A stretch of DNA of 64,000 nucleotides from Siphonodentalium dalli. Its lineage: Eukaryota > Mollusca > Scaphopoda > Gadilida > Siphonodentaliidae. The stretch spans positions 266,297,551 to 266,361,550 of the forward strand of contig CP136061.1 of assembly GCA_032622095.1 (NCBI GenBank), given 5' to 3'. The notes under the pieces are model-generated. The model had not been told where the DNA came from. It saw only the letters and a list, made by a program, of their open reading frames with translations, and searched no databases. The number at the start of each line of letters is the position of its first letter. The stretch's first letter is position 1. The translations under genes were made by a program, and so were the position numbers. Below are positions 1 to 64,000 of the stretch, one piece after another.

Positions 1-404
1 TATATTTATTTATGCCAGTTATATTCTGTCTCAAATTTGTTCATGAACTTTAGATTGGTTTGACGAATCTCAGATTGTAAACTCGGACTATTTACTATTC
101 AAGATAAGTTTAACCCAAATGTTCGTAAAGCAGGCTATTTAATTGTTGCGGCCTTAACTGACAATGTATGTCGATACAAATTGTGACGTTGGTTTATCGA
201 CAAACTTGGAAACAAAGCGGAAGAATATTGTCTCTGTAAACTGTTCGTTCAGTGGTCTTAGTATATAATTTATTAACACGTTGGTATATGAGTAACCTCC
301 CAGCGATTTGACAGTTTGCTTCTGGAAAGGAAACCGTTCATTCGTCAAACGAATTTCCAATAAACACGGTGGAACATCGTTTCCTCGGGGAACTACTCGT
401 CAAT

Positions 405-440
405 GAGTATATAGTATAGAAAGGGTTATAAAGCCATAAT
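405..440 (+). promoter_or_regulatory. Candidate core promoter of the PAN-EGF-fibrinogen gene
   Basis: A TATA-like TTATAAAG lies at 426-433, about 75 bp before the start codon at 505. The same block is conserved in the right-hand copy, where TATATAAA occurs at 62903-62910. The call rests on position and conservation between the copies. No transcription start can be seen directly. Confidence 0.35.
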
Positions 441-504
441 ACTCGAGATAATCGGGCCATTCATTGGCAATATTCAGTAAATCTTGGATAAAATTACCGG
501 AAAG

Positions 505-831
505 ATGGTGCAGTTCAGTACTATAGTCCATCTGCTGGTTGTGTTCGTGCTTCGGTTCGAGTTTGGGCAGCCTATGCTCAAACATGCTCTGTTCAGAATG
601 TTACCGGACTGTGGCTTGAATCATGTATATAACTTTTTGAATCCGATTGGAACATTGGACGTTCTTTCTAAATCCATGTGCGTGTCGTATTGTGCTTCAC
701 AGCCAAAGTGTCACAGTGTGAACATTATCCCTCAAAGTCAGGGCGTGAGATGTGAGTTGGGAGAAGACATAGTGAGAACTTGTTCCGGTCTTACATATTT
801 GGCTGGCGCGAAATTCATGTACTTGGATGAG
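505..831 (+). CDS. Exon 1 of secreted PAN-EGF-fibrinogen-domain protein: signal peptide and PAN/apple-like domain
   Basis: This exon encodes residues 1-109 of a predicted 365-residue secreted protein. The ATG at 505 is followed by a hydrophobic signal peptide (about residues 1-21) and then a cysteine-rich module. The spacing in MCVSYCASQPKCHS and VRCELGE is typical of PAN/apple domains, which bind carbohydrate or protein. The open frame continues upstream to a TTG at 484, but the ATG puts the signal peptide at the N-terminus. The exon ends at GAG followed by GTGAGT, a strong splice donor, and its 327 bp give phase 0. That fits the acceptor of the EGF exon at 24638. A near copy lies at 63023-63349. 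Molluscan fibrinogen-related proteins often act as immune lectins, but the function here is inferred. Confidence 0.82.
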
Positions 832-2274
832 GTGAGTATATAGTTTTATATAGCTCCAAAACAAAAATATCATTTATTTCCGCTAACGGACTGAAAACAA
901 TTAGGTCGGTAGGCAGGTAAAACCTTTTTTAACTGTTGTCATAGTTACGATAATAGGGACACGAGTTTTGCATAAAATAACCCGAGTCGTTATTTCGTGA
1001 CAAAATCTCGATTCATATTACGGATTAGACCCCGTACGACGTGGTTCGGTAAACGAACAGACTAGAATCAGTAAACGAACAGACCGTAATCGTAATCAAT
1101 CGTTATTTCGTCGTAATCTGGATTCAGAGTCTGATTCCGATTACAGACTCAAACGTTCATAATGTAAACAAACCGAGATTTCGCCACCTCGGAGTTTAAA
1201 AACACAATAAAACATAAGAATACGTCCCTTGTGTACAAATTATTGCAGAATATAAACGATCTATATCAAAGAATATTATTGATTAAGTAATCACACGTAC
1301 AAGTTATATAGGGAGTCAGGAACGTGGCTAGAGGTTTCCCATGGGAGTGTTCCATCAAATTTCCGGCCAACTGCACCCTCCTTGAACCAAACATCAAACT
1401 CACAGGTACGCAGAATTCCATTTGCACCCCCTTGGAAACATCCAACTTGAAACACCCTAAGATTGGAAAATTACCAACTTTTACTGATTGAAAAATCCAA
1501 CAATGCGAACAATTCCAACCTATATATGTTGTCAAATCAATGTCCAACTAATGTTGTGTCAGGCATGAAATTTCCAACTGCTGGAAATGCACCAAAGTTT
1601 AGTTTAAACACATTTATTTGTCAACTTTAGATAACACATAGATTTGTTTATAAGACAGTGGGATTGCAGGACTAGTGCTAACTCACATAAGGGTACCCCC
1701 CTCTCCCATATTTTATTACACTGAAAAATAAATAATTAGTAATGGCAAAGCAACATGACTACCAATACATATATACAAATCACCGGTCACCCACTCCCCC
1801 TATTTAGTCATAAGTTTGTATATGTAATTGTTTAAAATCTGGTTTGTTTGTTGCGTTTGTTGGCTTGTACGTATCATTATTTGGAACAGTTAGTCAAAAG
1901 AGTTCTGATTTGCCTCACGTATGCATGACTGTACATCTAAGAAAATTGTACCAAAGTTCGGGGGGGGCGTCGAGACACCCCAATCAACCACTGTACAACT
2001 GACAAGTTTCGTGTGTTCTCCACAACGTCTTCGGAATTTGATTCAGGAGATCTAGAGCTGTTAGAAATTCTTTCTCTCATCAATAAACACACTTTAACTT
2101 GACAAAAAATGCGATTTAGTCGGATTGACAGCTAATTAGATGCCATCATGCATGTATATACACAATAACACATATAAGAAAAGCATGACTCACAACAAAC
2201 ATGAACATAATAAATATAAGATACAAATGATACTTATGTCAATTACATGAGCCATGTTTGACGCTGGGAGAACA
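832..2274. other. Proximal intron 1, no gene seen
   Basis: AT-rich intronic DNA. The first 450 bp are shared with the right-hand duplication. The rest holds short degenerate repeats and no coding sequence I can support. Confidence 0.6.
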
Positions 2275-2702
2275 TTAAACCTTTACCCAACAAAACGGCA
2301 AAAAACGCCCAAATAAAGCTTAAATAACAGCCTAAAATATCTTCGGTCTGTCTCAATAACACCATACAAATATGGATATCATTGGAACCGGTTCATTGAC
2401 CACGTTATGCCCTGTGCCAATGCATTCTCTTATACATGTATATGCGAGTCGACAATAGGTCGCCTCGCATATATAACCGAATGCATTGGCCTAAAAACAC
2501 ATTTTTTCTTGTACAATTTTATAATATTTTCTTACATTTTTTAACAATTTTTATATATTGTTCTACATTCTTTGACAATTTTATCATTTTTAATATGTGT
2601 TAAGCCAATGCATTCTCTTATATATGCGAGGCGACCTATGGTCGACTCGCATATATTAGAGAATGCATTGGCACAGGGCCGTTCTGTTGGGTAAAGGGTT
2701 AA
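2275..2702. mobile_element. piggyBac-type MITE with nested internal inverted repeats
   Basis: TTAA occurs at both ends (2275-2278 and 2699-2702), followed inward by terminal inverted repeats sharing CTTTACCCAACA and AACGGC. Inside, a core containing GCCAATGCATTCTCTTATA and GCGAGGCGACC occurs four times in alternating orientation (about 2420-2495 and 2603-2690). The TTAA duplication and CCCTTT-like end are typical of the piggyBac superfamily. No transposase frame is present. A related copy lies at 23397-23664. Confidence 0.75.
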
Positions 2703-3080
2703 ACATAGTATCGGAGACCACGTGGATTTCAAAATCTGACTTAGAATCCGTGTAATCTCGATTTAGCCCCGCCCCGTAAACGGTTCAGGATTCTGAATCC
2801 AGATTCTCCCACCAAATAACGACTCAGCCAACCACCGACTATGACCTCTCAGCAAAATAATGCAGTACAAAACATGCAATCACGTAAACAGAACTATATC
2901 ACTTGGAGTTACTAGTACATGGTCGTAAATGTGTGTTTATTTCAGTTGACGATGCGGTGCAAAGGATGCAATAGAGAGCGTTGTTGCATTAAGACGGTCC
3001 TTTTCGTGGACTAAAGAATTTATTAAGAGAGCTTTTGCATTTGCTAGGAAGTGTTGTTACACCCGCCCGGCAATGTCGTT

Positions 3081-3160
3081 TGTATGGCAGGCCATACTAT
3101 TCGGTATACATGAAAACATTTGTATGGCAGGCCATACTATTCGGTATACATGAATACATT
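3081..3160. repeat. 40-bp direct duplication
   Basis: Two adjacent 40-bp units (3081-3120 and 3121-3160) differ at one base. The surrounding 2703-3335 has no recognisable gene. Confidence 0.9.
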
Positions 3161-3335
3161 CTTCCCAGCTGCTACTCATCTATGGTATATATGACTAAAA
3201 TAGCAAAGTCTTAAGATAAATACAGATTGTTTTCTTTCTTTGACATAATTTCGACATTATATATCAAGAGGGGGATGACACAATCGTGTATCAAATAAGA
3301 TTATATACAGTATGTATTCCATATTGTGTTAACCG

Positions 3336-4722
3336 GTAAATAGGATTCACCCCTCTCTGTTAGCTGACATTCAGGAGGTAGGGTGTGCCACCCTCTGTTA
3401 ATTCGCATTCCGGATTTAAGGGGCGATGGTCGACCCCCTCTCTATTTAACTGGTTTTCATGATTCAGGGCAGAGGGTTGACACCCTTCTCTGTTACGGTA
3501 TCCGTGATTCAGGGAGTAGGGGTGACATCCTCTTTGTTAACTGGTATTCATGATCTATGATATATGGGTTGATAACCCTCTTTGTTTTTTGTTTTGGTAT
3601 TCAGGATTCAGGGGGTAACATCTCTATCTGTCAACTGGTATTCATGGGTAGGGACTGACACCCTCTCTGTTAACTGATATTCTTAATTCCGGGGTTGGGG
3701 TGACGTCCTCTCTGTTAACTGGTATTCAGGATTCAGGGTAGGTTAACACCTCTATCTATTTTGCTGGTATCCAGGAGGTATCGTGACACCCTCTGTTAAC
3801 TGGTATTCGGTGTGGAGGTTGACACCCCTGTTTTGCTGATGTTCAGGATTCAGGGGGTAGGGTGAAACTGGTAATCAAGGGGTATTTGTTCACACCCTCT
3901 GTTAACTGACAGTCGTTATTCAGGGGGTATGGAGTGACACCCTCTCTGTTAACTGGTACTCGTGGGGTAGGGGTTACACCCTTTCTGTTAACTGGCAGCC
4001 ATGATTCTGGGGTCAGGGGTTGACACCCCTGTATGTTAACTGTTTTTAGGATTTATGGTGTGGGTATTCATAATTCAGAGGTAGGTGGTAATACTCATAT
4101 CTGTTAATTAGAATTAAGGAGGTGTGGTGACACCCCTCTATGTTAATTGTTTTTTAGGATTTAGGGGGTGGGTTTTCATAATTTAGGGGTAGGGGGTAAT
4201 TCTCATATATGTTAATTATTATTAAGGAGGTGGGGTGACACCACTTTGTTAACTTGTATTCAGAATTCAGGCGGTGTGGGTGACACCCTCTCTGTTATTT
4301 GTTATTCGGGATTCATGGGGTGGGAGGGGACACTCTCTGTTAACAGTTTTTTTAGATTTAAGGGGTAGGCGATGACGCCCCTCTCAGTTAACTGGTATTC
4401 GGTATCATGGTGTAGGGTGATACCCCTCTCTGTTAACTGGTATCCATGATTCAATGGCAGGGGTTACACCCTCTCTGCTAACTGGTATTCATGACTTATG
4501 GGCATGGGGTGAAACTACCATGATTCATGGGGTAGAGTGGGACACCCCTATCTGTTAACTGGTATTCATGGAGAGGGGTGACACATCTCTCTGTTAATTG
4601 GTATTCAGTTTTCATGGCTGATGTGACACCTCTCTCTGTTAATATGTATTCAGTTTTCATGGCTGATGTGATACCTCTCTCTGTTAACTGGTATTCGGGA
4701 TTCGTGGGGTGGGGTGACCCCA
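3336..4722. repeat. Minisatellite, unit about 47 bp, degenerate
   Basis: About 30 imperfect units built on CTCTGTTAACTGGTATTC, ATTCAGGGGGTAGG and GGTGACACC. Spacing varies by insertions and deletions, so the array is old. Open frames across it are translated repeat, not genes. Confidence 0.9.
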
Positions 4723-5334
4723 TCCAATGTGTTTAACGAAACAGTCATTAGTAACCAGGACGAGATACCATAGTAAGTAGGACGAGATACCAAACATATA
4801 CTTACAGAAACTCGGCGATAATTACCGGAAACTATTAAATATTAAATACGTCAGCAGTAAGCACCATGCAGGAATACTCAGAACATCCGTCCATATAGTC
4901 TACAAAGACATATACGTGACCGGGGTATAACCAATCCAATGCATATTCAACCAATTCAATTTTCATCCCTAGTTCTATAGAACATTTATCTTTGGATTGA
5001 AAAGAGTCGTTGTTCGGACATATTGATTGGTTCGAAATTTTGCTATCTTGGAAAGATCTGGATAGTTTTTATACAATCATGTTGCTGCAATTAATTAGTC
5101 CCATGATAAAACCAACCACGGTTCAATTGGTGTGCGGTTCTATCTGGCAAGCACCGATTCAAGCATGGGACTTCCGGTGTTATAATTATACAGACCACTG
5201 GACGGACAGGCGGCCTTTAAATCGAGTAAATACTATTGATTGGGTTTGATTTGTCTTAGTCACGTGGTGTCGTGTCAGTCGCTATGCCACGCAAACTATA
5301 AGGCGGAGTTCTTTCCCACCACAGCACAAGACAG
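4723..5334. other. Intron 1 segment without recognised features
   Basis: An open frame of 79 codons at 5010-5249 has no recognisable domain and no splice context. I see nothing else here. Confidence 0.5.
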
Positions 5335-5816
5335 ACCACATTGTCACAGTGTATAAACCGTACAAACATTAAATCGGAAGTTGTTTTCGAAAATACGAAA
5401 AATGCTATTTTTAGAACGTAAATGTGACAGAAATATCACAACAACACCACAAAATCCAGGTTTCAGACGGACACACGGTTGCACCACATCTACTAACGTA
5501 ATTATAAATTATACATACACATTTGCCGATCGTAAGCGGGGGCCATTTGAGCGAAGAACTCTGTTTAATAGATAAAAACGGCCTTTGATCACTTCAGAAA
5601 ATAATTTTCTCGCAAAAATTCCCTCTTCAAATGTCATTTTAACACATAGCCAGCATCTGTCGGAAACCCCACTATATTGCAACGGAAAGGTCGTTATGTG
5701 TGCAACATATATCGACATGCCCTTGGCTCGAGTGTATTCACAATTTAAAAGTAGAGAGTATTTATTTAGACACCCCACTCGTCAGTCTATGTACGCCTAG
5801 TTGTGTACGACGACAA

Positions 5817-7951
5817 TATAACAATAACATGATTTTTGAGGGCGTTATGGTTTATTAACGGCCCGGCTGGAATGATTAACAGCCCAAGGGCCTATTAGCG
5901 GCCCGAGACGAAGTCGAGGGACGCTAATAGGCCGGAGGGCTGTTAATCATTCCAGAGGGCCGTTAATAAACCATAATGCCCGATGAAATCATGTTATTAC
6001 TATTATTACCACAGTTTTGGACATTTGACCCATTTGAGGATTTAGTGGAATAATGAAGTAGATTAAGAGAGAAATATTTTCAAGAACATTTAAGTTTGAT
6101 ATCATTTGACTTGTCAGCTGACACGGACTGACGGAGTCTCTAAAATAGGACAGGGGAAAACCCAGCATTGGAGACGAGTAACAACCAATGAGAGGTTGAC
6201 AGCTAAAAGTATCAATGCATACTTACGCTTGATACAATAATTCAATCATATAGCGTGAATTCCAATCATAAAACCACTTTCGTGTCGAGGAAATCGGATA
6301 CATCTTCCCATTATTTTCTTGAAATAAACACGCCATAATAATCGGAAGTTGAAGGGACGTAACTCTCGCGATAATAAACGAGATCTATAGTTTCCGGGCG
6401 GCGGGCCGATATTGAACTAGGCTTCTCATTATCGGCCCGCGGCCCGCTGTTTTGGTAACAATACGCTATTTGGAACGCCCCGAAAAACATTATCAATGGC
6501 CTAGAGAACGCCCTATAAAGTGGTAATAATATAACAATAACATGATTTTTGAGGACGTTATGGTTTATTAACGGCCCGGCTGGAATGATTAACAGCCCAA
6601 GGGCCTATTAGCGGCCCGAGACGAAGTCGAGGGTCGCTAATAGGCCCTTCGGCTGTTAATCATTCCAGAGGGCCGTTAATAAACCATAATGCCCGATGAA
6701 ATCATGTTATTACTATTATTACCACAGTTTTTGACATTTGACCCATTTGAGGATTTAGTGGAATAATGAAGTAGATTAAGAGAGAAATATTTTCAAGAAC
6801 ATTTAAATTTGATACCATTTGACTTGTCAGCTGACACGGACTGACGGAGTCTCGAAAATAGGACAGGGGAAAAACCAGAATTGGAGACGAGTAACAACCA
6901 ATGAGAGGTTGACAGCTAAAATTATCAATGCATACTTACGCTTGATACAATAATTCAATCATATAGCGTGAATTCCAATCATAAAACCACTATAGTGTCG
7001 AGGAAATCGGATACATCTTCCCATTATTTTCTTGAAATAAACACGCCTGATCGGAAGTTGAAGGGACGTAACTCTCGCGATAATAAACGAGATCTATAAT
7101 TTCCGGGAGGCGGGCCGATATTCAACGAGGCTTCTCATTATCGGCCCGCGGCACGCTGTGTTGTTAACAATACGCTATTTGGAACGCCCCGAAAAACATT
7201 ATCAATGGCCTAGAGAACGCCCTATAAAGTGGTAATAATATATCAATAACATGATTTTTGAGGGCGTTATGGTTTATTAACGGCCCGGCTGGAATGATTA
7301 ACAGCCCAATGGCCTATTAGCGGCCCGAGACGAAGTCGAGGGACGCTAAAAGGCCAGAGGGCTGTTAATCATTCCAGAGGGCCGTTAATAAACCAAAATG
7401 CCCGATGAAATCATGTTATTACTATTATTACCACAGTTTTGGACATTTGACCCATTTGAGGATTTAGTGGAATAATGAAGTAGATTAAGAGAGAAATATT
7501 TTCAAGAACATTTAAATTTGATATCATTTGACTTGTCAGCTGACACGGACTGACGGAGTCTCGAAAATAGGACAAGGGGGAAACCAACATTGGAGACGAG
7601 TAACAACCAATGAGATGTTGACAGCTAAAATTATCAATGCATACTTACGCTTGATACAATAATTCAATCATATAGCGTGAATTCCAATCATAAAACTACT
7701 ATAGTGTCGAGAAAATGGGATGCATCTTCCCATTATTTTCTTGAAATAAACACGCCAGATCGGAAGTTGAAGGGACGAAACTCTCGCGATAATAAACGAG
7801 ATCTATAGTTTCCGGGAGGCGGGCCGATAATGAAGTAGGCTTCTCATTATCGGCCCGCGGCCCGCTGTTTTGGTAACAATACGCTATTTGGAACGCCCCG
7901 AAAAACATTATCAATGGCCTAGAGAACGCCCTATAAAGTGGTAATAATACT
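5817..7951. repeat. Three tandem units of about 710 bp, each containing a long palindrome
   Basis: Units start near 5817, 6530 and 7239. Each begins with a palindrome of about 185 bp in which TTATGGTTTATTAACGGCCC pairs with its complement about 140 bp downstream, followed by about 500 bp of unique sequence. A second GC-rich inverted segment (TATCGGCCCGC and complement) lies near the end of each unit. Minus-strand open frames of 61-104 codons in units 1 and 3 share sequence because the DNA is repeated. No domain is recognisable. Confidence 0.88.
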
Positions 7952-8954
7952 AGTTGTGATGTTATACAGGAATCGTACAGTAATGATATGTTCCTTTCGA
8001 TCCACTTAAACATAACTATGTCTTCGAAATGTCACGTCATTGAACTGATAGACTCTGTCTGAATCAAACAAGGTATTCCTACTATTTAGTTACTTTTATT
8101 CGACTCCGCATGTAACACAGCTGTATTTGGGGGTTGAGGAAATATGTTGTATTCTGTTATGAAATTGTGTATAGGTCAGGGGTGGGGTTGTTTTCCGAAC
8201 ACTAGGCTGGCGGTGGTTGGTTCTGCAGCCCTGCTTACACATTTTTCCTGGCCCTGTAATTTTGTTCCTAGAGTTATTTTTCTTCAAAATAATGGGACAG
8301 AAGGTTTTAAGAATGCTTCTATTATGTAATATGTATGCATTTAACCATTGGTAGGGGGTTTGAGTTCACCAGCAGTTAATAATGGGGAATGACACCAAGG
8401 GGTAGTAAAATGTCAGCTTGCTAAATGCTCAAGGATCTATCGATGCACATTGGCATGGAAAGGCTGATATTTAAATAGTTCTATTCTTCAAATAAATGTA
8501 AACTCTTCAAGTAAATGTACTCAATCCGATTCGATGGTTCCCATATCATCAGATTCCAATAACAACATTTTTGTTTGAAATGCCGCGTCAGTTATAAGAA
8601 TCCAGTAATTACCCAAAAACTAATGCTAATCACAGTCAACTATAGTATAACATTGCCCAAAACATGTTATTGTCAACTATCTGACACAAAAAAGTCACTT
8701 GTTTTTAGAGTTATCCATCTTCATCCGCAATTTGTTCAGATAAGTCTTCTCGTCGACTATTTACTGTGCCACCTAAAATTAAAATAATAGAATTCAAACA
8801 TCGAGATGTGATCACTCTGAGCTTTGATGGGTCGGTTCCGCGACTCGAATCAAATATCTTTTCGGATTGAGTAATTTTAACTCTTCAAATAAAAATAGAC
8901 TATTAAACAACTGTAATAAAATAAAACAAATGTGTTAAAACAAACTTTGACCGA

Positions 8955-9410
8955 TTTCAACGTTATTCGGTATATGGGTCGAGGATCACCTATAGATGGG
9001 AGCTGTAAAATTTGAATGATTTTGTATGAAAAAATATGGCCACTGGCAGCCATCTTGGATTTTACTTTTGCATCACTAAATCCTTTAACACAAAATGCAG
9101 AGCTTATCCCTCATCCGATCATCACCAATCTGTATATGGATCTTCGTTCTGATCTCTCGGTGGGTGCCTTCGATTTTTCCCAAATTTTGTAAAATAAATG
9201 GCTGCCATTTTGGCCATCTTGGATTTTACTCTTTGTATGACCAAATCCTTTAGCACACCTTACATGTCACATTTCTCACCCAATCGTCACCGAACTCCAT
9301 ATGGATCTTCGACGTGGCCTCTAGATGGGAGCCTCCATTGTTCCGCAAAATTTGTTTAAAACAAACACGAGCACCTGAAACCATATTGGATTTAAAATGT
9401 CAATCCATCA
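8955..9410. repeat. Tandem repeat of about 165 bp, three diverged units
   Basis: Each unit contains a version of CCATCTTGGATTTTAC, an ATCACC block and TATGGATCTTCG. It is heavily interrupted by stops and non-coding. Confidence 0.7.
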
Positions 9411-10205
9411 GCATACCGTACAGCCCACATTTATTGGAGAATTGTTTTGAAACTTTACAGTGCTGTTGGTATATAAAAGTGGGAATGCTTCTATAATCAT
9501 GATACGGACATTGATAAGAAAAGATAGATCAGGAAAACTGAGTAAAATTGTCATTTGAAGCAGTTTGGATGGGGTGGGTCCCTATCCCAGATTCGGAAAA
9601 CGGATGTGGAGCGGAACAGTGCCTTTCGCTTGTGAGTATCTCTAATATGGAAACCTAATTCATGGGTTCGTCTTTTCACATAAATCCCATTATCACAACT
9701 TGGCGTACATATTTTTGGCAACTAGTGATCATTAACTTAAACAACTAGGCGTACATCGACTCAGAGCGGGGTGTCCAAATCAATACTATCTACGTTCAAA
9801 TTGTGAATACACTCGAGCCAAGGGCATGTCCATATATGTTACACACGTAACGGCCTTTCCGTTGCAATATAGTGGGATTTCCGACAGATGTTGGATATGT
9901 GTTAAAATGACATTTGAAGAGGGAATTTTTGCGAGAAATTATTTTCTGAAGTGATCAAAGGCCGTTTTTATCTATTAAACAGAGTCCTTCGCTCAAATGG
10001 CCCCCGCTTACGATCGGCAAATGTGTATGTACAATTTATAATAACGTTAGTAGATGTGGTGCAACCGTGTGTCCGTCTGAAACCTGGATTATGTGGTGTT
10101 GTTGTGATATTTCTGTCACATTACGTTCTAAAAATAGCATTTTTCGTCTTTTCGAAAACAACTTCCGATTTAATGTTTGTACGGTTTATACACTGTGATT
10201 GTGGA

Positions 10206-11359
10206 TGCCTTCACATACACAGTGTGAGCTGTTGTCACATTCATTTCATTTTAATTAAATACCTTTTGTCGGTTACCATGCATTCTGCATTATTCTGATA
10301 AACTATATATCCTGTCAATATTCAATTGAAAATGGCTGGAGCAGATCAAATTAGTTGATTATTGTCCGATACATGTATAGTCCCATGCATATGTCTTTAT
10401 ATATCGGAGTTTAGCGTTGTTGACCAGCTCATCTAGAATCCCCAAATATAAAAGCCAAGTGTATCTCTGTGCGCGCGCGTGTGTGTGTGTGCGTTTATTT
10501 GTCACGATTTTGGCGCGTTAAAAAAGCTCAGAAGATATGTGGAAAATTTGGTGCACAAATATAGGTAACATGACTCGGGAATTGTCACGGGATAGGTGCC
10601 GTTGATCTGAAATGACTTAAATGGGTACTAATAAATAGCAATACAGAGCGTTTATTATCAGCATAAAAGATAGATGGTAAATTTATCCGGAGTCTCATGC
10701 AATAGGCGCTATTTACCGCAGGTGACTAATATTTATTTTAAATTACTTGAAACGGCACTAATAATTAATTCTTCACACCATTTCCCTACATGTCATGTTT
10801 GTAACCCATCGTTTTTGACGGGCGACCCCCTAGTAGAAAATGTTATTGTTCTGAACTCACCGTAACGTGAAATATATATTTTATTACATTATTCACAAAT
10901 ACGCACTCATTTGATCTGAAGTGACTGTGTTACTCGTACGTACGCAGTATATTTTATATGGCAATTTAACATGACATTTAGGTTATAATACATCATTATG
11001 ACCGCAAGATGTCACCCTTTCCAATGTAGATGGCATGATATATTGATATGTATGGTAAAATCTATTAGATCTGAAAAATCCCGCCACTGGGTCTGAGCGT
11101 CATGTCTGCTTTATAAAGACATATACTCGGGGATTAATTTAATTTCATTATTTTAAAGAATCTACCTGTATATGCAAACGATGTAAGCATGCAGTGATGT
11201 CGCAACAGAGCGTTTGTTGAAGCATTTGTTGCGAGGGTCTTAATTGCAAATATAGTCCTTTGTCATCATGCTGTGACAAAAGCGAGTAACGTGTTTACTT
11301 TGAGGCCGGAACATGCATGTTAGCTTTAGTAATTCCACTTCTAGTAACAGGCTAGCGAT
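10206..11359. other. Intron 1 segment; short GC/GT microsatellite only
   Basis: An alternating GC then GT dinucleotide run lies at 10471-10493. No gene, tRNA or recognisable transposon was seen in the remainder. Confidence 0.55.
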
Positions 11360-13635
11360 AGGCCAGTGCATTTATGGTTTTACCTCAAACTAATTGCAAC
11401 ACAAAGTTTCTCAGTGGGAATAAGTACTTTAACTCATCACAAACAATATACTAAAAATCAAAAAGAATCAAGAAAGGCGAAATTGATGAATTTTGTGATT
11501 TAAATTTGTCAAAATTTGGTAAAATACTCATTTTATAGCTTTTTAAGGATGTTTATAAAAAACTTCATTTCACATGTCCTTCCATTATATAACCATGTAG
11601 AGTGCATAACCCTGATTACAGAACAGAAAACCTTTCCTAGATACGTTGAGTATTTTTCGAGTTATGTGCCTCCAAAATTGGGAGTTTGTCTAATTTCGGA
11701 GCGTCAATTTATCGAAATTAGTTAAAATCCATTTTTTATTTTCTTGTATTTTAAAAACTAAAGAAAAATGAAGGTATTTCTTGTTGTTTTAGTCATTTCC
11801 TCTCTAAGTTGTGCACAAAATATGATTTCTTTATGCATATATGATTGGGAGGACAAAAATATTCTTACACAAAATGTGTGTTCCGCCATTTTTGGACAGC
11901 CAAATTTGCCTGTGGTCCAGAACCGGCGTGATGAAATAGCATATTTGATGTCATACAACTCAATAAATATATATCCATATTCCTTGTCTTTCTCATAATT
12001 ACTTAAGTATACATAGTTAAACACATTGTAAAGGAATTTCCCAAAAATCATGGAGTAGAAAATCAAATAATGTCCCTATGAATTCTTAGAATTGAATCTT
12101 CTAAAAATGCCTTTTTGGGCGTTTTTGTTCATTTAAAAAGGTTTTTGTGTATATATAGTATAAACAATGTGCGTTTAATGTGTAAAATCATTTGAACTTC
12201 CCTCCTAAATCACATTAGTGTTGAAATAAAAGTCTTATATTGGATATGTCAATGAATTTCACATTTCACTCATTTTCTCGAAACTGACACCAAATTTGAA
12301 TATCTTTAAAATGGGGTAGGGGAAACCATATTGACAAAATCTAGAAAATATGGATCTTGATGCATAAAACTTTACCATCACCAGCTCCTACAAACCTTAT
12401 CCTTTCATACAGTGTATACTGCTTCCTGTTTTGATGTTCATATTAAGAGCTACGTTCGTTTTTGTTGCAATTCAATGGCGAAATGGCAAATCATTGTTTC
12501 GAGCTGGTTCTGTATAACATGCTCATAAAGTTCTAAATAAACCTACACTAATTATTAAAGTACTAAACTTTTTATCATCCAAGAATAATCTACACAAACT
12601 GGAATAAAACAACCCTTTCTCTCCAATGACTAGAATATGGTGACAAGATCATAGCCTTTTGTGATTTCACCTACCCCATTATCAACATTCAAAATATGTG
12701 AAATCCAGTGACTGTTAATTAGTATAACCAACGTAATCCTATTTTGTCCAACACTAACTGTTTTAGGAGGAACGATAAAATGATTTTTCTCATTAATCAC
12801 TAATTGTATTCACTGTTGTTTTACTATTTGTGCAAAAAACAAACTTTAAAATGGACAAAAACACCACAAAACAGTCCAAAATGGAATTTTTGGAAAAGAG
12901 TCAAAACTTAAGTTGATTTTAGCACATATGTGTTTAGCAATTCCAGCTCATTGTATTAACCTAGTATACTTAAGAGGTTATGAGAAATACAGGGCATATG
13001 GGAATCAATTTATTGAGTTGTATGACCTCAGATATGGTATTTCATCACACCAGTTCTGTGTCACAAGGCAAATGTGGCAAAGTCCATACAATGGAACACA
13101 CATTTTGTTTGAGAATATTTTTGTCTTCTCGATCATAGATGCATAAAGTAATCATTTTGTGTGCACAATATAGTGAGGAAACTAATACAACAGTAAGATA
13201 TCCCTTCATTATTCTCTAGTTTTTAAAATATACGAACATTAAATATGGACTTTAGCTAATTCTTAAGAAATTGAGGTTCCGAAATTAGACAAACTCCCAA
13301 TTTTGGAGACACATAACTCGAAAAATACTCAACTTATCTGGAAAATGTTTTCTGTTGTGTAATTAGGACTGTGTACTCAACAACATGTATATATAAATGG
13401 AAGGACATGTGAAATGAAGTTTTTTATCAACATCCTTGAAAAGCTATAAAATGAGTATTTTTCCAAATTTCACCATATTTATTTCACAAAATTTATCAAT
13501 TTCGCCATTCTTGATCCTTTTTTATTTTTAGTTTGTTGTTTATAATTGGTTAATAGACATAATCCTGCTAAGAAACATTGTGTTGCAATTAGTTTGAGGT
13601 TTGGCACTTTATTCTCATAAATGCACTGGACTACG
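11360..13635. mobile_element. Foldback element with arms of about 700 bp
   Basis: Left arm about 11360-12010 and right arm about 12955-13635 are inverted copies. Examples are CCAGTGCATTTATG near both outer ends, ACTAATTGCAACACAA, and AACTCCCAATTTTGG with its complement. Similarity weakens toward the centre, where about 900 bp are unpaired. Short open frames in the two arms (11768-11998, 12913-13146) are inverted-repeat counterparts and have no domain. Confidence 0.7.
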
Positions 13636-13974
13636 ATGATAAAAGACATATTATGGACTAGTTCGGGTGCGCAGAACGTCAAGTTAGTAACCAAGTGCTA
13701 TGCCAAATGTGTGAATGTAGCATTATACTAACATCGCCGAAAATATCAAAGAGATCGACCATACAACTCCATAGAAATCATCGTCTGAACTACGCTTAAT
13801 TGTAAATGTTTACATCTCGATTCGGGACACAGCAATCAACGATACACTAACGCAAATGGTTTTTCCATCAAGAGTTATTGCATTTAATTAATATATAAGA
13901 ACGACGATGTGTGCTGTAAATTTTGATTAATAATATTCGTAAAAATAACTACGTTGAGCAAGATTATACGGCCA

Positions 13975-14490
13975 TTGTCCCCCAACATTCCGTGGGAGGA
14001 CAATAGTATTTACCCTCGTCCGTGCGTATGTCCGTGCGTCCGTCCGTGCGTCCGGAACTTTATCCGAGCCTGTTTTCTGTCACTTTCTGGTCAATTTGCT
14101 TAAACTTGGCATATATATCAACCAGTATGGGAACCTGGTGGAGTCGTTGCCCTTTTTAGCGTACATTCTGGAACGCATATTTTGTCGGAACTTGTATCCC
14201 GTCATTTTCCAGTAATTTTTTTTTAAACTTGGCGCATATGTCGACCAGCATGGGTACATGCGCACATGCGATAGTGAGTTTAGTCGGAGTCATTTTTGGC
14301 AGATTTATTACCATGTTTCGACAGAGAACTGTACATCCTGGGACGCATCTTTTGTCCGAACCTGTATTCCGTCCGTTTCCAGGCGTTTTTGTTTTAAACG
14401 TGGCACATTATGTCAACCAGCATGGTTACTTGTGCACCTGCGATTTTGAGTTTAGTCGGAGTAATTTTGGCGGAGCTTATGCCATTTTTC
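13975..14490. repeat. Tandem repeat of about 160 bp with a CCGTGCGT-rich start
   Basis: Two to three diverged units share AAACTTGGC, CAACCAGTATGG-like and TTTGTCCGAACCTG-like blocks and follow a (TCCGTGCG)n stretch. Overlapping open frames at 14229-14525 are repeat-derived. Confidence 0.7.
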
Positions 14491-15449
14491 GACATAGAAA
14501 TGCTTTCTTTTTTTTCTTATTTTAGAGTTATTGACCCTTTCTTTACACATTGAACCTGTGCAACATATTTAGTGAATATGCACTTTGTATCATATTGGTA
14601 TAATAAATTCCTCCTACAGTATGTAGTATAGGGATCTGAAACCCATAAATCCTTCAAACCTGCCACCTTTGACGGGGGACATTTTGGCCAGCGACAGTTT
14701 ATTCTGTTTGAAATTGTAGTGTCCAACGTGCAGGATACTATACTTGTAGCAAAGAAAGGTATGGTAATTCCCAATTATAGCTACAATAGCAAGTATAGCT
14801 ACAATAGCTATAGATATTGTAGCTATAAATTTGACTATCGTAAAGCAATCCGAATTATGTGTAATGCTAAATACCGAATCCCTTTTCAAAAAAGAGCGGA
14901 TATTAAAATTTAAAGATTTGCACTTCGTAAATGTTTCTTGATTTATGCATGACTGGACACGAAACATTCTGCCTAAATCGTTCGCACATTCTTATAAGTA
15001 TGCCAACAATGTTAAGTCCAGAAGTAATACCATAAGGTTGAAAAAGCCAAGAACTTTATTTTTGGCAGCTCTCCCAAAATACTATTTTCCGGACATTTGG
15101 AACCCCTTAGATCAATAAATGAAAGATTGTTAATATAGACATAACTTTTAAAAGAGTCTAACAAATCACACATTATCAACGTACTCCTTTACATATAAAT
15201 GCACCGATAGAGCGTTTTATATATGTCAACATTATCTAACTAGCTTCACATTCTAACTTGATATAAAGGCAACTTATGTTGACCGTATAGATATCCTGCC
15301 TGAATTCATCGCCCTTTTTAGTTGCCTTGTTTTATTCCTCTGAAACGGAACAAGGTAACCACATCACGTGTACACTTAGTCTAGAGTGCCCTAAATAAAG
15401 TTTGTGTTTCTTTAATTTCCGCTTCGCGTTCAAGTCTGGAACAACATGT
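14491..15449. other. Intron 1 segment without a gene
   Basis: Contains a short inverted run of TAGCTACAATAGC-like motifs at about 14778-14830. Nothing else is recognisable. Confidence 0.5.
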
Positions 15450-16076
15450 ATATATAGTTAGGAACCCCGCATATGTTCTATTTACACTTTTGCGTACAAA
15501 AGGTTTGACCCCCTAAAATTGGTACCAATAATGGAACATTCTGAAAAACCGATTTCTTAAGTTGCGCATTCCTGGGGTTTAGGGGCCGCTGAACCCCAAA
15601 AAGTGCCAAAAATCACTTCTATTTACACTTCCGCGTACATCGATGAATTTTGGTTTGATGATACTCCTAAGTGTACTGATTAAGAAAACACAACGTAAGA
15701 AAGGGATATTCCTGGGGTTTTCAGATAAGAAAGGGGGTCCAATGCTGAACCCCAAAACGTGATTTTTCACTTTTTTTTATACTTTCGCGTACATCCATAA
15801 TTTTTGGTCTCAAAGTACTTTGATATATACTAATTATAAAAACACAACTTAAGAAGCAACTTTTCCTGGGGTGTTAAGATAAGAAGGGGGTCATTGGGTC
15901 ACCCCTCAAAACGTTAAAAATCACTTTTATTTGCATGATTGCATTCGTCCAACGTGTGTGTATGTGCGTACACCCCTGGAACGTTGCACTATTACAACCA
16001 ATACATCCCTAAATCGATACGATCAACTTAAGAAATATATATTCATGTCGTTTTCTGATAAGAACGAGACTTGTTA

Positions 16077-16132
16077 CCCCCCCCCCCCCAGAACGAGACT
16101 TGTTACCCCCCCCCCCCCCCCCCCCCCCCCCC
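16077..16132. repeat. Poly-C tracts
   Basis: Two long C runs are separated by a short duplicated AGAACGAGACTTGTTA block. The matching G run in the opposite arm is near 20849-20867. Their lengths are likely to vary and to be error-prone in assembly. Confidence 0.95.
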
Positions 16133-17329
16133 ACAACCCGATCCATTTTCTAGAACTATAAGTGAGCCAGTTTTATGAATATTATAGCAGGAAAATTTAG
16201 TAAAATGTATACAAATGTATATATTTTCGTGAAGCTAAGACATAATGACACTTTTTTGGGCCAAAATTGAAACTCACCATCCAAGATGGCCGCCAAAGTG
16301 GCCGCCGGAAGTTGAAAATGACATTTTTTCACAAATATCTTCTAGATCAATTAATGCTGTTTGGAACTGGAAACTTTATTTTGTGTTTTGTGTATTAACT
16401 GATAATTGGAGCAATTAAATATGCAATTATTGGGGTCCTAACCCCTTCCGATCCCTCAAAAATTTGATTTTACAGAACGCAGTACAAAATTTAAAAAAAA
16501 TCACAATTGGGATTCTAGTCATATTTCAACAAGAAATGAACAGAACATTGTAATGTAAGTGAGGCATATCATTCCAAAATATGGAAAATGGTAAATATTG
16601 CCCCAGGGTGTCCTGAAATCGCTTACAAGTTGTGGTTGATATACACAATTGGCTAATCTGTTTTCTATACATTTCATGCTAACATGTCTGATGCACCATG
16701 GATCATTTTCACTATTGTCACCACTGACATCACCAGAAATATTGGATTTTTCTCTCACAAACTTGACATAAATATCGGCAAAAATTCACTTTTCAGGGTT
16801 CGATCATTTTTTCAAGTAAAATGTAACTATCTTTGGATTGAAAGGTGTTTATTGTTTTGGTCTATCTTAAATGTATCACACTACGGTGTTTATATACTAA
16901 ATTGCTCAAGATTGCTTCCAAAATGGCAACCAAATTTGTAAAAAGTTAAAAGTTAACATATCCCGAACATTATTCTCTGCATTATCCGAAAAAAGGTGGC
17001 AAATTGTGACTCACTTGGTTATTGTACGTGTTAGTTACAATGTAATTAACTGACAACTACGTTCTATTATGTTTGTCCCAGTTCCGTATGGGGCATGACA
17101 AATTCATTTTAAAGTTGCAGTATGGAATTTTGCGGAGAACCTCTTTTGTGATTCTGGCCATATTTATGAAAGGGAATGGGCAGAACTTTGAGACGGAACT
17201 GAGATGAACCATGATATGTGGGTATTCTGGCCCATTATGATAAAAATCAACTGGATACAGGGCGGAAGTTAAGATGGCAGCCATGGTCAATGGTCATAGA
17301 TTATGATAATAGGTATACGCGGAGTTATT

Positions 17330-19640
17330 GTATTGTCATGAATGATGTGTGGGTATAAAGGGAGTGCCCTGTTTGTAACGGTGGGACGTATATTTATAGA
17401 TGTTGTAGATGTGTTATCATTGGTGGTGTATGGGGAGTAGATTTATTTTCATGGATGGCGTGTATGAGTATGGCAAGTATGGAACTTATGAGTGGTCGTA
17501 TGTGCGGTTATTGGTATATCTGGAAGCGATCACCATTGGTGATGTGCATATGTATACCTGGATTGACTCTATGGTCATGTGTACGGCGAATATGTATACA
17601 TGTAGTGGCTGTATGGTCCATGGTGAGGTGAATATGTATACAATGACATTATGAGTGACTGCATGATCGTGACTGTAGTCAATATGTATACATAGAGTGA
17701 CTATGTGGGCATGTGTCGGGTGTAGGTGTATACCTGGTGTTCATGCATGGTGACTCGTGGCTGTATCGTCATTTGTGGTATGTACGGGTATAACCAAGTA
17801 TAGGGCTGTACGATCAGGTGTACTAGTACATGTACGTGTATAAAGTGGGTGACTGTGTTGTCATTTGTGTGGTGTTTATGTACATATGGAGTGACTGGGG
17901 TAATGGGTGGGTTGTACATGTGTACCTTGGGCGGCTATCGCTTTCCACAATAACTCAAGGATATGTTAATCAATAGAGAGGTCATGTCATATCGTGGAAA
18001 GCGATAGCCACCCATTATCACACAGTCATTACATATATATATAAACACCACATACATAACAATATAGTGACCCACTGTATACATGTACACCTGACCCATG
18101 ACCACGGATTACCATACAGCCACGCGTCACAATGCAGGCACACCGGGTATACTCCTAAACATGACCCATAACCATATAGTCACTCCTTGTATACCCATTC
18201 ATCTCACCATTGGCCATAAGGTCATCCATCCCCTGTATACCTATTCTCCAAACGCATGGTCAAATATACAATCAATATATACATCAACACCACAACAATG
18301 ACCATAAAGTCACTCCGGTATACATATGCACACCACCAATGGCCATATAGCCACTCGCTTCATACACATACCCTCACCCATGTTACCTGGTATACTCATT
18401 CACCTGACCTATGGCCATATAGTCACCCCGTGTGTACCTATTCAAAACATTCATACACGATCATGGTCAATCCTTGTATACATATTCACCTCAACATTGG
18501 CCATGTCAATCCCTGTATCCTTATTTGTCACACCATAGCCGAATAGCCACTCAAGATATACTAATACACCCCAGCCATGACATGTCAGTATAGTCACTCC
18601 ATGTATGCATATGCACATCATCCATGGCCATATAGCCACTCGCTATATACACATATCCCTCGCCCATGACAATAAAGCACCACGTGTGTGTACTGGTATA
18701 ACCTATGCATGACGATACCGACACGAGTCACCAAACAGGAACACCAGGTACATGTATACTCATAATCCTGTCACCCCCTGTATAGATGTTCATTACATTT
18801 ATGATCATACAGTCACTACTTGTATACCTACATGTAATCATCTCACCATTAACCATACGGTCACTATCTGTATACCTATTCGACACGCATAGTCACATAA
18901 CCACTCGATATACATATGCAGCCCACCCTAGACCATAAATTCACTCCAGGTATACCACACTAATGGCCATTCAGCCCTTCCAGATATACAAAAAAAAAAC
19001 CGCTCATACGACCACTCAAACAATCCATACTTGCATATACACCTCACACATGACAATTCAGCAATTCACTGTATAATCATACACGCCATCCATGATAATA
19101 CAGCTAAGCCATATACACCCACCAATGATAATACATACACGAGATATATAAATATACATCCAACCCGTTACCACAAGGACACTCCCTATGTAACAACACG
19201 CTCGATAATGTCCACCCAGCTTACTCCAGGTATTCATATTCAATCATGACCGTACAGTCATTCCATGTATACCTATACACATTACCCTTAACCATAAAAT
19301 CACTACCTATTTATCCACACACCCCATCCATGATCATACATATATACATAATCAACACATATATGACCATGTAGCTATATACATACACCACACCAATGAC
19401 CATACGGGCACACCGGATGCACCCGTACTGGATATACACAATCATACACCATACAGTCACTCCATGCATGCCGATTCACCTCACATCTTACCATGACCTC
19501 TCCCTGTATACCTATATGCATCTTACCATGGACAACCCACCCATAACCATATAGTCACTCATGGTATACCTACTCACATCAGTCATGACATACAATAACT
19601 CCCTGTATACCTATTCACCTCACATATGATCACAGAGTAA
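17330..19640. repeat. Minisatellite of about 47 bp that reverses orientation at about 17970
   Basis: Units right of centre read as TATACCTATTCACCTCAC, then CCATGACCATATAGTCACTCC. Units left of centre (17330-17930) are the reverse complement. The right side is about 1.6 kb and the left about 0.6 kb. Open frames here only translate repeat. Confidence 0.88.
17935..18014. repeat. Hairpin at the symmetry centre of the palindrome
   Basis: GGCTATCGCTTTCCAC at about 17933-17948 is matched by its complement GTGGAAAGCGATAGCC at about 17994-18009, leaving a loop of about 45 bp. It sits where the minisatellite changes orientation. Confidence 0.85.
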
Positions 19641-21498
19641 CTCCCTGGCTACGATCCTGGCATCCACACTGTATCCTGTTGACATTTTTTATCATAATGG
19701 ACCAGAATAGCCAAAGATTATGGTCCATCTCAGTTCTGTCTCAAAGTTCTGCCCATTTCCTTTCAACATATATGGCCAAAATCACAAAAGAGGTTCTCGG
19801 CAAAATGACATACTTTAAAATGAATTTGTCATGCCCCATACGGAACTGGGACAACTGGGAATAGAACATGTAGTTGTCAGTTAATTAACTAACACGTATA
19901 ATAACCAAGTGAGTCACAATTTGCTACCTTTTCGGATAATGCAGAGAATGTTCGGGATATATGTAAAAAATTAGAATTTTACATTTTGGAAGCCATCTTG
20001 AGCAATTTGGTCTATAAACACTGTAGTGCGACACATTTAAGATAGACCAAAGCAATAAACACCTTTCAATCCAAAGATAGTTATATTTTACCTGAAAAAA
20101 TGGTCCAAACCTGAAAACTGAATTTTTGCCAATATTTATGTCAAGTCTTTAAGAGAAAAGTCCAATATTTTTGACGATGTCAGTGGTGAAAATAGTAACA
20201 ATTAACCATGGTGCATCAGAAATGTTAGTATTCAATGTATAGAATGCAGAACAGCCCATTTTATACATCAATACAACTTGTAAGCGATTGCAAGACACGC
20301 TGTGTAATATTTACAATTTTCCATATTTTGGCAGCCATATTGGCAGCCATTTTAAGCCAAAGTAAGAATTTTGGTTCCAGTGATTTGGAATATTCATAGG
20401 TAATGATATGCCTCACTTACATTACAAAGTTCTGCTCATTTCTTGTTGAAATATGAATAGAATCCCAATTGTATCTTTTTGTGAAATTTTATACCGCATT
20501 CTGTACAATCGAATTTTTGAGGGATCGGAAGGGGTTAGGACCCCAATAATTACATATTTAATTGCTCCAAAGATCAGTTAATATACAAAACACAAAATAA
20601 AGTTGCATTACTCAACCAGTTCCAGACAGCATGAATTGATCTAGAAAATATTTGTGAAAAAATGTCATATTTTCAACTTCCGGCGGCCATTTTGGTGGCC
20701 ATCTTAGATGGTGAGTTTCAATTTTGGCCCAAAAAAGTGTCATTATGTCTTAGCTTCACGAAAATATATACATTTGTATACATTTTACTAGATTTTCCGC
20801 TATAATTTTCATAAAACTGGCTCACGTTCTAGAAAATGGATCGACTTGGGGGGGGGGGGGGGGGGGGTAACAAGTCTTGTTCTTATCAGAAAACGACATG
20901 AATATATATTTCTTAAGTTGATCGTATCGATTTAGGGATGTATTGGTTGTATTAGTTCAACGTTCCAGGGGTGTACGCACATACACACACGTTGGACGAA
21001 TGCAATCATGTAAATAAAAGTGATTTTTAACGTTTGGGGGGGGGGGGTGACCCGACGACCCCCTTCTTATCTTAAAACCCCAGGAAAAGTTGCTTCTTAA
21101 GTTGTGTTTTTATAATTAGTATATATCAAAGTACTTTGAGACCAAAAATTATGGATGTACGCGAAAGAATAAAAAAAAAGTTAAAAATCACGTTTTGGGG
21201 TTCAGCATGGGACCCCCTTTCTTATCTGAAAACCCCAGGAAAATCCCTTTCTTAAGTTGTGTTTTCTTTATCGGTACACTTAGGAGTATCATCAAACCAA
21301 AATTCATCGATGTACGTGGAAGTGTAAATAGAAGTGATTTTTGGCACTTTTTGGGGTTCAGCGGCCCTAAACCCCAGGAATGCGCAACTTAAGAAATTGG
21401 TTTTTCAGAATGTTCCATTATTAGTACCAACTTTAGGGGGTCAAACCTTTTGTACGCAAAAGTGTAAATGGAACATATGCGGGCTCCCCAACTATAGC

Positions 21499-22605
21499 AT
21501 ATACTTAAAGATGTATTCACTATTCAGGATTACTGATATCGTGTAAACACTCTTGCTTGATAAGCACCATAATGCATAACACACGTTTGCGTTGGGGGAA
21601 ATAATCAGTCAAGTCTAGAATTAATGTTATTTAATGGAATACTCTTGGGACAATTAAATTGACAGAACATTTTTTTTTTTGGATAATTTTATAACCTATG
21701 AAATTGTGTCGACTCTGCTTATAGTAAAAATGTTCAGCGCCACAAAGCTAGTGGCCTTCCCAGAAACAGACTTTATAAAATATATTGGTGCCGTATCTAG
21801 AGGTATCGAACCCTGAATACATCTTTGAATTCATCCGCCATCCTTATGTTTATATATTATTCAGGGGCAGCAGGAAGACGATCAACCATGGTCATCCTGC
21901 TCCTGTACAATACTTATCATATACTTGTTCATAATTGTGGTGTTATATCATTTGTTATTGTACAAATAAAAAATCAATCAATAAAAAAAATCACACCGTT
22001 TCGCACAATGGACATCGTACTGCCCGTGTCTCATATGTCAAATGAGGGAGATCGTATATTCTCCACTCTACTCACTGAGGGGCTGACATCAGTGCGATGT
22101 ATTCATAAATCTATAAATATTATAGGTATATAACAGTATATAACATATGACGCATTCATACTTGTGTTGTGATGATGCGCGTGATGGGAACGCATCTGTA
22201 TTTCTTCTGTATATTATGTATATAATTATGTTCTTTGTTTTGCCTGTTTCATGTTAAATTATGACTTGGCAATAAACTATTCACAAGTATTCACTGATAA
22301 TAATAACGAATAGAAAACTACGCCATCCGAATTTGAGTTCTTTCTATCAGTTGTCGGTTTTCAATATCCGTAGTTATGATTACGGTTTTGAGAAGCCACG
22401 ATGGGCACGCAATCATCGAGCCTAACATTGACTATGACCTGATAACACCATTTCTTAAGTACAAATTAATCACGGCAAACAGAACACATCACCTTGCTGC
22501 GAGTGGCAAGACGTTTGAACGGCACAATCTTCTCACAAATGGACTCGTAGTCGTCAGTTCCTAGAAAATATTTCTGTACTGTCCGAAAACGTTAATGGCT
22601 GCAGA
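21499..22605. other. Intron 1 segment; possible retroposon tail
   Basis: At about 21955-21990 the sequence passes through ACAAATAAAAAATCAATCAA into an A-rich run, resembling the 3' end of a LINE or SINE insertion. No reverse transcriptase remnant is clear upstream. Nothing else is recognised. Confidence 0.3.
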
Positions 22606-23255
22606 CACACGTACCACAGTAGCGATGGCATAGTAGGTGTGACAATTTATTATGGTGGAGTTTGTTGACAATTTGTCCGTCATAATTCTGTGCCATAGCT
22701 ATCCATGTCGCCCGCTGATTTTCCGCACAATGACTCAACTGGACCAATTAACCCATTTCTTTTCACCAAGGTTGATCTCTACTCATTAAGTTTTGCTAAA
22801 TTGTATTCACGACGATATATATAATTGCACGATAGATCGTCCAGAATTGTGTTTGACCGTGGCCTGGTGGCAATTCCTCATTTGGCTCACATAGCATTAT
22901 TGTGGTACGTTTTTTTTATACGATCTCAATGCATGCATGTTTATCTCTTTATATTAATGTCATTAATAAGAAAAATCAGGTCTGTTGAGATGGGTTATTC
23001 ATTAAGTTATCAAGTGGACTTGTGTCTTAGCATGTAAAATATAACACTGCGTGTTGAGTAAAGACATTCAGATAGATACATCATTGTGAGATCGACCGTC
23101 GCTGGTAGCGCTTGGTAGACTCGTTGTGCGAATTTGCATAGGGCGACATGGCTTGCTATGGCATATTAATTATGACCACCAATTGTCACCAAACTCCACC
23201 ATAATTAATTGTCACACCTACTATGCCATCGCTACTGTGATACGTGTGTCCGCAA
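22606..23255. mobile_element. MITE-like element with about 125-bp inverted repeats
   Basis: CACAGTAGCGATGGCATAG and TGTGACAATT with TATGGTGGAGTTT in the left arm (22606-22730) recur inverted in the right arm (23122-23255), also sharing CCATGTCGCCC. The roughly 390-bp interior has no recognisable coding sequence. Confidence 0.75.
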
Positions 23256-23396
23256 CCAATCACGCACTAAACTCGCCAGAGGCAAATCCAACACATTCCC
23301 CTCTCGAGGAGGGGGTCCATTACTATATCATTTTAGGTGGTAACTTGTGCCATTTGGAAAGAGTATATGTTTGCCCCTTCGAATGTGACAAGATAT

Positions 23397-23664
23397 TTAA
23401 CCCTTTCATGACTGGAGCTTCCTTTTTTTGGCGAAAACCCTGACAATGCCAATGCTTTATCTTATGTATGCAAGTCTTCGATAGGGGGCCTCGCATATAT
23501 ATAAGATAATGCATTGGCCTAACAATATTTACCTTGATCTTGTAAGCCAGTGCATTCTCTTATATATGTGAGGCTCCCAATGTGAGACTCACAACTATAA
23601 GAAAATGCACTGGCACAGGGTCTTTAATGCTGCATCAGCGCAGTTCCCGCCATAAAAGGGTTAA
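23397..23664. mobile_element. piggyBac-type MITE, second copy
   Basis: TTAACCCTTT at the left end and AAAGGGTTAA at the right end give TTAA duplications. The interior repeats the GCCAATGC/GCATTGGC core of the element at 2275-2702 in alternating orientations, for example ATAAGATAATGCATTGGCC and CCAGTGCATTCTCTTATAT. It is shorter (268 bp) and has diverged ends. Confidence 0.75.
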
Positions 23665-24376
23665 CAGTTTTTGGGAGGACAATTGAATTGCACCATATTT
23701 AATTTCAGAATGGGATTTGCCACCGCGAAACGTCTTATTGTGATTAGAGTCAATAAAGCGTATCGCGATCTAACTATTGACAGCTTGTCCTAACCAACAG
23801 TTTATGCCTATCATTTACACGTTTCGCTACAAGTTGGTCCAATAAATATATATTTAAAGGTGTAGGTAAAATAGTGTTCCCTTTCCCACTACGCAGGAGC
23901 ACCTCAGTATCAATACAATAGTGACACACGTTACGAGTTACACACACATGCACGTGTATCTAAACTATTTATTATATGCTTGCCCATAAAATAGCTTGTA
24001 TTTATCTCTTAGAAACCACAATGAAAAACGATGTCGTTATTTCGCTCTAGATATGGTTATTTCGTTTCACTGTAGCTTATCGAATTGATCATGCAAGTGT
24101 TGTCAGCGTATCGGCGTTTTTTATTGGCCATCCATAACTTATCACGCACCATGCAGCTGTGACCCGGCCGTGCCATGGGATTTTTTTATATTTCGACTGT
24201 GGTAACACGGAGACATGTTAGTTTGGATTCCGTGTCTAATTTCTTTGATTTATCCATATAATTGTACACTTATGATTTGTAGAAAGTATTATTCTTAGTA
24301 TTGTTCAAATTGCTGTACTATTAAAAGTAAAAATGCCGAATAACATTGAGCTTTAATAATGTGAATATAATAAAAA
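23665..24376. other. Intron 1, 3' part
   Basis: AT-rich intronic sequence upstream of the EGF exon. No gene or clear repeat seen. Confidence 0.5.
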
Positions 24377-24504
24377 GAATACCTACATTTTTTTGAATAC
24401 CTGAAACATCTCATTCCTGTCTGGAAAGAAATATCGAAAATTTGATATTTCTCTCCAGACTCTCATGAGATAGTTCGGTATTCAAACAAAAACTGTAGGT
24501 ATTC
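24377..24504. repeat. 127-bp hairpin MITE upstream of the EGF exon
   Basis: GAATACCTACA at 24377 pairs with TGTAGGTATTC ending at 24504. Inner blocks GAATACC, TCTGGA and GAAATATC pair with their complements. It ends 133 bp before the EGF exon acceptor. Confidence 0.8.
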
Positions 24505-24637
24505 TCTATAAATTACATCAGTGTTGGACTTCGCGGCTTTGAATTGAAAATAGACGAATTATAGTCAATCAGCGTTCAGCGTGACTGTTTTACATGATTG
24601 TGTGTACCATAATACGATTCTTTATTTTCATGCACAG

Positions 24638-24743
24638 ACTCTGCCTGAGTGCCAGAACGGTGGGACCTGGAACGAATCTGCTCAGAGTTGTCAGGGATGT
24701 GACCCTTACTTCATGGGACAGTTCTGTGAGAGATATCCATATG
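24638..24743 (+). CDS. Exon 2 of the PAN-EGF-fibrinogen gene: EGF-like module
   Basis: The exon follows a TTTATTTTCATGCACAG acceptor and ends before a GTAAGC donor. Its 106 bp start in phase 0 and end in phase 1, matching exon 1 and the fibrinogen exon. It encodes residues 110-144, with CQNGGTW followed by CQGC, Y-F-M-G and FC, the C-terminal half of an EGF fold. Only four cysteines are present and the usual NGGTC cysteine is tryptophan, so this is a reduced or atypical EGF module that may serve as a spacer. The longer open frame around it (24581-25087) simply reads through both introns. Confidence 0.8.
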
Positions 24744-24829
24744 GTAAGCACATGAGCACCACAGTTGCCATTCACGATTCGCACAATGAGAAAAGGCGAA
24801 TTGATTTAATCTACATTAGCCCATTGGCA

Positions 24830-24970
24830 AACAGTTGTCGCCCGCTGTCGAGGGAGACGTTGAAATTTGTCGCCCGATCGAGGCCCGAAAGTCTTCCGTG
24901 GGATACATACCGGTCTCGACGGTTGACAAATCTCAGCGTCTCTATCAACAGCGGACGACAGCAGTTAATG
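24830..24970. repeat. Imperfect inverted repeat just downstream of the EGF exon
   Basis: TTGTCGCCCGCTGTCGAG and GAGACGTTGAAATTTGTC at about 24834-24882 are complementary, with mismatches, to GACAAATCTCAGCGTC and CAACAGCGGACGACAG at about 24925-24965. Probably a small foldback insertion in intron 2. Confidence 0.65.
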
Positions 24971-26226
24971 TATAGTGATCGTCGTCGCAAATACATGACT
25001 AGTCCATATACATGTATTTTAATAGTTTTGTTTGATGAACTTCTGAAATACGAAGTATTTTCTTTCTATTGTTGCGTCTGTGATTAGAACTACTTAATAC
25101 ATGCACAACGAATGATTCCACAATTGATTTTACAAGATACATTATATGAAGGTTATATTGAGGCAAATGTCAGATGTATAATCACTTGTCGAATTACATA
25201 ATAGCATGTATATATGAACCTATCTGCGGGACATAGCTCATTTTATAAAACACTAGTGACATCTGCGACAAATCGCTTGGAAAATATCCAGGCAAATGTG
25301 TGAGTGTGTGTATGTGTGTGTGAATGTAGCCAACTGTCAACGGGGATTTTCATTGTGAAAAACTTGTGGAACCCGAACAATCTCTACCAGAGCGCACAAG
25401 GCATACTTCCTTTCTGACCGTCGCCGGATTGGTACCAGTCTGTGATTTCTATATTTAGCGTGGGATTTTCCAGCCAAAATGGCGAAACCGATTGCCTCAA
25501 AGTCAAATTTCCTATGTGGGTTGAGAATAATTCCCGCACTAAAACTGAATGACAGATTGGAGAATCAAAGCAGTTTTGTTGACGATTTTAGTAAGCTACT
25601 CAGTGAGCTACTCGTCAAAATTGCAGCAAATTTGAACTTTTGTATTTGACTTGCCATGCGTCACATGTGTGTCGTCTACTTAACAGTGTGATTTCGTTTT
25701 CCGATTATTTTATCAACGCAAATGTCTAAACTTTTTAGACACTATTTCGCAATATAGTTCTTTGGTTCTATTGGGACTTTCCAAACTTAAGGTACGAAAT
25801 GACACACATTTTGTCCGATATTTTGTGTGCTTAATAAGGGAAGAATGTAATGGTGCTATGTTGGCTTAGTATTTATCTTAATATCGCGGAAGTCCACCAA
25901 ATGTGGGTAAACTGTCGCCGGTAGCAGCGGACTTACCGATTCATCAAGGGAGGTAAACGCTGCATGAAGTTTGGAACCCGGAGTGATTCATGGCACGTTT
26001 GATGAATTTCATTTGCTTATGGGAAAATTACTCAGTATCCGAATTCAGAGGGCGCGGAGCCGAAACCGGTGACAAAATATCGATATTTGCTATGTTTCAT
26101 AGGGTACCCTACCGAAAAATTGACATGTTTTCAGTGGTTGACTGGCAATAGACAACTGGCTAACCGAGCACCAAAATGGGAATCAATGAAACATCTGCTC
26201 TCATTTATGGGACAAATCTTGACACA
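24971..26226. other. Intron 2 segment without recognised features
   Basis: No gene, repeat array or transposon family recognised. Confidence 0.5.
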
Positions 26227-28727
26227 TGGGTCCGAATCGGCATCTCCAGTTTAGACCTAGTTTAAACTACCAGTTTAAACTGGGTTTTAGTAGTAACACC
26301 ATGTTTTTCTCCACCGCTGGGACGACATATATTTGGTCGATTGCGTCACCTGTGGGCCACACTTGTCCAATTGCAAGGGTAGGAGGCGTGGTCTGTCTGT
26401 TTATTATCTTTACTTGTCAATGCATGCATTGTCCGGTCACGCGACCTGTTGTCGCTATATAATCTTCTAATCAGGCGAATAACCCGTGCGCTTTGAGAAA
26501 TAACGACGAATGCACGGTCTGTTGTTTTGCGGTTAGATATATATCTAATATCATGGACGAACAAGACTTTCGGAACTCAAAAATATCTCTTGAGGGCATG
26601 GGTGGGGGCCCGCCACAAATACCCCATAGAAACGCCACCATCCCTCCCCCGGGGGTACCATCCGGTCGGGTGAAAATGGGGTATGGACCATTTTCGAGAA
26701 CGGGAAGGATTTCGGCGAATTTGACGCCAAAAATACCCGATAGAAACATCACCCCTCACCCCGGGAGAACTGGGGTATGGACCATTTTCGAGAACGGTAA
26801 GGATTTAGGCTAATTGATTTGGCAGCAGGAGTGGCTGGCCCGATCAAAATACACCATAGAACCCGCCACCACCCACCCCTCACCTGGGGGGGGGGGTGCC
26901 ACAGAGGAGGTGGACATGGGGTACGCCCAAATACCGAATAGAAACACCCCAGCACTCACCCCCGGGGAAAGCTACCTCAAATAACCCCCGTAAACACCCC
27001 ACCCCTCACATCCGGACGATGTTCGAGAACGATAATGATTTCGGCCAATTTGACGACAGGGGTATGTGGTCCGCTCCAAATATCCCCTAGAAACACGCTA
27101 CTCTCATCCCTGGAGGGTACCACCCTGATGGGTGAAAATGGGGTATGGAGCATTTTATTCCTTATTCGCAAAAAAACATGCCTCTGTCGGTCAACATTAC
27201 GGCATGTGTAGGTGGCCCGCCCCAAATACCCCATAGAAACAGCACACCCTCACCGGGTGTCGGAAAGCCGTATGGACCGTTATCAAACCGGTAAGGATTT
27301 CGGCCAATATGACGGCATTGGTGGGCGGTCCGCCCTCAAATATAGTCCATAGAAACACCCCCACCCTCACCGCGGGTGGTTCTACCCGAGCGGGTGAAAA
27401 TCGGGTATGGACCCGGGGTGCGGGTTGGGGTGTTTCTAGGGGGGATTTTGGGTGTGACACCCACCGTTCTCGAAAATGGTCAATACCCAATTTCACCCAT
27501 CGGGGTGGTACCCCCGGGTGAGGGTGCTTCTAGGGGGTAGTTGGAGCGGGATACCCACTCATGACGTCAAATTGACCGAAATCCTTACCGTTCTCGAAAA
27601 TGGTCCATACCCCATTTTCACCTCATGGGGTGGTTCCCCCAGGGTTGAGGGGTGGGCTGTTTTCTATGGGACATTTGAGCGGGCCATCCATCCATGCCGT
27701 CAAATCGGCCATAAATCCTTACCGGCTCGAAAATGGACCATATATATCCCATGTCTACCCCCAGGATGTGAGGGGTGGGGTGTTTCTATGGGTTATTTGG
27801 GGCGGGCCACACACCCATACCATCAAATTGGCCGAAATCCTTACAGTTCTCCAAAATGGTCCATACTCCATTCCCCCTCAGGGTGGTCGTTACCCTCCCC
27901 GGGTGAGGGCTGGGGTGTCTCTGGTGGGTATTTAAGCGGGCCACCAACCCATGCGTCAAATTGACCGAAAGAGACCTTTTTGTGAATAGGGAATCAGTTT
28001 CAAAAGTTATGTTCGTGTCTAACGTGTCAAACTGATCAGTCCGATCCACCCATGCTCTCAGTCGCCAAAGCGACATCCGAACGAGCGAATTGCAAACAAA
28101 CATATATTGCAAACAAATCATCCATCACACTGGCACATATTTTGTTAGAATTTATCTCATAAGTACCGACATCGCCTCCCCGAATTCCACTAAGACTCTC
28201 CTGCATGTACATTGAGTGACAAACGCCCAAGCATAAACGCCTCCCCCAATTCAAAATAAACACTCCCACATACGCGAAGAAACAACATCAATACTGGGCG
28301 AAAAAACTCGACCGAATAATTAAACCCACAAAACTAGATTTTAGTAAAACCTGGGGTAGGGTGGTTTAACTTTGATGTATATTTAATGGTATAATTTCGA
28401 GACGAGAAGTATGGTACGTATAAATCATATTTACAGAAGCTTATACTGATGATTATATAGCCAATTCACCACAAACAATTAGTAATATTACCATAACTTT
28501 ATCACGTCAATAAAACCTAGTTTCAATTGAGATCGAATTCCACAAACTTAAACTGAGTTTGTAACAAAACTGGGTTTAAATACACTAAAACCCAGTTTTA
28601 CTCCCATAAAACCTAGTTTAACTGCAGTAAACCAAGTTTAAATCCTACGTAAACCTAGTTTAAACTGGAGTTAAACCTGGTCTAGAATAAAACCTAGTCT
28701 AAACCAGAGATGCCGATTCGGACCATG
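26227..28727. mobile_element. 2.5-kb inverted-repeat element with a minisatellite that flips orientation
   Basis: Both ends carry TCCGAATCGGCATCTC in inverted orientation (left 26230, right ending about 28724), followed inward by GTTTAGACCTAGTTTAAAC-like repeats (26246-26290; many copies at 28500-28700). The interior is a minisatellite of about 135 bp. It reads as GGTATGGACCATTTTCGAG then AAGGATTTCGGCCAA from about 26660 to 27420, and as the reverse complement from about 27465 to 27970. No transposase was seen; many long open frames here translate the repeats. Confidence 0.75.
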
Positions 28728-28987
28728 GGGTCTATTCATATTGTACACGCACTGGCGATTAATCGCCGCGTTTTTTTGAGGTGCGAGTTAACATAACGCA
28801 GAGCTATTCGTGCCCAATTACCTTCATCAATCAACCACGTCCTATTTGTGACCAATCATTTTCTGCAATCAACCCCGTCCTCAAGATAGCCGTTACATGA
28901 AATGGCATGGTTAACTAGACCAGCATATACTGCCCGGGTACAGTCATTCGCATAATTGATAGCCGACAAAATTATAAATGGAGTACA

Positions 28988-29119
28988 GGGGGGGGGGGGC
29001 AAAAAAAACTGCAGACACAGGGTGGAAAAAACTGTTTTCTTCGGTTTGGGTACACCCCCCCCCCCAAACAGCAAAAACTGCAGTTTTTTTCCACTGACCA
29101 TTTGCCCCCCCCCCCCCCC
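28988..29119. repeat. Homopolymer G and C runs flanking AAAACTGCAG repeats
   Basis: G12 at 28988-28999, C11 at 29055-29065 and C15 at 29105-29119, separated by copies of AAAACTGCAG and its surroundings. It could form strong secondary structure. Confidence 0.95.
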
Positions 29120-29345
29120 AGAAAAATCAAATCTACCCCAACCGGACAACAACTCGGTTTGACCGGAAACCGAAAAAAACACCGGAGCATACAATTCACG
29201 AGAAGGTGCTTGGTAACTTAGTTTAGATTATTATGACTAAAATGGTCATTGTCTACCAGTAGAACGCAGATTTGTACCTCGTGATGTCATGACATGTACA
29301 AACATGTATATTGGTGATCGCAACGCTTTGTATGCACTTTAAAAA

Positions 29346-29675
29346 ATGACAACTAGTCATTACCTCGACTTTGAAAAAGATGCAAATGAGATGAGTGAGA
29401 TACCAGCATATAACTGTTTTCTGATACCATTGGAGGAGAAATTGTTTAATACATGGGATAGTTCTGCAGTAAAAATTTGCCAGATAAGCGATCGCAGGGT
29501 AGAATTCTGCATTCGACTGGTAGACACTGACATAGTCGGCATTATTAAGAGGGTTAATGGGGTCAATATCACATGTAAACCAAGACAGTGGTTATCCAAA
29601 ATTGTTTTAGGTGGATTGTACTACTCATGTATATATGATTTGGATATTAAGGTTAATCCATATTCTATAAAATGA
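29346..29675 (+). other. Unassigned open frame of 109 codons
   Basis: ATG-initiated and uninterrupted, encoding an acidic N-terminal half with no signal peptide or recognised domain. It lies in intron 2 of the fibrinogen-domain gene and immediately precedes a repeated block starting near 29676. It may be chance or a remnant of a mobile element. Confidence 0.15.
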
Positions 29676-29724
29676 GAGAAAGGTAGACATGGTCCGAAAT
29701 CCAAGTTACTTCTGAATATGATAA

Positions 29725-29769
29725 CAAAGCTAGCGCTTTCGGCAGTGTTCTGCTTCTTCAGGCTTCACA
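29725..29769 (-). ncRNA. Hammerhead-ribozyme-like motif, type I layout
   Basis: Read on the minus strand, CTGAAGA (29761-29755, fits CUGANGA) is followed by a small stem II (GCAG/CTGC) and GAAA (29740-29737). A minimal stem III of AGCGCT contains U16.1 (29732), with A17 (29731) at the expected cleavage position. GCTTTG then pairs with the TGAAGC that precedes the core, forming stem I. An A-C mismatch sits at the base of stem II. Activity is not shown. Confidence 0.55.
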
Positions 29770-30309
29770 TATTCGTAACTGTCTTAGTTTCAACTGTTTT
29801 CACAAATTGACATCTTGTTTCCGATGATTTTTTACGAGATTTTTAGACTTCAAGTTGAAGAACACAAGACATGTCTGTATTGAAGATAACTTTCAGTCCA
29901 TTGTGACGTCATTTCCTTAACTTCAACTGACGTTGGTGTGGTCAGTAGTATGTGAATGACAAAATTAATGGCGAATAGCTTAATCTCTTCGTAAAGTTCC
30001 TGTCCCGTGTTTTGTAGACTTCAAGTTGAAGAACACAAGACATGTCTTTGTTGAAGATAACTTTCAGTCCATTGTGACGTCATTTCCTTAATTTCAACTA
30101 ACCATAGTGCGGTCAGTAGTATTAAAGGCGAAAGGCTTAATCTCTTCGTAGAATTCCTGTCCCGTATTTTTCGTATGAGTCCGTTCCATGCCTGCCATAC
30201 ACACAAATGATAAATACTGAACATTAATAGAAACGTGTGTGCAGTTGGAATATATAGAACAAGAAAGGTAGACATGGTCCGAAATCCAAGTTACTTCTGA
30301 ATATGATAA

Positions 30310-30354
30310 CAAAGCTGGCGCTTTCGGCAGTGTTCTGCTTCTTCAGGCTTCACA
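30310..30354 (-). ncRNA. Second hammerhead-like motif, probably inactive
   Basis: Copy of the motif at 29725-29769. The base at the U16.1 position is changed to C (30317 is G on the plus strand), and this position is nearly invariant in active hammerheads. Confidence 0.5.
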
Positions 30355-30939
30355 TATTCGTAACAGTCTTAGTTTCAACTGTTTTCACAAATTGATATCT
30401 TGTTTCCGATGATTTTTTACGAGAATTGTAGACTTCAAGTTGAAGAACACAAGACATGTCTTTATTGAAGATAACTTTCAGTCCATTGTGACGTCATTTC
30501 CTTAACTTCAACTGACCTCAGTGCGGTCAGTGGTATGAGTGGTATGTGAATGACAAAATTAATGGCGAATAGCTTAATCTCTTCGTAATGGACTGAAAGT
30601 TATCTTCAACAAAGACATGTCTTGTGTTCTTCAACTTGAAGTCTACAAAACACGGGACAGGAACTTTACGAAGAGATTACATCCATTATCAACTAACATT
30701 AACATCCACAACAGTTTATTAGATTTGGAAACAACATGTTTATCGACGCGCGCTGATAAATAATCCCGATCCAAGTGCTCCCATTATCAACGATCATTTG
30801 ACTTGTGCGGTAGGGATATATGCAACACCACACAACATTCAATTAATCTTTGATTGAATAGTAATTGATACGTGATCATCATATTGAAAGTGGCTCAATT
30901 ATGTTTGCCTCGACGTGTGAATCGGTTCATAAATATGTC

Positions 30940-31031
30940 ATAACCCGCTTCGGTATCTGTACAAGAAATACAGACCGCGGCGCTAACGCGCATAGGTCTA
31001 TATTTCTTGTACAGATACACAAGCGGGTTAT
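30940..31031. repeat. Hairpin with 31-bp arms in intron 2
   Basis: Left arm 30940-30970 and right arm 31001-31031 are complementary at 29 of 31 positions, sharing ATCTGTACAAGAAATA. The loop is a GC-rich 30 bp. It lies about 180 bp upstream of the fibrinogen exon. Confidence 0.88.
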
Positions 31032-31214
31032 AACCTATACGTATGAATCATGTTTTGTGATGCCATTTGGATATACAATTTATGAGAATATGTGTAACAC
31101 TTTGAGAGCAAGAGTATTCTCTATTCCAACCAACTATCCACAGAGGGTTTCACATCACTTTAACCTGAGCAACGCCGGGTAATCATGCTAGTATATATAT
31201 ACATTATTCTGCAG

Positions 31215-31879
31215 ATTGCACTGAGATCAGCAATAGTTGGGTGTATTCAGGATATGGATATGGGTTCAAAACCATACAGCCCGCCGCTTCTGCCGCGCCA
31301 TTCGATGTGTTCTGCATGCTAAAGTACGGTGGCTGGACATTTCTGGAGCTTCGGCGATACAATACAAATCCACCTGTGAACTTCAACAGATCTTGGGCCG
31401 AGTACAAAGATGGGTTTGGGGACATGCGCGCAGCGTGGCCGGGGGACTTCTTCATTGGCCTTCAGAAAATGTCAGACATAACAGCAAGAGGACCATATAT
31501 GTTAAACGTCCTCGGATCTTTGATCAACCATCAGCGATATTACAAGAATTTCCGCATCGAAAATGAAGAGAAAGGATTCGCAATACACTACGGAGACTCG
31601 TATCCACATTCAACTCTCCAACTGGCCAATGGATTTGATGATGGAACACACCTCTCTCCCGGAAGTATCAACGGCTCCCGCTTTTGCGCATACGACAACG
31701 ACTGTGGAGGGTGTGCCATGATGACGGGATCTGGATGGTGGTTCGGAGAGAACTGTACGGGAGTGAATCTGCATACGCCATATATCTTTGGATCGCATGT
31801 GGCCGAATGGCCAGACTACAATACCCCAAATACCATATACAAACTGATGCAAATGAGATTCTCTGTGAGGTTCGGATAG
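31215..31879 (+). CDS. Exon 3 (last coding) of the PAN-EGF-fibrinogen gene: fibrinogen-related domain
   Basis: The acceptor ATTATTCTGCAG precedes 31215. The first two bases complete a split Asp codon with the last base of exon 2, giving DCTE at residue 145. The domain runs to residue 365 and a TAG stop, about the full length of a fibrinogen C-terminal domain. Landmarks in order are FDVFC, GGWTFLELRR, an aromatic-rich FNRSWAEYKDGFG, FFIGLQKM, FCAYDNDCGGC, GWWFGENC and a C-terminal MRFSVRF. The calcium-site region keeps a D-N-D core with extra cysteines. FReD domains bind acetylated sugars or proteins extracellularly, so this is probably a secreted lectin. No AATAAA was found within the next 400 bp. 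Confidence 0.92.
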
Positions 31880-32323
31880 TATATGGCACTGCTCCACTCC
31901 ACCCAACCAGGGACGTGGATGAAGGTCTTTGTTTGGGATGTCCGATTTGGGATTTATAACTGCACCAGCGTTGGTTATTCAAAGTTCTATACATCTGGAA
32001 AACTTCTCTTAAGTCAGCCTCCTTGAGTTGCATTTCCAACCTAACACCCCGTTATAGATAGACAGTTCCCAACTGATCGCCATTTCAGTCTACCATTCTG
32101 ACTGCACGTTGCAAAATATTCAACTGAGAGTTTTAAAACGACACAATCGACACTACATATTGGTTATAAACTTTATTAGAGCTATCGACAGTGATGTCAG
32201 TTAAGTAGTCTGGATCACAACCGTGGATATTGTTCATGAAAATACAAGATTCAATACAGTCATCTATGGACACGATGTATTGATACATTTTATTCCAATA
32301 GTATAACTTATAACTATGTTACA

Positions 32324-32548
32324 GTGACCGAACAAAAGATTCTACCAAAGACACATGGTACCTCAATCATCAGTATGGATGAAGCATCCAAGTATAACCT
32401 ACCCACACCAATAGACATTCGACCACTTGTAGACGTGTTTACCCCGTTTGATACTGGATTTGATGGAGCACAAATACCGCAGGGAACATCTCACCAAACA
32501 GTATCTTCACCATCGGTTTCTGCCCCTAGAATAGGATTAATATGCTAA
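32324..32548 (+). CDS. Possible orphan terminal exon or element remnant
   Basis: Seventy-four codons follow a plausible acceptor (CTATGTTACAG) and end in TAA. The composition looks like disordered protein (many T, P, S, I). It could be an extra 3' exon of the neighbouring gene, an exon of another gene, or a 5' piece of the LINE that begins about 90 bp downstream. No domain is recognised. Confidence 0.2.
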   Translation: MTEQKILPKTHGTSIISMDEASKYNLPTPIDIRPLVDVFTPFDTGFDGAQIPQGTSHQTVSSPSVSAPRIGLIC

Positions 32549-32639
32549 AGTGTCTTTTAAAAAAACGCTGTTTCCATGGCAACCACTTTCAAACTTTACA
32601 GCAGGTGGAACTTTACAGCAGGTGGAACATGAAGATACT

Positions 32640-35600
32640 TTCTTCTGATATTGATATTCCGGGCTATGAATGTTTAAATCTGAGTCGCAAGCAGGGTAGA
32701 ATTAAAAAGGCGGAATAGCCTTTTATTTCCGGTCGAAGTATAAACCTTTTCTGAAGAATCACAATTTTATCAATGAGGTAGCTCTCTCAGTCGAGTTTAG
32801 CGGAGAAATAATTAATTTATCTTGCAATGTTATATTTGTATCGGAATATGTTCCGCCTAGTAACTCAATCTTCTGGAAAGCGAAAAATGGAGACGAAGAT
32901 ATCTTTGGTAACATCGAACATGCTTTATCAAAATTTACAAACAGTGAACTCGTCATTCTTGGTGGAGATTTAAATGCACGCACTTCAGACTTGCCGGATC
33001 ATGTTATATCTGACACGGACCAACATATGCCGTTGCCCGTCGATTATGTAATGGACACGTGTGAGTCGCGCACGAGTATGGATAAGCAGACGAATTCATT
33101 TGGCAGACGTTTATTAGCAACGTGCCAGGGTGCTGGTCTCCGTATAGCTAATGGTAGGACTACCGGTGATCGTTTGGGCCATTTTACAAGCTACCAGTAC
33201 AACGGTGCCAGTGTGGTTGATTACATAATTATCAGTGATTGTTTTCTAAAGTCGGTTGATTATTTTTGCGTCAAATTACCCACGGAATTTTCTGACCATT
33301 GTCAATTGGTTCTACATCTAAAACACCCAAGCAAACGGTGTTCAAAGCTATCTACGAAATATCAATATACACAGCCACAACTCCGCTTAAAATGGACTGA
33401 ATTAAGTCGGCAGAAAGTATACGACATAACGCAAAAACAAGTCAATACACGAGCGACAGATAGACTTTAACAGTTATCAGTACTCGCGAGATCAACAAGG
33501 AACAACACTTGCTACAGTGGATTTCATGCAATTAATACATGACATAAACGTTCATGCATGCGCTCGAAAATCACTCAAACGAAAAACTACTCCCAGAAAA
33601 CGACCATGGTTTGACGGTAGATGTAAAGATTTGAAACGCGATCTAGCAAAAATAATTATCGATATGAGAAATAATCCCTTTGACGGGAAACTCCGGATAA
33701 AATTACACGTAAATAGAAAGGCATACAAACGCGAGTTGAAGAAGAAAAAGCGCGATTTTTATGAATGCTTATATGATAGCTTAGATACCCTAGAAATAGA
33801 TAATCCCAAGAAATATTGGGAAATAATATCACAATTGCGAAAAAATAAAGTCACCTAAAATGACTTAGACGCTGATAGGTCAGTTGAATTTTTCAGGTCA
33901 CTTTTTTGTACAGGTTCACCTAATATTTACATTGACGAAAACATGAACTCCTCGGGCATCTCGCCTGCTGTGAAAATGACTGATGAAGTTATCACGGTAG
34001 AGGAAATTCTGTCCGCCACTAGAGAATTGAAATCGAATAAATCAGTGGGACCAGACCAGGTATCGAATGAGCTTTTGAAGGTGGTTGTTCCTCTAATGAG
34101 TGATGGCTTTGCCAAAATATTTAACATAATTCTTCACACAGGGAACTACCCAACTGCATGGAGCGAGTCAATTCTCAGCTTAATCCACAAAAAAGGTGAC
34201 AAGGGTGATTCGAATAACTACCGCGCTATAGCATTAAGCTCCACAATTGGGAAACTGTTTAATAAAATTATAAACCGTAGATTAACAGATTTTCTTGTAC
34301 AAAATAAAATTATTAGTGAAAATCAATTCGGATTTTCTAAAGGAAAGAGTACAATTGATAGCGCGTTTGTGCTGCATGCCATAGTTCAACGATATAAGTC
34401 ACTGAAGCGACCGCTGTATGCTGCCTTTATAGACTTCCGAAAGGCATTTGATACCGTGAATAGGCAACTGCTCTTCGATAAAATGCAACACATCGGAGTA
34501 GAGGGCCAATCACTGCGTATAATCCGTTCACTATATTCTTCAAGTTGTTACACAACTAAGACAAATAGAGGACTTGGACCTGCTTGCTTATCGACCATTG
34601 GGGTCAGGCAAGGATAAATATTATCACCGAATTTATTCAAAATATTTATCGATGACATTAGGAATATATTTGACGAATCGTGTGATCCAGTGACGATCGG
34701 GGATAGTCAGTGCAATCATATTCTTTTCGCTGACAACCTCGTTCTATTGTCTGATAGTTCCACGGGACTCCAAAACTGTCTAAACAAACTTAAACTCTAC
34801 ACTGATGCGAATGAACTCAAAGTTAACGAGGAAAAAACTAAATGCATGATTTTTCGGGCGAGACAATCGACAATAATTCCATCCTTTCATATCTCTGAGA
34901 TCAAACTCGAAAATGTCAGGGAATATACATACCTTGGTATAACCTTTTCTAGTAATGGCAAGTTCACAAAAGCTATCACAAATTTAAGCGCTAAAGGGCT
35001 CAAAGCGATGTACTCACTATTCAATGCGTGTAACCATACATCACCTCTCCCATTGTTAACTTCACTCAAACTGTTCCATAAACTGATCAAACCAATAATT
35101 ATGTATGGCAGTGAACTGTGGGGTGTCGAGATAACATCTAAAAATCACGATCTCCTAGCCTGTGAATCAGTTCATATTAAATTTTGCAAACGTTTATTAG
35201 GTTCTAGAAAATATGCATCAAATAATGCTGTCCGTGCAGAACTAGGTAGCTATCCTCTGTATATAGATGCAGCTTGCAGAATGTCGAATTATGCTATCAG
35301 TGTCACCTCGCGTTCGGACTGCGAACTTCAACGAAATGCGGTTAAAGAACAACGGAAGGTATTATCTTCAAAATCAATTTTCAAATCAGTCGAATCTCTA
35401 GGGTTAACATTACCAGAGACTGATCACGCCACCGACATGATAACGAAAAATTTCCGAAAATCTTTACAAAATAGCTATAACGAGTACTTCCAAGCTAGCC
35501 TGAGTGACGACTGCTCAAAATCAGGCAGCAACAAACTCAGAACATATCGGCTTTACAAGAAAGAGTATAGGCTTGAGCCCTATCTTCTGAACGCGAAATC

Positions 35601-36085
35601 ATTGGAAGACAGAATAGCTTTCACCAGATTCAGAATCAGTAACCATGTACTTGCTATAGAAAAGGGGCGTCATTTACAGCCCCCAGTAAAATTAGAAAAT
35701 AGAAAGTGTGTGTTTTGCTGCGATGATGTCGTCGAAGATGAAATACATTTCCTTATGGAATGCACTGCATATTCACAACTACGAAGAGAGCTTCTCGAAT
35801 CAATGGTTAACCATAATCCGAATTTTCATCGCATTAACGCCAACGATCAATTTACTACTATATTGACAAATGACTGTCCCACTCTAACACGAATAATATG
35901 TAAACTGATCCGTCGCTTCTTCGATACTCGCGCTGAGCAAATAACAGTTAGGAAACCATAAATATGATACATGATCCTGAGACTCCTTGTATATTTTATT
36001 ATCACATGTTTTGTATACTATTATCCATTGTATTAGCAAACTGTCCTCGTGTGGATGTTTTTTGCCAATAAATCATTATCTATGA
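32640..36085 (+). pseudogene. Decayed non-LTR retrotransposon (LINE): APE endonuclease, reverse transcriptase and C-terminal zinc finger
   Basis: The endonuclease part (about 32640-33470) shows LGGDLNAR, SVVDYIII and the catalytic SDH of FSDHC. A linker at 33517-33858 leads to reverse transcriptase from 33943, with FIDFRKAFD and GVRQG followed by a stop (34615-34617). The frame resumes in LSPNLF. The usual FADD catalytic box is FADN at about 34724. A C-terminal finger CVFCCDD...HFLMEC lies near 35707-35764. Frame breaks also occur around 32700-32760, 33470-33517 and 33858. Order and motifs place it in the broad APE-LINE group (CR1/jockey/RTE-X-like); the clade is uncertain. It is 5'-truncated and ends near an AATAAA at 36067. 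It cannot be active. Confidence 0.9.
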
Positions 36086-36107
36086 TATATAATTTGTCCG
36101 TGTCTGT

Positions 36108-36167
36108 GTTGGAATTGGAATGTATTATGACCCAACCAACTCAGGTTTCATCAATAATTTATAACAA
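36108..36167. repeat. Satellite fragment, left of the first Helitron-like insertion
   Basis: GGAATTGGAATGTATTATGA through ATTTATAACAA matches the satellite at about 44080-44131. It continues at 37283 after the insertion. Confidence 0.85.
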
Positions 36168-36189
36168 TCTCATATATATTTTGAAGACC

Positions 36190-36223
<34 letters not shown>

Positions 36224-37282
36224 ATTAATACAAATCTATGATTCTCGACCGATCGGGACGAAACTTGGTACGTGTGTGTAGTTTAACCAGGCGGTGGTCG
36301 TTGTCGTATTGGCGAGCCCGTGCGACGCCCGTGCAGCGCATGCGCTGACGAGATCTCGGAAATGGGTGGAGCTATCGACTTGAAATTTGGTATGTGAATG
36401 TATCTTGCCCCGAATACGAATTTTATCGGGTCGCCGAGCCCGTGCGACGCAAGCTTCGCGCATGCGCAGACCAGATCTCGGAAACGGGTAAAGCTATCGA
36501 CTTGAAATTTGCTATGTGAATGTATCTTGCCCCGGATACGAATTTATCGGGTCGCCGAGCCCGTGCGACGCCAGCTTCGCGCATGCGCAGACGAGATCTC
36601 GGAAACGGGTGGAGCTATCGACTTGAAATTTGGTATGTGAATGTATCTTGCCCCGGATACGAAGTTTATCGGGTCGCCGAGCCCGTGCGACGCCAGCTTC
36701 GCGCATGCGCAGACGAGATCTCGGAAACGGGTGGAGCTATCGACTTGAAATTTGGTATGTGAATGTATCTTGTCCCGGATACGAATTTTATCGGGTCGCC
36801 GAGCTCGTGCGACGCCAGCTTCGCGCATGCGCAGACCAGATCTCGGAAACGGGTGGAGCTATCGACTTGAAATTTGGTATGTGAATGTATCTTGCCCCGG
36901 ATACGAATTTTATCGGATCGCCGAGCCCGGGCGACGCCAGCTTCGCGCATGCGCAGACCAGATCTCGGAAACGGGTGGAGCTATCGACTTGAAATTTGCT
37001 ATGTGAATGTATCTTGCCCCGGATACGAATTTTATCGGGTCTCCGAGCCCGTGCGATGCCAGCTTCGCTCATGCGCAGACGAGATCTCGGAAACGGGTGG
37101 AGCTATCGACTTGAAATTTGGTATGTGAATGTATCTTGCCCCGGATACGAATTTTATCGGATCGCCGAGCCCGTGCGACGCCAGCTTTGCGCATGCGCAG
37201 ACCAGATCTCGGAAACGGGTGGAGCTATCGACTTGAAATTTGGTTTTTGAATAGCCCGGACAACGTCGGGCTCATCGGCTAG
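36168..37282 (+). mobile_element. Non-autonomous Helitron-like element A (pearl-like) with 122-bp tandem core
   Basis: The 5' end is TCTCATATATATTTTGAA, followed by a (CTGT)n tract. The 3' end is a short hairpin (AGCCCGGACAACGTCGGGCT) six bases before CTAG. The insertion lies between A and T with no duplication, as shown by the intact satellite copy at 44131/44132. The core holds about eight units of 122 bp containing GGGTCGCCGAGCCCGTGCGA and GAGATCTCGGAAACGGGTGG. The TC start, hairpin plus CTRR end and A/T target define Helitrons. The microsatellite plus tandem core resembles bivalve pearl elements. Open frames in both strands are repeat translations. Confidence 0.85.
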
Positions 37283-37340
37283 TAGTATATATTTGGCACT
37301 TCCTGAGTTCTATCAAATCATTCGTGGACAATGAATGGTA
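37283..37340. repeat. Satellite fragment between insertions
   Basis: Continues the satellite unit broken at 36167: TAGTATATATTTGG and GAGTTCTATCAAATCATT match 44132-44175. The array resumes at about 43296. Confidence 0.8.
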
Positions 37341-37562
37341 AAATATTCATCAAATATACTGATGATAATAAGAGATACAAAGTCACTCCAAGCTATTGAA
37401 AAGGCAAGATGTGCCGAAACCGGTATAGCTTTATGTACATACATGTAATAAATATTCAACAATGAACGGATACCTTTCTTAATTTTCAAACTATTCCATT
37501 CTTCACGTCAGCAGTCACCTACGTCAGAGGAAAATTTCTTCATTATTTTATAAATATATATA
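37341..37562 (+). mobile_element. Short retroelement-end remnant with a degenerate hammerhead-like motif
   Basis: Sequence foreign to the satellite. At 37391-37430 AGCTA, a TTGAAAA core, stem II GGCA/TGCC, GAAA, a minimal ACCGGT stem III, A and TAGCT follow the hammerhead type I layout. The core differs from CUGANGA at two positions (C3 to U, G8 to A). Possibly the end of another Penelope-like copy. Confidence 0.4.
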
Positions 37563-37957
37563 TCTCATATATATTTTGAAGACCTCTGTCTGTTTGTTTG
37601 TTTGTTTGTTTGTCTGTATGTTTGTCTGTCATTGATACAAATCTACGATTCTCGACCGATCGGGACGAAACTTGGTACATGTGTGTAGTTTGACCAGGCG
37701 GTCGACGTTGTCGTATTGGCGAGCCCGTGCGGCGCCCGCTTCGCGCATGCGCAGACGAGATCTCGGAAACGGGTGGAGCTATCGACTTGAAATTTGGTAT
37801 GTGAATGTATCTTGCCCCGGATACGAATTTTATCGGGTCGCCGAGCCCGTGCGACGCCAGCTTCGCGCATGCGCAGACCAGATCTCGGAAACGGTGGAAC
37901 TATCGACTTGAAATTTGGTTTTTGAATAGCCCGGACAACGCCGGGCTCGTCGGCTAA
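37563..37957 (+). mobile_element. Helitron-like element B (same family, two core units)
   Basis: Starts TCTCATATATATTTTGAA after an A, has a (TTTG/CTGT)n tract, two 122-bp core units, the terminal hairpin and CTAA. It abuts element C directly. Confidence 0.75.
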
Positions 37958-38566
37958 TCTCATATATATTTTGAAAACCTCTGTCTGTTTGTCTGTTTCT
38001 CTGTTTGTTTGTCATTTATACAAATCTACGATTCTCGACCGATCGGGACGAAACTTGGTACGTGTGTGTAGTTTGACCAGGCGGTCGTCGTTGTCGTATT
38101 GGCGAGCCCGTGCGACGCCCGTGCAGCGTATGTGAATGTGGTATGTGAATGTATCTTGCCCCGGATACGAATTTTATCGGATCGCCGAGCCCGTGCGACG
38201 CCAGCTTCGCGCATGCGCAGACGAGATCTCGGAAACGGGTGGCGCTATCGACTTGAAATTTGCTATGTGAATGTATCTTGCCCCGGATACGAATTTTATC
38301 GGGTCGCCGAGCCCGTGCGACGCCAGCTTCGCGCATGCGCAGACCATATCTCGGAAACGGGTGGAGCTATCGACTTGAAATTTGGTTTTTGAATAGCCCG
38401 GACAACGTCGGGCTCATCGAAACGGGTGGAGCTATCGATTTGAAATTTGGTTTTTGAATAGCCGGACGCTTCGCGCATGCTCAGACCAGATATCGGAAAC
38501 GGGTGGAGCTATCGACTTGAAATTTGGTTTTTGAATAGCCCGGACAACGTCGGGGTCATCGGCTAG
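37958..38566 (+). mobile_element. Helitron-like element C (same family, rearranged core)
   Basis: Starts TCTCATATATATTTTGAA right after element B and ends with the hairpin and CTAG at 38563-38566. Internally the terminal block occurs three times in part, showing rearrangement. Element C and the 3' part of B recur almost identically at 42176-43040. Confidence 0.75.
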
Positions 38567-38652
38567 TATATATATATTTTGAAAGTGTGGAGAGCGCGGG
38601 CACAGGTCGGAATCCGATTTCTTATGTAATTATTTCTATGGAACTAGCTAAA

Positions 38653-38745
38653 TTTTGTTAGGTTGTGTCGGAAATTGACATAAATTTTGTTAGGTTGTGT
38701 CAGAAATTGACATAAATTTTGTTAGGTTGTGTCGGAAATTGACAT
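38653..38745 (-). repeat. 33-bp tandem repeat, three units, in the PLE 3' region
   Basis: Units share TTTTGTTAGGTTGTGTC and GAAATTGACAT. They lie between the ORF2 stop and the Helitron-derived flank. Confidence 0.85.
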
Positions 38746-38893
38746 TGAATAATTTGTTGAGCATTGTTGCCATTCAAAGATGGAACTAGCTAAATTTGTT
38801 TGGGTTGTGAAAATGACATAAAATATTGTGTTGAGCACAAACTAAGGATAATGGTGTTGACATAAGCTAAAAGCTAATTGAACTGCGTGTTAA

Positions 38894-41266
38894 TCAAGGT
38901 CTGAGTCTAGATCGAACGAGCATATCTCTCAAACTGGGATTTTTCTTGTAGGCAATAATAACCCGTTTGTCGAGAGGCTCGGTCAATTTAGTGTTTAATA
39001 ATGCAAAGTTTTTTCTGAAAATGTTTGCGATTTCAACATTTCTACGATTGTAGATCAGAGGAAAGCACAAGAAATTTCGAGAAACACCTTTGTAGTCAAT
39101 GTTAAGTCCGAACGGAAGATATGTTTTAAGTACGCCCATCCAATGATTTTCGCGTTCTAGGCGTATTGAATCGGTTTGGTCTTCGTCGGCTAGAATTGGT
39201 GTCTGTTCTATTGGCTGAAAGCTGAAATGGGATTTAATGTCATGATTAGATGAGTTGAAATGATCGGAAATTTGCATGTCGAGTTTTTTGCGAACACTGG
39301 AAAGATGATTAGACATTCTAACTTTGAGAGAGGTTTTTGTTTGTCCAACATATTGTATACGGCATCTTTTGCATGTGATTAAGTAAATTACATTTTTAGA
39401 ATCACAATTAAGTTCGCTATGCATTTGATACGATATGCGTGTTTGTTCGCTGGTGAAAGTGTTACTAGTATTGATATATCCTATTGTATTGATGTAACAT
39501 CGTTTTTTGTGACAAAATGAGGCTGAACCATTACCCAACACCGGCCGGTTGTGCCGTATCCTTGTTGGTTCAGTCGATGTTGGGTCATGGCGTGACGAGT
39601 TCAATTCTCTGAGAGTTTCGGACTTTACTTGGCGCAGTAATCTACTAGAGTAGCCGCGCGGTCGTAAAGCCTGGAAAAGCACTGAACAAGCTTGATTTAG
39701 GTCGCTTCTGTTCGTGCAGTTCCGGTGATATCGAATGATTTGAGATTTAATCAATCCATTGAAAAGTTTTGGCGGATGGAAAGATTTACGATGAAGTAGC
39801 TGGTGAGAATCCGTTGGTTTCGTAAAAAGTTTTGTATCTAAAATGTTGCATGATGTAAATTGTGGGCCCTTAAATATTGTTAAATCAAGGAAATCAATGC
39901 TGGTTTGCGATATTGATTCTTTGAGTTTGATTGATTCGTCATGACTGTTCAAGATGTCCAAGAACACCCTAAACTCATCCAGACCATGAGTCCAAATGAT
40001 AAATATGTCGTCCAAGAATCTATAATAGGCTAATGGTTGTTTATCAGATTTGGCCAGGGCGCCTTTCTCCCACTCTGCAACAAAAATTGAGGCAAAATTA
40101 GGACTAAACTTCTTGCCCATACTGCAGCCGGAGACCTGTAAATAATATCGTCCATTAAATTCAAAGTCATTCCCTTTAAGAGAAAGTTCTAATAATTGAA
40201 GTAGTTCATCTCCAGGTCTATGAGGATCATGGTGGAAATCAAATGCATTCTTAATTGACTTTAATCCGGCATCGATTCCAATATTTGTATACATAGATTC
40301 CACGTCGAGACTAATTAGGTAAGCAGAAGATGGAACTTCAATTTTCGACAATTTAATGAGGAAGTCCTCCGTGTCTTTTAGATAGCTCGGATGGCGGGTA
40401 GCAATTGGTTTCAAATAGAAATCAATAAACTCCGAAATGTGGTACGACTCCGAAGCCACGTCGCTGATGATGGGGCGACCGGGTGGTGTGTATGGATTAG
40501 TCCAACAGCTCAAAGGTTTGTGTATTTTAGGTAGCAAATAAAATGTCCTATTATTGGATTCAGGTTTTGCAATTAGATACTGAACATGTTTTTTCTTTAA
40601 AACGTCCTGGTCCAGCAAGCTTTTGAGAATGAGATTGAATTTTAAAACATTGGATTTCCAAATTGGCTCATCCAATGGTTTGTAATATTTAGTGTTGCTT
40701 AATTGGCGCGTCGCTTCTAGAATGTAATTTTCTTTAGACATGATGACGAGCGAGCTGCCTTTGTCACAAGGTTTGATTACAATGTTTTTATTGCTGCGAA
40801 GAGTTTTTAGTGCAGTTCTTTCAACTTTAGTGAGGTTATCCTCGTTGTGAAATTTTGGTAAATTTGTGATGTCGGTTTTGACTAAGCCAGCGACCTCGGG
40901 AATGGAGTGGTCAATCTGGCGATCAGAGGGGGTCCATATCGAAGGTTCTTTAAATTGATCTTTTAAACCTGTCGAATTGCGAAAGAAATCAGCCATAGCT
41001 GTTACTTCCCTAAATTGCATGCTTGCTGGACCGCCGTTCATTTCCATGGCATACATAGAGTCTGGTAAAACCAATGTTCCATCCTCCGTCTCAACAACAT
41101 GTGGTGTTTCTTTGAGATCGGGTGGGGTAGGAACAAAGGTTAGACCATACCTAAGTATTGATTTCTCACCAGCGCTCAGGGAAAGGTCGGGTACAAGATT
41201 GACTATCTCGGTGCCGAGACCGACTCTTTCCGCATGGCTGATGCCCTTCTGAGGAATTAGTTTAAA
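38894..41266 (-). CDS. PLE ORF2: Penelope-type reverse transcriptase with GIY-YIG endonuclease
   Basis: Encodes the retrotransposition enzyme of a Penelope-like element, which primes reverse transcription at a nick. The frame is open from 41272 to a stop at 38894. The first ATG is only at 41056, yet the upstream 64 codons encode the conserved PLE N-terminus (LSLSAGEKSILRYGLTFVPT), so translation probably enters by -1 frameshift from ORF1 (about 790 residues after the slip). Then follow DKGSSLVI, YLLPKIHK, SLDVESMYTNI, CSMGKKFSPNFAS and the catalytic FLDD at about 40008-40020. The C-terminal GIY-YIG module shows NVIYLITC (about 39376-39398) and QYVGQTKTSLKVR (about 39320-39356), preceded by a Cys/His-rich linker. 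No lesions are seen, so it may be functional. Confidence 0.93.
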   Translation of the reverse strand, partial: FKLIPQKGISHAERVGLGTEIVNLVPDLSLSAGEKSILRYGLTFVPTPPDLKETPHVVETEDGTLVLPDSMYAMEMNGGPASMQFREVTAMADFFRNSTGLKDQFKEPSIWTPSDRQIDHSIPEVAGLVKTDITNLPKFHNEDNLTKVERTALKTLRSNKNIVIKPCDKGSSLVIMSKENYILEATRQLSNTKYYKPLDEPIWKSNVLKFNLILKSLLDQDVLKKKHVQYLIAKPESNNRTFYLLPKIHKPLSCWTNPYTPPGRPIISDVASESYHISEFIDFYLKPIATRHPSYLKDTEDFLIKLSKIEVPSSAYLISLDVESMYTNIGIDAGLKSIKNAFDFHHDPHRPGDELLQLLELSLKGNDFEFNGRYYLQVSGCSMGKKFSPNFASIFVAEWEKGALAKSDKQPLAYYRFLDDIFIIWTHGLDEFRVFLDILNSHDESIKLKESISQTSIDFLDLTIFKGPQFTSCNILDTKLFTKPTDSHQLLHRKSFHPPKLFNGLIKSQIIRYHRNCTNRSDLNQACSVLFQALRPRGYSSRLLRQVKSETLRELNSSRHDPTSTEPTRIRHNRPVLGNGSASFCHKKRCYINTIGYINTSNTFTSEQTRISYQMHSELNCDSKNVIYLITCKRCRIQYVGQTKTSLKVRMSNHLSSVRKKLDMQISDHFNSSNHDIKSHFSFQPIEQTPILADEDQTDSIRLERENHWMGVLKTYLPFGLNIDYKGVSRNFLCFPLIYNRRNVEIANIFRKNFALLNTKLTEPLDKRVIIAYKKNPSLRDMLVRSRLRP
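41206..41219 (-). other. Short palindrome downstream of the frameshift site
   Basis: TCTCGGTGCCGAGA can form a five-pair hairpin about 40 nt after the slippery heptamer. This is farther than the usual 5-9 nt spacer, so its role as a stimulator is doubtful. Confidence 0.2.
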
Positions 41267-42176
41267 TGACCTTTAAAGATGTTGGTCCAGCCTTGGTAGA
41301 TTTTCGCCGCCGTCTGTGATGTCCAGTGGATGTTGTCATTCTCCACGTGAAAGTCGCGGGGGGGTATTGCCTGTATGACCTTGAGGTTCTGTGTCTGACG
41401 AGCTTGGCTGTTAATGGCACGCAGAACATCCTGGTCCCTAGAATCTAAACTGAATGAGATATTTATTTCCTGAAAATGAAGTGTCGCATTAGGAAAAACT
41501 TTTCGGAAATTACTAACCATGTTAGTTACCCTGCTTTTAGCTGTGGTGCCTGCTGTTTTGCCTTTGTCGTTGTCTGTCTTCCAGTCCTCTCGGTTGTTGA
41601 TGCCAATGTTGATGATGACGTGTCGAGGTGTCTTTTCTGGCTTCGATTTCAGTTTGTGGGCCATGTTGCAGAAATGACCTAAATTGCCACCTGGGTAAGA
41701 AGCAATACAAACATTTTTGGGAGGATCGACATCGATCCGGGACACATTAGAAGAGCCTAAAATAACAACAGGGTTTTTTATCTGTTTAGGGAAGGACCAA
41801 TCCTTCTTAGGGCCAGGTTGACGAAATTTATAAAATTTGGATACCTTAGGTGATGTTGATAATACCTCGGCATACGATGGTGATGATGTTGAAATCGCTG
41901 GCGATGTCATCGAAGCAATGGAACCAACAGGCGAAGGAGGGCTGGAAGAGATGTGCTTTGGTGGTGTTGTTTTCTTGGCTGGTGAATTTTGAAGTGATGT
42001 ATTTGGTGGAGTGGATATGCGTGACGTCCGTGGTTTTGGTGCAGGTCTCTGTGGCTGTGGTGTGGCTTTGACGCGTTTTGGTGTGGATCTCACAGACGAC
42101 GACGTTGTCTGATCCCTGGCTGGACTATCCTGAAATTGAAGCTGGCGAGCGATTAGTGGGGGATGGGAGGGTGACC
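41257..42176 (-). CDS. PLE ORF1: proline/serine-rich region plus SGNH/GDSL-hydrolase-like domain (5' incomplete)
   Basis: The reading frame extends upstream into Helitron repeats (to 42489), but native ORF1 sequence starts at the junction near 42176. First comes a low-complexity P/S/T-rich, basic segment (about 110 residues), then a domain matching SGNH hydrolases. The nucleophile block is GSSN (about 41749-41758), the glycine block YPGGN, the asparagine block NIGINN (41593-41610) and the D-x-x-H block DNIHW (41323-41337). SGNH esterase-like domains are known in ORF1 of CR1-type LINEs. The role is unproven; nucleic-acid or lipid association has been suggested there. The stop at 41257 directly follows the slippery heptamer. 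The true N-terminus is missing. Confidence 0.75.
41260..41266 (-). promoter_or_regulatory. Candidate -1 ribosomal frameshift site (slippery heptamer)
   Basis: On the minus strand ORF1 ends CAT TTA AAC TAA. T-TTA-AAC matches the X-XXY-YYZ rule, with the zero-frame stop immediately after it. The -1 frame is closed by TAA at 41275-41273 and open from 41272, so the two frames overlap by only 16 nt and the heptamer lies inside that overlap. Slippage leads straight into the conserved PLE N-terminus. Confidence 0.75.
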
Positions 42177-43039
42177 GACGTTGTCGTATTGGCGAGCCCG
42201 TGCGGCGCCCGCTTCGCGCATGCGCAGACGAGATCTCGGAAACGGGTGGAGCTATCGACTTGAAATTTGGTATGTGAATGTATCTTGCCCCGGATACGAA
42301 TTTTATCGGGTCGCCGAGCCCGTGCGACGCCAGCTTCGCGCATGCGCAGACCAGATCTCGGAAACGGGTGGAGCTATCGACTTGAAATTTGGTTTTTGAA
42401 TAGCCCGGACAACGCCGGGCTCGTCGGCTAATCTCATATATATTTTGAAAACCTCTGTCTGTTTGTCTGTTTCTCTGTTTGTTTGTCATTTATACAAATC
42501 TACGATTCTCGACCGATCGGGACGAAACTTGGTACGTGTGTGTAGTTTGACCAGGCGGTCGTCGTTGTCGTATTGGCGAGCCCGTGCGACGCCCGTGCAG
42601 CGTATGTGAATGTGGTATGTGAATGTATCTTGCCCCGGATACGAATTTTATCGGATCGCCGAGCCCGTGCGACGCCAGCTTCGCGCATGCGCAGACGAGA
42701 TCTCGGAAACGGGTGGCGCTATCGACTTGAAATTTGCTATGTGAATGTATCTTGCCCCGGATACGAATTTTATCGGGTCGCCGAGCCCGTGCGACGCCAG
42801 CTTCGCGCATGCGCAGACCAGATCTCGGAAACGGGTGGAGCTATCGACTTGAAATTTGGTTTTTGAATAGCCCGGACAACGTCGGGCTCATCGAAACGGG
42901 TGGAGCTATCGATTTGAAATTTGGTTTTTGAATAGCCGGACGCTTCGCGCATGCTCAGACCAGATATCGGAAACGGGTGGAGCTATCGACTTGAAATTTG
43001 GTTTTTGAATAGCCCGGACAACGTCGGGGTCATCGGCTA

Positions 43040-43040
<1 letters not shown>
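42176..43040 (+). mobile_element. Duplicate of Helitron-like elements B (3' part) and C
   Basis: Matches 37703-38566 along its whole length, with one single-base indel and very few substitutions. It begins inside element B at CGACGTTGTCG and ends at CTAG (43037-43040). Together with the left copy it brackets the PLE. Confidence 0.9.

Positions 43041-43102
<62 letters not shown>
43041..43102. repeat. (TA)n microsatellite
   Basis: Alternating TA run with a single C interruption near 43081, directly after the Helitron end. Confidence 0.95.
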
Positions 43103-43105
<3 letters not shown>

Positions 43106-43176
43106 TCATAAAAGTAAGTAAGCCATGGTTCTAGAAAATATTTTCTAGAACCATGGCTTAATTACTTTTATGAATA
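43103..43176. repeat. Near-perfect 36-bp-arm palindrome
   Basis: TATTCATAAAAGTAAGTAAG, then CCATGGTTCTAGAAAA, is followed with almost no loop by its complement, with one mismatch. It could extrude as a cruciform. Confidence 0.92.
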
Positions 43177-43295
43177 TATGAAACTACACATGGAATACAA
43201 ACTACTTAAATATATATATGTATGTATGTGTATGCATGTGTATGTATGTGTATATATACATATATATTTATGTGTATGTGATTGTATATATATAA
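43177..43295. repeat. TATG/TATA-rich simple sequence
   Basis: TATGTATGTGTATGCATGTG and similar low-complexity sequence between the palindrome and the resumed satellite. Confidence 0.8.
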
Positions 43296-45420
43296 ACGAA
43301 TGGATAAAATTAAACTCACTGTTGATCCCACCTGTTGAATGACTAAATTTTAAATAATATATTTATTGTTGACACAGCTAAGTCCCACAGAGGCATATTT
43401 CATAATGGATATAACTGTAATTGGAATGCAGTGTTGACCGTACCCATTACATGAATAAATTACAAATATATATTTGGTTGACAAAACTGAGTCCTACATC
43501 ATAATGGATATAATTGAAATTCATTCTTATCCCACCCTTAAATGAATAGATTATAAATGTGCAATTATTGTTGTTACAACTATGTCCTACTCAGGTATGA
43601 TGTCACAGTGGATGTAATTGGAATGTATCTGTTGGCCCCACCCTTAAATGAATACACTAAACATCACTGTTGAACCCCGCCCCGCATGACTAAATTATAA
43701 ATAATATATGTACTGCTCATACAGCTAAGTCCTACGTGATATATCAGAATGGATGAAATTGAATTTTGAAATGATATATTTATTGCTGACACAACCAATG
43801 CCTACCCAGTCATTATATGTCATTGGTGTAACTGGAATGCATTTTGACCTGACCCATTAGATGAATACATTGGTAATAGATAATTATTGTTGACACAACT
43901 AAGTCCTACCCAGTCATAATATATCATAATGGATGGAATTGACATTCTTGTTGAGTCCCACTCTTGAATGAATGGAATTGAAATATATTGTTGACCCAAC
44001 CGTAAATGAATAATTTTTGTCATTTATTATTGACAGAGCTAAGTCCTACCCAATCATTATAGATCATGATGGGTGAAATTAGAATCTATTGTGACCCAGC
44101 CCACTCAAGTTTCATGAATAATTTATAACAATAGTATATATTTGACATTCTTGAGTTCTATCAAGTCATTATACATAATTATGTGAATGGATGGAATTAA
44201 ATTCATTGTTGATCCCACCTGTTGTGTGACTAAATTATAAATAATATATTTATTATTGACAAAGCTTAAGTCCTACAGAGGCATACGATATAATGGACGC
44301 AATTGTTATTGGAATGTATTGTCGACCCCACCTCTGAAATGAATGAATTAAAAAGATGCACTTTGGTTGACAAAAATAAGTCATACCAAGTCATGATACA
44401 TCATAATGGATAGAATTGAAATGCATTCTTACCTCATCCTTAAATGAATAAATTATAGATGTACAAATTATTGTTGTTACAACTTTGTCCTACCAAGTTA
44501 TGATGTCACAGTAGATGTAATGGGAATGCATTTGATGGTGCCCACCCTTAAATTAATACATTATAAATCAGTGTTGACCCCACCACTGCATGACTAAACT
44601 ATAAATAATTTATTTACTGCTCATACAGCTAAGTCCTAAGTGATATATCAGAATGCATGAAATTAAATTAATTACTGAATTGCACAATTATATTAGAAAC
44701 AACATATTTATTGCTAACACAGCCGATGCCTGCCCAGTCATTATATGTCATGGATGTAACTGAATATATTGTTGACCCACCCCTTAAAGGAATCAATTAA
44801 AATAAATATTTTGGTTGAAAAAACCTGTAATTATACAAGAAATGGATATAATTGAAATGCATTCTTACCACACCCTTAAATGAATAAATTATAGATGTAC
44901 ATTTATTGTTGTTACAACTATGGCCTATCCAGTTATGATGTCACATTGTTGTAATTAGAATGCATTTGTTGTCCCACATTTAAATGAATACATTGAAAAT
45001 CATTGTTGGCCCCACTCATGCATGATTAAATTATAAATAATATATTCACTTCTCATATAGCTAAGTCAAAAGTGATATATCAGAATGGATGAAATTAAAT
45101 TAATTGCTGACTTGCACAATTAAATTAGAAATGATATATGTATTGCTGACACAACCAATGCCTACCCATTAATTATATGTCATGGATGTAACTGGAATGC
45201 ATTTTTGACCTGACCCCTTAAATGAATAAATTGAAAATATATAATTATTGCTGACACAACTAAGTCCTACCTAGTATTGATATATCATAATGGATGGAAT
45301 TGAAATGCTTGTTGCCCCCACTCTTAAATAGGTGGAATTGAAATACAATGTTGAACCCAACTCTTAAATTAATCGAATGATGCTAAGTCCTACAGTGGCA
45401 TATGACATAATGGATGTAAT
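43296..45420. repeat. Satellite/minisatellite with unit about 105 bp and higher-order structure
   Basis: Degenerate units contain AATGAATAAATTATAAAT, ATTGTTGACACAACTAAGTC and CATAATGGATGGAATTGAA. Blocks of several units recur as a larger repeat (for example 43300-43700 resembles 44175-44650). It includes the empty insertion site of Helitron-like element A at 44131/44132. Confidence 0.88.
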
Positions 45421-45610
45421 GTAATCAAAACCAAGAGCAATAACTTAAATTCCTTGGCATAATCATTGACGAAAACCATACTTTCAAATACCATATATCA
45501 ATGTTAACCAGAAAAATATCACACGCAATATACTGTCTAGGTAAAGCCAAACGATTTCTCCCAAAAAGCGCACTAAAACTCAAAATTTTATACAAACCCG
45601 ATAGTGTTAT
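45421..45610 (+). pseudogene. LINE reverse transcriptase fragment
   Basis: About 60 codons read as LKFLGIIIDENHTFKYHI, then AKRFLPKSALKLKILY, the segment just after the RT catalytic core in APE-type LINEs. Truncated on both sides and attached to the end of the satellite. Confidence 0.7.
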
Positions 45611-45739
45611 ATTAGATAAATACTGTGCATATAATGTACATATAGTGTACATATAGCATTTACCACTATAATTATATACAAATCTAAAACATTTTCTCTA
45701 TTTATGCAATAAACAATACAGACGTATCAATAATTTGCT

Positions 45740-45905
45740 TTAAATGTCACAATTTTGAGCGCAAGATGTCGCAACATTAAGCGCGAAAATTGCGATATTA
45801 AGCGCAAAGTATTGCAATAATATCGCAAGCGACTCGCTTATAGAGATTTCAACTTGCAATATTATTGCGATATTGGTCGCGAAAATAGCGCGCTTAATAT
45901 ACCAC
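45740..45905. repeat. Short interspersed TAAGCGC/GCGCTTA repeats
   Basis: Several copies of AAGCGC, TTGCGATATT and ATTGCAATA in both orientations form an imperfect inverted block. Confidence 0.6.
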
Positions 45906-46004
45906 GTCTTCTGACTGGAACTGTAGTTTATGTCGATGGAAACTTGGACTACTGCAATCCATGAATATAATGTTCTTGGTTAATTTGTTCGTCCCAGTCT
46001 CCAT

Positions 46005-47576
46005 CTAACAGCATTTTAGTATGCGTCTAACAGCATTTCGAAATCTTTTCATTAAACAGTACGCTAACGGATTAATGACCGAGTTCAGACAAAGAACGGA
46101 GAAAATCAAAGTTGGTTGATTTTCTGTGCGTTTTACGACTGACGATAGATTCAGGTAGGACACAATAGAGGCGGGGGCGACACATAGTGTGAGGAAGAAC
46201 ATTAGCATTGCCATTGTCCTCATCGAATCCCTCGACGAAGATCTAAATGTCATTGGTTTCCTTCGACGACATGAACATTCACTGTGGTCCGATGACGCAG
46301 GGGCGCTATCACCAGACGCAGCCGTGTGTTCTTTAGTAGAGCATTGTCTTGACTGTTCGTCCAATCCACTGCCAGGTTCGATGATATCACCGGACATAGT
46401 CGTATGTTCTGTAGCAACAGAGCATTGTATTGAATGTTTGTCCAATCCACTGCCAGGTTCGATGATATCACCGGACATAGTCGTATGTTCTGTAGCAACA
46501 GAGCATTGTATTGACTGTTCGCCCAATCCACTGACAGGTTGGACGTTACCACCGGACATAGTCGTATGTTCTGTAGCAACAGAGCATTGTATTGAATGTT
46601 CGTCCAATCCACTGCCAGGTTCGATGATATCACCGGACATAGTCGTATGTTCTGTAGCAACAGAGCATTGTATTGACTGTTCGCCCAATCCACTGACAGG
46701 TTGGACGTTACCACCGGACATAGTCATATGTTCTACAGCAGAAGAGAATTGTCTTGACTGTGATCTCAACCCACTGTCATGTTCGGCTATATCGATACAT
46801 CCTAGGTCTGTATGAGAACATTCTATCACTCCATTACAAGGCTCCAATTTATCTGTAATATCGTTGTTCGTTGACCATTGTCGGACGTCATGACTGCGTT
46901 GGGTGGAACATTTTGGCGTTGGTCCACCACCAATGATATTTGTCGAATTCTCGGCGATTTGGTAAATGATAGAAGATTCTCTATCGCAGCTAACATGCGA
47001 ACAGTAATTAGCCTGACATTCAATGCCAGACATACAATGAGTGGCCTCTCGTGCAGTCAAAAGATCGTACTTCTTCTGAATGCATGTCAGTACCCCTTTC
47101 TGTGTTCCAGTATGTTCACGTGTTTTGGTATTCTCCCCAGTGCTCGATTTTTCCTCTTGTGGTACCTTGTGTTCATATGAAGGCCCGTTAAAACACACAG
47201 CGGTATCGTCGAATTGACTTATGTTATAATGTTGTTCGTTGCCGAGATAAGTCGATAGCTTGACGGTTGTGTTTTCATTTATTTGTTTCTGACACTCGCT
47301 CTTGTCCGACAAAGCAACTAACGCCGACTGCGATGACCCAGTTTCTGTATGCCCTTTATCATTAACATCGACAACAACCAGACACGATGTGGGGTCCCCG
47401 GAACAGTCATCTGTCGTTCTAACCTTCTGTGAATCACGTGCGACAGCACTTGAATCCAACGATGCATCGTCTCTCTCTCTCGAATCCCGGCGGTGCGCTC
47501 TGTAGTCAAACTCTCTGCTATCAGGACATTTAAGGCCAGTCCAAAACGTGTCTTCTCTTACGGGTGCGGAAATTAG
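46005..47576 (-). CDS. Terminal exon of a class A (rhodopsin-like) GPCR: long third intracellular loop, TM6, TM7 and tail
   Basis: The frame is open from 47576 to a TAA at 46005. No convincing ATG starts it, so it should be joined to an upstream exon with TM1-TM5 (not found in this window). Acceptor candidates lie near 47560, where the minus strand reads CACCCGTAAG. About 390 hydrophilic residues follow, rich in C, H, S and T, including 27-residue tandem repeats. Then come TM6 (MLMFFLTLCVAPASIVSYL, with C-V-A-P where CWxP is usual), a short extracellular loop and TM7 ending NSVINPLAY, the NPxxY motif. A basic helix-8 segment and a terminal CC (possible palmitoylation) follow. It is too short and divergent to name a ligand. 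The plus-strand frame across it is a shadow. Confidence 0.8.
   Translation of the reverse strand, partial: LISAPVREDTFWTGLKCPDSREFDYRAHRRDSRERDDASLDSSAVARDSQKVRTTDDCSGDPTSCLVVVDVNDKGHTETGSSQSALVALSDKSECQKQINENTTVKLSTYLGNEQHYNISQFDDTAVCFNGPSYEHKVPQEEKSSTGENTKTREHTGTQKGVLTCIQKKYDLLTAREATHCMSGIECQANYCSHVSCDRESSIIYQIAENSTNIIGGGPTPKCSTQRSHDVRQWSTNNDITDKLEPCNGVIECSHTDLGCIDIAEHDSGLRSQSRQFSSAVEHMTMSGGNVQPVSGLGEQSIQCSVATEHTTMSGDIIEPGSGLDEHSIQCSVATEHTTMSGGNVQPVSGLGEQSIQCSVATEHTTMSGDIIEPGSGLDKHSIQCSVATEHTTMSGDIIEPGSGLDEQSRQCSTKEHTAASGDSAPASSDHSECSCRRRKPMTFRSSSRDSMRTMAMLMFFLTLCVAPASIVSYLNLSSVVKRTENQPTLIFSVLCLNSVINPLAYCLMKRFRNAVRRILKCC
46340..46780 (-). repeat. In-frame 81-bp coding minisatellite inside the GPCR loop
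   Basis: Five units of 81 bp encode 27-residue repeats sharing IQCSVATEHTTMSG, with two alternating subtypes (G-N-V-Q-P-V and D-I-I-E-P-G). The alternation suggests expansion of a 162-bp dimer. The period keeps the reading frame. Confidence 0.9.
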
Positions 47577-48717
47577 TCAAATCTGTGTGATATCTGGCAT
47601 TTTATTAATTCACGACACGTCTGGCATATACAGGCTTGATATAGAACATTTTCGACCATGATACTTGTTTGGCGTGGGGTCTCGAAAGCTTCAAATCGCT
47701 GAACGACTTAGTTGAATGTATCGGTCGAAATAATCTGGGCAAGAAGGTACAATATAATATGTTTTACTTAAATAGCTCAGAGTTAGCCACCCCTACCTTG
47801 TAGCTTTCGGGATCATATATAGCCCCAAGTCGGGGATCATATATAGCCCCTGCGTCGGGGAAATCCTGATCTACCACTCATAGTAATATCAAGAGGACTT
47901 GTAATTATTTAAATAGAACGCCCACCATATGTGTTATCCCACGAACAATTATTTTAAGTGGCCCAGCGACTCGGTCCAAGATAGCGGTTTCTCTACATTC
48001 CGACTTAATTGGAACTAGAAATCAGTGCGGTCAGCACGTCGGCAATGATTGGGTTGTCAGTGGACACATATTACATTGTCTGTATGATCCATGTAAAACG
48101 CCAAAATACACGATAATTACATGCATGTGTGTATCCGCCCTAATTTAACAATACGATTCCCTCAATGCTAAATCTTATAATGTCAACACCCGAATATCAG
48201 TCAAGTCATCTTAGATTTATTCTATATTCTTTTCCTTATAAGGCCGTGCTGATTATTCGTATTGATCAGTTGTATAATGAGTCAAGACACTAAGCAATCC
48301 AAAAGAGTAGTTACTCTGAGGAAGGAACACACGTACATACAATAGATGAAGTACATCGCTGGTCCTAACTGGCATATTTAAAAAGTGGAGGTTTTTAAGT
48401 GCGCAAAAACAAAACTGCCATTTAAATTGACAGATCTTAACCAAACGCATATATTGGAGGGGGGTAACACAGGGTCGGTCCGGTTATAGGACACAAATGT
48501 CATAGTGATAAATTCAATGCAGAATTTTATAGAACTAGTTTAATACACATAATTATACAATTAACCGCAAGCACAATATTGAACATATTTTGATTTGAAT
48601 GCCGGTACAACATACATTAATGTATACATAGATAGACATGACGGATAAACAAGAGGAAAATCAAATACGAGGTTATCAAAAAGGGATGACAGCACGAGTT
48701 ATAGAACTTAGAATATT
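47577..48717. other. Region upstream of the GPCR exon, no gene seen
   Basis: Contains a short duplicated GGGATCATATATAGCCCC block at about 47810-47850. No exon with transmembrane character was recognised on the minus strand. Confidence 0.5.
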
Positions 48718-49783
48718 AATCCTCTCCCGCAAGTAAATCACTCATCTCCCTTAAAACGTACTCCTCCCCCTTACGACTATTACGTGTCTCGTCTCCCTTA
48801 AGAATAGTACTGCTTTCTCTAAAGAATATCACTCCTCTCCTTAATAGTATTACTCCACTCCCTTGCGACCATTAAGTGTCTCATCCCTTAAGAATATATA
48901 TCACTCCTCTCCCTAAAGAATATTACTCATCTCCCTTAAGAATATCATTCATCTCCCTTAAGAATATGACACATCTCCCTTGAGAATATTACTCATCTCC
49001 CTAAGAATATCATTCATCTCCCTTAAGAATGTGACCCCTCTACCTTAAGAATATTACTCCGCTCCCTTAAGAATATGACTCCTCTCCCTTAAGGATATTA
49101 CTCCTTTCTCTTAAGAAATAACTCACCTCCCTTAAGAATACTACATTTCTCCCTTAAGAATATTACTCATCTCCCTTAAGAATAATACTCCTCTCCCTTA
49201 AGAATATTACTCATCTCCCTTAAGAATGTTACTCTTCTCCCTTAAGAATATTACTCCTCTCCCTAAAGAATATTACTCATCCCTTAAGAATATCATTCAT
49301 CTCCCTTAAGAATATGACCCTTTCCCTTGAGAATATTCCTCATCTCCCTTAAGAATATCATTCATCTCCCTTAAGAATATGACCCCTCTACCTTAAGAAT
49401 ATTACTCCGCTCCCTTAAGAATATGACTCCTCTCCCTTAAGGATATTACTCCTTTCTCTTAAGAAAATAACTCCCCTCCCTTAAGAATACTACATTTCTC
49501 CCTTAAGAATATTACTCATCTCCCTTAAGAATACTACTCCTCTCCCTTAAAATATTACTCATCTCCCTTAAGAATGTTACTCTTCTCCCTTATGAATATT
49601 ACTGCTCCCCCTTAATAATATTACTCCTCTCCCTTAAGAATATTACTCATCTCCCTTAAGAATATTAATCATCTCCCTTAAGAATATTACTCCTCGCTCT
49701 TAATAATATTACTCATCTCCCTTAATAATATTACTCACTTAAGAATTTTACTCCTTTCCCTTAAGCATATGGCTCCTGTCCCT
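48718..49783. repeat. 22-bp minisatellite array 1
   Basis: About 48 units of CTCCCTTAAGAATATTACTC plus two bases, with frequent single-base variants. Same family and orientation as the array at 58612-60275. Confidence 0.95.
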
Positions 49784-52424
49784 TAAAGTGCAGGTAGTAA
49801 TAATTAAGACCACCCGATATATGTTTATTAACCACGCTTAATCTGGTCAATGTAGTCTAGAGTGTTCAAAGAAATAACACCGCAGACGAAGCGGTTGCTA
49901 ATTTTGCTCCCGATGTCAACCAGAGCGTAAGCCCTCCTCTTTACTAAGAATAGTCGGCCTCTTTCGGAGAATTTCGGAAATGACGTCACAAGTTGAAGAC
50001 GTATTTCCCCCAGTGCGCGAATGTAAACCACGAATGTATTAAAGATATGTTTCGATAAAACACTCACGTTTTCGAGTACTTTGCGTGTAATTTGGAGCCA
50101 GAATATGATTAAAGTTTTCTACACGCTGTACACGCAGTGCTTTTCTTGTGAGTAGCAGCTATTGCATTCGTCAGAACGCAACCAAATGACGAAATACTGA
50201 CATCAATGTGGCAAAAATGTGTTAGTTTATTCCACATGCTTTATAATTTCTAAACAGTGATAATTGAGTGATAAATATTTTTGAATTAATTAGTCCACTT
50301 ACCGTAATATAGAGAATAGATGTATTAAAATTTGTATTTATTAAGATCTCAGTCGCTGTTTAGAAGGCCTGTACACGTGGTTTCTTCAGAAATAAAAAAA
50401 TCAAACTTCGAACAACAGTTACTGTACAGGTCTATTCACAGTACTGGAAGTTTGCTTTTGGTGTGTTCAGTTGCTACCAAAAGCATCGTGAGTGAGTTTT
50501 CACTTGATGGCAATTTGAATTTAAATCCAGGTGTTGTCACAAAATTATATTAAAAATGAAATACAATATATAGTGTTCTTACATCACCCAATTGTACAAC
50601 TCCAAGCTCATGACTACATGAGTTGGATCTTCAACAGTGACCCGTCCATAGACCTACCCCTATTTCTGAGCATACCCTCCAATATTTCACCCTATGCATC
50701 TTCTTAGCAGGGTATGGGTGAAGGGATGCCGGTATATCATATAGTGGGCCGCAGATTTGACAGGTTGGGGGGGTCTATGAAGAGGATCCAAGGATTGCGG
50801 CCAAGGTTGCCTCGGACTAATTAATCGCAGTATACCCGCTCCATTTAACTGATATCCAGGATCCAGCAAATAGCCTGCATTAATTGTAAACAGCTTTATA
50901 CCACAACATTCTTCAAACTTTAGATAGTGTTTGGCTCAAATTACAAATATAATGTTGTCGATGTAATTTACCCTTATTGCTCTTGGTTTAATATTGAAGA
51001 AAGGTATAATTCTTTGTCAACCATATCAATTGCCATGGCATGTAATCAATATTTTCTTAACTGGTATGCATGATTTCACCCCTCCCTATCTCTTAAAATT
51101 AAGTTTCTACATGTAGTAACTGGTGTTTGGGATTCGGGGTGGAGGGGCAGTAGTGGTGGGTATATGTTAAAATGATTGTATTCTCAGTTTTTGAATTTAT
51201 TTCCCTGAAATTATAAGAAGTTTATGTCCTCAGGTAAATAAATATTTTTTTTTAAATGGCACAGCACTTAATCTGCCAAACATTGGTATTTACATGTATA
51301 TCAAATTCACGTGGCAATAATTAAGTTAAACATGTAGTGAGGCATCCAAAGCTAAGCACTGTAAGTGCATGTAGCCATTTTCCTGTTTCACCCTCTCTGC
51401 ATGCTGGTCACTAAAATAAGACTCATTTAAATTCAAAAACCTTTGTATGACTATATTGTGGAAAATATGATTCAGTGGGTGATATATTGTGGCAAATATG
51501 ATTCAGTGGGTGACTGTTCTTATTTCAAGATCTCTCGCTCTCTATATATGTATATATATCAAGGAACTTCTAGCTCAATCTCATCAGCTATTTATCACGG
51601 TCATGCAACTACTATTTTCAGCATTCTGTGTTAGAATATCATGTACCGTGGTTCTGTCTCCAGTTTCCAGACATTAAGACCACCTGCAATTAACAGATTC
51701 GAACATCTTACAATGGGGATGGGGCATCAGTGCTAAATTGAGTACTGCTCAGTACATACACCACATACATGTACCAATACATTAGTTATATAGCCGTATA
51801 ATGTGTATAATTGTATATACGCCTAAAATGTTGGAAGTATCATGTATCAAATGTTAATTTATTTGTCCCTATCTCAAGGCCAAAGTCAAAATTATTTGTG
51901 GTTAAGGTTTTCCTTACCTACCCTAATACACCCCCCCCCCCCCCCCCACCCCACTCTAAAGTTTTGTCATGCTTTTCAAGAAATTTGTTCTCAATTTTGT
52001 ATATAAAAAACAAAACATAAACTTCAGTGCCTCAATCTGAATGGGATTTTCTCTGTCAAAGCACTGTGCTTATCACAGTTTATACCAAGGAAATCAAAAT
52101 TAGGCTGATCTAAATATTTTAGAAGATACTAAAAGCCATATGAAAATGTCAAAGTATAATAACAAAATAATTAAAAAATACCCACAGACCGTAAATTTAG
52201 CATTTTGTTTTTCTTTGTCATGTAACACTGAATATGTTTCAGACTTAATAGTATCTGAAGTGAAACAGTGATGTGAATTAATTGTGTTGCCTTTTGTGGG
52301 GCAAAGAAACTCCTGAATTTAAACTAAACAAAACAAAAAGAAATGGAAAATCCATTGTCTACCACTTACCTCTACATGTATTCATTTCTAAAAGTTCTCG
52401 TGAAGCTGTCAGTGAGACATAGAT
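49784..52424. other. Intergenic stretch with weak open frames
   Basis: A minus-strand frame at 49828-50067 lacks an ATG and a recognisable domain. A plus-strand frame at 50332-50553 ends in N-L-N-L-N-P-G, reminiscent of the N-terminal region of some LINEs. A poly-C run lies at 51931-51947. No gene can be supported. Confidence 0.4.
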
Positions 52425-52497
52425 AGAACTGCACGAGTGTCTGGATTTTGACGGAATTATCGCACGAGATTTGTTGGCGGAGCGATACCTCGAGTGA
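52425..52497. repeat. Inverted copy of the repeat at 54487-54558
   Basis: GAGTGTCTGGATTTTGACGG, then AATTATCGCACGAGATTTG, matches the reverse complement of 54487-54558 with only about four differences. An interspersed element end. Confidence 0.85.
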
Positions 52498-52762
52498 TGA
52501 ACGCGCAACAGGTCATGACTGCAGCCCCATAATTACATCGACGCGTCATCGGTTTCGGAAAGACGAACGCGTGATGTTTTGGGCGCATTTGGACTCGCGC
52601 AGGATTGACTTAATAAAGCATCATGTTTCAATATAAAGAGCCTCGTTGTTCCTGTTAACTTTGCCAAGGGCGCTATGGGATATTTTGGGCTGGTTTTGTC
52701 ACGATACACTTTTCGATTTAAATACATTTACAAAAGTGGCTTTTTCGCTAAATGTATATAAA

Positions 52763-52816
52763 TATAAGGATTAACTGTCATGTGGAAAACAGTCCACATG
52801 ACAGTTAATCCTTATA
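52763..52816. repeat. Perfect 24-bp-arm hairpin with 6-nt loop
   Basis: TAAGGATTAACTGTCATG in the left arm (52763-52786) is fully complementary to the right arm (52793-52816), with loop AAACAG. It could be a MITE remnant or a small-RNA precursor-like stem. Confidence 0.95.
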
Positions 52817-54439
52817 CTAATCTGAATTATTGTAAAACGTGCGTATAATTCCCATATCTACAGAGAGATGAAATGCGCTCGAATATTTGTGATCTTATTG
52901 AGAACTATAATTGACTGGTCAATCATTGCAGTTAAATTTAATTCAATTCAATTTATTGTATAACTCATCGTCGTGTATTGACATAATTGAGAGTAATATA
53001 CTAAATACAATTAAAATATTATAAATTATTGCATTGCACATGCTTGGTGTACATTTAAAATATTAGTATAGTGTTTTTGACCAAATATATATACACGTGT
53101 ATATAATAATTATATGCGTACATAATATGTGTATATAGTCATTTCAATTTGTTTGTTAATTTTAAATGGGGGGGGGATAAAGAAACAAATAATAATGATG
53201 AATTATGATCCGCGGGATATGGACGTTATATTTTGGACTTTTTTAATATACAAAGCGAGGTTTACCAGTGTTCGTCTATTGCCACAATTAACAATTCGGC
53301 TAGTTTAAATATGTTCGGTCTTCTGTAGTAATAGGGTTTCAAATATTTAAATCTCAGATCATTCAGTCATGGGCAGACTAGAATAACATGCAATTAATCC
53401 CCTAAAGCATCTTTACATAAAGTACACACTCGTTCGTTGTACGGGGTATCTGTCCATGAGCCATTTCGACTGGCAGTCGGTGGTTTCTGGTACTAAATAT
53501 TATAAGAGGGACCACAACTTTATTAATAAGAGTTTGCGATACCCGTCCGCCGGGATCGGTTACGGGTAAATCGGTGAACTTCGGTCACGAACACTTGCGT
53601 ACTTTCAATGCAGCACATACAACTATATTGAGTTAGAATGGGTAGATGTGTCCCATTGATCGGTGATCATTCACTAAGGTTTTCTCACCGATAAGTACAT
53701 GAATTCTATGAAATAGCTGTCAGCTACGCATTATCCTATTTATTGCAAGAAACATCAACAAATCGCATCGATAAAGTTGTCATTTATAAGACATATAAGT
53801 TTTATGTTCAAACTCTCGATGCGTTTTCTAGCACTTAGCTAACTACGGAAACCCAATCGTTTCACTGAAAACTGTGTTGTCTCCAGTAATGACAGCGGAT
53901 ACTCATTTGTTCGCCGCGTCCGGTAATAATGTAGGATAATGGATCCTACACTATTTAACAACGATCCATTATTTTAATAACGGATGCTCAACATCGAACT
54001 TAATGGAAGGTTATTTCACTGTGAACGATTCCATTTTATATGACTTGTATGGAGCTACCAAAAATATATCCATATATATATATATATATATATCTATACT
54101 AGACGAGGTTGGCACGGGTTCTAATCCCGACATGGGCGAAAGTCTTGACTGCTTTTCAAGCTTGTCTGGGTTGAGGGATTTCTCAATGTGCCATTCCGAT
54201 CGATACCTGATCATTTCGATATCTTTTCACTGAAGCAAGCACATTTGAAAAATGAACTCCCATACTGAGTCCGTTCCTCCATAAAGCTCATATACAATGA
54301 TTTTCAAGTATAACGGTGCTCTGACTGACAACTGGAAGTATATTAGAAGGGATATTCATATATAACCTCTTCACTCACGGTGTGTGTGTCTAACTTTGAA
54401 TTCCAGGCAATGAATTTTCACACTGTTAAAATTTGCACT
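52817..54439. other. Intergenic stretch, no gene seen
   Basis: AT-rich. It holds a short hairpin around TAATGGATCCTACAC (53930-53975) and a (TA)n run near 54075-54095. Nothing coding is supported. Confidence 0.5.
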
Positions 54440-54558
54440 CGATTTGTTGGCGGAACGCGATAACTCTCGTGCGGGACTGCGTCCCGCACTCGAGGTATCA
54501 CTCCGCCAACAAATCTCGTGCGATAATTCCGTCAAAATCCAGACACTCATGCGGTTCT
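54440..54558. repeat. Hairpin element, paired with 52425-52497
   Basis: GATTTGTTGGCGGA near 54441 pairs with TCCGCCAACAAATC near 54502, enclosing GTGCGGGACTGCGTCCCGCAC. The flank to 54558 is the inverted copy of 52425-52497. Confidence 0.85.
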
Positions 54559-55894
54559 ATTTGTATTACATATCTCAGTATCATAGTAAGTTCACTCATA
54601 GTCGTACATCTCCAGTACAGAAAATGTGAATTTAATTGAGTTTTAACACTGAATGAAAAAGTTCCGTCGACAGATTGCACTAGTGCGATTCTGAGCATTA
54701 TCACACGCCTGGAAACTTATGCGATCATGCGAATTACTTTGATAGATATGTAATAAATAATTATCCGTGTATATGTAGTCGTACTCTCGCGATCGAAATA
54801 AACGTACCGTGCCGATACGCTTATTTATTTCCAAGAAAAGTACGGTGCTTATATTTGGGATCCTTACGATTTTTTAGCAGGGAAATTAATAAACGTAAGT
54901 CACTAGCAAAAACCGAAGCAAAATGTGTATATTTTAAACTGAATTCGCCGACGAATTATAATAGCGCTGGGCTTCCCACATCTAACAATGATTAAATATA
55001 CTGAAGTTTTATTGAGAAATCGAAAATGAAAGTACAATCAGCCAACAGAGTGCATGCATGGATCTACATTATATATGACCCCGCTGCCATCTGGACTGGT
55101 AACATGCATGGACGCGTCCGAACTTTTGGGCGAATAGTTGGCTATTTACTTGAGTGATTGATTCCATGTTTAACCAACGAGGGGTAGGCCTAGGCCTATA
55201 TTCATATGATATCGCATATATCATTGCGAACTCGAACAGGTCTAACAAATGCACGTGTTCCGTACATTGGGGACACATAGGGTGCTAACTAGTATGAAGC
55301 GTATTTTGTTCTTTATAAATATTTAAATAAAAATGAATCGCTTTGGGTTGGCCGAATGTGCATGTATCAATAATGCTGCGGCAATGCTGGGTAGAAATAA
55401 TATATTGATTGATCGTGATCCTCGCCAGCCGACCTTGTAAATTCCATGCGCGGACTTTTCAAATCTACGTATTTTGATCAGCAGCTGGGTTTTTTTTTAA
55501 ATCACATGGCTCACAATAAAAATGGAAAATGTTTTCCGCGATAGGCATAAACAAAATACTCATTGAAACAAAACAAAAAATTAGCAGATAAATATGAAGA
55601 AAAAAAGAATATGAAAATGAATTGGCTGAAGCGAAATTGTTTACGGAATAAAACAAAATTGTGAAGCCCCCATGCCTCAGAGGAATATATCGCAAAAATC
55701 ACTGAAAAACGCCAAATCTAGGGATGCCAACTTGATGATAAAAGCTGCTCGAGTAGGCAGGCGGTCCCATGAGAAATTAGTTAAACAACAGAGGGACGGT
55801 GATTGTTCATAAAGCCCCACAAACAGTACAAATAATGTTCAGATAGGGCTAATATTTATAATGGCCAGCAAATGCAGGCAATTCTTCAAGGATT
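54559..55894. other. Intergenic stretch, no gene seen
   Basis: No family, exon or array recognised. A few short open frames have no domain or splice context. Confidence 0.5.
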
Positions 55895-56615
55895 GTCCAC
55901 TTATAAATGGACAATCGGTACCTAAAATGGTCATTAATAAATGGACAATCCAACCACGCGTGGCACGCGAGCTTGGGATTGTCCACTAAATGAAGACATG
56001 TTTTGCTAATCCTGCATGTTAGCTTCATATTTAATATGAAGGGCAATAACTCTATAAATAATATTAATTTGCTAAATAACGGTGATTTGTATGAGAAGAA
56101 GTGTTTTTGACGAAATAACGGAGATATTTGAAGAAGAGTTGTTGACGAAATAACGGAAATATTCGAAGAAGTGTTTTTAAAGAGCTAATCCTGCATGTTA
56201 GCTTCATATTCAATATGAAGGGCAATAACTCTATAAATAATATTAATTTGCTAAATAAAGGTGATTTGTATGAGAACAAGTGTTTTTGACGAAATAACGG
56301 AAATATTCGAAGAATTGTTTTTAAAGAGCGTACCCCAAACCTCGACAGGGAAGAATTTGACTTATATTTCACAAAAGTTGATCTGTTGTGGTGTTGCAAA
56401 TTTCAAACACAAATCTCCGTCATTTAGTTAAGGTACATTCTTTATAGAGTTATTACCCTTCATATTTAATATGAAGCTAACATGCACGATTATCTATATA
56501 TGTCGTGATTTAGTGGACAATCCCAAGCTCGCGTGCCACGTGTGGTCGGATTGTCCATTTATTAACGACCATTTTAGGTACCGATTGTCCATTTATAAGT
56601 GGACAATCTTATGCG
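55895..56615. mobile_element. Foldback element with 160-bp arms and tandem centre
   Basis: GATTGTCCACTTATAAATGG, TCGGTACCTAAAATGGTC, GAGCTTGGGATTGTCCACTA and TATAGAGTTATTGCCCTTCA-type blocks at 55895-56055 recur inverted at 56440-56615. The centre (56064-56400) holds two to three tandem copies of a unit containing GACGAAATAACGG and GAAGAAGTG. Confidence 0.8.
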
Positions 56616-56799
56616 CATTAGGTGAGCAAATGTGGACTAAATCACGAAAAAGTACCGTACCCAATATTCTACAGTAGTTGAGGTATCAATTAGTTATGGT
56701 ATCAATTTATTTCTCTGAAAGATGTGGGCAACTGGGTATATCAGTCTATCAGAAACACACACAATCACCCTGTAGGGTGTCAGACCGGTTTTTCGAAGA

Positions 56800-57075
56800 C
56801 CTATTACTACGAAGGCCCACAACTCCGAAGATCCGATTCTCCGACGGCCCACAACTCCGAAGACCCGATTCTCCGACGGCCCATAACTCCGAAGATCCGA
56901 TTCTCCGACGGCCCATAACTCCGAAGATCCGATTCTTCGAAAGCCCATAACTCCGAAGGGCCGATCCTCCGAAGACCTATAACTCCGAAGACCTATAACT
57001 CCGACGGGCCGATTCTCCGAAGACCTATAACTCCGAAGGCCCGATTCTCCGAAGGTCCGATTCTCCGAAGATTTT
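56800..57075. repeat. CCGAAG/CTCCGA short tandem repeat, left arm
   Basis: Units alternate CCCATAACTCCGAAG and ATCCGATTCTCCGA every 15-17 bp. The reverse-complement array lies at 57775-58018, giving an inverted pair around 57076-57774. Confidence 0.92.
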
Positions 57076-57116
57076 GTTTTATCGGGGTATTATCGTTTAC
57101 TAAATAGTGTACAGTC

Positions 57117-57308
57117 CAGTGGCGAAGCCAAGGGGTCCCAAAATTCCCACTGCCCCCATTAAACCTCTACTTGCTATTTCAGACAATATGGGCCCCTACC
57201 AAAACATGTCCAATGTCATGTAAACGCCCGGAAATCGTTAATGGGGCATCAAAATATTCAAACTTTTCCTACTGCCCCCACCTAAATGGGAATCCTGGCC
57301 CGCCACTG
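57117..57308. mobile_element. hAT-like MITE
   Basis: Ends CAGTGGCGAAGCCAAGG and, inverted, CAGTGGCGGGCCAGG. CAGTGGCG termini are common in hAT-type MITEs. No clear 8-bp duplication was found, so the class is tentative. Confidence 0.5.
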
Positions 57309-57460
57309 ACTATACACCAGATACTATAACGTTACGTTGGCCCATGAGATGCCAGAGTAAAATGTACAGGGGTGAACGGGGAAGAACTTGTCGCACCTGT
57401 GCATGTTAGGCTACTCTGACATTCTTGCAGCGTTTCGTTATAATATACCCGGTGCACACC

Positions 57461-57746
57461 AGTGGCGGAGCCAGGTTTCCCATTTAGGGGTGCACATTAA
57501 GTAGCATATGTGGGGGATATGTTGGGGATATATCATGCATATGATATGCCGAAAGCATATCACGAAGGCCTGATTTGGGGAGCGCATACATGGGAGGGGT
57601 CGCCCCCAATCGTTGGTCCGGGGCTACCCTGGGCAGGAACACTGTGAATATTTGAATGCCTAGGAGGGATTTCCTGTCGTTTACATGATATTTGACATGT
57701 TTTTTGGGGGCGGTCTTCCCTAGGGCCCCATTGACCCCGCCACTGG
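57461..57746. mobile_element. Second hAT-like MITE of the same type
   Basis: Ends CAGTGGCGGAGCCAGG and, inverted, CAGTGGCGGGGTCAATGG. Its interior differs from the element at 57117-57308. Beyond the pair, GTGTACAGTC and GACTGTACAC are complementary and belong to the outer inverted repeat. Confidence 0.5.
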
Positions 57747-57774
57747 ACTGTACACTATTTAATAAGTGATAAAA

Positions 57775-58018
57775 CATATCGGACCTTCGTAGAATCGGAT
57801 CTTCGGAGAATCGGCCCTTCGGAGTTATAGACCTTCGGAGTTATGGGCGTTCGGAGTTATAGGCCTTCGGAGTTATGGGCTTTCGGAGTTATGGGTCTTC
57901 GGAGTTATGGGATTTCGGAGAATCGGGACTTCGGAGTTATTGGCTTTCGGAGAATCGGGGCGTCGGAGAATCTGACCTTCGGAGAATCGGACCTTCGGAG
58001 TTATGGGTCTTCGGAAAA
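57775..58018. repeat. CTTCGGAG short tandem repeat, right arm
   Basis: Reverse complement of the array at 56800-57075, with units such as GGACCTTCGGAGAATC and GGAGTTATGGGTCTTC. Confidence 0.92.
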
Positions 58019-58611
58019 ACGCTACGTAACCCACTGTATGCCCCTAATATTAATATCGCGCCCCGTACTCTTATTTATATGGACCCCCTCCCCCCTGTAC
58101 TTTTATTTCACCCCGGCTATTATTTGGATCCCGATCGAGAGTAGTGCTACTAGTGCTACAATCTCTCTGCACCGTCCAAATTATTTCTAGAATGTTACAT
58201 TGTTGCCGGAATTTGGTGGATCTGTGACATTTGATCAACAATTATGACAGTTCAAACTTTGATCGATGAATTGTCGATATGTACGGTATAAAGTCTATCG
58301 CAAATCCGAAATCACAATGTCGCAGACAACAATACAAATAGAACAGCTTAACATTGAAATGCATGCTGCGTCGACCAATTTTAATCAACGTTACACAAAC
58401 AATGCAGTCTTCAACTTGTCACAAGTACGGAACGTCGCTTTTCATGATTTCGCCGATTCAAAAATATTTTTCCGTGACGTCGTCTTTGATGACGCGCTGT
58501 ATCAAAACAGAGCCAGCGTTTTGCAGAAGCGACTTTTACTCTGCAGTGGGTCACTATTTGGAGTTGAATTACATAAATGCTCGCATATAACCGAAATAGT
58601 CGCGACCTACA
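58019..58611. other. Intergenic stretch with one unassigned frame
   Basis: A plus-strand frame (ATG at 58266, running to 58661) has no recognisable domain, and its last codons are minisatellite. I do not support it as a gene. Confidence 0.4.
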
Positions 58612-60275
58612 CTTTAATAATATTAATCAGCTCCCTTAAGAATATTACTCATCTCCCTTAAGAATTTTACTCCTTTCCCTTAAGCATATGGCTCCTGTCC
58701 CTTAATAATATTACTCCTCTCCCTTAATAATATTAATCATCTCACTTAAGAATGTTATTCATCTCTCTTAAGAATACTACTCCTCTCACTTAAGAATATG
58801 ACTCCCTCCCTTAAGAATATTACTACTATCTCTTAAGAATGTTACTCCCCTCCCTTAAGAATATTACTCCTCTCCCTTGTTAATATTACTCCTCTCCCTT
58901 AAGAATATTACTCACCCCCCTTATGAATATGACTCCTCTCCCTTAAGAATATTACTATTCTCTCTTAAGAATGTTACTCCTCTCCCTAAAGAATATTACT
59001 CCTCTCTCTTAAGAAAACCACTCCTCTCTCTTAGGAATATTACTCATCTCCATTAATAATATTACTCATCTCCCTTAAGAATATTACTCCTCTCCCTTTA
59101 GAATATTACTCCTCTCCCTTAAGAATATTACTCTTCTCACTTAAGAATATTACTCCTCTCTCTTAAGAATATTACTCATCTCCCTTAAGAATATTACTCA
59201 TCTCCCTTAAGAATATTACTCCTCTCCCTTAAGAATATTACTCCTCTCCCTTAATAATATTACTCTTCTTTCTCTTCCGAATATTACTCCTCTCTCTTAA
59301 GAATAGTACTCCTCTCCCTTAAGAATATTACTCGTCTCCCTTAAGAATATTACTCATCTCCCTTTAGAATAGAACTCATCTCCCTTAATAATATTACACC
59401 TCTCCCTTACGAATATTACTCTTCTCCCTTAAGAATATTACTCTTCTCCCTTAAGAATATTACTCCTCTTTCTCTTCCGAATATTACTCCTCTCTCTTAA
59501 GAATATTACTCCTCTCCCTTGAGAATATTACTCGTCTCCCTTGAGAATATTACTCCTCTCTCTTAAGAATATTACTCATCTCCCTTAAGAATATTACTCA
59601 TCTCCCTTAAGAATATTACTCCTCTCCCTTAAGCATATTACTCCTCTCCCTTAAGAATATGTCTCCTCTCCCTTATGGATATGATTCCTCTGCCTATTAC
59701 TCTTTACCTTAAGAATATCACTCCTCTCCCTTAATAATAGTACTCATCTCCCTTAAGAATATCACTCCTCTCCCTTAAGAATAATACTCCTCTCCCTTAA
59801 GAATATAACTCCTGTCCCTTAAGAATATGACTTCTCTCCCTTGAGAATATTTCTACGCTCTCTTAAGAATATTACTCCTCTCCCTTAAGAATGTTACTTC
59901 TCTCTTAAGAATATTAGTCATCTCCCTTAAGAATATGACTCCTCTCCCTTAAGAATATTTCTCATCTCCCTTATGGATATAACTCCTCTCCCTTAAGAAT
60001 GTTACTCCCCCTTAAGATTATTACTCCTCTCTCTTAAGAAAATTACTCCCCCTTAAGAATATGACTCCTCTCCATTAAGAATATTACTCCTCTCCCTTAA
60101 GAATATGACTCCTCCACCTTAAAAATTGCATTCATCTCCCTTAAAAATATTACTCATTTCCCATAAGAATATTACTCCTCTCCCTTAAGAATAGTACTCC
60201 ACTCCCTTAAGACTATTACTCACCTCCCATCAGAAAATCAATCACCCCCTTAATAATATTACTCCCCCTTAAAAA
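58612..60275. repeat. 22-bp minisatellite array 2
   Basis: About 75 units of CTCCCTTAAGAATATTACTC plus two bases. Its first units (58651-58705, including AAGCATATGGCTCCTGTCCC) match the last units of array 1 (49740-49783). The two arrays therefore share a segment by duplication. Confidence 0.95.
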
Positions 60276-60286
60276 ACATTACTTCG

Positions 60287-60385
60287 GGAACGCTGGTACA
60301 TCATTGTTCGGGGGTCTAGATTCTTATTTCCCATAATTCGGGAAGTAATAATCTAGACCCACGAACAATGACGTACCAGCGTTCC
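60287..60385. repeat. Hairpin with 36-bp arms
   Basis: GGAACGCTGGTACATCATTG, then TTCGGGGGTCTAGATT, pairs with the complement at 60350-60385 with two mismatches. The loop is 27 bp. Confidence 0.9.
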
Positions 60386-60425
60386 TCATTCTATATTTGT
60401 TACTGGCTGAAACAGCTATGCTCCA

Positions 60426-60545
60426 TTTGTGCGCCTTTATTCGGCGTCTGAATGGGCCCCCTTTGTGCGCCTTTATTCTGCGTCTGAATGGGCCCCCTTT
60501 GTGCGCCTTTATTCTGCGTCTTAATGGGCCCCCTTTTTTGCGCTT
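60426..60545. repeat. 36-bp tandem repeat, three and a half units
   Basis: Units contain TTTGTGCGCCTTTATTC and GCGTCTGAATGGGCCCCC. The period is a multiple of three, so open frames pass through in both strands, but no gene context exists. Confidence 0.9.
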
Positions 60546-60714
60546 AGCACATGTTTCATCGTTTACACATTTCAATTAAAAATATATATATAAGAAACTT
60601 AAATGCAAATTTAAAAACAAATGTTTTCATTGAATTCCTAGCTCAATTTAACAAAACATATATCTTGTTACAATTAAATTAAATTGTGTGTTCAAATGAA
60701 ATTTTCGAAAAGCT

Positions 60715-60888
60715 AACGTCGTTATAACATCCACTTGGGTCACCACACCCAATTTGGTTGATATCGGTGCTTAACGTCGTTATAACATCCACTTGGGTCA
60801 CCACACCCAATTTGGTTGATATCGGTGCTTAACGTCGTTATAACATCCACTTGGGTCACCACACCCAATTTGGTTGATATCGGTGCAG
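60715..60888. repeat. 58-bp tandem repeat, three units, essentially identical
   Basis: Units begin AACGTCGTTATAACATCCAC at 60715, 60773 and 60831. Identity between units implies recent expansion. Confidence 0.95.
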
Positions 60889-62508
60889 ATGTCTGGGAGA
60901 AAAATCGCGAACAGATAGATAGGTCTTACTCCTTTGTATAGATCAGGGTTTACGCTGCCACTTGCCAAATTGGCCAACGGCAAAAGTAATTCACATTAAT
61001 TTTGGCAAAAAACATTATACATAATTATATTAGTGCTGTTTTATGAGGTTTATGGAAAGATTACACCAGTATTATGATGCAGTTAATCTCATAGCATTAG
61101 TACTGATGGTTGGAGGGATTACTGATCCTCCTGTGATGTGCCCTTCTGATGAAGCAACCCTTCTACCATTGTACTGTTCGGTGATTGGCTTATTGTTGTA
61201 TGATAAACCGCAATATAGATACGAGTATAATTAATTATTTACTAACTGCTTTTCTATCAATCTCAAAAGTCGTTCAACCCGCGAGTGTCGAAACATAATA
61301 ATTAATGTCGCAGAAAATGATACTATCATCGATAGCATTTGGCAAATGCTAATATAATTTGGCAAAAAATATTTTCATTTGGCAAATTATTTGACAAAAG
61401 TAAATTTCGGTCCAGCGCGGCCCCTCGTATAGATATGTCATACCCCTTTGTATAGATATGGTCTTGGAAACATGTCGGTCAAGAACATAGAAGGAAACGG
61501 ATTCGAATACACCCTTATATGGTCAGTTGTTTGTCGAATAATAAATCGAATACACCCTTATAGGGTCAGTTGTTTGTCGAATAATAAATCGAATACACCC
61601 TTATAGGGTCAGTTGTTTGTCGAATAATAAACCATCCGGCGGTCGGTGAGTGCATGGGGCCGGTGAGTGCGTGCATTGTCATATTTTTGGATGGGGCGAT
61701 ATATTGCTTTCATCTGACACAAACAGTCCGAGAACGAGCCTTAAGAGACAAAAGCAGTAACCATCAACGCTTGGTCAATAATCAGATGCAGTGCCAAGGA
61801 CGAGAAAGATATTTAACTTAGTCTCTAAGTGTTCTAGCTACCTCGCTTGCAAGAAGCACACATTGTATATGGGTATATTTCCGGCGGTTCACTTCCGCCG
61901 GTTAAGTATAACTACAAAGCACTCTCTTGTCAGAAGAAAAAACCGATTTAGACGTGCGATACCTCGACATTAGGCAATAGTAGTTTAATGCCCTGGTTTA
62001 GGAACTCACCCTGCAACATTTTCCTCAATATTGTAACAATCAAACTTTTTTATATGATTTGGTTATGTTCAAGATGATTAAAATATGAAGCATGTGGTAA
62101 CAGTGATGAAGAAAATATTTTATGGCAGAGTTCCTTTCTTGCTTTCACTTTGAAGTCTTCTTGTCCATAATTTATAGTTTTATGGGGAGAAATACCTCAA
62201 TTTATGTTTATATATTGTGTAAAACTGATCGTATTTAAAACTCTTGTAAAATTCATAGACAATTCTGCTATTTGTCAATTGCTGTGGTAATTTTTAATCT
62301 GTTTGCCTCCTACATCTACATTGTTTAACCCAAATGTTTTTTTTCTTCATTATATTACACATTTATGTACAGAACAATATCTGATAACACCGATTGCATA
62401 GATATATAGACGGGAATGGTGGGGGGTCGACATTCGTACACAACTCACACACACCTTGCACACACATTGATATATTAAAAACATTGTATGCGTACATGTA
62501 TACACGTA
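60889..62508. other. Intergenic region upstream of the second paralogue
   Basis: Contains three 43-bp units (61505-61633) with GAATACACCCTTATA and GGTCAGTTGTTTGTCG. A few TTTGGCAAA motifs occur near 61335-61400. No gene recognised. Confidence 0.6.
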
Positions 62509-62899
62509 TATATATATTTATGCCAGTTATAATCTGTCTCAAATTTGTTCATGAACTTTGGATTGGTTTGCCGAATCTCAGATTGTAAACTCGGACTATT
62601 TACTATTCAAGATAAGTTTAACCCAAATGTTCGTAAAGCAGGCTATTTAATTGTTGCGGCCTTAATTGACAATGTATGTCGATACAAATTGTGACGTTGG
62701 TTTATCGACAAACTTGGAAACAATAGCGGAAGAATATTGTCTCTGTAAACTGTTCGTTCATTGGTCTTAGTATATAATTTATTAACACGTTGGTATATGA
62801 GTAACCTCCCAGCGATTTCACAGTTTGCTTCTGGAAAGGAAACCGTTCATTCGTCAAACGAATTTCCAATAAACACGGTGGAACTCGTCAATGAGTATA

Positions 62900-62916
62900 T
62901 AGTATATAAAGGGTTA
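62900..62916 (+). promoter_or_regulatory. TATA-like box of the second paralogue
   Basis: TATATAAA at 62903-62910, about 115 bp before the ATG at 63023. The left copy has a weaker match at the equivalent position. Confidence 0.35.
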
Positions 62917-63022
62917 TAAAGCCATAATACCTCGAGATAATCGGGCCATTCTTTGGCAATATTCGAATAGACACATAATCCAACAAACAGCTCAGTAAAT
63001 CTTGGATAAAATTATCGGAAAG

Positions 63023-63349
63023 ATGGTGCAGTTCAGTGCTATAGTCCATCTGCTGGTTGTGTTCGTGCTTCGGTTCGAGTTTGGGCAGCCTATGCTCAAA
63101 CAGGCTCTGTTCAGAATGTTACCGGACTGTGGCATGAATCATTTATATAACTTTTTGAATCCGATTGGAACATTGGACGTTCTTTCTAACTCCATGTGCG
63201 TGTCGTATTGTGCTTCACAACCAACGTGTCACAGTGTGAACATTGTCCGTCAAAATCAGGGCGTGAGATGTGAGTTGGGAGAAGACATTGTGAGGACTTG
63301 TTCCGGTGTTACATATTTGGCTGGCGCTAAATTCATGTACTTGGATGAG
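63023..63349 (+). CDS. Exon 1' of a tandem paralogue: signal peptide and PAN/apple-like domain
   Basis: Same length (109 codons, phase 0), same start context and same GTGAGT donor as 505-831. I count 14 nucleotide differences, of which 10 change the amino acid. All cysteines are kept. Several changes fall in the second half of the PAN-like module, for example around H-S-V-N-I. The EGF-like and fibrinogen exons expected downstream are outside the window, so this is a partial gene here. It could also be a first-exon duplicate without further exons. Confidence 0.8.
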
Positions 63350-63662
63350 GTGAGTATATAGGTTTATATAGCTCCAAAACAAAAACATAATTTATTTCCG
63401 CCAACGGGCTGAAAACCCGTGCGACGTGGTTCGGTGAACGAACAGACCAGAATCAGTAAACGAACAGACGTAATCGTAATCAATCGTTATTTCGTCGTAA
63501 TCTGGATTCAGATTCTGATTGCGATTACAAACTCAAACGTTCAGAATGTAAACAAACCGAGATTTCGCCACCTCGGAGTTTAAAAACACAATAAAACATA
63601 AGAATACGTCCCTTGTGTACAAATTGTTGCAGAATATAAACGATCTATATCAAAGAATATTA

Positions 63663-64000
63663 AACGCGAAGACACATTTGTGTAATCGAATAAACGGGGA
63701 GAATATTACTGAAATTAGCCAAATAATAATGTTATTGATAGTAACGCTGGGGAGCACTTCGGTTGATGGCGAATTTGAAGCAAATAATTTTTAATGTCAT
63801 TGTCACTTTCATCATGTTCATTTCATAATTCCATCCATAAAATACCAGCCGAACACATGTTGATTTTAAATTCGGCGGATATGTCACCATTGACCGAATT
63901 CACGTGAACCTACATGGATATGTCTTCTGCTTTTTTCGTTTATTATATGTTCCTTCTTATTCAAGAAATAGTAGGATTATATGATATCGATGGATTATCA
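63663..64000 (+). other. Intron 1 of the second paralogue, start
   Basis: Unique relative to the left copy. No feature recognised. Confidence 0.5.

Follow-up and report, generated by a model that had tools for sequence, protein, structure and literature searches.

How does a retroelement produce its reverse transcriptase (RT) when the enzyme's open reading frame has no start of its own? The question is raised by an element on the minus strand of a 64,000-nucleotide stretch of the Siphonodentalium dalli genome (contig CP136061.1), termed the window below. Here ORF1 ends in the zero frame as ...GGT CAT TTA AAC TAA, with the slippery heptamer T TTA AAC (41260–41266) in zero-frame phase and adjoining the TAA stop (41257–41259). 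Relative to ORF1, ORF2 (38894–41272) occupies the −1 frame, and the 16-nt overlap between the two (41257–41272) contains the heptamer. The −1 frame is closed by a stop 6 nt before the heptamer and is then open from 41272 for 792 codons (792 aa), to the stop ending at 38894. Its first ATG (41054–41056) comes 70 codons past the heptamer, and a conserved N-terminus, IVNL...LSAGEK...GLTFVPTP (41123–41206), lies 5′ of any ORF2 ATG. A first-pass annotation of the window had described this junction, the open −1 frame and the late ATG, and all three held. Its inference, that programmed frameshifting yields an ORF1-RT-GIY-YIG fusion, is supported in silico by conservation; slippage itself is unmeasured.

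A two-ORF Penelope-like element

ORF2 combines an N-terminal Penelope-like element (PLE) domain with an RT (RVT_1 match at residues 308–444, 39941–40351; E 7.1e-7, at the RVT_1 cut-off) and a C-terminal GIY-YIG endonuclease (residues 627–714, 39131–39394; E 1.9e-8). An RT followed by a C-terminal GIY-YIG domain, both in ORF2, meets the layout of endonuclease-bearing (EN+) PLEs. PLEs share ancestry with telomerase, and those bearing an endonuclease are usually described as single-ORF elements. Two further PLE traits are met. Pseudo-LTRs (pLTRs) are present as direct repeats of ~685 bp with 1 mismatch between them (5′ copy, 42367–43051; 3′ copy, 37893–38577; both on the minus strand, repeat offset 4474, edges approximate), and neighbouring copies, arranged in tandem, are often spaced by 4604–4613 bp. 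Forty scored matches are ~100% identical over 401 bp, many of them in 4.6-kb tandem, and the ORF2 frame is exactly 792 codons long in ~100 of 134 W-like matches (an approximate hand count). Because of these near-identical tandem matches and intact ORF2 frames, the element has probably been active recently; its classification as a two-ORF, endonuclease-bearing PLE is likewise likely and is inferred from sequence alone.

A hammerhead ribozyme, common but not universal in PLE pLTRs, was not found: no family matched at E ≤ 1 in window positions 34000–45500 or in L005, L010, L012 and L017, where parts of the pLTR are possibly missing. Sequence searches of the PDB returned no related chain and nothing useful, and viral contigs held no stretch fitting the searched patterns. 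Among other GIY-YIG loci, L085–L087, L090 and L091 are broken copies of the W family; in L088 and L089 the match is confined to the surroundings of the GIY-YIG region.

ORF1 of the window copy (41257–42489) encodes 410 aa, counted from an ATG within satellite/pLTR DNA. It is 5′-truncated relative to sister copies, in which ORF1 is ~480 aa, and roughly its first 100 aa are satellite/pLTR DNA. Its match to L017-family ORF1 starts at residue 157, as against residue 9 for the ORF1 of L001–L003 and L023; in L001 the ORF1 frame stays open over 516 codons and has a Met at residue 34. This truncation had been missed in the first-pass annotation. The C-terminus of ORF1 (41278–41757) resembles an SGNH/GDSL esterase, with the motifs GSSN, YPG, GINN and DNIH. 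S247, G267, N298 and H388 are invariant in five aligned sequences from three families, and we assign them as the putative SGNH catalytic residues. Pfam GDSL_2 fell below its cut-off in three of five members (best E 0.0057). Foldseek returned SGNH/GDSL esterases for this C-terminus (best E 2.8e-5), using a single-sequence, low-confidence model (pLDDT 47.7, pTM 0.45).

Conservation of the junction heptamer

Frameshifting would be refuted, according to the first-pass annotation, by fusion of both ORFs in one frame in most full-length relatives, by a random sequence in place of the heptamer or by a conserved upstream ATG in ORF2. Every comparison, these three included, was drawn from one genome, and within it the outcomes mostly favoured frameshifting. 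No intact family that was fetched has its ORFs fused, ORF2 being in −1 in the three clade-A families and eight clade-B subfamilies inspected. The heptamer is not replaced by random sequence: of the 41 clade-A loci examined, 37 keep TTTAAAC, and of the 43 distinct loci of clade B, 32 keep TTTTTTA.

In clade A, heptamer and stop (TTTAAAC-TAA) are kept at a fixed site in all three families. TTTAAACTAA stands exactly 60 nt 5′ of the conserved I[VI]N[LI] codons in the 37 loci, which carry 27 distinct junction sequences and in which the −1 frame is closed 6–69 nt 5′ of the heptamer. The four loci without the heptamer at this site are L024 (a gap of N), L071, L077 (TTTAAAA) and L081, where TTTAAACTAA is present but not at −60. 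Synonymous sites are near saturation between the most distant of these families. ORF2 identity is 68% for W-L017, 49% for W-L005 and 50% for L017-L005, and identity at 4-fold sites is 80/183, 26/128 and 37/126, respectively (range 0.20–0.44). Invariant runs reach at most 5 nt across a ~190-codon alignment close to the ORF1 ends, as against 10 nt at the heptamer site. The latter is notable but not unique, since the clade-A ORF2 alignment contains an invariant run of 13 nt.

Judged by codon changes, the ORF2 frame seems to be conserved from the heptamer onwards. Between W and L017, of the ORF2-frame codons in the first 60 nt from the heptamer, 10 are identical, 8 differ synonymously and 2 nonsynonymously; the corresponding counts in that frame for the 30 nt before it are 1, 0 and 9. 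The ORF1 frame gives no purifying signal in its last 30 nt 5′ of the heptamer (2/0/8, W-L017). For W-L005 the first 60 nt of the ORF2 frame hold 6 identical, 3 synonymous and 11 nonsynonymous codons. A frame-switch signal can thus be inferred clearly for W-L017 alone.

Clade B is distant, its ORF2 being ~26% identical to that of clade A and also in −1. In the 32 loci that keep the heptamer, T TTT TTA is in phase and the −1 frame is open from there into ORF2. Among eight subfamily representatives, TTTTTTAG alone, within 45 nt on either side, forms an invariant run longer than a single base, and the G that follows the heptamer does not vary either; these representatives were picked from loci carrying the heptamer, and their alignment was anchored on it. 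Over the first 53 codons of ORF2, these eight share no invariant stretch longer than 2 nt; over 133 codons, six of them share none longer than 4 nt. The clade-B loci without the heptamer are L030 (T7), L032, L034, L035, L037, L042, L046, L050, L051, L063 and L064. Most of these have stops, indels or altered bases close to the site, and we interpret them as decayed copies; L030 and L037 retain a long zero-frame ORF. In reaching 43 distinct loci, L044 was counted once with L031, which it overlaps at the same site, and L011 (N-terminus missing) and L085–L090 were left out before counting. Within each of the pairs L033/L061 and L013/L062, the loci lie at separate places but their junctions are identical. 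What looked like a 2020-aa open frame in L084 is an assembly gap of N.

How surprising is a heptamer in any one copy? When ORF1 codons were shuffled, the probability that the overlap held a canonical in-phase heptamer was 0.016 for L001 (W family), 0.02 for L005, 0.12 for L017 and 0.17–0.35 for four clade-B copies. Because the heptamer of a single copy is at best mildly unlikely by chance, and not significant in most families, the weight of the argument rests on conservation.

Probable frameshifting and its rivals

Three hallmarks of −1 frameshifting are seen at this junction: an X XXY YYZ heptamer lies in phase within the overlap, the downstream ORF is in −1 without a conserved start of its own, and the heptamer is conserved beyond coding need. 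Since heptamers are conserved across families and in two clades of the same genome, there is good in silico support for −1 programmed frameshifting, and we consider it the likely source of an ORF1-RT-GIY-YIG fusion (probability roughly 0.83). Ribosomes would translate ORF1, with its C-terminal esterase-like domain, and mostly halt at TAA; a minority would slip one base back on T TTA AAC and continue into ORF2, giving a fusion comparable to retroviral Gag-Pol. The second, distant clade keeps this layout, with T TTT TTA instead. The layout, the frames and the conserved heptamers are observed directly; that slippage occurs, its frequency, and that the fusion is the functional enzyme are all inferred, without RNA, profiling or peptide data.

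The first-pass annotation had also looked to a pseudoknot 5–10 nt downstream. A simple home-made search of 12 downstream sequences found neither a pseudoknot nor an exceptionally stable stem that recurs from family to family. MFE z-scores ranged from −2.0 (L047) to +1.5, and four sequences had no pseudoknot above thresholds. The L043 pseudoknot beat all 40 shuffles and that of L047 scored well; the two structures differ.

The rival that survives best, though we judge it unlikely, is alternative splicing. Unspliced RNA would give ORF1, and a leader exon with an ATG, joined to an acceptor at the junction, would give ORF2. The conserved letters would then be a 3′ splice site, TTTTTTAG/G in clade B and, in the W and L017 families, a CTAAT branch point with TTCCTCAG/A. 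In its favour, TTTTTTAG looks like a pyrimidine tract plus AG, the invariant G past the heptamer is not required by frameshifting, and CTAATTCCTCAG follows the heptamer start in W and L017. However, pyrimidine content at −20 to −5 is near random (0.50–0.69, 12 sequences), and another AG lies 10–17 nt upstream in eight of nine clade-B sequences and 18 nt upstream in the ninth. In the L005 family the AG is only a few nt past CTAA, at a different position, and the W-L017 ORF2 frame is conserved already between heptamer and AG. Splicing also fails to explain why eight subfamilies have exactly T6 without a C, why the codon phase is exact and why ORF2 is constantly in −1.

An independent start of ORF2, by reinitiation past the ORF1 stop, a non-AUG start or internal initiation, is very unlikely. 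Some LINEs couple ORF2 translation to ORF1 termination, and the L005 family has an in-frame ATG ~38 nt past the ORF1 stop, 4 codons before IVNL. This is the one exception found to the absence of an ATG before the conserved N-terminus in clade A: in W, L016, L017 and L020 the first Met comes 63–93 codons into the open frame, past IVNL. In clade B the first Met precedes IVNL in only 1 of 20 loci (L025). In the L026 and L027 subfamilies it lies 20 codons beyond IVNL, and most other loci have it further on or show none within ~100 codons. Nor does an independent start account for two different canonical heptamers in exact phase. A cis-acting RNA element, such as an RT binding or priming site, is considered most unlikely: a lizard PLE has such a site near its ORF start (anole template RNA needs the first 172 nt of the ORF; PMC11167929) and GGC-N4-GCC recurs 3′ of the heptamer in 8 of 10 clade-A sequences compared, but a binding site would not predict an invariant core that is an in-phase X XXY YYZ in both clades with differing letters.

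Relation to known systems

If the conserved frameshift is real, PLEs too could produce their first protein and a fused enzyme at a set ratio. This would account for RT ORFs that seemingly lack a start codon, and would alter PLE annotation and our view of their expression. A bolder reading, towards which we lean only slightly, is that −1 programmed frameshifting is the standard mode of RT expression for a whole two-ORF branch of EN+ PLEs, each clade having its own fixed heptamer (UUUAAAC or UUUUUUA). Telomerase-related retroelements would then hold ORF1 and ORF1-RT-EN at a Gag-Pol-like ratio, perhaps with the help of a stimulator that is trans-acting or non-structural. Sites of both kinds without an evident pseudoknot would be of use in studying how slippage is stimulated.

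No report of frameshifting in PLEs was found in the literature searched, which did not cover a key 2021 survey (Craig et al. 2021, MBE), and 'Penelope' is absent from the first 300,000 characters of a recoding review (PMC5009743). The first-pass annotation was likewise unaware of a described case of frameshifting; an SGNH-esterase ORF1 in PLEs is already in print (PMC3905857, PMC5408684).

Canonical EN+ PLEs (Penelope/Poseidon; Anolis PAc) share the RT with C-terminal GIY-YIG, pseudo-LTRs and tandem arrays (PMC11167929, PMC6431247), but are described with a single ORF, whereas in the present element the enzyme is encoded in −1 of an ORF1, by a frame without a start of its own. Neptune-like PLEs with a GDSL/SGNH esterase, from fish and mollusks (PMC5408684), and Penelope-like elements with an SGNH ORF1 (PMC3905857) likewise combine an SGNH-type domain with a PLE and are probably the closest kin of clade A, although no reference sequences were compared; the relevant passages do not address how ORF2 is translated. 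The EN-deficient Athena and Coprina and the Terminons also have two or more ORFs, and Terminons may carry GDSL esterases (PMC6431247), but they lack an RT-linked GIY-YIG endonuclease. CR1/L2/RTEX LINEs such as ZfL2-1 have an SGNH esterase domain in ORF1 (PMC3905857), with an RT and endonuclease of LINE type; to our knowledge they do not use frameshifting to express ORF2. Finally, the retroviruses and coronaviruses that use −1 frameshifting are unrelated to these elements, in which no common downstream structure was found, yet the downstream ORF is again in −1 and the heptamers are the same: U_UUU_UUA is the HIV frameshift site, and U_UUA_AAC, the IBV heptamer, is among the shiftiest −1 sites for mammalian ribosomes (PMC5009743).

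Organization of the element and its copies

The Penelope-like element (PLE) lies on the minus strand, with two ORFs and pseudo-LTRs (pLTRs) of ~685 bp each (42367-43051 and 37893-38577), which differ by 1 mismatch. ORF1 ends at 41257 with the codons CAT TTA AAC TAA. ORF2 (38894-41272, minus strand) has 792 codons, with domain matches to an RT and a C-terminal GIY-YIG. The first-pass annotation had claimed an ORF1 ending on a slippery heptamer, T TTA AAC, next to its stop, followed by a -1 ORF2 with a late ATG. All of this held exactly: ORF2 is open in the -1 frame from 6 nt upstream of the heptamer, and its first ATG comes 70 codons past it.

ORF1 is 5′-truncated in the window copy and starts in satellite/pLTR DNA (42165-42489), which makes up roughly its first 100 aa. 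Its match to ORF1 of the related L017 family begins only at residue 157. ORF1 is longer in the sister loci L001-L003 and L023, where that match starts at residue 9 (48%); in L001 the open frame spans 516 codons and residue 34 is a Met. These sister copies are better specimens than the window copy. The pLTR and adjoining satellite array are built of a ~122-bp tandem repeat (36178-38472 and 42058-42946). Just upstream of the element, next to a (TA)n run, sits an inverted repeat whose two 40-nt arms are 98% complementary and directly abut each other (43100-43179).

Near-identical copies of the window's family, W, are numerous in the genome (2.2 Gb in 9 contigs) and often stand in 4.6-kb tandem. 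By hand count, the ORF2 frame is exactly 792 codons in roughly 100 of 134 W-like matches. Some GIY-YIG matches have an in-frame TAA within the domain; two of these, C3:97926217 and C7:5045354, belong to W-family copies with a 675-codon ORF2 frame. Relatives were found by searches with GIY-YIG and the ORF2 N-terminus, and a selection of these loci was compared.

Recurrence of two heptamers in phase

We infer -1 programmed ribosomal frameshifting at the heptamer, yielding an ORF1-RT-GIY-YIG fusion. A canonical heptamer in a single overlap is weak evidence: the shuffled-codon P was 0.016 for L001, 0.02 for L005, 0.12 for L017 and 0.17-0.35 for four copies of a distant second set, clade B. The main case rests on two canonical heptamers recurring in exact phase over diverged families.

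Clade A comprises W and the L017 and L005 families, whose ORF2s are 68% and 49% identical to W. TTTAAACTAA stands exactly 60 nt upstream of the I codon of I[VI]N[LI] in 37/41 loci across all three families (27 distinct junction sequences). The four misses are an assembly gap (L024), altered sites (L071, L077) and a block at a different distance (L081). Four-fold-site identity is 80/183 for W-L017, and only 26/128 for W-L005 and 37/126 for L017-L005, so the latter pairs are near saturation. Near the ORF1 ends the longest invariant run is 5 nt over ~190 codons. The 10-nt invariant run is notable, not unique, because ORF2 contains runs of 13, 9 and 9 nt. For W-L017 in the ORF2 frame, the 60 nt from the heptamer on hold 10 identical, 8 synonymous and 2 nonsynonymous codons, and the preceding 30 nt are not conserved (1/0/9). 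The W-L005 signal is weak (6/3/11). No purifying signal was found in the last 30 nt of the ORF1 frame (W-L017, 2/0/8).

Clade-B ORF2 is ~26% identical to W and also -1 relative to ORF1, which extends tens of nt beyond the heptamer site. T TTT TTA occurs in phase in 32 of 43 distinct loci. Eight subfamily representatives, picked for carrying the heptamer and aligned on it, all have TTTTTTAG, with two other isolated invariant columns within ±45 nt. Invariant ORF2 runs are all ≤2 nt across the eight (53 codons) and ≤4 nt across six of them (~130 codons, 48-67% pairwise identity). Most of the eleven loci without the heptamer appear decayed, though in L030 and L037 the zero-frame ORF is still long. 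In L037 the heptamer region is missing, apparently deleted. The first ORF2 Met precedes the conserved I[VIF]NL in 1/20 loci (L025, in a microsatellite-bearing stretch). For subfamilies L026 and L027 it falls 20 codons past this motif, within conserved GMKFTP; in most other loci it comes later or does not appear within ~100 codons. A second heptamer-like CCCAAAA lies in phase immediately before I[VIF]N[LV] in L010, L012, L013, L015, L047, L049, L052 and L055.

Alternative explanations and RNA structure

A cis-acting RNA element at the junction is conceivable: in an anole element, the template must include the first 172 nt of the ORF (PMC11167929). Splicing, with the heptamer region as acceptor, needs serious weighing because TTTTTTAG looks like a splice acceptor, as does CTAATTCCTCAG in two families. 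It is nonetheless unlikely: upstream pyrimidine content is 0.50-0.69, each of the nine clade-B sequences examined has a further AG 10-18 nt upstream, and no matching acceptor exists in the L005 family. Reinitiation at an AUG for ORF2 is conceivable solely in the L005 family.

As for frameshifting, no pseudoknot or stem common to families stood out among 12 sequences examined; L043 and L047 scored well, each with a different structure. GGC-N4-GCC is present in 8/10 clade-A sequences, but begins only ~14 nt past the heptamer. Speculatively, slippage might be aided by a factor acting in trans, by long-range pairing or by the stop codon that adjoins the heptamer.

The ORF1 protein and known systems

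The C-terminal domain of clade-A ORF1 keeps, in five aligned sequences, conserved residues that we read as the SGNH-hydrolase S, G, N and H. By Foldseek, a low-confidence single-sequence model of this domain matches SGNH/GDSL esterases (best E 2.8e-5), and Pfam GDSL_2 matches 3/5 members under the cut-off (best E 0.0057). Five clade-B ORF1s gave no credible Pfam match, and ORF1 of the clade-B loci L010/L012 showed no significant similarity to clade-A ORF1.

No report of frameshifting in a PLE was found in the literature searched, which did not cover Craig et al. 2021. ORF1s with SGNH esterase have already been noted for PLEs (PMC3905857), and Neptune-like PLEs from fish and mollusks have been described with esterases (PMC5408684). 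Of the -1 sites, U_UUA_AAC is named as one of the most shift-prone, and U_UUU_UUA as that of HIV (PMC5009743). PLEs with an endonuclease (EN+) have been described with a single ORF, and those without (EN-) with two (PMC6431247; PMC6515669).
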